This document shows, one piece after another, positions 1 through 42,168 of a stretch of DNA of 42,168 nt. Source of the stretch: Gallionella sp. (GTDB lineage: Bacteria; Pseudomonadota; Gammaproteobacteria; Burkholderiales; Gallionellaceae); NCBI GenBank assembly GCA_030652475.1, contig JAUSAO010000113.1, positions 1 to 42,168 of the forward strand, read 5' to 3'. The notes beneath the pieces were generated by a model. That model was not told the origin of the DNA and made no database searches. It saw only the letters and a list, made by a program, of their open reading frames with translations. Numbering within the stretch: position 1 is the stretch's first letter; each line of letters starts with the position of its first letter. The translations under genes were made by a program, and so were the position numbers.

Positions 1-23
1 CCAATTGCCCCCTCGCTTCGCTC

Positions 24-42
24 TCCCCCTCTGCAAGGGGGA
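24..42. repeat. Short C-rich/G-rich inverted repeat
   Basis: Six-base arms CCCCCT (25-30) and AGGGGG (36-41) flank a five-base loop, extended by one T/A pair. This kind of G/C hairpin is common between genes. It lies downstream of the minus-strand gene that ends at 151. No coding region is seen in 1-150. Confidence 0.5.
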
Positions 43-110
43 AGGAGAAAAACTCAGCCGCTTGGGCTGCTCACGATTTATCAGCGCCTTTGAGGTGCTA
101 ACCCAATAAG

Positions 111-129
111 CCTCCGGCTTTGCCGGAGG
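111..129 (-). terminator. Probable terminator hairpin after the cysteine desulfurase gene
   Basis: Perfect arms CCTCCGGC and GCCGGAGG surround a three-base loop, about 22 bases past the stop codon of the minus-strand gene. The U-tract after the stem is weak (CTTATT on the minus strand), so termination is inferred mainly from stem strength and position. Confidence 0.55.
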
Positions 130-150
130 TAATTTAACTATTTAATTGTT

Positions 151-1281
151 TTAAGTAACGCCTTCAGATAATGCTGTCACTACGGCCTCGATCTCCTCTG
201 GAGTTGTCATCCATCCCACAGAGAGCCTGACCGCCCCCCGTGCCCGATCCGCATCGCACCCCATCGCTGCAAGTACTCCGCTCACCGCATCTGCCTCGGA
301 ATGACAGGCCGAGCCAACTGATGCGGCAACCCGTCCAGCGACGCGAGACAACAGCTCGCGTCCATCAATACCCGGAAAGGAAACGTGCAAGGTGTTGGGC
401 AGACGTTCTGTCGGATGACCGTTGAGCACGAGACCCGGAACAGCCGTTGCCAACCGCTCGTGCAGTGCATCGCGTAGCACCCGCAATTTCTCCGTCGCCG
501 CAGGGAGATGTTTCTGCGCAAGCCTTGCTGCCGCACCCATACCGACCACCAGCGGCACATTCTCCGTGCCCGGACGCAGGCCGTGTTCTTGGTCGGCTCC
601 GAACAAAATCGGGTTGATTCGTGTTCCTCTGCGAACATAAAGAGCACCAACCCCTTTCGTAGCGTAAAACTTGTGGCCTGCCAGAGTTAGCAGATCGACA
701 CCTAGCGCATCGACATCAATTTCGATCTTGCCAGCCGACTGCGCGGCATCGGTGTGGAACAGGACGCCCATCGGCTTGATGAGGCGCGCGATTTCGGCGA
801 TGGGTTGGATCGTTCCGACTTCGTTGTTGGCGTGCATGATAGACACCAGTGCCGTATCGGGCCGCACGGCTGCGGCAACGGCATACGGATCGACGCGAGC
901 GTAGCTGTCCACCGGTACCACCGTCAGCTCCCAGCCCATCTCGCGCAGATGCAGCGCCGGTTGCATGACCGACGGGTGTTCGATTGCACTGATGACCAGA
1001 TGTCGCTTGGTGTGAGCTGATGCGCTCGCCACACCGAGCAGGGCCAGATTGTTGGCCTCGGTTGCGCTGCCGGTAAAAACAATTTCATCATCCTGTGCGC
1101 CAATCAGGGCGGCGACCGATGCTCTTGCTGCGGCAACGGCTTTCCGGGCAGACAAACCGTACACATGCGACGATGAAGGATTGCCGAAGTGTATGTCCAG
1201 AAACGGCTGGATCGCGTCGGCTACCTCCAGCGCGACGGGTGTTGTGGCGTTGTAGTCAAGGTAGATAGGGGGAATATTCAT
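151..1281 (-). CDS. Cysteine desulfurase, IscS/NifS family (second copy in the window)
   Basis: This is a 376-residue PLP enzyme predicted to convert cysteine to alanine and leave a persulfide on its active cysteine. The PLP lysine is K204 in the AGHKFY motif and the active-site cysteine is C326 in SVGSAC. The N-terminal LDYNATTP and the GSATEANNLA segment are also typical of the family. It is distinct from the iscS gene at 30632: the loop after the active cysteine differs and it is slightly shorter. Its ATG overlaps the stop of the upstream MFS gene by four bases (ATGA), so the two are probably co-transcribed. Because it lies apart from iscU/iscA and near rhodanese, DsrE and SQR-like genes, a role in sulfur trafficking other than housekeeping cluster assembly is plausible but unproven. 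Confidence 0.93.
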   Translation of the reverse strand: MNIPPIYLDYNATTPVALEVADAIQPFLDIHFGNPSSSHVYGLSARKAVAAARASVAALIGAQDDEIVFTGSATEANNLALLGVASASAHTKRHLVISAIEHPSVMQPALHLREMGWELTVVPVDSYARVDPYAVAAAVRPDTALVSIMHANNEVGTIQPIAEIARLIKPMGVLFHTDAAQSAGKIEIDVDALGVDLLTLAGHKFYATKGVGALYVRRGTRINPILFGADQEHGLRPGTENVPLVVGMGAAARLAQKHLPAATEKLRVLRDALHERLATAVPGLVLNGHPTERLPNTLHVSFPGIDGRELLSRVAGRVAASVGSACHSEADAVSGVLAAMGCDADRARGAVRLSVGWMTTPEEIEAVVTALSEGVT

Positions 1282-2459
1282 GCAGGTTTCTCCGGTAATT
1301 GCAGTCGCCGTGCCAGGGGCAGTGTTGCAAGCAGTGCAATGGCCAGCAAAGGCACTACCGTCAGGTTCAGCGTGATCCAGCCGAAACGATCATAGAGCCA
1401 TCCGGCAGAGAGTGTCGCCACGGCAGCCAGGCCGAAGATGGTAAATTCATTGATCGCCTGAATTTTAAATTGCTCGGAGGGGCGATACGTTTGGGTGAGC
1501 AGCGTTGTCCCGCCAATGAAAGCAAAATTCCACCCCACACCCAGCAGGATCAGCGCCGATAGAAAATGCAGGAACTCGATACCGAGTAGGGTGATGACGA
1601 CATGACCCAGCAGCAGAACGAAGCCGATCTGCATGACCTGCGGCGCGCCGTAACGCCGGATCAACGAACCGGTAAAGAAGGAGGGTGCGAACATCCCGAC
1701 GACGTGCCACTGGATGACGGGTGTGACGCTCGCTCCCGGCAAACCGCAACCCAGTATTGCCAGCGGCGTTGCCGTCATCACCATGATCATCACGGCATAG
1801 CCGATTGCTGCGCCCAGGATGGCTAGCTGCAACACAGGTTGAGAGAGTATTTCCGGCAAAGGGCGAGCAGCGACGGAGTGGGCTACTGCGACTGGTTTGA
1901 GCCGAAGCTGTGAAAGTATGGCAAGTGAGACCAGACTGAGCGCACCCTGTGCGAGGTAGGAGCCGACGAACAGACCATCGCTTACCCAGTCCCGCCCCCA
2001 CTGTCCCAATTGGGGTCCAAGGAACGCGGCGACAACACCCCCCGCGATAACCCAGGCAATTGCCCGGCTCGTATGGCTTGCCTCGGTGGCCTCCGCGGCG
2101 GCGAAGCGGTAATAGTTGGCAAATCCCTGGTAACTGCCCAGCAACAGGTGTCCGCTGACGAACAACGCAAACGATCTCTGCTGGAGCGCGAATGCGCACA
2201 ACAGGCTGCCCGCCAGTCCCAGTGCGGCTCCGGTCAGAAAGCCGGTGCGCCTGCCAAAGCGGCGCATCAGAATGGCCGCAGGCATGGATGCGATTGCTGT
2301 GCCGATTACCATCACGGCAATCGGCAGCGTAGCGTACCCCTTGTCAGGCGCAAGCCCGCCGCCGAGAATGGCACCGAGTGCCATAGCCATCACGACGACT
2401 GAAAGCATCAGTGCCTGGCTGATTGCCAGAAGCAGAACATTACGACGACCCGTGAACAT
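1278..2459 (-). CDS. MFS transporter
   Basis: A 393-residue, strongly hydrophobic protein with about 12 predicted membrane segments. The intracellular loop after helix 2 carries a basic RRFGRRTG motif, typical of the major facilitator superfamily. The start at 2459 is supported by AGGAT upstream of the ATG. The gene overlaps the cysteine desulfurase by four bases, which suggests a two-gene operon. The substrate cannot be read from the sequence; the pairing with a desulfurase hints at a sulfur compound or amino acid, but this is only a guess from context. Confidence 0.85.
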   Translation of the reverse strand: MFTGRRNVLLLAISQALMLSVVVMAMALGAILGGGLAPDKGYATLPIAVMVIGTAIASMPAAILMRRFGRRTGFLTGAALGLAGSLLCAFALQQRSFALFVSGHLLLGSYQGFANYYRFAAAEATEASHTSRAIAWVIAGGVVAAFLGPQLGQWGRDWVSDGLFVGSYLAQGALSLVSLAILSQLRLKPVAVAHSVAARPLPEILSQPVLQLAILGAAIGYAVMIMVMTATPLAILGCGLPGASVTPVIQWHVVGMFAPSFFTGSLIRRYGAPQVMQIGFVLLLGHVVITLLGIEFLHFLSALILLGVGWNFAFIGGTTLLTQTYRPSEQFKIQAINEFTIFGLAAVATLSAGWLYDRFGWITLNLTVVPLLAIALLATLPLARRLQLPEKPA

Positions 2460-2497
2460 ATTTTTCTATCCTGTTTATCCCGATTCCGATCCGGTTT

Positions 2498-2618
2498 AAA
2501 ACCCCCGGCCTTCAGGCCGGAACTCGCACCACCTCGTCCTGAAGGGCGAGGTTTTAGGGGGCGAAGTGGAGGGGATACAAACCCCTCCACGCCTAAATCC
2601 ACCGGCCTGAAGGCCGGT
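2498..2618. repeat. Cluster of four hairpins, IS200/IS605-end-like
   Basis: Four stem-loops stand in 120 bases. CCGGCC/GGCCGG arms sit around 2505-2520, a CCTCG..CGAGG stem at 2532-2551, a perfect nine-base stem GTGGAGGGG/CCCCTCCAC at 2566-2590, and ACCGGCCT/AGGCCGGT at 2601-2618. Three stems share the core CCTTCAGG/CCTGAAGG. Such hairpins are typical of IS200/IS605 ends and of the structured RNA next to TnpB genes, but no transposase is present here. It may be a solo end, a REP-like element or a terminator array between the MFS gene and the rhodanese gene. Confidence 0.6.
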
Positions 2619-2628
2619 GACAACTTGG

Positions 2629-3093
2629 TCAGTGCGTCCCGGTCCCGGATACCTTGTTCGCTGCATCGAAGCCACCCTTGGCCTTCCATTCGGTAAATCC
2701 GCCCTGCAGGATGCGTACATTTTCGTATCCTGTCACGCGCAGCGCAAAGCCGGCCTGAGCCGACAGCGTTCCAGTGTTGCAGTAAATGAGTACCGGCTTG
2801 TCTTTTGGAATTGACTGTCGTTCGGCAAGTACCTTGCGCCACTCAAGATTAACGGCGCCTGGGATATGCTCCCTGGCATACTGGTTTTTATCGCGCGCAT
2901 CAATGACAAAGAACTTTTTCCAATCGTCTTTCGGAATTTGTTCGGAAAAGATGGTCGCACCACCGTAGTCAACGAAATCGAGATAGGCTTCCATTTCTTC
3001 CACTGCCAGGTCTTTGTTGTCGGCGAAAGCGACCGAAGTAAAAAGCAAAGCACCGGTTGCGAGGATGACGGTTGAAAGGGAGGTAAGTTTCAT
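2629..3093 (-). CDS. Exported single-domain rhodanese
   Basis: A 154-residue protein with an N-terminal signal peptide (basic MK start, hydrophobic stretch to about residue 22, AFA-D cleavage site). A rhodanese domain of about 110 residues follows. The catalytic cysteine is C105 in IYCNTGT, and the IDARD and HIPGAVN motifs are present. Rhodaneses carry a persulfide on this cysteine and transfer sulfane sulfur; this one should act in the periplasm. AAGGA precedes the ATG at good spacing. It is the last gene of the minus-strand run containing the SHOCT, barrel, LolA-like and RND genes, separated from them by about 157 bases in which no gene is seen. The acceptor of the sulfur is unknown. Confidence 0.88.
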   Translation of the reverse strand: MKLTSLSTVILATGALLFTSVAFADNKDLAVEEMEAYLDFVDYGGATIFSEQIPKDDWKKFFVIDARDKNQYAREHIPGAVNLEWRKVLAERQSIPKDKPVLIYCNTGTLSAQAGFALRVTGYENVRILQGGFTEWKAKGGFDAANKVSGTGTH

Positions 3094-3250
3094 CAGGTTT
3101 CCTTAGAATTGGACCCAGGTTGGGCCGTGTTGATTTTTGGATGTGTTTCTTCAGCAAGGCCACCAAAGCAGCGCACAGATGACGAAGCTGGAGATTGCAA
3201 CTCAATCTGTGTGGTCGAGCCGTAATCGAAGTAGATCGGTGTTTTCAAGC

Positions 3251-3493
3251 TTACCGCTCCAGGTCGTGCTTTTTCTGCTCATATTCTTCCCGGTCTATCT
3301 CGCCGCGTGCATAGCGTTCCTGCACGATTTCCAAAGGTGATTTATTGCGCGGGTAGTGATTCGGCGACGACTGCGACATCAGCCATCGGATCATTGCGGC
3401 GATTCCAAGAATGGCCAGAGCCCAGAACAGCAACATGAATATGAAACCAAAGCCCATTCCCCATCCCCCGAAACCACCCCAGTAGTTCATCAT
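3251..3493 (-). CDS. Small membrane protein with C-terminal SHOCT domain
   Basis: An 80-residue protein with a Gly/Trp/Phe-rich start (NYWGGFGGWGMGFG), one membrane helix at about residues 15-38, and a C-terminal SHOCT-type segment (SPLEIVQERYARGEIDREEY). SHOCT modules are short oligomerisation tails of otherwise diverse bacterial proteins. The first ATG of an ATGATG pair at 3493 is preceded by GAGGAGACG, so a longer reading upstream, which would overlap the barrel gene, is less likely. It follows the outer-membrane protein gene by about 30 bases and is likely in the same transcript. Function unknown. Confidence 0.8.
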   Translation of the reverse strand: MMNYWGGFGGWGMGFGFIFMLLFWALAILGIAAMIRWLMSQSSPNHYPRNKSPLEIVQERYARGEIDREEYEQKKHDLER

Positions 3494-3524
3494 GTCCCGT
3501 CTCCTCTGCGTTTCATGGTTGAAA

Positions 3525-4745
3525 TCAGAATTCGTAACGAACCTGAAGATACGCGTTGTCGTCGCGGGCGAGTTGCCCGAATTGCCCCCACGGGTTGCCG
3601 CCAAACAGGTTGGCGCCAACCGCGCCCCATAGCTTGTCGGTGAAACTATAGCGTAGTTCTGGGTTCATGAAGTGGTCGCCGTTGCTGGCGTTGTACGAGG
3701 CATAAGCGGAAAGCCGCAGCGTCTGGTGCAGATAGAACTGCGTCAGACGCGCCGTGACGGTATGGCTCCAGCGCTTGTCGGGCGGAAAACCGGCGGGCAG
3801 GGCGGCGAGATAGGCGCCATAGTTGTGCATGGCTTCGGCATAGTACTGGAAACCGAGCGAGACATCCTCCAGTGGTTGTATCTGGTAGCCGACGAGTAGC
3901 CGCGTCTGCGAATTTGGCACGGTGAAATCGTTCCCCGCACGATCATCAGGCGAATCGTAGTAAGCTGCTTCCAGGCTCAGCACTCCGTCTCCGGCACGGC
4001 CGGAAAGGCTGGCACCGTAGATCGCAAGTTTGGGGTAAAAATACGTGATTCTGGTCGGTGCTGTCATGTTGTCCGGTCGCATCGACGGGGTGCGCTGGAA
4101 GCCGCGATACAAATAGAGTGCCGCATCAAAGCCTGCAATATCCCGGTAAGCGCGCAACGCGACGTCACCTTGCTCCGGTTTAACGGTTTCGCGGTTGACG
4201 ACCGTGCTCATCGGGTCGTAAAGCCGGAATCGGTTCGCATCCGGAATACGGCTGTCGCGGAAATTCGGTGTCAGCACCAGTTCAAAGGAAGCAAACTCGG
4301 GATAAGCACCCAGCTTCAGTGCATCCACGCCGCGCTTGAGGTATTCCAGCGGTCGCCCGGAAAACAGTGCCTCGTGATCTTTGGGAAAGAAATCGTTCAC
4401 GAACACCAGGTCGCCCAAACCCCAGGTGATGATCTGGCGGCCAAGGCGCAAATCCCAGTTGCCGCTCGTATAGTCAATATAGCCTTCGCGCAATTCACTC
4501 TCATCCTGGCGGCCGAGATGATCGTAGGCCAGATCACCCTTCGCCAACAGCCGCCAATCGCCTTCTGTGGCGTCGAGTTTGATCTGCGCGCGTTCCTCCT
4601 GCCACTTGTAATGGCGGCCATCCGGGTTCGCCGCAACGGTATTGAAGGCCGTGTTCTGTTGCATAAAACCGGAAAGCGTGACCTCCGCCCGCACAGTCGG
4701 CGGCGTCAGCAGAAGCACAGCAAAGAGCAGGGGGCGGCTGAGCAT
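3525..4745 (-). CDS. Outer-membrane beta-barrel protein
   Basis: About 406 residues with a signal peptide (hydrophobic run, then TVRAE), alternating beta-strand patterns throughout, and a C-terminal phenylalanine in YLQVRYEF, the usual Bam recognition end. The segment DLRLGRQIITWGLGD resembles DUF1302/porin-like barrels, but the exact family is uncertain. I prefer the ATG at 4745, whose A overlaps the TGA stop of the LolA-like gene, over an in-frame ATG four codons upstream. Translational coupling with that gene and the neighbouring MMPL/RND exporter suggests the three form one envelope transport route, with this protein as the outer-membrane partner or pore. The substrate is not apparent. 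Confidence 0.82.
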   Translation of the reverse strand: MLSRPLLFAVLLLTPPTVRAEVTLSGFMQQNTAFNTVAANPDGRHYKWQEERAQIKLDATEGDWRLLAKGDLAYDHLGRQDESELREGYIDYTSGNWDLRLGRQIITWGLGDLVFVNDFFPKDHEALFSGRPLEYLKRGVDALKLGAYPEFASFELVLTPNFRDSRIPDANRFRLYDPMSTVVNRETVKPEQGDVALRAYRDIAGFDAALYLYRGFQRTPSMRPDNMTAPTRITYFYPKLAIYGASLSGRAGDGVLSLEAAYYDSPDDRAGNDFTVPNSQTRLLVGYQIQPLEDVSLGFQYYAEAMHNYGAYLAALPAGFPPDKRWSHTVTARLTQFYLHQTLRLSAYASYNASNGDHFMNPELRYSFTDKLWGAVGANLFGGNPWGQFGQLARDDNAYLQVRYEF

Positions 4746-5533
4746 CACTCGACCCACTTGCGCGGCGGCTGGCGCAGGAATCGCTCGGAGAACAGACTAT
4801 CCTCGATGCCGAGATCGTAGTCAGTTTTGAGGTATGCAGCTTCGGTGCGATGACCGGTCTGCAAATTTTTCATGGTGCGCCTGATCGCTGTGGGAACACC
4901 TTTTATATCGGTGATTTCGTCGGCGGTGAACTGTTTGTAATGAACCCCCTTCTTGTCGTATTGCGCTTCCCTGAGCGGCAGGAAATTGGCCTTGTCCACC
5001 CAGGTGAATTTGTAGCCGAAGTCCGAATCCGCACCTTTCGGCGTACTCTTAATTACGTAGCAGTCGCGGTTGCCCACTTTTTCTTCGCGCTCGATGACAT
5101 GGTTGTCATCTTCGATGTCGCGGCCGGAGACGTCCTCGTAAGTAAAGTCTGAGCCAACGAAGCTGGAACGCTTGTCCTGTGCGGCGATGCGCTTGACCAT
5201 GCTGATGGCGGGAATGAACATCCAGCGGTCATCATCTTTGGCGGGGTATTTGTGAATCATGAACGTCATATCTTTCACATCGGCAGGCTGGAAGAAATAC
5301 ATGAAGTACTTCTGATTACCGCCTGTCTCACCCGAGTTTTTGCGCAGCATGGTCATCTCGCGTACCCGCTCATGGCCGTCCTTGTTGATGAGTTTCATCA
5401 CCACCCTGGCCTTGAAGTCCTTGCCCGGATAGAGGAAGGCGGCCTGCGACTGCTTCATTAACTCTCCGCCCGAGAATGCCTGTGCCTGTAACGGCAACAG
5501 CGCGGCGATTATCCATATCCACCCGTGTTTCAT
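4745..5533 (-). CDS. Outer membrane lipoprotein-sorting protein (LolA-like fold)
   Basis: A 262-residue periplasmic protein with a signal peptide ending near LQAQAFS. The body matches the LolA-like 'outer membrane lipoprotein-sorting protein' family often found beside MMPL/RND exporters: MKQSQAAFLYPGKDF, a central MFIPAISMVKRIAAQDKRSSF stretch and SDFTYEDVSGRD. Its length is usual for the family. The start at 5533 is chosen because GAAAGGAAATT precedes it and the signal peptide begins there; a longer frame reaching 5590 would extend into the exporter gene. It starts one base after the RND stop and overlaps the barrel gene. LolA-fold proteins bind acyl chains, so a lipid or lipoprotein cargo is a reasonable inference. 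Confidence 0.87.
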   Translation of the reverse strand: MKHGWIWIIAALLPLQAQAFSGGELMKQSQAAFLYPGKDFKARVVMKLINKDGHERVREMTMLRKNSGETGGNQKYFMYFFQPADVKDMTFMIHKYPAKDDDRWMFIPAISMVKRIAAQDKRSSFVGSDFTYEDVSGRDIEDDNHVIEREEKVGNRDCYVIKSTPKGADSDFGYKFTWVDKANFLPLREAQYDKKGVHYKQFTADEITDIKGVPTAIRRTMKNLQTGHRTEAAYLKTDYDLGIEDSLFSERFLRQPPRKWVE

Positions 5534-5534
5534 T

Positions 5535-7886
5535 TTAATTTCCTTTCGTATGTGCCTGAGCGGCGTCCGCTGTCGGCTTCGGTTGGTCAAACAGCCAATT
5601 TCTCCCCAGCATCACCAGAGCGGGCAGATAAAGGATAGTGAATAGCGCGGAGAGCAACATCATCGAGACGATAAAAGCGCCTACTGCCATGTAGGGTGTG
5701 AGTGGTGCTGCCAGCATCACCGAGAAGGCTGCGGCGAACAACAACGCATTGCGCAGGATGCCCTTGCCGGGGCGCGCCGCCGTCCACAGCAGCGCCTCTC
5801 GTACGGCCTCTTTATTCGTGCCGCCTCCCGTCTCAGTCAGGCGCTGACGGAAACGACTGATGAAGTGGATGGAGAAATCCACTGCCATGCCGAGTGATAA
5901 GGTGCTCATCACCGACAGCGGCATGTCAAAGTCCTTGCCGACGAAACCGACTACGCCGTAGATCAGTAAAATGGTAAACAGCAGCGGCACGTAGGCTACC
6001 AGCGCCCACTTGGCGGAGCGGAAATCCAGTGCCAGGATGACAAAGACCACCACCAGCGCCAGCACGAGACCCAGCACCAGATCACCCAGTACCTCCTCGT
6101 TCCACACCAGGTTGAAGTAGGCGATGCCTGCCGGTTTTACTTTTACTTCCAGTGGATGAGCTTTTTGATAGCTATCCGCTGCCTGAATTACCTGGCGCAT
6201 GGCTTCCGCATCCCAGGTTTTCAACTGCACCCACAAATTGGTTTTCTGGAACGCAGGGTCGATTACGTTATCGAGATCCGCCGGTTTGGCCGACATGCTG
6301 AACAGGAACAGATATTGCCCGATCATTTCCGGTGTGTCCGGCACCGTATCGAATTTTTGATCGTTGTCGTGCAGCACACGGTTGATGCGTTTTAGGTAAT
6401 CGGTAACGGAGAAGGTTTTGCCCACCACAGGAAGGGTTTCCAGATGGCGTTGCAGTCCTTCAAGCCAGCGCATGGCCTCGGGTTGTTTCATGAATTCCGC
6501 ATCTCCGGATTCCACCACCAGATAACCGAGTGAAGTTCCGCCCAATGCCTGATTCATCACCGAGTCGGCCACGCGAATTTCGCTCGATGGCTTGAACCAG
6601 GCCACCAGATTGTTGTTGACGTGAATCTGCGTGGTGCCAAGGATGGCTATCGCCACCAGGGCCAAGCCGGTTAGCGCGACGGCCTGTGGTCGTGTAGCGC
6701 CGATCTCGCTGAGCTTGCGCAGAAAACGCGAAGTACGATCCAGCTCCGTGCTCTCGTTCTCGACGGCGCGGGCGATTTTCTCGTCTTTGACGAAGGTGAG
6801 GATGGCCGGGATCAGACTGAAGGAAAACAGCCGCAACACGATCGTACCGAAGGCGATCAATCCGCCGAATACCTGCACCGGCACGATATTCATGAACAGC
6901 AGTACGGCGAAACCGGCTGTCGTGGCGAGCGCCGTAAAGCGTACCGGACGACCCACCGCCGCCATGGTTTCGCGGATTGCCGCCAGCTTATCTCCGCGCT
7001 CCCGGTAGCGGAAATAAAACTCGTTGAAGATGTGAATGCTGTCGGTGGCAATCGCCATGAGAAACACCGGCGCCATCGAACTCATGATATGCACCGCATA
7101 ACCGGCACCGATCAGCGAACCCATGCTCAGGATAATCGCCGCCATGGCCACGCCCATCATGGTGAGCGACAAGGTCAGGTTGCGGAACATGAGCTGAATG
7201 GCGATAAACATGATCATGCCCGCAATCGGCGAGAATATCCCCATCAGCTTGAACATCTCGGCGCCAAAGGTATCGCGCGCCACCGGGTCGCCCGCGATGT
7301 AGTAGCGTTCCGTGCCTTGTTCCACGGCTACGATCTCGCGGATATGCTCGGTGATGACGGCGCCGTTGGCTCCTTTCTCCAACGGTACATAGATGGCCGT
7401 GGTCTTGCCATCCTTCGAGATTACACGATCAATCAGAAGCGTATTGTCGAACAGGGCGGAGCGCAGTGTTTCCACTTCCGCATCTGTCCGGGGGACGCCC
7501 GGCATGAGCGGCCCGACTTTCAATGTGCCGGCTTCTGCCGTGATATTAGTGATGGTGGTAAAGCTGTTTACATCGCGGCTCGCCACGCCTTCCAGAGCGA
7601 CGATTGCGTCGGTGATGCGGGCGATGCGGGCCAGCGTCTCACGGTTGAGCACGCCCGTATCGTTTTGTACGCCGACGACAATAGTGTCCTCATAGAGGGA
7701 GAAAGTCTTGTCCACCTCGTCGTTCCAGACACGCACTTCGGAATTTTCCGGCAGCATATTTTTCGGGTTGGTGTCGGTCTTGATGCCTGGAAACTGGGTG
7801 AGAAACAGCAGTACCAGCGCCACTGTCGCCCAGATAACCAGTTTCGGGCGACGGATGGAGAATTCGACGAGTGAAAAATTGAACAT
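5535..7886 (-). CDS. MMPL/RND-superfamily exporter
   Basis: A 783-residue inner-membrane protein with the two-fold RND layout: a single helix, a large periplasmic loop, five helices, then the same again. Typical MMPL/SSD-like motifs are IATDSIHIFNEF in the first half and GMAVDFSIHFISRFRQ in the second. It is shorter than tripartite HAE/HME pumps (about 1030 residues) and lacks a membrane-fusion partner gene. The ATG at 7886 has AAGGA six bases upstream; a longer frame up to 8036 would run back through the degraded methyltransferase and is rejected. It is the first gene of a tightly packed run with the LolA-like and barrel genes, suggesting export of a hydrophobic envelope component, possibly lipid. 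Confidence 0.9.
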   Translation of the reverse strand: MFNFSLVEFSIRRPKLVIWATVALVLLFLTQFPGIKTDTNPKNMLPENSEVRVWNDEVDKTFSLYEDTIVVGVQNDTGVLNRETLARIARITDAIVALEGVASRDVNSFTTITNITAEAGTLKVGPLMPGVPRTDAEVETLRSALFDNTLLIDRVISKDGKTTAIYVPLEKGANGAVITEHIREIVAVEQGTERYYIAGDPVARDTFGAEMFKLMGIFSPIAGMIMFIAIQLMFRNLTLSLTMMGVAMAAIILSMGSLIGAGYAVHIMSSMAPVFLMAIATDSIHIFNEFYFRYRERGDKLAAIRETMAAVGRPVRFTALATTAGFAVLLFMNIVPVQVFGGLIAFGTIVLRLFSFSLIPAILTFVKDEKIARAVENESTELDRTSRFLRKLSEIGATRPQAVALTGLALVAIAILGTTQIHVNNNLVAWFKPSSEIRVADSVMNQALGGTSLGYLVVESGDAEFMKQPEAMRWLEGLQRHLETLPVVGKTFSVTDYLKRINRVLHDNDQKFDTVPDTPEMIGQYLFLFSMSAKPADLDNVIDPAFQKTNLWVQLKTWDAEAMRQVIQAADSYQKAHPLEVKVKPAGIAYFNLVWNEEVLGDLVLGLVLALVVVFVILALDFRSAKWALVAYVPLLFTILLIYGVVGFVGKDFDMPLSVMSTLSLGMAVDFSIHFISRFRQRLTETGGGTNKEAVREALLWTAARPGKGILRNALLFAAAFSVMLAAPLTPYMAVGAFIVSMMLLSALFTILYLPALVMLGRNWLFDQPKPTADAAQAHTKGN

Positions 7887-7900
7887 GAGATATCCTTGGG

Positions 7901-8161
7901 TTAATGGTGATGATCCGGCAGTGCGTCTGCGGCGAAGGCAATGAAACCGCCGCATCCCGGTAGCCAGTGCCGCAATAGCGGTTCCAGGTGCCGGTTCCAG
8001 TGCTTGCTGCTGGTTATCGTAATGGAGATGCCGCAACCGACATCGGGCAATGTCTCATCCTGACGAATCGCAGGCAGCGACGTGATCGGGTGATATTCCT
8101 CTTCTCCGATCCATGCGCCTTTTTGTGTTGCATGCCAGGCATCATATTGTTCCGGTCGCAT
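7901..8161 (-). pseudogene. Internally deleted SAM-dependent methyltransferase remnant
   Basis: The 86-codon frame begins like a class I methyltransferase, with MRPEQYDAWHATQKGAWIGEEEY followed about 20 residues later by the SAM-binding LPDVGCG. After GCG the expected Rossmann strands are missing. The frame instead jumps to a tail (LLRHWLPGCGGFIAFAA) that resembles the C-terminus of the same family. Intact members have more than 200 residues, so roughly the central 130-150 appear deleted. GAAAGGAGC precedes the ATGATG start, so the short product may still be translated. It sits between the amidotransferase gene and the RND gene. The family assignment rests on motif recall, and the C-terminal part is the less certain half. 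Confidence 0.6.
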
Positions 8162-8190
8162 CATGCTCCTTTCAGTATCCCCGATAGGGC

Positions 8191-8967
8191 TCAATTTCGG
8201 TGCTCTTCAGAATCGAACGGAGGCACAGTCTGAGTCATCAGGCACCCCGTCATTTTGCCAGAGTGGTAAAGGCGCAACTCCCCCGGTTGAAAGCGAGTCC
8301 AGTCCGGGTTCTCATCCAGCGGTTCGGTCGCAAGCAGAGCACTATTATTGAACTGGTGTGAACTTGAGCGTTCCAGATAATGAAGCCGGTCATGGCCGTA
8401 GGCGATCAGGTGTTCTCCGTCGGACATCAAAAAATTGAATTTGCCGAGTGAGGCAACCAGCCCGCTCACGACCGCCAGATTTTCAAACCAGGAAGTCGGG
8501 TCGGCGCCAGGCAGGCTATGGAAATGCTGTGCGATATGATTAAGGATGTGGCAGAAAGCATACTCGGAGTCCGTTCCGCCCGTAGGGCAGCAGACCGGGT
8601 TGCCACTGGAGCGTTCTATATCGACTATATCCGGCACCATGCCGTTGTGGGCGAACACCCATTCCTTGCCGCAGCATACCCGCTGAAACGGATGGGTATT
8701 GCTGATATCTATGACGGGAGGAAAACTGGCCTTGCGGACATGGGCGATCACCAGAGCTGAATGCGTAGTTCCGCACAATTGTGCAAATAAGGCACTCTGA
8801 TGCGCCGGAGTTGCTTCCTTGGAAAGGCGGAATGTACCGTTCTCCTGCCAGGCCAGACCCCAGCCGTCAGGGTTGTCCGCCGCCTGTCCGCCACGCAGAC
8901 GAAACACGTTGAGCTCCTGAATGGCAGCCAGGGGATGGTCGGACGACAGGCCAAAGAGCTCGCACAC
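8191..8967 (-). CDS. Class II glutamine amidotransferase (YafJ-like)
   Basis: A 258-residue N-terminal-nucleophile amidotransferase domain standing alone. Cys2, exposed after removal of the initiator residue (MCELFGLSS), is the expected nucleophile. NPDGWGLAW, the IAHVRKAS segment, THPFQ and FAHNGMV are the conserved glutamine-binding and catalytic motifs. The start is a GTG at 8967 with AGGAA upstream. No synthase or acceptor domain is attached, as usual in this family, whose physiological substrate is mostly unknown. It follows the SQR-like flavoprotein by nine bases, so co-transcription is likely. Confidence 0.87.
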   Translation of the reverse strand: MCELFGLSSDHPLAAIQELNVFRLRGGQAADNPDGWGLAWQENGTFRLSKEATPAHQSALFAQLCGTTHSALVIAHVRKASFPPVIDISNTHPFQRVCCGKEWVFAHNGMVPDIVDIERSSGNPVCCPTGGTDSEYAFCHILNHIAQHFHSLPGADPTSWFENLAVVSGLVASLGKFNFLMSDGEHLIAYGHDRLHYLERSSSHQFNNSALLATEPLDENPDWTRFQPGELRLYHSGKMTGCLMTQTVPPFDSEEHRN

Positions 8968-8976
8968 GATTTTTTC

Positions 8977-10104
8977 CTATCGATATTTGCGCAAGTACCA
9001 CGATTCGAAAAATGCCTTGGCACTATGCATCAGTCCCAGCGGCGGCAAGGACATCTCGCTGTCCGGCGTGCGCCGCATCAACATGCCTGAATCCAGACTG
9101 TCAACAATGCAAAGCAGTTCTACTTTGAAGGTTTTTTCCGGAATCCTGCCATTCAGTTCAGCCAGTAAATTTTCGGCTGCGGTTTCACCTTGCAGGTCGG
9201 CCATATGCGCCTGTTTGGGCATCCAGTCTGGCCCGGGGAAGCTGCCGGAATCGCCAATGACATACACGCATGCATTTCCCTCGACACGGCACTGGGCGTC
9301 CGCCTTGAGGAGACCGCCAGGAGAGCGGGGCAGACTGGTATTGTCGAACCATGCGTTGCCCGTCAGACCGGGCATAAAAATGATCAGGTCGGCGGCAAAC
9401 TCGCCACCCTCAGTCTTTACTTTATCCGCCTCGAAGCCGACCAGCTTGTGACCGAGTTGCTTCTTGATGTCGCGTTTATCCATCTCAGCCATCAGGCGTT
9501 GTACCGCACGCTCACCCAAGCGGTTGCCGGGGTTGGGCATGGGATTGAAGAAGGTGAGGCCAATTTCACCCCGTCGCCCTTCACGGCGTAACTGGGTATC
9601 CAGTCCGAACAGAAACTCGAAAATCGGGCCGCCGCGCATGGCGGACGGCTCGTTCGGATTACCCGCGAATCCCAGCGCGATGTTTCCCTGTTTGAGCGCA
9701 GCCACACGATCACGGATGTTTTCTGCTGCAGCGATGCCTTCGCACGGCAGGATGGCATGTTCGATACCCGGCAGTTTCTTGATGAAGCGTCCGCCACTGG
9801 CGATGATCAGGCCATCGTTCTCCACCTTGCCTGTAGCGGTCAGCACCGTGCGCCCGCCATTTTCCAGTCCGGTCGCCTCGCCAGCGACAAAACGGATATG
9901 CTGCTCGCGCAGAAAGCGGTCAAGTGGAATGCGTAAGTCTTCTGCTTTACGCTTGCCGGAAGGTATCCAGATCAGGCTGGGCAGAAATATCAGCTCCGGC
10001 CTGGGCGCAATGATCGTGATTTCGACTCCGGCATCAAGCTGGCGCAATTTACGCGCCGCAGACAGTGCGGCAAAACCGATACCGATGATAGTGATTTGTT
10101 TCAT
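8977..10104 (-). CDS. FAD-dependent oxidoreductase, sulfide:quinone oxidoreductase-like
   Basis: A 375-residue flavoprotein with an N-terminal dinucleotide-binding fold (GIGFAALSAARKL), the SQR/FccB-like layout, a second nucleotide-fold ending in VYVIGDSGSFPGPDWMPKQAHMADLQG, and a C-terminal helix region (SGMLMRR). SQRs oxidise sulfide to sulfane sulfur and reduce quinone. Cysteines at about 120 and in LLCIVDS may be redox active, but I cannot place the three canonical SQR cysteines with confidence, so the exact type is open. Its upstream MFS gene ends three bases before the start and the amidotransferase follows. Nearby persulfide-dioxygenase-like, DsrE and rhodanese genes support a sulfide role. 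Confidence 0.8.
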   Translation of the reverse strand: MKQITIIGIGFAALSAARKLRQLDAGVEITIIAPRPELIFLPSLIWIPSGKRKAEDLRIPLDRFLREQHIRFVAGEATGLENGGRTVLTATGKVENDGLIIASGGRFIKKLPGIEHAILPCEGIAAAENIRDRVAALKQGNIALGFAGNPNEPSAMRGGPIFEFLFGLDTQLRREGRRGEIGLTFFNPMPNPGNRLGERAVQRLMAEMDKRDIKKQLGHKLVGFEADKVKTEGGEFAADLIIFMPGLTGNAWFDNTSLPRSPGGLLKADAQCRVEGNACVYVIGDSGSFPGPDWMPKQAHMADLQGETAAENLLAELNGRIPEKTFKVELLCIVDSLDSGMLMRRTPDSEMSLPPLGLMHSAKAFFESWYLRKYR

Positions 10105-10107
10105 GAT

Positions 10108-11415
10108 TTATCCCCTTGGTGTCATTGGATTAATGCGCGGATGCGTCTCTTCACCAAACAGCCAGAGCAGACCTCCCGACAAAAACATCGAGATCGCCAC
10201 AAACCAGAAGGCGGCTTCTACTGTGCCACTAAAATGCGCCGTGACACCCAGTCCGAGCGCGCCGATGCCATAGCCCAGATCACGCCAGAAGCGGTAGATG
10301 CCGATGGCCGAACCGCGCCAGTCAGGGTGGGAAATGTCAGCTATGGCCGCAGAGAGATTCGGATACAACAGCGCCATGCCAAAGCCGGTAATGGCGGCCG
10401 AGAACGACCACCATGCCATGCCTTCCTGTAACAGCATCATCGCTACACCTGCACCGCATATCCACATACCCCACACATTGGGTTTGTGACGACCAATATG
10501 GTCGGACAGTTTTCCGGTAAAGAACTGTGAACCGCCCCAGACGATGCCATAGATGCCAACGACCCAGCCGACCTCGGGCAGGCTCAGTCCGCGCTGATAG
10601 AGAAACACCGGATAGAAAACCCACACCAGCGCATCGACAAATTTTTCTACCAGCCCCGCCTGGCTGATGGCGGCCAAACGCTTATCGCGCCACGAAACCA
10701 GTGTGAACACTTCCCATGTTGTCGGCTTCACGCCGATGTTGGCCGGATAGCGCGGTTTCAAGACGGTTGACGGCGCTGCTGCGTGCTTGGCCGCTTCCAG
10801 CTTGGCCCAGGGTAAGGTGTCCTTGACCCACAGCAGGGTGAGCAGTATGGCCAGCAAGATCGTCGTCATGCCGAACAGCAGCAACCCGCTGCGCGCCCCC
10901 ATCATGGTCGCCAGGTAGGCGGTGATGATGCCCGCCAGTGCCAGCCCGACATAACCTGCGAACTCGTTCATGCCTATGGTCAGGCCGCGCTGGTCGGCGC
11001 GGGTGATATCCAGCTTGGAGGTTTGCGTCATCGACCAGGTCAGGCCCTGATTGACGCCCAGTAATACGGTGGCAGCCACGATCCAGCCCCATGATGGCGC
11101 AAAATATACCATCAGTGGGATGGGGAGTGCGGCAGCCCAACCCAGCAGCAAAACCTTCTTGCGACCAATGCGTTCGGACAAGCGACCCGCCACAAAATTG
11201 AGTGATCCCTTTACAAAGCCGAAAGCAACCACAAATGCAGTCAGCAGCATGAATGAGTTTTTAGGGACACCGAATTCAGATTCGGACAGAGCCGGAATAA
11301 CCGTGCGCATCATGCCGATAGTAAATCCCACCAGCATGACTTGCAGCAGTTGATGCAGAAACTGGTCGAGATTGGCGCGAATGCCGTGCGAGAGATTGCT
11401 GTGTTGCATGGTCAT
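10108..11415 (-). CDS. MFS transporter
   Basis: About 435 residues and 12 predicted membrane segments. Conserved features include GRLSERIGRKKVLLLG in the loop after helix 2 and GKLSDHIGRHKPN in the loop after helix 8, the paired signature motifs of the major facilitator superfamily. I place the start at 11415 (AAAGG six bases upstream). A longer frame to 11463 would read through the tandem 9-mer repeat and adds a hydrophobic cysteine-rich stretch that looks spurious. It is the first gene of a minus-strand run with the SQR-like flavoprotein and amidotransferase. The substrate is unknown; a sulfur oxyanion or other sulfur compound would fit the setting. Confidence 0.85.
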   Translation of the reverse strand: MTMQHSNLSHGIRANLDQFLHQLLQVMLVGFTIGMMRTVIPALSESEFGVPKNSFMLLTAFVVAFGFVKGSLNFVAGRLSERIGRKKVLLLGWAAALPIPLMVYFAPSWGWIVAATVLLGVNQGLTWSMTQTSKLDITRADQRGLTIGMNEFAGYVGLALAGIITAYLATMMGARSGLLLFGMTTILLAILLTLLWVKDTLPWAKLEAAKHAAAPSTVLKPRYPANIGVKPTTWEVFTLVSWRDKRLAAISQAGLVEKFVDALVWVFYPVFLYQRGLSLPEVGWVVGIYGIVWGGSQFFTGKLSDHIGRHKPNVWGMWICGAGVAMMLLQEGMAWWSFSAAITGFGMALLYPNLSAAIADISHPDWRGSAIGIYRFWRDLGYGIGALGLGVTAHFSGTVEAAFWFVAISMFLSGGLLWLFGEETHPRINPMTPRG

Positions 11416-11430
11416 AAAAAACCTTTGTCC

Positions 11431-11457
11431 GCAGATTACGCAGATTAAACAGATTAA
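11431..11457. repeat. Three tandem 9-bp repeats (GCAGATTAC type)
   Basis: GCAGATTAC, GCAGATTAA and ACAGATTAA follow one another without gaps in the leader of the MFS/SQR-like transcript. Similar tandem GCAGATTA units are scattered in many bacterial genomes. They could bind a regulator here because they lie just upstream of the ribosome binding site, but this is not shown. Confidence 0.6.
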
Positions 11458-11475
11458 TACCAAAAAACATTAGTC

Positions 11476-11554
11476 GTAGGGTGGGCACGTTTTTGTGCCC
11501 ACGCGGATATTCGTCGAGCATGCCGCGTGGGCACCAAAGGCGTGCCCACCCTAC
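11476..11554. repeat. Nested palindromic repeat element, copy 1
   Basis: A 79-base element has perfect 14-base outer arms (GTAGGGTGGGCACG at 11476-11489 and its complement at 11541-11554) and perfect 12-base inner arms (GTGCCCACGCGG at 11495-11506 and its complement at 11523-11534). The same end sequence recurs at 33244-33328. It lies between the persulfide-dioxygenase-like gene, which ends at 11558, and the MFS gene, so it probably also works as a transcription terminator. Confidence 0.85.
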
Positions 11555-11557
11555 AGT

Positions 11558-12289
11558 TCAGGCTGCGATGTTCGCAGCGACCATTTTGTCCATCTCGGCA
11601 GGACGAGGAGGAATCTCACTGAGCAGCGCTTCGATGAAGGCTGCTCTGTCCATCGACAGCGCCTGGTTCCAGCGTTTCTCAAAACCGATGGTCGAGCTCG
11701 GTTTTCCCGAAAGACCCACACCACAGACACTACCCGCCTGGTGCCCGGGGAAAATTTCAACTTCGTTGGACAGGTGCAGCAATTTACTGTGGATGCTGTC
11801 GTAGAGTTGCGCAGACATTTCCCGCTCGCGCCCCAGCAGATCCGGGCGACCAATCGAGCCGACGAATAAGGTGTCGCCCGTGAGCACGAACCAGGGTAGT
11901 TCCCCGCGACGCATATCCGTTACCAGCAGGCAGATGCTGTCTGGTGTATGACCTGGTGTATGCAGTACTTCGACGTTGACGTTGCCCAGGTTAAGCGATT
12001 GACCGTCCGTCAAGGATTCAAACTCGAACTTGACGAGACCCTGGTCCGATTCGTGCAGGCAGTATGGCGCACCGACCATTTGTGCGAGCTTTCTGCCGCC
12101 GGAATAATGGTCGGCATGAACGTGGGTATCAATGACGTAGTTGATAGTGACATTCGCTTTTTTTGCCTCCTCGATATACCACTCCTCGTCGCCTGCGACC
12201 ACGTCCACCGCCATGGACTTGCCTTTGGTGCCGCAGCCGAAAAAATACGACAGTGAAGACTCCTTTGTTGACAGTTGTTTGAAAAACAT
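11558..12289 (-). CDS. MBL-fold hydrolase, ETHE1/persulfide dioxygenase-like
   Basis: A 243-residue metallo-beta-lactamase-fold protein. The metal-binding motif THVHADH, a second histidine in HTPGHTPDS, the aspartate in LTGDTLFVGSIGRPD and the histidine in FPGHQAGS fit the ETHE1-like branch, which oxidises glutathione persulfide to sulfite with a single iron. There is no fused rhodanese domain. GGGAGA precedes the ATG. It is 16 bases downstream of the DsrE gene and shares its promoter. Given the neighbours, removal of sulfane sulfur produced by an SQR-like enzyme is the most likely role. A glyoxalase II-like activity cannot be excluded from sequence alone. Confidence 0.85.
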   Translation of the reverse strand: MFFKQLSTKESSLSYFFGCGTKGKSMAVDVVAGDEEWYIEEAKKANVTINYVIDTHVHADHYSGGRKLAQMVGAPYCLHESDQGLVKFEFESLTDGQSLNLGNVNVEVLHTPGHTPDSICLLVTDMRRGELPWFVLTGDTLFVGSIGRPDLLGREREMSAQLYDSIHSKLLHLSNEVEIFPGHQAGSVCGVGLSGKPSSTIGFEKRWNQALSMDRAAFIEALLSEIPPRPAEMDKMVAANIAA

Positions 12290-12305
12290 CGCACTCTCCC
12301 TGAAA

Positions 12306-12656
12306 TTAAAACACTAAAACCTTATCTGCCCACATAGTCCACTCAGCCAATTCAGCCAGCGTGCTGCGGTGCGTTCCATCGGCTACATCGCTATCGCCCA
12401 TGCCGCGTGCATCCATGCAAGTGCCGCAGATGCCGACTTCCCCGCCATGGCGAATCACGTTACCGATCATTACCTCTACGTTATAGAAACCGGGTGGCAC
12501 TTTCTGGTTGCGGTGCGCCGATGCGGCTCCATCGCCAATCAGAAAAACGCGCACCTTGCATTCATCTTTCCTGGTCATGGCCGCTGCCAAGCGCAAACCG
12601 TTATAGGTACGCTCGCTACCGTAAGGTGCATCGTTGAGGATAAACAGGGTATTCAT
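12306..12656 (-). CDS. DsrE-family sulfur relay protein
   Basis: A 116-residue protein with the DsrE/DsrF-like fold: FILNDAPYGSERTYNGLRLA at the start and a conserved cysteine motif GICGTCMDARG (C77, C80) where family members carry transferred sulfur. It has no signal peptide and should be cytoplasmic. A very strong ribosome binding site (AAGGAGGTT) precedes the ATG. It is the first gene of the operon with the persulfide-dioxygenase-like hydrolase and faces the ArsR-rhodanese gene. It may shuttle protein persulfide between a rhodanese and the dioxygenase. Confidence 0.87.
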   Translation of the reverse strand: MNTLFILNDAPYGSERTYNGLRLAAAMTRKDECKVRVFLIGDGAASAHRNQKVPPGFYNVEVMIGNVIRHGGEVGICGTCMDARGMGDSDVADGTHRSTLAELAEWTMWADKVLVF

Positions 12657-12680
12657 GGCAACCTCCTTCGGCTGATTAAC

Positions 12681-12700
12681 AATCTAGTAAAAACTAGAAT
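12681..12700. promoter_or_regulatory. Candidate ArsR operator palindrome over the dsrE start site
   Basis: The arms CTAGT and ACTAG, with a near-match A/T extension, form an imperfect 20-base palindrome centred on AAAAA. It begins immediately after the predicted -10 box of the minus-strand promoter and so covers the expected transcription start. This is a usual repression position for ArsR-family dimers, and the regulator is encoded divergently next to it. Confidence 0.6.
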
Positions 12701-12701
12701 G

Positions 12702-12730
12702 ATTAAACTCCTCCTGTTAATTTATGTCAA
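12702..12730 (-). promoter_or_regulatory. Predicted sigma70 promoter of the dsrE-hydrolase operon
   Basis: On the minus strand TTGACA (12725-12730) and TTTAAT (12702-12707) are separated by exactly 17 bases. The -35 box is a perfect consensus. The start site would fall near 12695, inside the CTAGT palindrome, leaving a leader of about 40 bases before the DsrE start codon. Confidence 0.7.
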
Positions 12731-12780
12731 GATAATTTATAGTTGTACCTGCATATACCAATTATTGATGGATTGATAGC

Positions 12781-13431
12781 ATGAAAGACGCACGCAAGAT
12801 CAAAAATCTGCTTTATGAACAGGTGGCGAGAATAGGCAAGGTTTTTTCCAGCCCCAAGCGGCTGGAGTTGATCGAATTGCTCTGTCAGGGAGAAAAGACG
12901 GTAGAAACGCTGGCGCGCGAAACTGCCATCAGTGTGAAGCTGACCAGCTCACATTTGCGCGAGTTGCGCATGGCGCATCTGGTCGAGACCGAGCGACAGG
13001 GTAAGAATATCTACTACCGCCTCGCCGACAAGTCGGTAGCCGACCTGTGGGTGCAGATACATACGCTGGCTGAGGAACGTCTGATCGAATTGCAACTGGC
13101 ATTACAGAAGATCGCCACACAGCCTGACGATCTGGTGGCCAATGATCGCGACAGCCTGATGAAGGCGGCACGCAAGGGCGAGATAGTGGTACTCGACGTA
13201 AGGCCAGCGGAGGAATACCTGAACGCGCATTTACCATTTGCCCGTTCCATTCCACTGGAAGAACTGCGACTGCGACTGGCCGAGCTGCCAAAAGATCGCT
13301 CCATCGTTGCTTACTGTCGGGGCCCTTACTGCCTGTTGGCAGCCGACGCAGTCGCACTACTCAAACAGGAAGGCTATACCGCTATTCATCTGCGCGATGG
13401 TGTTGCCGAATGGGCTGTTGCGCGCGCGTGA
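12781..13431 (+). CDS. ArsR-family regulator fused to a rhodanese domain
   Basis: A 216-residue protein with two parts. Residues 1-100 form a winged helix: FSSPKRLELIELLCQGEKTVETLARET, then SVKLTSSHLRELRMAHLVE as recognition helix and RQGKNIYYRL as wing. Residues 120-216 form a rhodanese domain with DVRPAEEYLNAHLP and the active loop AYCRGPYC (C179 as catalytic cysteine, C184 beyond). The metal-site cysteine pairs of classical ArsR sensors are missing; only C35 lies in the DNA-binding half. The rhodanese domain may therefore sense sulfane sulfur by persulfidation. The gene is transcribed away from the DsrE/hydrolase operon and probably represses it. Its 3' end overlaps an antisense pump relic by about 50 bases. 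Confidence 0.9.
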   Translation: MKDARKIKNLLYEQVARIGKVFSSPKRLELIELLCQGEKTVETLARETAISVKLTSSHLRELRMAHLVETERQGKNIYYRLADKSVADLWVQIHTLAEERLIELQLALQKIATQPDDLVANDRDSLMKAARKGEIVVLDVRPAEEYLNAHLPFARSIPLEELRLRLAELPKDRSIVAYCRGPYCLLAADAVALLKQEGYTAIHLRDGVAEWAVARA

Positions 13432-13648
13432 CAGAACCAAAACGCAGATATATTGCAGGCACTACGATCATGTTGAAAATCGTCGCTGAGATCAGCCCGC
13501 AAAGAATGACCACTGCCATCGGAGCCTGAATTTCAGCAACCGGGATTGGAAGGAAAGCGGAGTTGTTCTGGGGTAAAATCGACAACAGGGCGAGTGCAAG
13601 CAGGCATTTTTTACGAATCGGTTTATTTGATAATTTCAACCATATCAA
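13382..13648 (-). pseudogene. C-terminal relic of a CzcA/CusA-type RND pump
   Basis: The segment at about 13439-13534 encodes EIQAPMAVVILCGLISATIF and then NMIVVPAIYLRFG, matching the last membrane helix of heavy-metal RND pumps. The intact CzcA of this window has SEIQSPMAIVILFGLASSTL and NMIVVPALYLRFG at the same place. By eye the DNA of the two is only moderately similar, so the relic is not a recent duplicate of the intact gene. Everything upstream of the match is unrelated or frameshifted, so about 95 percent of the gene is gone. Its tail overlaps the end of the ArsR-rhodanese gene on the other strand. Confidence 0.75.
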
Positions 13649-13650
13649 AT
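13625..13650. promoter_or_regulatory. Perfect 8-bp inverted repeat upstream of the czc operon
   Basis: ATTTGATA (13625-13632) and TATCAAAT (13643-13650) are separated by ten bases. The position about 85-110 bases before the first efflux gene suits a regulator site, but the sequence matches no operator I recognise. Confidence 0.4.
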
Positions 13651-13679
13651 AGTTACTTTGTTATTTTCCCTGTTTATGC

Positions 13680-13727
13680 AATATTCAAGCGGCGGCTATC
13701 CAATCTCTGAATATTTTCAGATACAAT
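13680..13727 (+). promoter_or_regulatory. Candidate activator site and -10 box of the czc operon
   Basis: AATATTCA (13680-13687) and TGAATATT (13708-13715) form a perfect 8-base inverted repeat with a 20-base spacer. It precedes a good -10 hexamer TACAAT at 13722-13727. There is no recognisable -35 box; the repeat occupies its place. The expected start falls at about 13734, on the ATG of the first gene, so the transcript could be leaderless. An activator-dependent metal-responsive promoter is inferred. Confidence 0.5.
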
Positions 13728-13733
13728 GCGCCG

Positions 13734-14108
13734 ATGCGTCGCCTCATTGCCATCCTTCTGCTGTTCATCGTTCCGCTCCAGTTCGCCTGGTCGGCGACGG
13801 AGAGCCTGCATGGTCATCTGGGCAACGAAGGATCGGTATCGGGATTCCACTTTCACGATGACGATCATGACCATCATGATGCTGATACGGTCGATCGCGA
13901 CAGTCTGGTTGCTGGCGACACCCCTGACGGACATAACAACGACGGGCACCATGACGGCCATTATCATCCCGTCTTCAACATGCTGGTTATCGAGCCTCAT
14001 CTGAAACTGAGCAAAGCGTCACCCAACGGATGGCTCATCAGAATGCCCGCTTCTTTCACGTCTCACATCCCCCTTCTGTTTGACTGGCCTCCGTCGGCTC
14101 TTCTCTAG
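13734..14108 (+). CDS. czcI: CzcI-like His-rich periplasmic protein
   Basis: A 124-residue protein with a signal peptide (MRRLIAILLLFIVPLQFAWSA) that closely recalls the start of CzcI proteins. It is followed by a histidine/aspartate-rich segment at about residues 38-80 (FHFHDDDHDHHD and GHHDGHYH) suited to binding zinc, cobalt or cadmium. The last 40 residues contain no recognised domain. It is the first gene of the efflux operon, as in other czc determinants where CzcI modulates induction. There is no ribosome binding site before the ATG, consistent with a leaderless message, and the next in-frame ATG is about 80 codons on. The CzcI name rests on the signal region, composition and location. 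Confidence 0.7.
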   Translation: MRRLIAILLLFIVPLQFAWSATESLHGHLGNEGSVSGFHFHDDDHDHHDADTVDRDSLVAGDTPDGHNNDGHHDGHYHPVFNMLVIEPHLKLSKASPNGWLIRMPASFTSHIPLLFDWPPSALL

Positions 14109-14110
14109 AG

Positions 14111-14171
14111 CCGGCAGGACTGTCTTAGCCTAAGCTGCATAACGCAGCGAATCGGCCTTGTTGCCTGCCGG
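14111..14171. repeat. Inverted repeat between czcI-like and czcC genes
   Basis: CCGGCAGG (14111-14118) and CCTGCCGG (14164-14171) are perfect complements across 45 bases and span most of the 99-base gap. The pairing could form a stem in the operon mRNA and tune expression between the small first gene and the pump genes. No reading frame is seen in the gap. Confidence 0.45.
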
Positions 14172-14207
14172 TAACCTCGAACCTGTTTTTTCATCCCGAG
14201 GAATCCG

Positions 14208-15434
14208 ATGCGACACTTATTATCCGTAGTTCTGCTCGCGCTGCCGCTGGCCGCGTGGGCGCAAGCCGATCCTATAGCTACACTCACCGAAGCCGAGGCC
14301 GTCCGCTTCGGACTGGCGCGCACCGACCTGTCCGATCTGGAGCGTGGAACCATCGAGTTGGCAGAGGCCGATGCTCAGGCCGCCGGGCTTCTTCCCAATC
14401 CCACCCTTGGCTATAGCCGCGATCGCAACCGGGGAACAACTGGCGCCACTGAAGAGTTCTGGCAAATCGCCCAGACCTTCGACGTATCCGGTCGTCGTGG
14501 ACTGCGTCGCGAGGCGGCAGACCGCCGTGTCGATGGAGCGAATGCCGGCAACACCCTGCGAAGGAGCGAAATCGCTGCAGAAATCCGCCACCGCTTCCAT
14601 GAAACGCTGTTCAGGCAGGAAACCGTCCGGGCGACCGAAACCTGGACACAGCGCTTCATCCGCGTCGAGCGTCTGGTCGAAAAACTTGCCAAGGCCGGGG
14701 AAGCATCCGGCTACGACCGGCGTCGGCTTACCCGTGAGCGACAGACGGCGCAAGCCCGACTGAGCACCGAACAGGCCGATCTCGACCGTGCCTCGGAACG
14801 TCTGGCAGCGCTGATCGGCCTTCCGGGCAAAGCCGCCGCAAGCGTCAGCGGCGTCTTGTCACCCACTGCAACGTCACCCCTCGATAAAGCGCTGTCACGG
14901 CTGGAACAGCGACCGGACCTGCAAGTCCTGTCACGCCGCGCCGAGGCTGCCGACCTTGAAGGTCGGGCGGCATCGCGCGGATGGGTGCCGGATGTGACGT
15001 TGGGTGTCGGTCCGAAGCACACCGACAACGGCATCACGCGGGAGAACGGCACACACGTTACGTTTTCGATTCCCTTGCCTGTTTTCGATCGCCAGCAAGC
15101 CGGCGAGAAACGCGCGCTGGCCGAGGCGCTCAATGCCCGCGCCGAATACAGCCTGACCCGCGCCCGCGCCGAGGGCGAACTGCGCGGCCTGCATCGTCAG
15201 GTCGAACGCCTGGCTACGGCGGCCAACGACTACCGCACCCATGCGGTAGTCGAGTCATCCGAGTTGCTGCGCATCGCCGAAGCCGCCTACCAGGGCGGCG
15301 AATCCACCTTACTTGAACTGCTCGATGCTTACCGCGGCGCGTTGGAAACCGAAATTACGGCCCTCAATCTCGAATGGAAAGCGCGTGTAGCCCTCATCGA
15401 ATATGACTTACTGACCGGGAGTGTCACCGAATGA
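14208..15434 (+). CDS. czcC: TolC-family outer membrane factor of a heavy-metal efflux system (CzcC)
   Basis: A 408-residue protein with signal peptide (cleavage after AAWAQA) and two long alpha-helical hairpin repeats typical of TolC-family channels (for example LAEADAQAAGLLPNPTLGY in the first half and RAEAADLEGRAASRGWVPDV in the second). In the family three subunits form the outer-membrane duct of an RND pump. Its stop overlaps the start of the adaptor gene by four bases (ATGA). The length is normal for CzcC/CusC proteins. The start at 14208 has GAGGAA upstream. Confidence 0.9.
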   Translation: MRHLLSVVLLALPLAAWAQADPIATLTEAEAVRFGLARTDLSDLERGTIELAEADAQAAGLLPNPTLGYSRDRNRGTTGATEEFWQIAQTFDVSGRRGLRREAADRRVDGANAGNTLRRSEIAAEIRHRFHETLFRQETVRATETWTQRFIRVERLVEKLAKAGEASGYDRRRLTRERQTAQARLSTEQADLDRASERLAALIGLPGKAAASVSGVLSPTATSPLDKALSRLEQRPDLQVLSRRAEAADLEGRAASRGWVPDVTLGVGPKHTDNGITRENGTHVTFSIPLPVFDRQQAGEKRALAEALNARAEYSLTRARAEGELRGLHRQVERLATAANDYRTHAVVESSELLRIAEAAYQGGESTLLELLDAYRGALETEITALNLEWKARVALIEYDLLTGSVTE

Positions 15435-16987
15435 ACAAATATCTGATTGCAACTCTTTGTGCCGCACTGTTACTTACCGCTTGCGGCGATGCCGGCAACA
15501 AACAGGCCATGGACGAAAGCCATGCGCCCACGGCTGATGGCGGCCATGGCCACGGGGTCGGCGGCGAAAAGCTCACCCACTTCACCGACAAGACTGAGCT
15601 CTTCGTCGAGTTCCCGCGCCTGGTGGTTGGTGAAGAATCCGCTTTCGCCGCGCACCTCACGCGGCTTGCCGACTTCAGGGCGCTACCTGCCGGCAAGGTG
15701 AGCGTCATCCTTAGCGGAGGCGGCCAGCCGGACGAGGTGTTTGCCACCGAGACGCCGACACAGCACGGCATCTTCCGCCCGGAAGCTTTGCCGAAGCAGG
15801 CTGGCGAGCGGGAATTGGCCATCGAGGTGGCCACCACGGAATTCACCGTGCGCCATTTGCTCGGTCCGGTAACGGTCTACGCCGATCGTAAGGCTGCCGA
15901 CGCGGCGAGCGGCGAACACGACGAGGGGGGCATTGGTTTCACCAAGGAACAACAATGGAAGGTGGATTTTGCCACCGCCGAGGTCGTCAAACGCCCCATC
16001 CGCGCTGCTATCGCAGCCACCGGTACGCTACGCGCCCGACCAGACGGCGAGGCGCTGCTGAGCGCGCCGGCCCCGGGACAGGTGCAGACAACCGGCAAGT
16101 TCCCCCAACTCGGACAGGCCGTGAAGAAGGGCGACATCCTTGCCTATCTCACGCCGCGTCTCGGTGGCGACGTGGATATGGCCTCGCTCCAGGCCGACGC
16201 GCGTAAAGCACGGGTGGCACTGGACCTGGCCGTGCGTGAGCGCTCCCGCATGGAGAGCCTGTTCAAGGACGAGGCTGTGCCGGAGAAACGGCTGCTCGCC
16301 GCCCGCGCTGCCGAGGAATCGGCCCGCGCAGAATTCGACGCCGCCCAGGGGCGCCAAGGCCAATATGGCGGCGGCGCCGGCGGTGTGCCGCTGCGCGCGC
16401 CGGTGTCGGGCACGATTGCCGATGTCCGCGTCTCACCGGGGGCTTTTATGCAGGAAGGCGCCTTGCTCTTTCACATCATTGACCGGCGCGTCCTGTGGCT
16501 GGAATTGCGCGTGCCTGAATCGGAGGCGGCCCGTTTAGCCTCGCCGAGCGGCGCGACGTTCCGGGTGGAGGGGGTCGAGCAAAGTTTCGAGATCGTCCCG
16601 GGCAAGAACGGCCGCCTGATTGCCACCGGCGGCGCAGTGGATGCGGTGACGCGCACCGTGCCGGTGCTTTTCGAATTCGCGCAGCCGGACGAGCGGCTGC
16701 GTATCGGCATGGCTGTCAAGGCGCAAGTTTTCGCCGGCGCCGCGAGTGAAGTGGTGGCTGTTCCCGCATCGGCCGTGCTCGACGAGAGCGGCGTGCCGAC
16801 CGTGTTTGTGATGACCGGGGGCGAATCCTTTGAACGGCGGCCGGTGCGCATTGGTGCCCGGGATGGCGATTGGCTGGAGGTCGTCGAGGGGCTGGAGCCG
16901 GGGCAGCGCGTGGTTACGCGCGGTGCCTATCTGGTCAAGCTCGCCGCCACCAAGACCGGCGAAATCGGTCATGGTCACGCACACTAA
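15431..16987 (+). CDS. czcB: RND efflux periplasmic adaptor lipoprotein (CzcB)
   Basis: A 518-residue membrane-fusion protein. The lipobox LLTAC puts lipidation at C18. Residues 20-40 are His-rich (GGHGHGVGG). An extra domain at about 45-160 precedes the adaptor core: a barrel/lipoyl half (SAPAPGQVQTTGKFPQLGQAV), a helical hairpin of about 80 residues, the second lipoyl half (LRAPVSGTIADVRVSPGAF), and beta-barrel and membrane-proximal domains. The protein ends in HGHAH. The His-rich ends suggest metal binding in the periplasm before hand-over to the pump. It overlaps czcC by four bases and precedes czcA by 12 bases. Confidence 0.9.
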   Translation: MNKYLIATLCAALLLTACGDAGNKQAMDESHAPTADGGHGHGVGGEKLTHFTDKTELFVEFPRLVVGEESAFAAHLTRLADFRALPAGKVSVILSGGGQPDEVFATETPTQHGIFRPEALPKQAGERELAIEVATTEFTVRHLLGPVTVYADRKAADAASGEHDEGGIGFTKEQQWKVDFATAEVVKRPIRAAIAATGTLRARPDGEALLSAPAPGQVQTTGKFPQLGQAVKKGDILAYLTPRLGGDVDMASLQADARKARVALDLAVRERSRMESLFKDEAVPEKRLLAARAAEESARAEFDAAQGRQGQYGGGAGGVPLRAPVSGTIADVRVSPGAFMQEGALLFHIIDRRVLWLELRVPESEAARLASPSGATFRVEGVEQSFEIVPGKNGRLIATGGAVDAVTRTVPVLFEFAQPDERLRIGMAVKAQVFAGAASEVVAVPASAVLDESGVPTVFVMTGGESFERRPVRIGARDGDWLEVVEGLEPGQRVVTRGAYLVKLAATKTGEIGHGHAH

Positions 16988-16999
16988 CTGGAGAATGAC

Positions 17000-19900
17000 A
17001 TGATCGGACACATCATTGCGTGGTCGCTACGCAACAAACTTTTTGTCGTCCTCGCCGGTGTTTTGCTGCTGGCCTGGGGCGGCTGGCAGGCAGCGCGCAC
17101 GCCGGTGGACGTTTTTCCCGACCTCACGGCGCCCGCGGTAACCGTGGTGACCGAGGCTCATGGCATGGCGCCGACCGATGTCGAAAGCCTGGTTACATTC
17201 CCCATTGAAACAGCCCTGAACGGCGCGCCCAACGTGCGGCGGGTACGTTCCGCCACCAAGATCGGGCTGTCCGTCGTGACGGTCGAATTCGAATGGGGAA
17301 CCGACCTTTATCTCGCCCGCCAGGTAGTGGCCGAACGCCTGCAACTGGCGCGCGCGAGCCTGCCGCCGGACATTCCCGCGCCGGCGATGACCCCGGCGTC
17401 TTCGATCATGGGCGAGATTCTGTTCATCGCGCTGACCTCGGACAAGCATTCCGGCATGGAAATGAAGAACGTCGCCGAACAGGTACTGAAGCGCCGGATT
17501 CTGGCCGTCCCCGGCGTTGCCGAAGTGCTGCCAATCGGCGGCGATACCCAGCAGTTCCAGGTGACGGTGAAACCCGAACGGCTGGCGACTTACCAGCTAA
17601 CCCTGGACGAGGTGACGCAGGCGCTACGCGAGTCCAACCAGAACGCCTCTGCCGGCTTCTACGTCGAATCCGGTCAGGAATACCTGATCCAGGGCCAGGG
17701 CCGCATCGCGGTGCTGGAGGATATTGCCGACACGGTGATCAAAGTACGCGAAGGTCAGCCCATACTCATCCGTGACGTGGCCGACGTGGGTATTGGCGCG
17801 GCGCCCAAGCGCGGTGTCGGTTCCCACAACGGCAAGCCAGCCGTGGTGCTGGGCATCCAGAAACAGCCTGGCGCCAATACCCTGGAACTGACTGACCGGC
17901 TTGACCTCACACTGGCGGACATCCAGGCCGGCCTGCCGGTAGGGATGAAGATCGAAAGCCACATCTTCCGCCAGGCGGACTTCATCCGCGTTTCCATCGA
18001 CAACCTGCTCGCAGCCCTGGGAGAGGGGGCTGTCCTGGTGATCGCCATCGTCTTCGCCTTCCTGCTTTCGGCACGAGCCACGGCGATTACCCTAGTCGCC
18101 ATTCCGCTGTCGCTGGTGGCGGCCATCCTCTCGATGAAGGCGCTCGGCGCCACCATCAACACCATGACGCTGGGCGGCATGGCTATTGCCCTCGGTGCGC
18201 TGGTGGACGACGCGATTATCGTGGTCGAGAACATCGTCCGGCGATTGCGCGAGAATCTCTCGAAACCGGAAAGCGAGCAACGTACTGCGGTGCAGGTGGT
18301 GTTTGAGGCGACCAGGGAAATCCAGGGTTCCATCGTCTTCGCGACGCTGATCATCATGCTGGTGTTCATCCCACTTTTCTTCCTCTCAGGCGTGGAGGGT
18401 CGGCTGATGGCGCCGCTCGGTTTCGCCTATGTGGTGTCGCTGGCCGCGTCACTGATGGTGGCGATCACGGTAACGCCGGTACTGGCGGCGCTGTTCCTGC
18501 CCCGCTCGAAGATCGTCCGCGAGAACGTCGAACCGCGCTTCATCCATTTCCTGCACGCGACCTATCGGCGGGTACTGGAAGCCACGGTCACACGCTGGCA
18601 GTTGGTGACAGCTGTGAGCGTCGTCGCGCTGGTCATCTCTCTGGTCGCACTCTCCTTCGCCGGCCGTGCCTTCCTGCCGGACTTCAACGAAGGTACGCTG
18701 ACCATCGGCACCGCCACGCTGCCAGGTACCGCGCTGGAGGAGTCCGACCGCTTGGGTCAGATGGTCGAGCAGATCCTGCTTTCACACCCGGAGGTGGTGG
18801 CTACGGCCCGACGCACCGGTCGTGCCGAGGGCGACCCGCATGCCATGGACGTATCGGCGTCCGAAATGGAAGTGACCCTGAAGATGGGCGAGCGCAGCAA
18901 GGAGGACTTCCTCGCCGCCCTGCGCGACGACCTCTCGACCGTGCCCGGCACCCAGATCGTGGTCGGCCAGCCGATTTCACACCGCATCGACCACATGCTC
19001 TCAGGCAGCCGCTCCAACATCGCGGTGAAGATTCTAGGCCCCAACCTGGGCGAATTGCGCCGCCTGACCGGGGAAATCAAGACGCTGGTGCAAACCGTGG
19101 AGGGTGCCGTGGACGTTACCGACGAGCAGCAAAGCGACATCCCCTTCCTGACCATCCGCTTCAAGCGGGACGCCCTGGCCCGGCACGGCCTTTCCATCCG
19201 GCAGGTGGCGGAAACCATCGAGGTGGCGTTTTCCGGCATGGCAGTGAGCCGCGTCCAGCAGGGTCAGGCGACCTACGACCTGGCGGTGCGCTTCGATCCG
19301 GCGGCGAAAGCCAGCCTCGACGCCATCCGCTCCACCCTGGTTACTACGGAGAGTGGCGCGCGCTTGCCGCTCTCCGCGCTGGCCGAGATCCGCAACGACC
19401 GGGCACCGTACTCCATCTCTCGTGAGAACGTGCAGCGCAAGATGGTGGTGATGGCCAACGTCGCCGGGCGCGATCTGGCGAGCGTGGTGGACGACATTCG
19501 GCGCAAGGTGGCGGCGGAGGTGAAGATGCCGCCGGGCTATCACATAGAATATGGTGGACAGTTCGAGAGCGCCGAAGAGGCCAGCCGCATCCTGCTGTTC
19601 CTGGGCTTCGCAGTCACCGTCGGCATCTTTCTTTTGCTTTTCGTTGCTTTCCGCACCGCCCGCGACGCGCTGCTGGTCATGCTCAATCTGCCGCTCGCCA
19701 TCATCGGCGGGGTGATTGGCGTATTTGTCGCGGGTGGCGTCCTTTCGGTGGCCTCGATCATCGGCTTCATCACGCTGTTTGGCATCGCCACCCGCAACGG
19801 CGTGATGATGATCGCCCATATCCATCATCTGGTGGAACACGAGGGCATACGCGACGCGGCGGAGGCCGTCAAACGCGGTGCAGAGGAGCGTCTGGTGCCC

Positions 19901-20104
19901 ATCCTGATGACCGCCCTGGCTGCCGGTCTCGCCCTGGTCCCGCTGGCGCTCGCCGCCGGACAACCGGGCAGCGAAATCCAGTCGCCGATGGCCATCGTCA
20001 TCCTGTTCGGGCTGGCCAGTTCCACGCTGCTCAACATGATTGTCGTACCGGCGCTGTACCTGCGTTTCGGGGCCATCAGCGTAACCCAAGCGCCGACAAA
20101 ATAA
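17000..20104 (+). CDS. czcA: Heavy-metal efflux RND permease (CzcA/CusA family)
   Basis: A 1034-residue inner-membrane pump with 12 predicted helices and two large periplasmic domains. It opens with MIGHIIAWSLRNKLFVVLAG and PVDVFPDL, typical of HME-RND pumps. The proton-relay helix 4 reads ALGALVDDAIIVVEN, which keeps the paired aspartates and glutamate but lacks the DFG triplet of the best-studied CzcA proteins, so the exact metal (zinc/cobalt/cadmium, nickel or copper/silver) cannot be fixed. It ends in the usual NMIVVPALYLRFG helix. GGAG precedes the ATG. It pairs with the adaptor and outer-membrane genes just upstream. Confidence 0.93.
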   Translation: MIGHIIAWSLRNKLFVVLAGVLLLAWGGWQAARTPVDVFPDLTAPAVTVVTEAHGMAPTDVESLVTFPIETALNGAPNVRRVRSATKIGLSVVTVEFEWGTDLYLARQVVAERLQLARASLPPDIPAPAMTPASSIMGEILFIALTSDKHSGMEMKNVAEQVLKRRILAVPGVAEVLPIGGDTQQFQVTVKPERLATYQLTLDEVTQALRESNQNASAGFYVESGQEYLIQGQGRIAVLEDIADTVIKVREGQPILIRDVADVGIGAAPKRGVGSHNGKPAVVLGIQKQPGANTLELTDRLDLTLADIQAGLPVGMKIESHIFRQADFIRVSIDNLLAALGEGAVLVIAIVFAFLLSARATAITLVAIPLSLVAAILSMKALGATINTMTLGGMAIALGALVDDAIIVVENIVRRLRENLSKPESEQRTAVQVVFEATREIQGSIVFATLIIMLVFIPLFFLSGVEGRLMAPLGFAYVVSLAASLMVAITVTPVLAALFLPRSKIVRENVEPRFIHFLHATYRRVLEATVTRWQLVTAVSVVALVISLVALSFAGRAFLPDFNEGTLTIGTATLPGTALEESDRLGQMVEQILLSHPEVVATARRTGRAEGDPHAMDVSASEMEVTLKMGERSKEDFLAALRDDLSTVPGTQIVVGQPISHRIDHMLSGSRSNIAVKILGPNLGELRRLTGEIKTLVQTVEGAVDVTDEQQSDIPFLTIRFKRDALARHGLSIRQVAETIEVAFSGMAVSRVQQGQATYDLAVRFDPAAKASLDAIRSTLVTTESGARLPLSALAEIRNDRAPYSISRENVQRKMVVMANVAGRDLASVVDDIRRKVAAEVKMPPGYHIEYGGQFESAEEASRILLFLGFAVTVGIFLLLFVAFRTARDALLVMLNLPLAIIGGVIGVFVAGGVLSVASIIGFITLFGIATRNGVMMIAHIHHLVEHEGIRDAAEAVKRGAEERLVPILMTALAAGLALVPLALAAGQPGSEIQSPMAIVILFGLASSTLLNMIVVPALYLRFGAISVTQAPTK

Positions 20105-20156
20105 TGACGTCCTTGATGATGCTTGAATCTTTCTTAACCAAAAGGAGCTTGAAACA

Positions 20157-20537
20157 ATGAAGAAACCACTGATTGCTTTTCTGTGCGCCGCCAGCTTGCT
20201 GGCGACTGCCGCCCATGCCGTCGCAGGCCATGATCACGGTCCGAAGTACGGCGGTGTGACCCGCGAGGTCAGTTCTATTACGTACGAACTGGTCGCCAAA
20301 TCCGATTCGCTGACGCTTTATGTCTCCGGCCACGGCAAACCGATCATGACCCGGGGCGCGAAGGCCGAGGCAGCCATCTACGCCGGGAACGACAAGACGA
20401 CGGTCGTGTTCGAACCTGCCGGCGACAACCGTATGACCGCGAAGGGTAGCTTCAAGGTCGGCGTCGGCGTGCGGGTTGCACTGATCGTGACACTGGTCGG
20501 CAAAAGCGAAGCGAAGGCGAACTTTAATCTGAAATGA
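20157..20537 (+). CDS. Small periplasmic protein of the metal efflux operon
   Basis: A 126-residue protein with a signal peptide (cleavage near AHAVAG). The mature start GHDHGPKYGG could bind a divalent metal. The rest looks like a small all-beta domain (SITYELVAKSDSLTLYVS, TVVFEPAGDNRM, VALIVTLVGKSEAKANF). A strong AAAAGGAGC precedes the ATG. It sits 52 bases after czcA and overlaps the EamA gene by four bases. Its likely role is as a periplasmic metal chaperone or as a stand-alone version of an adaptor-associated domain. I do not recognise a named family. Confidence 0.8.
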   Translation: MKKPLIAFLCAASLLATAAHAVAGHDHGPKYGGVTREVSSITYELVAKSDSLTLYVSGHGKPIMTRGAKAEAAIYAGNDKTTVVFEPAGDNRMTAKGSFKVGVGVRVALIVTLVGKSEAKANFNLK

Positions 20538-21580
20538 AAACGCCGCTAGCCGTCTGGCTCGCCCTGCTGGCTGCCGCCCTGTTCGGCGGCAGCACCCCCT
20601 TTGTCAAGTTACTGGTCGGCGACTCGTCCGCCCTGGCGCTGGCGGGACTGCTCTATCTGGGCAGCGGCCTCGGCCTGGGGGCAGCACGACTGCTGCGTGA
20701 CAGGGGATGGAAACCGAGTGGTCTTTCGGGATCGGATTGGCCCTGGTTTGCCGGGGCCATCGGCTTTGGCGGTGTCCTCGGCCCGATTCTGCTCGTGATC
20801 GGCCTCACGAGAACCGGCGCAGGTGCGGCATCCCTGCTGCTCAATCTGGAAGCGGTGCTGTCCGCCATGCTGGCATGGCTTGTCTTCAAGGAGCACGCCG
20901 GTCGCCGCATTATCATCGGCATGGGATTCATCGTCGCAGGCGGCATTGCACTTTCCTGGCCCACCGGAGAAACCGGGGCCGGAGATTGGCTCGGACCGCT
21001 GGCGATCATGGCTGCCTGCCTGTGCTGGGCCATCGACAACAATCTGACGCGCAAGGTGTCGGCTTCGGATGCCCTGTTTATCGCCGGTGCGAAGGGTTTG
21101 GTGGCCGGAGCCGTCAACCTTGGACTGGCCTTGGTCCTGGGGCGTTCTTTGCCTGCCTTGCCGCTTGCTGGAGCGGCGATGTTTGTGGGTTTGCTGGGTT
21201 ACGGCCTGAGTCTGGTTTTTTTCGTGCGCGCGCTACGCGAACTGGGCACTTCGCGCACCGGGGCTTACTTCTCCACTGCACCGTTCATTGGCGCCGCGTT
21301 GAGCATCCTGTTGCTCAACGAGCCGACCCCGCCATCGTTCTGGATGGCCGCGATGCTGATGGGGATAGGTGTCTGGTTGCACCTGACGGAACGTCATGGG
21401 CATGAACATTTGCATGAGGCGCTGACCCATGTCCATGAACATGTCTACGACGAACACCACCGGCACGAGCACAATTTTCCGTGGGATGGGCGCGAGCCCC
21501 ATAACCATTCCCATGATCACCTGCCTGAACGCCATAGCCACAGCCATTTTCCTGACATCCATCACAGACACCGGCATTGA
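20534..21580 (+). CDS. EamA/DMT-family permease with long His-rich C-terminal tail
   Basis: A 348-residue protein. Residues 1-285 hold ten predicted membrane helices in the two EamA repeats (LLNLEAVLSAMLAWLVFKEH in the first, STAPFIGAALSILLLNEPTP in the second). The last 60 residues form a hydrophilic tail with about 20 histidines (for example HGHEHLHEALTHVHEH and HSHSHFPDIHHRHRH). The core resembles drug/metabolite transporters; the tail suggests metal binding or sensing. It starts inside the stop of the previous gene (ATGA) and closes the operon, so it likely takes part in metal movement across the inner membrane, perhaps feeding or balancing the RND pump. Confidence 0.87.
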   Translation: MKTPLAVWLALLAAALFGGSTPFVKLLVGDSSALALAGLLYLGSGLGLGAARLLRDRGWKPSGLSGSDWPWFAGAIGFGGVLGPILLVIGLTRTGAGAASLLLNLEAVLSAMLAWLVFKEHAGRRIIIGMGFIVAGGIALSWPTGETGAGDWLGPLAIMAACLCWAIDNNLTRKVSASDALFIAGAKGLVAGAVNLGLALVLGRSLPALPLAGAAMFVGLLGYGLSLVFFVRALRELGTSRTGAYFSTAPFIGAALSILLLNEPTPPSFWMAAMLMGIGVWLHLTERHGHEHLHEALTHVHEHVYDEHHRHEHNFPWDGREPHNHSHDHLPERHSHSHFPDIHHRHRH

Positions 21581-21655
21581 CTGTGCGGCAAGCCAGTGAC
21601 ATCAAGAGGGTCTGCGATTGCCTCCAAGGTTGGCCGGCACTTTTCGAATCGCGTT

Positions 21656-22981
21656 TCAGGCAATTTCCTGCACCGCGTTGGCGGAGTCAGTGGCGACAGA
21701 CACGAGTACCTTGTCGACCCGGTTTCGATCCATATCCATCACCTCGAAGCGCCAGCCCGATGCCACGAAATGGTCCGTCGGCCGCGGAATGCGTCTGAGC
21801 GTATGCATGATGAAACCACCTAGCGTGTGGAAGCTGTGCCCAGTTTCTCCCGGCAGGTCGTCTGCAATATCGAGAACGGATTTCAAACGCTCGATGCCGA
21901 CATCACCGTCAACCAGCCAGGAACCATCCTCCCGCTGTGCCATGTCGCGTTCTTCTGGCGCCTCTGGCACAGAGAGCTCGCCGACGATGGAGGCCAGCAC
22001 GTCGGTCAAGGTCACCAGGCCTTGCACCTCGCCATATTCATCGACGATCAGAGCGAACTGGAGGCGGGCGCGGCGGAAATTTTCCAGCAGTTGCGTGGTG
22101 GTTACAGCCTCTGGCACGTAAAGCGGTGGATGCAGGACGGATTCAATATCTGCCGAATTGATGACGTGGCCCGGCAAGGCTTTCTTGAGGAGATCGCCGG
22201 TTTGCAGGATGCCGAGAACGTGCTCCAGCCCATCGCGGCAGACGACCAGCCGTGAATAATCGGACTCGATGATACGTTGCCGGACAATTTCCTCATCATC
22301 ATCGAGGTCGAGCACAAACATATCGCGGCGTGGTGTCATGATCGCAGCGATGCGCTGTTCGTCGAGCCTAAGTACGTTGGAGACGATTTCCTGTTCACTC
22401 TCGTGAAACACGCCAGCCTCAGCGCCTTGCTCCATCATTACGTTGATCTCGTCGTTGGTAACTGAAGATTCTTCTTTGCTGCGTGCGCCGAGCAGCCGCA
22501 GGATGGTCGTGCATGAACTCGACAGGACGACAACCAGCGGATGGGTGATTCGGGCCAGGATAATCATCGGTCGGGAGATCAGCGAGGCGATGCCTTCAGG
22601 CGCCAGCAGCGCCAGGCGCTTGGGTACCAATTCGCCGATCACCACTGAAAAATAAGTCAAGCCGAGCACGGTAATCGTCAGCGCGACGATTTTCGCGTGC
22701 TCTGCCAGAATGGGAATGCCGGTCAGCCATTCCGCCAGGGGATCCGCCACCGCCGCTTCACCGATCGCACCGCTAAGAATGCCGATCGAGGTGATGCCGA
22801 CCTGGATGGTGGAAAAGAAATTGGCGGGATTCTGATGCAGGGCGAGCGCTGATTGGGCGCCGGGGCTACCGTCATCTGCCAGATTCTGAAGTCTGGCCTT
22901 GCGGGATGAAACGACAGCAATCTCGGACATGGCGAAAACGCCGTTGAGAAGAATGAGCAGAAATATCAGTACTATATCCAT
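21656..22981 (-). CDS. Hemolysin-family/CorC-like CNNM-CBS membrane protein
   Basis: A 441-residue protein with four domains in order: a CNNM (DUF21) membrane region at about 1-190 (NGVFAMSEIAVVSSRKARL, LVPKRLALLAPE), two CBS repeats at about 205-330 (IMTPRRDMFVLDLDD and the repeat near VLGILQTGDLLKKAL), and a CorC/HlyC transporter-associated domain at the end (WLVDGDVGIERL, TLGGFIMHTLRRIP). The family has been linked to magnesium and cobalt efflux. It is convergent with the metal efflux operon across 75 bases without a clear terminator, and no strong ribosome binding site is visible before the ATG at 22981. Confidence 0.9.
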   Translation of the reverse strand: MDIVLIFLLILLNGVFAMSEIAVVSSRKARLQNLADDGSPGAQSALALHQNPANFFSTIQVGITSIGILSGAIGEAAVADPLAEWLTGIPILAEHAKIVALTITVLGLTYFSVVIGELVPKRLALLAPEGIASLISRPMIILARITHPLVVVLSSSCTTILRLLGARSKEESSVTNDEINVMMEQGAEAGVFHESEQEIVSNVLRLDEQRIAAIMTPRRDMFVLDLDDDEEIVRQRIIESDYSRLVVCRDGLEHVLGILQTGDLLKKALPGHVINSADIESVLHPPLYVPEAVTTTQLLENFRRARLQFALIVDEYGEVQGLVTLTDVLASIVGELSVPEAPEERDMAQREDGSWLVDGDVGIERLKSVLDIADDLPGETGHSFHTLGGFIMHTLRRIPRPTDHFVASGWRFEVMDMDRNRVDKVLVSVATDSANAVQEIA

Positions 22982-23046
22982 AAGGGAAGTCGCCCTGCGC
23001 CAGCAATGCGCGCGACTTCGGTGTTGAGAGGGGGCGATTGTAACAT

Positions 23047-23065
23047 GGGGGCATTACTTGCCCCC
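23047..23065. terminator. Terminator-like hairpin
   Basis: Perfect seven-base arms GGGGGCA and TGCCCCC around a five-base loop. It lies just past the stop of the small minus-strand frame ending at 23085 and between mutS and the CorC-like gene. There is no U-run on either side, so this is a weak call. Confidence 0.35.
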
Positions 23066-23084
23066 CCGCAAGGCAAGGTTCAGG

Positions 23085-23231
23085 TTATTCCCCGGTATTG
23101 CCATACATATCGTCGGCTTCCGCCGCGCGTTTTTCTCTGGCTTCCTGTTCCATTTGCTGCGTTCTTTGCTGAACGCGTTCCTGCTATTTGTCTGCCGCCT
23201 CTTTGCGCAGGGGTGTGGTGTTTTCGCCCAT
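23085..23231 (-). pseudogene. Small charged ORF interrupted by an in-frame TAG
   Basis: From ATG at 23231 the frame reads MGENTTPLRKEAADK, stops at TAG (23184-23186), then continues QERVQQRTQQMEQEAREKRA and AEADDMYGNTGE to a TAA at 23085. The Gln/Glu/Lys/Arg-rich coiled-coil composition continues smoothly across the TAG, which differs from a CAG glutamine codon by one base. This points to a small protein recently inactivated by a nonsense change, or a sequencing error. No family is recognised and no ribosome binding site is obvious. Confidence 0.35.
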
Positions 23232-23379
23232 ACCATAATGGTAAATTTGGATGAAGTGGCAATGGAAAAAATCCACAGAGTTGGCTATCTCTTGCCGGAC
23301 TTTTGCCGGTTTTGGTTATGCCTGTACCCTCCGGCTTGCTCCCGCTGTCTTCATGACACCAGCAGCGCATTGGGGGAGA

Positions 23380-25944
23380 TCACACCAGTTTTTTCAAGCG
23401 ATACAATTGCTCCAGCGCATCCTTCGGGCTCAGTTCATCCGGCTGAATTTCGCGCAAGGCCGCAAGCAGCGGGTGTTCTTCGAGCTCTTCCGGTTCGGCT
23501 GCCCTGTGGTCGAATAAATCACCTTGCGGGCTTTGTGCGGCGCTGTTTTGTTCCAGGGCGCGCAATTGTTTTTTCGCGGTTCGGATGACTTGCGCCGGGA
23601 CGCCGGCCAGAGCCGCGACTTGCAAACCATAGCTCTGGCTGGCCGCCCCTTCGTTCACCGAGTGCAGGAACACGATACTGTGCTGGTGTTCGATGGCAGA
23701 CAGGTGCACGTTGGCGAGTTGGGCGAATTCTTCGGCAAGGCGCGTCAGTTCGAAATAGTGGGTGGCGAACAGCGTGTAGCTGCAGTTTTTTTCCAACAGG
23801 TGGCAGGCGATGGCATAGGCCAGCGCCAGTCCGTCGAAGGTGGAGGTACCTCTGCCGATTTCGTCCACCAGCACCAGACTCCGCTCGGTAGCATTGTGCA
23901 GGATATTGGCGGCTTCGGTCATCTCGACCATGAAGGTGGATCGTCCGCTGGCCAGATCGTCCGATGAGCCAATGCGCGTGAAAATCTGGTCTATCTCACC
24001 CAAACGTGCCGCATCGGCAGGCACGAAGCTGCCAACATGGGCCAGCAGCGCGATGATCGCGACCTGACGCATGTAGGTGGATTTGCCGCCCATGTTAGGG
24101 CCGGTCACCAGCAGCATGCGGCGATTGTCGGCAAGCTCGGTGTCATTCGCTGTGAATCGCTCCACTTGTGCTTCCACCACCGGATGGCGACCCTGACGGA
24201 TGCTGATTTGCGCGTCGTCCGAGAATTGCGGCGCGCTGAAGTTCAGTGCGGCGGCGCGTTCACTGAAGGTGGAGAGCACGTCCAGTTCGGCAATTGCGGC
24301 GGCTACGCGTTGCAGTTGCGGGACGAACGGGGCGAGCTGATCGAGCAGTTGTTCGTAAAGAAATTTTTCGCGCGCCAGTGCGCGGTCGTTGGCGGACAGC
24401 GCCTTGTCCTCAAAAGTCTTCAGTTCCGGCGTGATGTAGCGTTCGGCGTTCTTCAGTGTCTGGCGACGACGATAGTCGTCCGGTACATTGACGCTTTGCG
24501 CGAGGGTTACTTCTATGTAGAAGCCATGCACGCGGTTGTATTCCACCTTTAAAGTAGAAATGCCGGTGCGCGCCCGTTCGCGCGTTTCCAGTGCCAGCAG
24601 GAAATCACCGCAGTGGGTCTGTATGCCGCGCAGTTCGTCCAGGTCTGCATCGAAGCCATCGGCAATCACGCCGCCTTCACGCAATACGGAAGATGGCTCG
24701 GCACGCAGGCTGTCAACCAGAATGGCGGCGAGATGCGCATCAGCCTGCAGCGCACCGGTCAGCGTCTTCAACAACGGCGCGTCGCAGCTGCCGAGGGTGG
24801 CGTGCAGTTGCGGCAAGGTGAGCAGTGTATCGCGCAGGCCGGACAAGTCGCGTGGACGCGCACTGCGCAACGCGATGCGCGCGGTGATGCGCTCCACGTC
24901 CACGCAGGGCTTTAACCGTTGATGTGTCTCGTTGTACAACTCGCCCAGTTTGTCCACCGCATCGAGGCGTGAACGCAAAATTGCACGGTCGCGCAGCGGA
25001 TGGTGCAGCCAGTGGGATAAAAGTCGGCTGCCCATGTTGGTCGCGCAGGTATCGAGCAGTGATAGCAGGGTGGGAGCCGGTTCGCCGCGCAGGGTCTGGG
25101 TGATTTCCAGATTGCGCCGGGTTGCGGCATCCATGCGCACGAACTGATCCGCGCTGTACACCTGCAGGCTGCGGATGTGGCTGATGGCCTGACCCTGTGT
25201 CAGTCTGGCGTAGCCCAGCAGCGCGCCCGCCGCTTCCAGCCCGACGCTGAAATTGTCGCAGCCGAATCCGGCCAGATCCAGTGTGGAAAATTGCTGGCAT
25301 AGTGCGCGCCGCGCCGTATCCAGTTCGAAATGCCAGGCGGGGAGCTGCTTGTATGCGACAAGGTTATGGCTTTGCAGGCCGGAATTTTCGGCATGCAGGA
25401 TTTCCGAGGGTTGCAGGCGTTCCAGTTCGGCGGACAGATTGTCAGCGGAGGTCTCGGATACGAAAAATTGTCCCGAAGCCAGATTCAGCCAGGCCAGCCC
25501 CAGTTTGCCATGGCGCTGATGCAAGGCCAGCAGCAGGCTGTCGCGCTTTTCTTCCAGTAAGGCGGAATCGGTGAGGGTGCCCGGCGTGACGATACGCATC
25601 ACTTTGCGCTCCACCGGCCCTTTGCTGGTGGCCGGGTCGCCGATCTGTTCGCAGATCGCCACCGACTCGCCCAGCTTGACCAGTCGAGCCAGATATTGCT
25701 CGGCGGCGTGGTATGGCACACCCGCCATCTTGATAGGCTGGCCGTTGGAGGTGCCGCGTTGCGTCAGCGTGATGTCGAGCAGCTTCGCCGCACGCACCGC
25801 ATCGTCGAAGAACAGCTCGTAAAAATCGCCCATACGGTAAAACAGCAAGCCATCGGGGTGCTCCGCCTTGATGCGCAGAAACTGCTGCATCATCGGTGTG
25901 TGCTTTTCTGTGGCTTGCGGCGGTGATTTGTTTTCCTGGATCAT
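23380..25944 (-). CDS. mutS: DNA mismatch repair protein MutS
   Basis: An 854-residue MutS of normal length. It has the mismatch-recognition motif [11 protein letters not shown] (F41, E43), connector and lever/clamp domains, and the C-terminal ATPase with Walker [10 protein letters not shown], the DEIGRGTST Walker B/signature segment and ATHYFELT. As a dimer it binds mispairs and recruits MutL. It is the last gene of a minus-strand run suhB-pit-DUF47-mutS, 24 bases after the DUF47 gene. A start at the MM pair near residue 18 would also satisfy the family, but the upstream ATG fits the spacing. Confidence 0.97.
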
Positions 25945-25968
25945 GGATGTGAGGGTGTGTGAGGTTTT

Positions 25969-26610
25969 TTAGCTGATCTTGACCACGATATCGTGCAGCG
26001 TATTGGCGCATTGCGCCATGTGTTCGGCGGCATTGGTCAGGTGACGATAGATTTCCCGGCGTTTGAACATGTTGATGTAGTCTGTTCCTTCGAACAGGGT
26101 GGGCAAGGCGACGCGGTATAGTTTTTCTGCATGGCGCTCTGCCTTGCGCGCCGCATCGGCGTCCAGTGAGGCCGTAGCGGGGGTGCTGCCCAGCTTGGCA
26201 AAGCCGTTAGCCAGCGCGTCCACGCCTTCCTTGATATGACGCGAGATGTCGCGCATGAAGCTGTCCGGGGTTACACCCAGTACGTCCATTTCGTGGACGG
26301 TGGTCTTGCAGTACATCACAATGTCGTCCAGGCTCATGATTGCGCGGTAGATGTCTTCGCGGTCTATCGGCGTGGAAAACGCCTCGTTGAGCTCATGCAG
26401 ATTGCGCACTTTTATCAGGTCGGCTTCATGCACGTTGCGTTTGAGTGCCTCGGCGACGGCCGGGTCGCCTTTTTCCATGTAATCGACCAGCAGGTTGACG
26501 GTGTGTGCAACATGGATATTCTGCTCGGTCAGCATGTGAAAAAAATCCGGCATCTTCGGGAATACCCGATCCAGAATGATGGCCAGCATGGTTTTGGAGG
26601 CTGCGGTCAT
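25969..26610 (-). CDS. DUF47/PhoU-like phosphate transport regulator
   Basis: A 213-residue all-helical protein of the DUF47 (PhoU-related) family, which occurs next to Pit transporters and is thought to regulate them. Visible features are the helix with FFHMLTEQNIHVAHTVNLLV, the acidic HEADLIKVRNLHELNEAF segment with possible metal ligands, and the DREDIYRAIMSLDDIV motif. The ATG at 26610 has GAGGA upstream; a longer frame to 26676 would run back into the pit gene and is less likely. It starts 13 bases after the pit stop, so the pair is almost certainly co-transcribed. Confidence 0.9.
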   Translation of the reverse strand: MTAASKTMLAIILDRVFPKMPDFFHMLTEQNIHVAHTVNLLVDYMEKGDPAVAEALKRNVHEADLIKVRNLHELNEAFSTPIDREDIYRAIMSLDDIVMYCKTTVHEMDVLGVTPDSFMRDISRHIKEGVDALANGFAKLGSTPATASLDADAARKAERHAEKLYRVALPTLFEGTDYINMFKRREIYRHLTNAAEHMAQCANTLHDIVVKIS

Positions 26611-26623
26611 GTGAAGTTCATCC

Positions 26624-27655
26624 TCATGCGTATGCGTGGACAATAAGATAGCAGGTAATGGACATCGCCGCCGCACCGGGAATGGTAATCAGCCAGGTGG
26701 TGACGATCTCACCCGCCTTGCCCCAGCGTACCGCCTTCGGACGCTCGGATGCGCCGATGCCCATGATGGAGGAGGCGACCACATGGGTAGTGGAGACCGG
26801 AGCGCCGAACAGGGATGAGGCGAAAATCACGCTGGCAGCGGTCAGTTGTGAGTCCAGTGCGTGCAGCGGGCGTATCTTGTAGATGGAAAAGCCCAGGGTG
26901 CGCACAATCTGCCAGCCGCCGGAGAGTATGCCTGCAGTAATGGTGAGCGAGCAGGCCAGCATCACCCAGAACGGCACTTCGAAAGTGGGGATGAAGCCGC
27001 CAAGCAGCAGTACCAGTGTCAGTACGCCCATGCTCTTTTGCGCATCGTTGGCGCCGTGCGAGAAAGCCAGGCCAGCCGAAGTGACGAATTGCAGACGGCG
27101 CAGGTCGCGGTTGATCGAGGGATGGGCGCCGCGCAGTAGCAACAGCATGATTTTGTGCAGTGCGTAGCCGACCCAGAAGCCGATGATGGGCGACAGGATC
27201 AGCGCGATAATCATCTTGCTCACGCCGCTGAGCTCGCCGCGCAGTAGTTCGTCATATCCCCATGCGACATGGTCAGACCCTGCCGAAGCCATGACCACGC
27301 CGACCAGTCCGCCGACCAGCGCATGGGAGGAGGAAGAAGGAATGCCGCGCCACCAGGTCAGCAAATTCCACGCGATTGCACCGATCAGCCCGCATAACAC
27401 GATGGTCAGTGACAGAACCCGGTCAAGGTCGTCCAGTGTGATGAATTTACCTATGGTGTTGGCAACCGCCGTGCCGCCGAGCAACGGCCCCAGAAATTCA
27501 AAGAAGGCGACCAGCAGGACCGCCTGCACCGGGGTCATGGCACGGGAGGCAATGACCGTCGCAATGATATTTGCGGCATCGTGAAAACCGTTGGTGTACT
27601 CGAACACCAGCACGATGACGATAGTGGCGATAGTCAGCGTGAGCAGGGTGTCCAT
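26624..27655 (-). CDS. pit: Inorganic phosphate transporter, Pit family
   Basis: A 343-residue membrane protein with the two PHO4-family repeats. The first is marked by TNGFHDAANIIATVIASRAM and the second by FSHGANDAQKSMGVLTL. About ten membrane helices are predicted. Pit proteins take up metal-phosphate complexes with protons at low affinity. The gene is followed by its DUF47 partner and preceded by suhB at 25 bases. Its length is on the short side, as usual for the two-domain bacterial Pit without a large central loop. Confidence 0.93.
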   Translation of the reverse strand: MDTLLTLTIATIVIVLVFEYTNGFHDAANIIATVIASRAMTPVQAVLLVAFFEFLGPLLGGTAVANTIGKFITLDDLDRVLSLTIVLCGLIGAIAWNLLTWWRGIPSSSSHALVGGLVGVVMASAGSDHVAWGYDELLRGELSGVSKMIIALILSPIIGFWVGYALHKIMLLLLRGAHPSINRDLRRLQFVTSAGLAFSHGANDAQKSMGVLTLVLLLGGFIPTFEVPFWVMLACSLTITAGILSGGWQIVRTLGFSIYKIRPLHALDSQLTAASVIFASSLFGAPVSTTHVVASSIMGIGASERPKAVRWGKAGEIVTTWLITIPGAAAMSITCYLIVHAYA

Positions 27656-27680
27656 GTCGGCGTTAAAGCGGGCGCAATGT

Positions 27681-28490
27681 CTAGTCCTTTAGTGCCGGAG
27701 TCAGATGCGGCGCGATGACTTCCAGCAGTTTGGGATGGATGTTCGGGTTGCCCGCGCAGACGTGTCCGGATTTGAGGAAAGAATCCCCCCCGGACAAATC
27801 ACTGACCATGCCGCCCGCTTCGGTGATCAGCAGCGTGCCGGCGGCAATATCCCAGGGTTTCAGACCGGTTTCGAAAAAGCCGTCATAACGACCGGCTGCC
27901 ATCCAGGCCAGATCGAGGGCCGCAGAACCGGGACGGCGCAAGCCTGATGTTTTCTGCATCAGATCCTTGAAGATTCCGATGTAGGCGTCCATGTGCTCGA
28001 AATTAGTATAGGGGAAACCCGTCCCTATCAATGCGTCTTCCATGTGGATGCGCTTGCTAACGCGCAGGCGCTTGTCGTTGAGAAATGCGCCACGGCCGCG
28101 CGTAGCGGTAAATAGTTCATTTTTGGTCGGGTCGTAGATCACGGCCTGAGTGATGATGCCCTTGTGCTGCAAGGCGATGGATACGGCGAATTGCGGGAAG
28201 CCATGGAGAAAATTGGTCGTGCCATCCAGCGGGTCTATGATCCAGACGAAGTCGGACTTGCCGTGAACGCCGCTCTCTTCTGCTAGAATCGCATGGTCGG
28301 GATAGGCGTCCAGCAGGGTCTGGATGATGGTTTGCTCGGCGGCTCTATCCACTTCGCTGACAAAATCCGCATGGGATTTTTTGGTGATAGTGAGATGGTC
28401 TATCTTGTCGGTGCTACGATAAATCAGATTGCCGGCGCGGCGGGCGGCCTTCACCGCGATGTTGAGCATGGGATGCAGTATGGGTTGCAT
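27681..28490 (-). CDS. suhB: Inositol monophosphatase SuhB
   Basis: A 269-residue lithium-sensitive phosphatase-family protein. Metal ligands are visible in [20 protein letters not shown] and the late [12 protein letters not shown] motif; the N-terminal [16 protein letters not shown] closely matches SuhB. Besides hydrolysing inositol-1-phosphate, SuhB takes part in rRNA transcription antitermination in enterobacteria. I place the start at 28490; the longer frame to 28568 would reach into the divergent trmJ gene. Its divergent pairing with trmJ is a conserved arrangement next to isc loci. Confidence 0.93.
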
Positions 28491-28550
28491 AAATACGACC
28501 TTTTTAATGAGCTGTGAGAATTCAGCGCACATTTTAGTTGGAAACAGGCT

Positions 28551-29312
28551 TTGTATAAACAAAATCATTTAACTAATGTCAGAGTGGTGCTCAGCCACAC
28601 CAGCCACCCGGGCAATATCGGTGCGGCAGCGCGTGCGATGAAGACGATGGGATTGCACCATCTCTATCTGATCAATCCGCGTTATTTCCCCGATCCGCAG
28701 GCGAGTGCAATGGCGGCAGGGGCGGACGATATTCTGCAAAACGCGGTGGTGTGCGGCTCGATCGATGAAGCGTTGCAGGGTGTGGCGCTCACCGTGGGCA
28801 TGACGGCACGGCTGCGCGATATTTCCAATCAGGTAATGATGCCGCGTGAAGCGATGCCCAGGGTATTGCAGCAGGCGGCCACGCAGCCTGTGGCATTACT
28901 GTTCGGCACGGAGATGTCCGGGCTGACAAATGAGGAAGTGAGCCGTGCACAGTTGCTGGTGAATATACCCGCCAACCCCGACTTTTCCTCGCTCAATCTG
29001 GCCGCAGCCGTGCAGGTGATGGCTTATGAAATTATGCTGGCCTCGCAAAGTTATAGCCCGGTCACGCAGCCGACCCCGGCTGCCGCGCATGAGCAGGTAG
29101 AGGGGTTTCTGGCGCACCTGGAAAAGACCCTGCTGGAAATTGGTTTTTTCACTACGCAGAACCCCGCACGCATGATGCAACGCTTGCGCCGCCTGTATGC
29201 GAGGGCGCGGCTGGAGACGGATGAAATCAACATCTTGCGAGGCATATTGAGTGTGACAAGCGAGTACAATGCGCGTCTCAAAACGCGTTATCAGCAGGAA
29301 AAAGATGTTTAG
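28551..29312 (+). CDS. trmJ: tRNA (cytidine/uridine-2'-O-)-methyltransferase TrmJ
   Basis: A 253-residue SPOUT-superfamily enzyme that methylates the 2'-OH of nucleotide 32 in tRNAs. The N-terminal [37 protein letters not shown] and [19 protein letters not shown] motifs make up the knotted SAM-binding fold. The start appears to be a TTG at 28551, since no ATG or GTG gives a complete N-terminus. It is the first gene of a run leading into cysE and the isc operon, and its end overlaps the cysE start by eight bases. Confidence 0.93.
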
Positions 29313-30036
29313 GAATCTTAAAGAAGATATTGCCAGCGTATTCGATCGCGATCCGGCAGCGCGCAGCACTTTTGAGGTGTTGACTTGCTACCCCGGCCTG
29401 CATGCGCGTTTGATGCACCGTCTGACCAATACGTTGTGGCATGCCAAACTGAAATGGCTGGCACGTTTTTTGTCGTATCTGACCCGTGCGATGACCGGCA
29501 TTGAGATTCATCCCGGCGCAACGATAGGACGACGTTTTTTCATTGACCACGGTATGGGGGTGGTGATCGGCGAAACGGCAGAAATCGGCGATGACGTTAC
29601 TTTGTATCACGGCGTTACGCTGGGTGGCACTTCGTGGCGGCATGGCAAGCGTCATCCTACACTGGGCAATGGTGTGGTGGTGGGGGCGGGCGCAAAAATA
29701 CTCGGGCCGATTACGGTAGGGGCGGGTGCCAAGATTGGCTCGAATGCCGTGGTGGTGAAGGATGTGCCAGTCGGTGCGACTGCGGCAGGAATTCCGGCAC
29801 GAATTCTGGACGAAGAGCGGAAAAAAACCAGCAGTTTTGACGCCTATGGCATAGGTAATGACCAGAATGACCCGCTGTCCAAGGCGATACATGGTTTGCT
29901 GGGGCATAGTGTAACGGTGGATCAACGCATTGATTTTATTTTGCAACAACTAGAGAAGATGGGTGTGTCCGTTGAGGAAGAACGTGCCACAGCTGATAAA
30001 TTTGACCCGAATCACTTGAACAAGATAGTTGATTAA
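29305..30036 (+). CDS. cysE: Serine O-acetyltransferase CysE
   Basis: A 243-residue left-handed beta-helix acetyltransferase making O-acetylserine, the precursor of cysteine. After an alpha-helical region ([15 protein letters not shown]) come the hexapeptide repeats ([32 protein letters not shown]) and the [19 protein letters not shown] segment. It is about 30 residues shorter than the E. coli enzyme, as in the type found beside isc genes. I choose the ATG at 29305 (GGAAAAAG upstream), which overlaps the trmJ stop. Being next to iscR and iscS, it couples cysteine supply to iron-sulfur assembly. Confidence 0.94.
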
Positions 30037-30057
30037 AACGTTCGGGTATTATATGAT
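30029..30057 (+). promoter_or_regulatory. Predicted promoter of the isc operon
   Basis: TTGATT (30029-30034) and TATGAT (30052-30057) are separated by 17 bases and overlap the cysE stop codon. The iscR start lies about 62 bases beyond the expected start site. A second, weaker pair (TTGGAC, 17 bases, TTTTAT) occurs nearer iscR. No clear IscR type 1 site is visible. Confidence 0.5.
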
Positions 30058-30125
30058 TCTTTTCGTGATGTTCAGTATGTGTTGGACGCGCTTGTTAATG
30101 AAATTTTTATGAGACTGGAAATAAT

Positions 30126-30581
30126 ATGCGATTGACCACCAAGGGGCGTTTTGCTGTGACGGCAATGGTTGATTTGGCGATGCAAGGTGGCCGTGGCCCC
30201 GTGACACTCGCTTCGATCAGTGAACGACAGAAAATTTCGCTTTCCTATCTGGAGCAATTGTTTGGCAAGTTGCGCCGCAATAATCTGGTGGAAAGCGTGC
30301 GTGGTCCCGGTGGTGGATATTATCTGGCCAGAATAGCCACCAAAATCAATATCGCCGAGATCGTATTGGCAGTTGATGAGCCGTTGGATACGACGCATTG
30401 TGCGGAACAAGGAAACTGCCAGGGTGGAAGGCCCTGTGCCACGCATGATTTATGGATGGGTCTGAATGAAAAAATTAACGACTATCTGGCATCGGTTAAT
30501 CTGCAACAGTTGGTGGATGGACAGACTAAACTAAGTCCGGGATTGTCGGCGATCACAGTGAACAAGCAGATAGTCAGGTAA
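30126..30581 (+). CDS. iscR: Iron-sulfur cluster regulator IscR
   Basis: A 151-residue Rrf2-family repressor. The winged helix begins [18 protein letters not shown] and ends in [12 protein letters not shown]. The cluster-binding cysteines are C92, C98 and C104, the same positions as in E. coli IscR. As in that system, the [2Fe-2S] form should repress the isc operon when clusters are plentiful and de-repress under iron or oxidative stress. It is the first gene of the isc cluster, 50 bases before iscS. Confidence 0.96.
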
Positions 30582-30631
30582 CGCGTTGCGATTCGTCGCT
30601 TGCCCTTAGCATAAAGAAAGTTGACACGAAA

Positions 30632-31840
30632 ATGAAGCTACCTATTTATATGGATTATTCCGCCACTACGCCGGTTGACCCGCGTGTAGCCGAAAAAATG
30701 ATTCCTTATCTGACTGAAAAGTTCGGCAATCCGGCCAGTCGCTCACATGCGTTTGGCTGGGAAGCCGATGCCGCAGTGGAGCTGGCGCGTGAACAGGTCG
30801 CGGCTCTGGTCAATGCTGATCCCAAGGAAATCGTCTGGACATCCGGTGCAACTGAGTCGAACAATCTGGCTATCAAGGGCGCAGCGAATTTTTATCAGGG
30901 TAAAGGCAAGCATATCGTCACGATGCGCATCGAGCATAAGGCTGTGATCGATACCGTGCGCGAACTGGAAAGACAGGGTTTTAGCGCCAGTTATCTTGAT
31001 CCTGAACCCAACGGTTTGCTGGATATTGAAAAATTTAAAGCCGCATTGCGTCCCGATACGATTCTGGTGTCCATTATGCTGGTTAACAACGAAATCGGCG
31101 TGATACAGGACATCGCCGCCATAGGCGAAATCTGCCGTGAGAAGGGCATCCTGTTTCATGTGGATGCGGCGCAGGCGACCGGAAAAGTAGCGATAGATCT
31201 GCGGAAATTAAAAGTGGATTTGATGTCGTTCTCCGCGCACAAGACTTATGGTCCGAAAGGCATAGGCGCGCTGTATGTACAGCGCAAGCCGCGAGTCAGG
31301 CTGGAAGCGCAGATGCACGGCGGCGGGCATGAGCGCGGCATGCGTTCCGGTACATTGGCGACCCATCAGATTGTCGGCATGGGCGAGGCGTTCCGCATTG
31401 CACAGCAGGAAATGGCAGAAGAAAATGAACGGGTAAGAATGTTGCGCGATCGTTTGATGGCAGGTTTGATGGATATGGAAGAAGTGCATGTCAACGGCGA
31501 CATGGAGCAGCGTGTGCCGCATAACATCAATCTGAGCTTCAACTTCGTCGAAGGTGAATCGCTGATCATGGCGATCAAGGATGTGGCCGTTTCCAGCGGT
31601 TCTGCCTGTACCTCGGCCAGTCTTGAACCCTCTTATGTGTTGCGTGCGCTGGGGCGCAGCGATGAATTGGCACACAGCTCGATACGTTTCTCCGTGGGAC
31701 GTTTCACCACGACAGAGGAAGTCGATTACGTGATTGCCTTGATGAAGAGCAAAATCGACAAGCTGCGCGAATTGTCGCCGCTGTGGGAAATGTACAAGGA
31801 TGGCATTGATCTGAACACCGTGCAGTGGGCGGCACACTAA
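30632..31840 (+). CDS. iscS: Cysteine desulfurase IscS
   Basis: A 402-residue PLP enzyme that supplies sulfur for cluster assembly on IscU. The PLP lysine is K204 in [10 protein letters not shown] and the active cysteine is C326 in [10 protein letters not shown], inside the flexible loop. The C-terminal [18 protein letters not shown] is the conserved IscU-docking end of true housekeeping IscS, which the desulfurase at 151-1281 lacks. The start is [11 protein letters not shown] palindromic repeat follows before iscU. Confidence 0.97.
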
Positions 31841-31842
31841 AA

Positions 31843-31933
31843 AGCAGTAGCTAGACGCTGGACGTTAGTTATTAGTTAGAACCGTTTAGAACCGTTTTAA
31901 CTAGCAGCTAACGACTAACGACTAACAACTGCT
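31843..31933. repeat. Palindromic repeat between iscS and iscU
   Basis: A 91-base element has outer arms AGCAGT (31843-31848) and ACTGCT (31928-31933). The inner partly complementary arms are rich in GTTAGT on the left and ACTAAC on the right, with CTAACGACTAACGACTAAC at 31908-31926. The centre holds a direct repeat of AGAACCGTTT. It starts two bases after the iscS stop and ends 18 bases before iscU, so it could form a long hairpin in the operon mRNA and set the iscS:iscU ratio. Confidence 0.7.
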
Positions 31934-31951
31934 CCTGAAAGGAGCATCAAA

Positions 31952-32368
31952 ATGGCTTACAGCGAAAAATTATTGGATCATTACGAAAATCCGCGCAACG
32001 TGGGTTCGTTTGCGAAGGACGATGAAGGTCTTGGAACCGGGATGGTGGGCGCCCCCGCGTGCGGTGACGTCATGAAATTGCAGATCAAGGTCGGCAAGGA
32101 CGGCATTATCGAAGATGCCAAGTTCAAGACCTATGGCTGTGGTTCGGCAATTGCGTCCAGTTCACTGGTGACCGAATGGGTTAAGGGTAAGACGGTAGAT
32201 CAGGCGTTGCAGATCAAGAACACCCAGATCGCTGAAGAACTGGCATTGCCGCCGGTTAAAATCCATTGCTCAATTCTGGCAGAAGATGCCATCAAGGCCG
32301 CAGTGGCGGACTACAAGTCCAAACATGGCGAAAATGTGGAAACATCGGCCTGTACAGGCAGTTGCTAA
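31952..32368 (+). CDS. iscU: Iron-sulfur cluster scaffold IscU
   Basis: A 138-residue scaffold on which [2Fe-2S] and [4Fe-4S] clusters are built. The ligands C37, D39, C63, H105 and C106 are all present at the E. coli numbering, and the LPPVK chaperone motif (99-103) bound by HscA is intact. The C-terminal TSACTGSC adds two cysteines. AAAGGAGC precedes the ATG. It follows the hairpin element and precedes iscA by 19 bases. Confidence 0.97.
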
Positions 32369-32387
32369 ACAGCAGGGAGAAAAAATC

Positions 32388-32711
32388 ATGGGCGTTACAC
32401 TGAGCGAAGCGGCGGCAAAACATGTGCAAAATTTCATCGCCAAGCGTGGCAAGGGTATGGGGCTGCGCATAGGGGTGCGTACCAGCGGTTGTTCGGGTAT
32501 GGCTTACAAGCTGGAATTTGCCGATGCCGCGGAAAACGATGATTTGCAATTTGTCAGTCATGACGTGACGGTGCTGGTCGATCCCAAAAGCCTGCCCTAT
32601 ATTGAAGGCATGGAACTGGATTACACACGCGAAGGACTGAATGAAGGTTTCAAATTCAATAATCCCAACGTGAAAGACGCGTGCGGTTGCGGCGAGAGTT
32701 TTCAGGTTTGA
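32388..32711 (+). CDS. iscA: A-type iron-sulfur carrier IscA
   Basis: A 107-residue HesB-like protein. The conserved cysteines C35 (SGCSGM), C99 and C101 (ACGCGESF) are at the positions used for iron or cluster binding in E. coli IscA. It passes clusters to target apo-proteins. The ATG at 32388 is preceded by CAGGGAGA; a longer frame from 32286 lies inside iscU and is rejected. Its TGA overlaps the TTG start of hscB. Confidence 0.96.
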
Positions 32712-33247
32712 CGCACGGCTTCGATTCACCAAAAAATCATTTTCAACTGTTCGGGATTGTGCAGTCCTATCAACTGGACAAGGCGCAGCTCGAACTTGCA
32801 TTTCGCGCCTTGCAGGCGCAGGTTCATCCCGATAAATCGGCGCATTTGTCCGATTCCGAGCAACGAATCGCGATGCAGCGTTCAACGCTGGTGAATGAGG
32901 CGTATCAGACCTTGCGCAGCCCGATACGCAGGGCGCGCTATTTGTTATCGTTGCAGGGGGTGGATACCCAGGAAGAAACCAATACGGCCATGCCGCTGGA
33001 ATTTTTGATGGCGCAGATGGAATGGCGCGAAGCAGTGGCCGATGCACAGCAGGCACGCGATGCAGATGCGCTCGGACAGCTCGAGGCGCGCATGAAGGAC
33101 GAAACTGGCGAACTTGAAGCCATGCTAGCCATTAAAATGGACAGCGAACATGATTATGCAGTGGCAGCCGGATTGGTGCGCAAGCTGCGTTTCATGGAAA
33201 AACTTGCGGAAGAGATAGATTCCGCTTACGACGAACTAGACTTGTAG
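32708..33247 (+). CDS. hscB: Fe-S co-chaperone HscB
   Basis: A 179-residue J-domain co-chaperone. The J domain (HFQLFGI, then HPD at residues 40-42) stimulates the HscA ATPase and the C-terminal three-helix part binds IscU. I choose the TTG at 32708, which overlaps the iscA stop as TTGA; a GTG start at 32681 inside iscA is the alternative. The stop codon TAG at 33245-33247 lies within the palindromic repeat that begins at 33244, so the native end of the gene may have been replaced by repeat sequence. The ending AYDELDL is acidic as expected. Confidence 0.94.
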
Positions 33248-33328
33248 GGTGGGCATGACTTTTGCCCACACTTTCATAATCCGCTTATACAATCAACGAC
33301 ACGCGTGGGCATTTTATGCCCACCCTAC
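33244..33328. repeat. Nested palindromic repeat element, copy 2, at the hscB/hscA junction
   Basis: An 85-base element has perfect 13-base outer arms (GTAGGGTGGGCAT at 33244-33256 and its complement at 33316-33328) and inner GCCCACA/GTGGGC arms. The end sequences match the copy at 11476-11554. It contains the hscB stop codon and an in-frame ATG for hscA at 33316, and ends nine bases before the preferred hscA start, which has no visible ribosome binding site. It fits a mobile REP or MITE-like sequence. Confidence 0.87.
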
Positions 33329-33336
33329 GATTTAAT

Positions 33337-35229
33337 ATGGCTCTTCTTCAAATTTCCGAACCCGGTTTAAGCACTGCACCGCACCAGCACAGGCTGGCGG
33401 TGGGTATCGATCTGGGCACGACCAATTCGCTGGTAGCGACGGTGCGCAATGGCATCAGTGTGGTGCTTAACGATGAGCATGGTCGCGCGATGTTGCCTTC
33501 GGTGGTGCGTTATGCGCCTGATGGGCGCGCGGCGGTGGGCGAATCGGCTCAGGCAGCCCAGAGCGATGATCCGGTCAATACCATTGTTTCGGCGAAACGT
33601 TTTATGGGGCGTGGCCTGGCAGATATTGGCGACACCAGCCGCTTGCCGTATCGTTTTGTGGAAGTTCCCGCTTCCGGGGAGACCGGGCAGGGTGGCATGG
33701 TGCAACTGCGCACGGTGGCCGGTGCAAAGAGTCCGGTCGAAGTGTCCGCAGAAATTCTTAAGGTGCTGCGCGCGCGCGCTGAAGCCGCACTCGGTGGCGA
33801 ACTGGTGGGTGCGGTGATCACCGTGCCGGCCTATTTTGACGATGCACAGCGCCAGGCTACCAAGGATGCCGCAAAACTCGCCGGATTGAACGTGTTGCGT
33901 CTGCTCAATGAACCGACGGCGGCGGCGATTGCTTACGGTCTGGATAACGCTTCCGAAGGGGTGTATGCAGTTTACGACCTGGGTGGTGGCACATTCGATA
34001 TTTCCATTTTGCGCCTGTCGCGTGGCGTGTTTGAGGTGTTGTCGGCGAATGGTGACTCGGCGTTGGGCGGTGATGATTTTGACCAGCGTATTCATTGCTG
34101 GCTGCTGGAAAAAAATCAGCTTTCCGCACTCAGCCCGCAAGACACCCGTTTGCTGCTGACGCTTGCCCGTGCCGCCAAGGAGCAGCTCACCGAGCACGAG
34201 GAGGCACGCATTACGGCGGTGTTATCCAGCGGTGAGGTGATAGACAACGTGCTGACTCAGGATGAATTTGAGTCCTTGTCTAAAAATCTGATACAACGCA
34301 CCCTGCAACCTTTGCGCCGCGCGTTGCGCGATGCCAAGCTCAGCGTTGCTGATGTCAAGGGTGTAGTGATGGTTGGCGGGGCAACACGCATGCCGCAAGT
34401 GCAGCATGCGGTGGGTGAGTTTTTCGGGCAAACACCGCTGACCAATCTTGACCCCGACAAAGTCGTGGCGTTGGGGGCGGCGATACAGGCCAATTTGCTG
34501 GCGGGCAACCGCAGCAGCGATGAATGGTTGTTGCTTGATGTGATTCCGCTGTCGTTAGGGCTGGAAACCATGGGTGCTCTGGTGGAGAAAATAATCCCGC
34601 GTAACAGCACCATCCCTACGGCACGTGCACAAGAATTCACCACCTATAAAGACGGTCAGACCGCGATGAGTCTGCATGTGGTGCAGGGCGAACGGGAACT
34701 GGTGGGTGACTGCCGTTCGCTGGCAAAGTTCGAATTGCGCGGCATTCCCGCGATGGTGGCAGGAGCCGCGCGCATACGCGTTACTTTTCAGGTGGATGCG
34801 GACGGACTGTTAAACGTGGCCGCGCGCGAGATGGGCAGCGGCATCGAAGCGGCAATCGTCGTCAAGCCGTCCTACGGATTGTCCGACGCCGAAATTACCC
34901 GCATGTTGCAGGATTCTACGCAATATGCCCAGGAAGATATGCAGGCGCGTGCTTTGCGTGAACATCAGGTTGAAGCCAATCAATTGCTCGAAGCGGTTGG
35001 GCATGCGCTGGAACAGGATGGCATGTTGCTGGAGGCGGAGCAGCGTACGCGTATCGAGACGCAGATGAGAGTGTTGCGCGATACTTTGCAGCTCGCCGAT
35101 CAACGCGAACTAAAACGTGCTATTGCCGCATTGAATGAAACCACCGTCAGTTTTGCGCAGGCGCGCATGGACAAGAGCGTCTCGCAGGCGCTGGCGGGCA
35201 AGAATATTTCTGATCTGGAGGTCAAGTAA
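33337..35229 (+). CDS. hscA: Fe-S assembly chaperone HscA (Hsp70)
   Basis: A 630-residue Hsp70-class ATPase dedicated to cluster transfer from IscU. The nucleotide-binding domain is marked by [34 protein letters not shown] and [16 protein letters not shown]. The linker and substrate domain follow at about residue 390 ([15 protein letters not shown]) and bind the LPPVK motif of IscU. The ATG at 33337 gives a normal N-terminus. A start at 33316 would add seven residues encoded by the palindromic repeat. The A of the fdx ATG overlaps the stop (TAATG). Confidence 0.96.
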
Positions 35230-35564
35230 TGCCGCAAATCATCGTATTACCGCATGAAGAACTGTGCCCCAAGGGCGTATTGTTCAATGCGGATGCCGGG
35301 ATTTCAATCTGTGACGCCTTGTTGCAAAATGGCGTCGAAATCGAGCATGCCTGCGAAAAATCCTGTGCCTGCACCACCTGCCATGTGATTATCCGTGAGG
35401 GCCTTAATTCGCTTGTGCCTGCGGAAGAGCTCGAAGATGATCTGCTCGATAAAGCCTGGGGGCTGGAACCGAACTCGCGCCTGTCCTGTCAGGCGCTGGT
35501 GGCGGATGCCGACCTGGTCGTAGAGATCCCGAAATACACCATCAATATGGTCAAGGAAGGCTGA
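35229..35564 (+). CDS. fdx: ISC-type [2Fe-2S] ferredoxin Fdx
   Basis: A 111-residue ferredoxin that delivers electrons during cluster assembly. The ligands C42, C48, C51 and C87 match E. coli Fdx, with the extra cysteine at 46 typical of the isc type. The start overlaps the hscA stop, and iscX follows within two bases. Confidence 0.96.
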
Positions 35565-35565
35565 T

Positions 35566-35760
35566 ATGAAGTGGATAGACGTGCGCGACATCGCAATCGC
35601 ACTGAGTGAAAAGTTCCCAGATACCGACCCCCGTGCCGTGCGTTTTGTTGATCTGCATAATTGGGTCGTCGATCTCGATGGTTTCAATGACGATCACGGT
35701 CATGGCGGCGAGAAGGTGCTGGAGGCGATACAGGCGACCTGGATAGACGAGGCTGACTGA
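35566..35760 (+). CDS. iscX: IscX (YfhJ) iron-sulfur assembly accessory protein
   Basis: A 64-residue acidic protein matching IscX: MKWIDVRDIAIALSEKFPDT, then VDLHNWVVDL and the acidic end WIDEAD. In E. coli it binds IscS and iron and tunes cluster formation. It lies between fdx and dsbB with one- and two-base gaps. Confidence 0.95.
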   Translation: MKWIDVRDIAIALSEKFPDTDPRAVRFVDLHNWVVDLDGFNDDHGHGGEKVLEAIQATWIDEAD

Positions 35761-35761
35761 C

Positions 35762-36262
35762 ATGCTGAAGCGGCGTATCACCAACAATTGGTTGTATCTG
35801 GCGGGTTTTCTGTTCGCCAGTGGTCTGATGGGTTTCGGGCTGTATTTGCAGTACGTCAAACATCTGGATCCTTGCCCGCTGTGCATGGTACAGCGCGTGA
35901 TTTTCGTCGCCATACTGGCGCTGTTTCTGCTCGCCGCGACGCACGGTCCCGGGCGCATCGGACAGCGCATCTACGCTGCATTGATAGGATTGCTGTCCGT
36001 GTCCGGTGTTGCGGTCGCTGCGCGCCATATCTGGATACAAAACCTCCCCAAAGACCAGGTGCCTGCCTGCGGCCCCGGCCTCGACTACATGCTGGAAACC
36101 ATGCCGATGGCCAGGGTATTGAAAGAATTGCTGCACGGCTCCGGCGAATGTGCGGAAAAGGGCTGGAGCTTCCTCAGCTTTGGTATCCCTGAATGGTCGC
36201 TGCTGTGCTATCTGGTACTGGGTAGCTGGGCTGTGCTGATTGCGCTCAGGGGAAAATCTTAA
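35762..36262 (+). CDS. dsbB: Disulfide bond formation protein DsbB
   Basis: A 166-residue inner-membrane protein with four helices. It reoxidises DsbA and passes electrons to quinone. The first redox pair is C38-C41 (DPCPLCMVQR) and the second is C103 with C130 in the second periplasmic loop. QR after the first pair matches the quinone-binding region. The start is two bases after the iscX stop, making it the last gene of the isc transcript here, an unusual but possible thiol-redox link. Confidence 0.95.
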   Translation: MLKRRITNNWLYLAGFLFASGLMGFGLYLQYVKHLDPCPLCMVQRVIFVAILALFLLAATHGPGRIGQRIYAALIGLLSVSGVAVAARHIWIQNLPKDQVPACGPGLDYMLETMPMARVLKELLHGSGECAEKGWSFLSFGIPEWSLLCYLVLGSWAVLIALRGKS

Positions 36263-36627
36263 CCGCCTGACAGCTGTCACTCGTCAGGTGCGGGACAAAC
36301 GAGACACTCCCGTCGCTCACGACATGCAGCTATCCGGCAAGCAATTCAGTGGGTCTAATTTCTCCAGTCACTCCTATGGAGACGAATAGAACCGTGGGAA
36401 GCTGACGCTCCAGAGTGACTGCCAAATCATGGCCTGTCAAAGTGCTAAGGAAATGCTGATTTATTCACCCAAACTGTCATTGCGAGCGTAGCGTGGCAAT
36501 CTAGGCAGACTGTCGGTTGATATTTTCTGGAGCATGTTGTTCCCCTTTTAGGTTGCGAACTCAAAATCAGACCACGATTTCACCAGTACCTCAAGCCCGC
36601 TTTTTTTAGCCGCATACGCACCCGCGT
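36263..36627. other. Intergenic stretch after dsbB
   Basis: No reading frame of interest is seen. A short stem CCTGAC (36266-36271)/GTCAGG (36283-36288) right after dsbB may end the isc transcript, though no U-run follows. A REP-like repeat lies at 36474-36505. The stretch marks the change from core genes to accessory genes. Confidence 0.5.
36474..36505. repeat. REP-like GTCATTGCGAGCG repeat
   Basis: The sequence GTCATTGCGAGCGTAGCG followed by TGGCAATC is the familiar intergenic repeat found in many proteobacterial genomes. The arms ATTGCGAGCG and the later GGCAAT give a short imperfect stem. One copy is seen in this window. Confidence 0.65.
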
Positions 36628-36671
36628 TGCAAATAGTAACGCTTGACGATACTAATGCAAAGAGTTACATT
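36628..36671 (+). promoter_or_regulatory. Promoter and repeat operator of the toxin-antitoxin pair
   Basis: TTGACG (36643-36648) and TACATT (36666-36671) are 17 bases apart. Two 13-base direct repeats, TGCAAATAGTAAC (36628-36640) and TGCAAAGAGTTAC (36656-36668), flank the -35 and overlap the -10 box with a 28-base period. GTAAC and GTTAC also form an inverted pair. The downstream gene encodes an Xre-type antitoxin, so autoregulation through these repeats is likely. Confidence 0.65.
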
Positions 36672-36743
36672 TACACAGCAAAATTAATCCTGACCAAGCC
36701 ACCAAACTAACGCCGTGATGGCGCTGTGAAAGGAAACCACAAT

Positions 36744-37025
36744 ATGATCAAATCATTTGCTGACAAGGCTACGGCTGCGGTGTTTGACGGACAGTTTGCC
36801 CGCAAACTTCCGCATGAGATTCAGGCGAAAGCCCGGCGGCAACTCAAGCTCATTGATGTCACGAGCAAGGTCGAAGAATTACGAATCCCGCCCGGCAACC
36901 GTCTCGAACTGCTAAGTGGCAATCGAACAGGGCAATGGAGCATCCGTATCAACGACCAATGGCGTATCTGTTTCAGTTGGGAAGACGGGCACGCAAGAGA
37001 TGTGGAAATCGTGGATTACCACTAG
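36744..37025 (+). CDS. higB: Type II toxin, HigB/RelE-like
   Basis: A 93-residue basic protein of the RelE/ParE superfamily, HigB branch: FADKATAAVFDGQFARKL, the PPGNRLE motif and SIRINDQWRICFSW. HigB toxins are ribosome-dependent mRNA endonucleases. The ATG at 36744 has AAAGGA upstream and is preferred over a GTG at 36726. It is followed directly by the antitoxin gene, the toxin-first order typical of higBA. Confidence 0.9.
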   Translation: MIKSFADKATAAVFDGQFARKLPHEIQAKARRQLKLIDVTSKVEELRIPPGNRLELLSGNRTGQWSIRINDQWRICFSWEDGHARDVEIVDYH

Positions 37026-37385
37026 ATGGAGAATGAAATGAGTATTCAGCGCGAAGAATTGAACAACATGAAGTGGGGCAACGTCGTCACCGGCGAGCGG
37101 CTTGCGCCCGTGCATCCCGGCGAAATCCTGCTGCATGACTTCATCGAACCCATGGGGCTGACGCGCTACAAGGTCGCAAAATTTACCAGCGTCCCCCAGC
37201 GCCGCATAGATGAAATCTGCACCGGAAAACGCGCCGTTACCGCCGACACCGCCATGCGCCTTGGTCGATTGTTCGGCATGTCCGCGCAAACCTGGATGAA
37301 CCTGCAAACACAGTACGATCTGGAAATCGCCGAAAACGAACTGGGTGACAAAATCGACCAAGAGGTTATGCCGATTGCGGCGTAG
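37026..37385 (+). CDS. higA: Antitoxin, HigA/Xre-type
   Basis: A 119-residue Xre-family DNA-binding antitoxin with HPGEILLHDFIEPMGLTRYKVAK, then RRIDEICTGKRAVTADTAMRL and LGRLFGMSAQTWMNLQ, the HigA motifs. An alternative ATG at 37038 (M5), preceded by GGAG, would give 115 residues. It should neutralise HigB and bind the operator repeats upstream of higB. The gene begins directly after the toxin stop codon. Confidence 0.92.
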   Translation: MENEMSIQREELNNMKWGNVVTGERLAPVHPGEILLHDFIEPMGLTRYKVAKFTSVPQRRIDEICTGKRAVTADTAMRLGRLFGMSAQTWMNLQTQYDLEIAENELGDKIDQEVMPIAA

Positions 37386-37488
37386 CGTATCGGTGTATGC
37401 GCCGCACTAGATGTGAATCGCGACGTTTCAAAGTAAAGCCAACCTTTAGCGCTTTTCTGCAAAATTATCTTAGGGGCACACAGTCACC

Positions 37489-37947
37489 ATGCCGTCCGAA
37501 CAACAGATTGAAGTATATCGGCAACACCGTATCGCGCAGGAAAAGTACGTCTACTTTTTGCTCGCAGCTGTTGGTGCTGCAATCGCTCTTGCAGTTAATC
37601 AAACGCAGGAGGCCAAACTGGCATGCTCTCAACTTCCACTTGGCTGTGCCGTCGCGCTTTGGGCGCTCAGCTTCTTCTTTGGTTGTCGGCATCTCGCCTA
37701 CGTTGAGTCAACGCTGTTCGCCAACGCTGTACTGCTAAAGGTCGAAGCTGGAGAACACTCGCAGGTAGGCATTCACCCAGAGCACATGGCTATTGCAAGT
37801 GAAGGCATCCGTAAGGCAATCGAATCGAACTCCAACCGGGCAAGCAGATTCGCGCATTGGCAATTCAATTGTCTGTTGTTGGGCGCTATCAGTTACCTTG
37901 GGTGGCATGTCTTCGAAATGTGGCTGCGCTCTGTGCCGATCACATGA
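37489..37947 (+). CDS. Hypothetical membrane protein
   Basis: A 152-residue protein with probable helices at about residues 20-37, 50-70 and 128-145, and a soluble middle part (EAGEHSQVGIHPEHMAIASEGIRKAIESN). No family is recognised. It stands about 100 bases after the antitoxin with a weak ribosome site. It belongs to the accessory block between the toxin-antitoxin pair and the transposon, where genes of unknown function and defence-related genes mix, so a defence or membrane-stress role is possible but not supported by any motif. Confidence 0.65.
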   Translation: MPSEQQIEVYRQHRIAQEKYVYFLLAAVGAAIALAVNQTQEAKLACSQLPLGCAVALWALSFFFGCRHLAYVESTLFANAVLLKVEAGEHSQVGIHPEHMAIASEGIRKAIESNSNRASRFAHWQFNCLLLGAISYLGWHVFEMWLRSVPIT

Positions 37948-37975
37948 AAGATATCTGACTCTCTCGTGAATTCCC

Positions 37976-38005
37976 TTCGACAATATCTTTAGCAATTGCT
38001 ACAAT
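37976..38005 (+). promoter_or_regulatory. Predicted promoter upstream of the 204-residue gene
   Basis: TTCGAC (37976-37981) and TACAAT (38000-38005) have an 18-base spacer. The start would fall near 38012, about 75 bases before the ATG at 38087. Prediction from consensus only. Confidence 0.4.
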
Positions 38006-38086
38006 CGCCAGCGAACCGTGAGTAGGCCGAAAGCCTGCTTGCAGTGGAAGAAACCCACATCAACCTGACGAAATCGGAGTTGCGAA

Positions 38087-38701
38087 ATGACTACACCTAC
38101 CTATTCAACCCTATTCTCCTGCCTTTACGACGAACCAGAACCCATAGGGTATCTTGGGCGTGGCGCCCATTACTCTGTCTTTCGCAGCGTCGAATGGCTC
38201 GACGTGGTGCGAGCACCCTTGGCGGTGCCACAGGTTCACGACTTCGCCGTCATCTGGGACGAAGATCATGATACCCGCGTCATTGACGTAATTGAGAAGA
38301 TTTACATGGCGGGATTGCTATCCCCCGTCCAGTTCATTGGTGAACGCAAAGGCATCCTAAGCGTCATAGTTGCTGCGAAATTTTACTGGGCGCATAGCCA
38401 AGACACGCTCAATGCTTACATTCAAAACCTCAACAATATATCAGGCTCTTTGAACCACGGGGACAGCTGGGAAACCGAGGTCGGCATGTTTGACCGTTCT
38501 CCTGGATCGTCTCACCAGACCGACCTGCAAGGCTTGATCATGGCCGATGAGCACCGCGTGATCACGTACGTGAGAAATATCGATTCACTTTGGAATCTTG
38601 GCACTAAACCATTCACCCCTCGCCCTTACCCAGACTCCAACATCTCGCCTCCCGCCATCCCTTTCATACCGATTAAGCCGACCACAAAAAGCAGTGATTG
38701 A
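38087..38701 (+). CDS. Hypothetical protein, 204 residues
   Basis: The body looks like a mixed alpha/beta soluble domain (HDFAVIWDEDHDTRVIDVIE, FIGERKGILSVIVAAKFYW), followed by a Pro-rich hydrophilic tail from about residue 175. CGGAG precedes the ATG. No signal peptide, membrane helix or known catalytic motif is seen. It precedes the CoiA-like gene by 77 bases in the same direction and could share its transcript. Function not recognised; the accessory setting suggests an acquired gene. Confidence 0.7.
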   Translation: MTTPTYSTLFSCLYDEPEPIGYLGRGAHYSVFRSVEWLDVVRAPLAVPQVHDFAVIWDEDHDTRVIDVIEKIYMAGLLSPVQFIGERKGILSVIVAAKFYWAHSQDTLNAYIQNLNNISGSLNHGDSWETEVGMFDRSPGSSHQTDLQGLIMADEHRVITYVRNIDSLWNLGTKPFTPRPYPDSNISPPAIPFIPIKPTTKSSD

Positions 38702-38778
38702 GTCTAATTGTTGGAATGTGAGAGCCGTCCCGGCTGTCCTTGCAAACCCGTAGATGTAGAAAGGGATGGCTACTGAAA

Positions 38779-39594
38779 ATGCAATACGCCATAGTTGAAG
38801 GTCAGCGTCGGGAGGCATTCTCTGGAGGAAAAGGTGTATGCCCGACATGCGCCGCTAATACCATCGCAAAATGTGGCCCGCGAGTACTTCACCACTGGGC
38901 GCATTCTCGCATTCGCAACTGTGATCCGTGGTGGGAAAATGAAACACCGTGGCATCGTCAATGGAAAAACCTGTTTCCAGAAGACAGCAGAGAGATTAAT
39001 CATGTAGCCAGCGACGGCGAGGTGCATCGGGCTGACGTAAAGACGCCTACTGGTATCGTGTTGGAGATACAGCACTCCAGCATGACAGACGAAGAGCGCA
39101 TCTCCCGTGAGCAGTTCTATGGCAACCTCATCTGGGTTATTGACGGCAGCCGGTTTAGAGACCGGTTCGACATCTTTCACCCCCTGCCTGATCCAAGCTC
39201 CGAATTGGCGAAGGATCTCGTTTGGTATAAGGCTACACGGCAAATGCAAGGTGCAGCAAATGGACTATTCTGGAGGCGCTCAGAGAATCCAGAGAGTGCC
39301 CGCGAGTTGGTGCAGATTCACAGCATCCACGAAATTAAAAACGATGTACAACTCGCCTACCGTGGCCACCATCAGTATGACTGGATACGCCCCCACCGCA
39401 CTTGGCTGGATGCGAAATGCCCGGTATACATTGACTTTGGCAGCGATAAACTTGTACGGATGGAAATCTATGACGAATCTAACTTGCCGTGCATCCGTTT
39501 AGTTTCTAGGAAGCAGTTCGCCCACGATGTAATGACAGAAACATTAGCTTCTGCGGTTGGCACTAATTTTTATCCGATCCACACACATGGCTAA
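38779..39594 (+). CDS. Competence protein CoiA-like putative nuclease
   Basis: A 271-residue protein. The N-terminal part has a cysteine pair CPTC (21-24) and the family motif HHWAHSRIRNCDPWWENETP, then WHRQWK. A nuclease-like core follows with HRADVKTPTGIVLEIQHS, in which D86, E96 and Q98 form a D..ExQ arrangement like restriction-endonuclease folds. CoiA proteins help transformation in Gram-positive bacteria, but stand-alone members in proteobacteria are mostly uncharacterised and often lie in accessory regions. I start at the ATG at 38779; an upstream frame to 38740 is also open. Its stop codon overlaps that of the convergent AbiGi gene by two bases. Confidence 0.8.
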   Translation: MQYAIVEGQRREAFSGGKGVCPTCAANTIAKCGPRVLHHWAHSRIRNCDPWWENETPWHRQWKNLFPEDSREINHVASDGEVHRADVKTPTGIVLEIQHSSMTDEERISREQFYGNLIWVIDGSRFRDRFDIFHPLPDPSSELAKDLVWYKATRQMQGAANGLFWRRSENPESARELVQIHSIHEIKNDVQLAYRGHHQYDWIRPHRTWLDAKCPVYIDFGSDKLVRMEIYDESNLPCIRLVSRKQFAHDVMTETLASAVGTNFYPIHTHG

Positions 39595-40328
39595 AGATCA
39601 ATATTTATACTTTTTAACGAAATAATACGTGACGTTAATATCTTGCGATCACGTTCTGTGTAATGAGTTAGTTCGGCTTGGATAAAATCAATTATTTTTG
39701 GAATATCTTTGTCGAATTTGACGAAAATATACCTGATATCCTTGGCTGAAAATCGCAGTGGGCTAATAACTTTCGCCAAATCATTACAAGACGACAAGAT
39801 TACGTTTGATGAATGATCTTCCTTTGAAATCCACTGAGGCAAAACTCCCTTAACATCAGCGGTATACCTCCATTCGTTCTCTTGATAGAACTCTTTTGTA
39901 ACTGGCTTGCCATCAACTATGCAATTGCCTTCTATTCGCTTAACGTACGAAATTATTGAAACAATATCTTCCGCACTTCCCATATAGCATTCCAACGGGG
40001 GGTGTGGGATTTTATGCAACATGCGAGTTAACGCATTAGAAACATTTGTGTCTCTTGAAATATAGATTACCGGGCTAAGTTTCTTTGACATTGCCCACTG
40101 TTTAGTCAGGCCTAGTCCATAGCTGCCGTAAAATTTTACGTGAGTATCAATTCTGGTTAACGGAATGTCACAAAAGCATACCATTGGGTAGCTGATAAGC
40201 TCAGTTTCTGGGTTATACCATTTAAAATCCTCTTGGCAGTATCTCGGCCAAAAACCATTAGCCAGGATACTTTCTAAAGTCTCGACACTTTTGGTGAAAT
40301 GGAAGAGTGTGTGTGATCTTGGTTTCAT
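39591..40328 (-). CDS. AbiGi-family abortive infection protein
   Basis: A 245-residue protein matching the AbiGi family: HFTKSVETLESILANGFWPRYCQED, then YPMVCFCDIPLTRI and FYGSYGLGLTKQWA. AbiGi is the antitoxin-side gene of the lactococcal AbiG phage-resistance system. No AbiGii toxin gene is nearby, so it acts alone or with another partner. The gene is clearly richer in A+T than its neighbours and uses AAA/ATT codons, signs of recent transfer. No strong ribosome site is visible. It converges on the CoiA-like gene, with stop codons overlapping by two bases. Confidence 0.85.
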   Translation of the reverse strand: MKPRSHTLFHFTKSVETLESILANGFWPRYCQEDFKWYNPETELISYPMVCFCDIPLTRIDTHVKFYGSYGLGLTKQWAMSKKLSPVIYISRDTNVSNALTRMLHKIPHPPLECYMGSAEDIVSIISYVKRIEGNCIVDGKPVTKEFYQENEWRYTADVKGVLPQWISKEDHSSNVILSSCNDLAKVISPLRFSAKDIRYIFVKFDKDIPKIIDFIQAELTHYTERDRKILTSRIISLKSINIDL

Positions 40329-40534
40329 ATGTATTTAGTTAACACAAACATTACCTCACTTAACTCGCCAAACCCAACCGGGTAATGCTTCCAATCGCGC
40401 TTTACGCTCCGGTGATGTACTGTCTTTTGTCGTTCGTTGCCTACCTACCTGAGTACGATCACTGATCCCGATGGTCTTTTCAGCGTGGGCGGTCAAATAG
40501 CGTGATGGATGAGTGAAGATCCCCCTCAAGGAAC

Positions 40535-41164
40535 TTGAACAAACGAACCCTTTGGGGGAGTCTCTGGTTACCAAGCCAAGAGACCATCAAAGTGTGCCAC
40601 GCCCTTCTGCAAAATAAAAACTTTTTTCACATTCTGCTGCAAATCGATATTAAGCTGGCAGCAGACACACACGCATCCAAGTGTCACCATTGCGGCGGCA
40701 CACTCCATCGCGCCAACTATCCTCGCAAGCCTCGTTGCTGCCTAGATGAATTTCGCAGCCAGTTTGAGTCGCGTTTCAGTTTCTGTTGTCACCAATGCCG
40801 CAAGCGTAAAACATCAGTATCGGTTCGGTTTTTAGGTCGTCGCGTGTATCTGGGACTGGCGGTCGTGTTGATGTCGGTAGGTCGAAGTCAGTCCACCTCT
40901 GAGGTGAAGCGACTGAGCGAGACATTGAATGTTCCTGCGATCACCATTCAACGCTGGCGACAGTGGTGGGCTGAACAATTTCCAATCACACCGCTGTGGC
41001 AAGCTCACTGCGCCCGTTTCATGCCATCGGTTGATTTGCTTCAGCTCCCCGCCAGTTTGATCAAATGCTTTAGCGGCTCAGCTGAGGAACAGATGCGGCG
41101 ACTTTTGATCTTCCTTTCCCCCTTGACGATCGGACGTCCGGTCACTCTAAATGAGGGCTATTAA
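40535..41164 (+). CDS. Zinc-ribbon protein, accessory gene of the insertion element
   Basis: A 209-residue basic protein. A zinc-ribbon-like [18 protein letters not shown] is followed by a second pair CCHQCRKRK and a helix-turn-helix-like segment ([22 protein letters not shown]). Genes of this type sit directly in front of a DDE transposase gene and probably bind element ends. A TTG at 40535 gives this length; a GTG at 40589 is also possible. It is an element protein rather than a host gene. Confidence 0.65.
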
Positions 41165-41261
41165 TCACCCGCAGAAGTTGTAAATAGCCAAGTTATCTGA
41201 AGGTTTGTAATCTCCAATCCCATCAGCACTGCCGTCGGCAGCGCATCATTGGGAGACCTTT

Positions 41262-42011
41262 TTGAATACATCCAACACATTAACCGATCCGCTCAAACGT
41301 GACCGCATGGCGCGGCTGCGCTTCTCGATCATTGGCCCGTTACTGGCAGCTCCCCCCGAGCCGGGATCGTTACAGGCAGAACTGATACAGCTCAGCTCAA
41401 AGACTTGGCGTCATCCGCTGTCTGGGTTTGACGTTGTCTTTGGCGTGTCCACACTGGAACGCTGGTACTACGCGGCACGTCGCGCCCATGACCCGGTGGC
41501 CGCCTTAAAGGATAGGCTTCGTGGCGATGTCGGTCGCTTCCCCAGCCTGACGCCCATCGTGATCGAGACACTGACGACCCAGTATCGCGAGCATCAGGGT
41601 TGGACTGCTCAGCTCCATTTCGATAATCTGTGCGCAGCCCTGAAAGGCACGGATGCCGAGATTGCCTCCTATCCCACGATCCGGCGCTATCTCAAAGCGC
41701 AGGGCATGTTTCGTCAGGCACGACCGAAACGCGCCACCGCCGGCGCCCTGGCTGCACGCGACCGTCTGGAACGGCTAGAAGTGCGCAGTTTCGAGGTCGA
41801 TCATGTGTGCGCGCTGTGGCATCTGGATTTCCACCAAGGTTCACGCCGCGTGCTGACACGCCAAGGCGTATGGGTGACACCGATGTTGCTGGGTGTGATT
41901 GATGACCGCTCACGTCTGGTTTGCCATCTGCAATGGTATCTGGATGAAACCGCCGAGAGCCTGATTCACGGTCTGTCGCAAGCGTTCATGAAGCGCGGCT
42001 TACCCAAGTAA
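41262..42011 (+). pseudogene. Truncated DDE (rve integrase core) transposase
   Basis: The 249 remaining residues start at a TTG with GGGAG upstream. They comprise an N-terminal helix-turn-helix region (FGVSTLERWYYAARRAHDP and RRYLKAQGMF) and the first half of the RNase H-like core: WHLDFHQGS with D189 as first catalytic aspartate and LGVIDDRSRLVCHLQWYLDE. The frame ends at ...RGLPK followed by TAA inside the palindrome, before the second D and the E. Intact relatives should be roughly twice as long, so the protein cannot be active. Confidence 0.75.
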
Positions 42012-42031
42012 TCGCGAGCTCGCGATTACTT
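42006..42031. repeat. Perfect 26-bp palindrome at the transposase breakpoint
   Basis: The left arm AAGTAATCGCGAG (42006-42018) is followed directly by its exact complement (42019-42031). It supplies the premature TAA of the transposase gene. Confidence 0.9.
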
Positions 42032-42048
42032 CGGTAATCAGCAGGACA

Positions 42049-42093
42049 AAATAATGTCAAGGAAACCCGGGACGCCCAAGCGTAGCATTATTT
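42049..42093. repeat. Inverted repeat near the right edge
   Basis: AAATAATG (42049-42056) and CATTATTT (42086-42093) are perfect complements across 29 bases. The outer context (AGGACA on the left, GGACC on the right) is also partly complementary. The last 137 bases of the window hold no gene; this pair may be an element end. Confidence 0.5.
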
Positions 42094-42168
42094 GGACCAG
42101 GATTTCCTCGTGATTATTTCGATGCTCAAAGTGAATCGAGCCAAGTCAATATGTCGGCATTTTTCCTC

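Follow-up and report, generated by a model that had tools for sequence, protein, structure and literature searches.

What signal does a predicted ArsR-type repressor respond to when its winged helix is fused to a rhodanese domain, and which of its cysteines would sense it? The question is raised by P0001, a protein encoded in the window, by which we mean the whole stretch of Gallionella sp. DNA that was analysed (42,168 nucleotides). An earlier sequence-only reading of this DNA had suggested that sensing may occur in the rhodanese domain. We compared the protein, its neighbours and the DNA between them with related loci and with known sensors.

The fusion protein and its neighbours

The genes concerned are as follows.

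12781–13431, plus strand: P0001, fusion of an ArsR winged helix and a rhodanese, 216 aa, with its ATG at 12781
12306–12656, minus strand: DsrE-family protein, 116 aa (DsrE model 76.6 bits, cut-off 22.7)
11558–12289, minus strand: P0003, candidate persulfide dioxygenase of CstB/ETHE1 type, with THVHADH at 55 and TGDTLFVGSIGRPDL at 137
10108–11409, minus strand: MFS transporter, syntenic with the dioxygenase
8977–10104, minus strand: FAD-dependent oxidoreductase, possible end of the operon

P0001 matches HTH_5 (PF01022) with 37.3 bits (cut-off 22) and NF033788 with 73 bits (cut-off 55), which places it in the ArsR/SmtB superfamily, and it matches Rhodanese (PF00581) with 50.4 bits (cut-off 22.2). 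The winged helix occupies residues ~12–112 and the rhodanese residues ~124–212, where the catalytic cysteine opens a six-residue loop, C179-R-G-P-Y-C184, as in the rhodanese superfamily. The only other cysteine is C35. The scores are below the cut-offs of the CmtR, TsoR and BigR models (for TsoR, NF045707, 60.8 bits against 115; for the BigR equivalog, NF040642, 47.1 against 155).

The closest solved winged helix is the ArsR domain 2kko/3gw2, a 108-aa chain (E 1.7e-17). This is presumably the mycobacterial Mb0332/Rv0324, in which a winged helix is also followed by a rhodanese; the solved part is the winged helix only. None of the 39 solved sequences listed, each with its best stretch, matches both domains. 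AlphaFold models from alignments of 18 and 35 close sequences have a mean pLDDT of 68.2 and 63.9, and the rhodanese half is poor. The organism's own genome has 13 rhodanese matches, and among the matches listed there is one full-length homologue of the fusion.

Divergent from P0001, on the minus strand, lie in order dsrE and the genes for a metallo-beta-lactamase (P0003), an MFS transporter and an FAD oxidoreductase. P0003 scores 46.7 bits against PF00753 (metallo-beta-lactamase), and among solved structures it matches best 3r2u (3.7e-42), which we take to be CstB, and next 3tp9 (2.3e-41). ETHE1 (4chl, 2.3e-14) comes lower, with several other entries ahead of it. P0003 therefore has the metallo-beta-lactamase fold and dioxygenase-type relatives, and is a candidate persulfide dioxygenase of the CstB type. 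It does not reach the Blh model NF040641 (56.2 bits, cut-off 625), which spans a sulfurtransferase domain that P0003 lacks. The FAD oxidoreductase distantly resembles sulfide:quinone reductases, at 72 bits, far under the model cut-off of 525. Further downstream the window also contains czcCBA-type genes. The HTH_5 and Rhodanese matches bear out what the sequence-only reading had said of a 216-residue fusion with C179 and C184; it was also right that the gene diverges from dsrE, while its "ETHE1-like" label for the next gene has to be corrected, P0003 being nearer to the 3r2u type.

By our count, 42 of the 150 genomes sampled from the order, including its own, contain the full-length fusion, and 43 of the 299 sampled from the phylum give a match at E <1e-25. 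NCBI names annotated relatives as metalloregulators (ArsR/SmtB). The flanks of some loci are short, and all counts of neighbours are therefore lower bounds. Among 34 close relatives, 32 have DsrE in divergent orientation, and 25 have a dioxygenase no more than 2.4 kb away. Same-order loci at 53–73% identity (L071–L087) have the dioxygenase in 14/17 and DsrE in 10/17, and a further five loci at 56–77% identity (L128, L129, L163, L164, L166) have the dioxygenase in three. On plasmids (L120–L127), relatives of the dioxygenase and the MFS transporter are found in five of eight loci (Rhodococcus, Bosea, Cytobacillus, Cupriavidus and Sinorhizobium).

The distant loci (≤47% identity; L130–L147, L149–L162, L167) have the dioxygenase in 4/33, DsrE in 3/33 and MFS in 3/33. 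A fatty-acid hydroxylase recurs there (by Pfam in L145 and L161, with look-alikes elsewhere), and other neighbours are a VTT-rhodanese membrane protein (L133, L150), TauE (L154) and a multi-haem cytochrome (L145). In Lactiplantibacillus and Leuconostoc, the plasmid homologues are followed by genes for thioredoxin, thioredoxin reductase and DsbA-family proteins, and sulfurtransferase and thiol genes are close by on a Priestia plasmid. The sulfur-oxidative context is not universal across the fusion loci. On our reading, the regulator in L013 is followed by an ORF resembling a TauE/TSUP-type permease.

The 20-bp box between the divergent genes

The intergenic gap of 124 bases contains two promoters and two predicted operators.

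12681–12700, no strand assigned: O1, predicted operator, AATCTAGTAAAAACTAGAAT, AWTCYA-N8-TRGAAT, over the predicted dsrE start site
12702–12730, minus strand: dsrE promoter, TTGACA (12730–12725), 17 bases, TTTAAT (12707–12702)
12738–12743, plus strand: TATAGT, likely −10 of the regulator promoter as judged from the sequence
12755–12774, no strand assigned: O2, predicted operator, ATACCAATTATTGATGGATT, one mismatch to the box, overlapping the regulator start region

O2 is situated downstream of TATAGT and 6 bases ahead of the regulator ATG, and is 74 bp from O1, start to start, or about seven helical turns. The −35 of the regulator promoter is weak. An automatic promoter scan does not return the dsrE promoter, because its rule wants an A at position 2, which is absent in TTTAAT.

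The sequence-only reading had given the dsrE promoter exactly as it is found here, and had proposed a single operator, a CTAGT/ACTAG palindrome over the dsrE start. The palindrome is present at that position; the conserved element is rather the 20 bp of O1, and the second copy on the regulator start had been missed. TCTAGT-AAAA-ACTAGA (12683–12698) has no other exact match in the 3.06-Mb genome, and with two mismatches allowed the shuffled window averages 0.37 matches. For this reason the palindrome alone is weak evidence, and it is conservation that makes it real.

Conservation was examined in 35 close loci, namely the window and 34 full-length relatives, which carry the names Gallionellaceae, Gallionella, Sideroxydans, Nitrosomonadales or just Proteobacteria. 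The search for close relatives gave 42 loci, from which eight partial hits (L043–L050) were dropped. Sites were scored against the 12 positions of AWTCYA-N8-TRGAWT, as a direct count with no shuffle control. The dsrE-proximal site scores 11–12 in 33/35 loci, and an equally good second site (11–12) is directly ahead of the regulator ATG in 24/35. If the second site is accepted at 10, both are present in 32/35, and in 26 of these 32 they are 74–75 bp apart. The three remaining loci are L023, L031 (its upstream region replaced) and L040 (at a contig end). TTGACA is found 24–25 bases from the first site in 31/35 loci, the window among them (the exceptions are L029, L031, L040 and L041). The box beside the fusion is thus conserved, a point that the sequence-only reading had proposed to check for its palindrome; the full CTAGT/ACTAG pair is limited to the window and its nearest relative, L035.

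A wider test covered 44 non-redundant sequences from three phyla, in which the 150 bases upstream were scored against ATTCnA-N8-TnGAAT with a symmetric fifth base (maximum 11). A score of at least 9 was reached by 32/44, at least 10 by 19/44, and 11 by 8/44, compared to averages of 2.2, 0.0 and 0.0 in dinucleotide shuffles; in the other 12/44 there is no box at score 9 within these 150 bases. The same half-sites at ten other spacers (3–7 and 9–13) gave 0–6/44 at score 9. The main weight falls on the spacer control, because the half-sites were chosen after many of the loci had been seen. Boxes from Lactiplantibacillus (ATTCAATAAATTATTTGAAT) and Cytobacillus (ATTCAATCAATAAGTTGAAT) score 11/11, that from Leuconostoc scores 10, and the single Rhodococcus locus has a weaker copy at 9; Priestia has none at score 9 in its 150 upstream bases. 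Where the regulator is the first gene of the operon, the box precedes the regulator itself. ATTC-N8-GAAT, which is the pattern of SqrR/YgaV-type operators and equals the N4 spacer test, was found in 5/44 against 2.3 in shuffles, and the conserved box is not of this type.

The firmest prediction made here, on sequence grounds, is that P0001 binds the O1/O2 box, which we hold to be very probable. Given O2, P0001 is predicted to regulate its own gene.

Two further candidates were rejected. One was a wider regulon in the same genome, where the box with at most one mismatch occurs in 54 places, two of them in the intergenic gap. This is near the roughly 47 expected by chance, a hand estimate from base composition that assumes 55% GC; that two of the places nonetheless share the one 124-base gap counts in favour of O1 and O2. 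A backward-pattern control, at 11, favours the box, and is an unfair yardstick since its base make-up differs. The four exact matches comprise O1, a place between two flagellar-export-like ORFs (read by eye), another in a repeat-like stretch and a fourth where two diverging ORFs leave a short gap, and they yield no second target. The other was a recognition code linking residue 53 to operator base 5 (K53 with ATTCYA, A53 with ATTCAA). The correlation is clean in 30 sequences, with L075 and L084 left out for their mixed base 5, yet it is not significant: on the tree it reduces to two changes, with one or two pairs being independent.

The cysteines of the rhodanese loop

Cysteines were compared in 99 sequences, P0001 and 98 loci, and in a non-redundant subset of 44 (P0001 and 43 loci, <80% identity). 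The 99 leave out L051–L053, repeats of the window or of contigs already included, and contain two pairs without any difference in the last 180 residues (L040/L041 and L081/L092). C179, R180, G181 and C184 are invariant in 99/99 and in 44/44. Position 35 is Cys in 54/99 and in 17/44, and is Ala, Ser, Gly, Ile or Thr in the other 27/44, so C35 is ruled out as the sensor for want of conservation. In 21/44 the winged helix has no cysteine at all, and in 17/44 proteins the C179/C184 pair provides the sole cysteines. P0001 has no cysteine between residues 36 and 178, and therefore lacks the alpha-2/alpha-5 pair of BigR/SqrR; in an alignment, the BigR alpha-2 cysteine is opposite E32 and not C35. It was thus correct that the winged helix holds C35 only.

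The loop itself is also unusual. PMC8533005 covers 13 solved rhodaneses, whose six-residue loop closes with Arg in 8, Thr in 3 and Ser in 2; in three rhodaneses that were mutated this residue is described as required for sulfur uptake from thiosulfate. In place of the Arg, Thr or Ser reported there for active thiosulfate sulfurtransferases, the fusions have Cys in 99/99. As a control we took 36 rhodanese loci from this and related genomes, which were best-scoring matches and not a random draw, and of which 32 could be parsed (all except L180, L181, L184 and L192). None of the 32 has Cys at the loop end. By script, the ends are 27 Arg, 3 Leu, 1 Ser and 1 Ala; we read the last two (L175 and L186) as Arg, since the script picked a wrong first loop and the second printed loop ends in Arg. 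As aligned, the P0001-type loop is atypical in that a second cysteine occupies the place of the thiosulfate residue.

Judging from these alignments, any cysteine sensing here should involve the rhodanese pair. Because the other cysteines are eliminated and the pair is invariant, we consider it likely, with good confidence, that C179/C184 is the sensor. To this extent the interpretation of the sequence-only reading gains support, from the invariance and from the 17/44 proteins with the pair alone. Its further idea, that P0001 measures its own persulfidation, is plausible; the sequence agrees just as well with other thiol oxidants joining C179 and C184 through a disulfide or a polysulfide bridge.

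The likely signal and comparison with known sensors

The best explanation overall, to which we give a probability of about two in three, is that P0001 is an autoregulated repressor with the rhodanese cysteine pair as its sensor and sulfane sulfur as its signal. A dimer of P0001 would sit on O1 at the dsrE start and on O2 at its own start region, blocking both divergent promoters. A persulfide or polysulfide would donate a sulfane sulfur atom to the catalytic C179, and C184 would close a C179-S(n)-C184 bridge. This would alter the dimer and release the DNA, so that DsrE, the persulfide dioxygenase and the MFS gene would be induced and the signal removed. In short, P0001 probably senses reactive sulfur via the pair and switches on the adjacent sulfur-detoxifying genes. 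We regard sulfane sulfur as reasonably likely to be the natural signal at this locus, because of the rhodanese fold and because the dioxygenase is a neighbour within the window's clade; elsewhere the argument is weaker.

The same cysteines, at both ends of one loop, could instead join in a simple disulfide when the cell meets peroxide, disulfide or chlorine stress, making P0001 a general thiol-oxidation sensor with sulfur genes as one kind of target. The thioredoxin, thioredoxin reductase and DsbA-family genes behind the Lactiplantibacillus and Leuconostoc plasmid homologues would suit such a sensor, as would the rarity of the dioxygenase in distant loci (4/33). We nevertheless think it unlikely: a rhodanese fold with its catalytic cysteine kept in 99/99 would be a strange basis for a mere redox switch, and the dioxygenase is a recurring neighbour in the window's clade. 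It is decidedly less likely still that the fusion just brings along a rhodanese working as an ordinary sulfurtransferase, with regulation independent of it. The domain and its catalytic cysteine are intact, and a relay is conceivable with DsrE-family proteins, which include sulfur carriers; against this, the loop-end residue tied to thiosulfate cleavage in the rhodaneses discussed above is an invariant cysteine here, and the fusion spans three phyla.

A soft metal or metalloid bound by the pair, with or without C35, would agree with the NCBI name and with the czcCBA-type genes downstream. Seven other loci of 97 have weak CzcA/CzcB relatives (24–34% identity); high-identity czc copies are found only in the closest relative, L035, and the suggestion of metal sensing that came from the czc genes was rejected on this account. 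Metal-sensing ArsR/SmtB proteins use ligand residues such as an alpha-3 CxC or an alpha-5 set, which are the ones compared here, and P0001 has neither. In an alignment to SmtB, the second His of the DHH motif is opposite S85, and the scores under the CmtR, TsoR and BigR cut-offs point the same way. We consider a metal signal most improbable.

Sensing of sulfane sulfur by the rhodanese pair would have wider consequences. The box precedes the regulator gene in Pseudomonadota and Bacillota, with one weaker copy in Actinomycetota, and the chances seem to us evenly balanced that a single family of one-protein sulfur sensors, the ArsR-rhodanese proteins, extends across these phyla. In such sensors the active site of an enzyme would have become a sensing site: a second cysteine would have replaced the loop-end residue linked to the cleavage of thiosulfate, sulfur would be trapped in an internal polysulfide bridge and no longer handed on, and the trapped state would be read via the 20-bp box. 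P0001 suggests a route from sulfurtransferase to sensor, and points to exactly two residues for mutation. The named operator makes the "metalloregulator ArsR/SmtB" annotations testable in several phyla, among others in food lactobacilli, soil Bacillota and Gallionellaceae, and the system connects sulfur stress with the DsrE, dioxygenase and MFS genes of Gallionellaceae.

The ArsR-rhodanese architecture itself is already known. A C-terminal rhodanese domain is described in the chromate regulator ChrB, and rhodanese-like domains are noted in ArsR proteins in the same source (PMC3817168). Like P0001, ChrB is a regulator with a rhodanese domain; unlike P0001, it responds to chromate, its loop is likened to the MST type, and the passage describing its rhodanese domain does not term it an ArsR protein (PMC3817168). 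Among the open-access papers listed in our literature searches, we found no functional study of an ArsR-rhodanese protein.

Sulfane-sulfur-responsive ArsR-type repressors of sulfur oxidation are described in Hyphomicrobium denitrificans, namely sHdrR and SoxR (PMC10451225, PMC12423496). SoxR, given there as 124 aa, is too short to include a rhodanese, unlike P0001. The known persulfide-sensing ArsR repressors BigR, SqrR, YgaV and HlyU (cluster 4 of a sequence similarity network, SSN) are described as having a cysteine pair in alpha-2 and alpha-5 (PMC10509353). Their cysteines are thus in the DNA-binding domain, where P0001 has no such pair; its invariant pair is in the fused rhodanese. For SqrR/YgaV the reported box is ATTC-N8-GAAT (PMC9774250), with a gap of 8 bases where the P0001 box has 12 (ATTC-N12-GAAT). 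The bigR operon is described as encoding BigR, the sulfurtransferase-dioxygenase fusion Blh and a TauE-related transporter (PMC5823870). BigR shares the ArsR fold of P0001, and a dioxygenase is among its targets; the rhodanese-like domain is joined to the dioxygenase in the bigR operon (PMC5823870) and to the repressor in P0001. On this comparison, the defining features of BigR that we looked for are absent from P0001, and the two systems have a similar kit of parts, with which P0001 may work in a BigR-like manner.

Metal-efflux genes 3' of the regulator

Downstream of the regulator, an ArsR winged helix-rhodanese fusion, lie genes recognized by eye as RND metal-efflux genes of the czcCBA type.
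14208-20104 (+), czcCBA-type genes
17000-20104 (+), CzcA-type pump gene within these
13430-13530 (-), short frame directly 3' of the regulator, QAPMAVVILCGLISATIFNMIVVPAIYLRFGSV

When 97 loci were searched, high-identity copies of the czc genes were found in L035 alone, the closest relative of the window, and the genes are therefore probably outside the regulator's system. By eye, the short frame is very similar to the C terminus of the CzcA-type pump, and on this sequence likeness it looks like the leftover of a further pump gene.

Other rhodanese and membrane-protein genes

The window also encodes a separate rhodanese, with the active-site loop CNTGTL and, judged by eye, a probable signal peptide.
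2629-3093 (-), second rhodanese

Two distant genomes have a gene fusing a VTT-domain membrane protein to a rhodanese near their ArsR-rhodanese gene.
L133:5839-6825, VTT-rhodanese fusion
L150:5562-6602, VTT-rhodanese fusion

A fatty-acid-hydroxylase (sterol-desaturase-like) gene is a repeated neighbour among the distant loci, confirmed by Pfam in L145 and L161; ORFs of similar appearance, judged by look only, occur in L131, L133, L137, L146, L150 and L160.

Regulator copies and plasmid-borne fusions

The Sideroxydans metagenome bin clean1836 carries four regulator copies on separate contigs (L016, L025, L030 and L031). In L031, what looks like a transposase end occupies the place where the operator region would be.

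On Lactiplantibacillus and Leuconostoc plasmids (L123 and L124), the fusion gene has a good ATTCAA-N8-TTGAA box and comes first, followed by thioredoxin, thioredoxin reductase and DsbA-family genes, an arrangement that may represent a thiol-stress operon.
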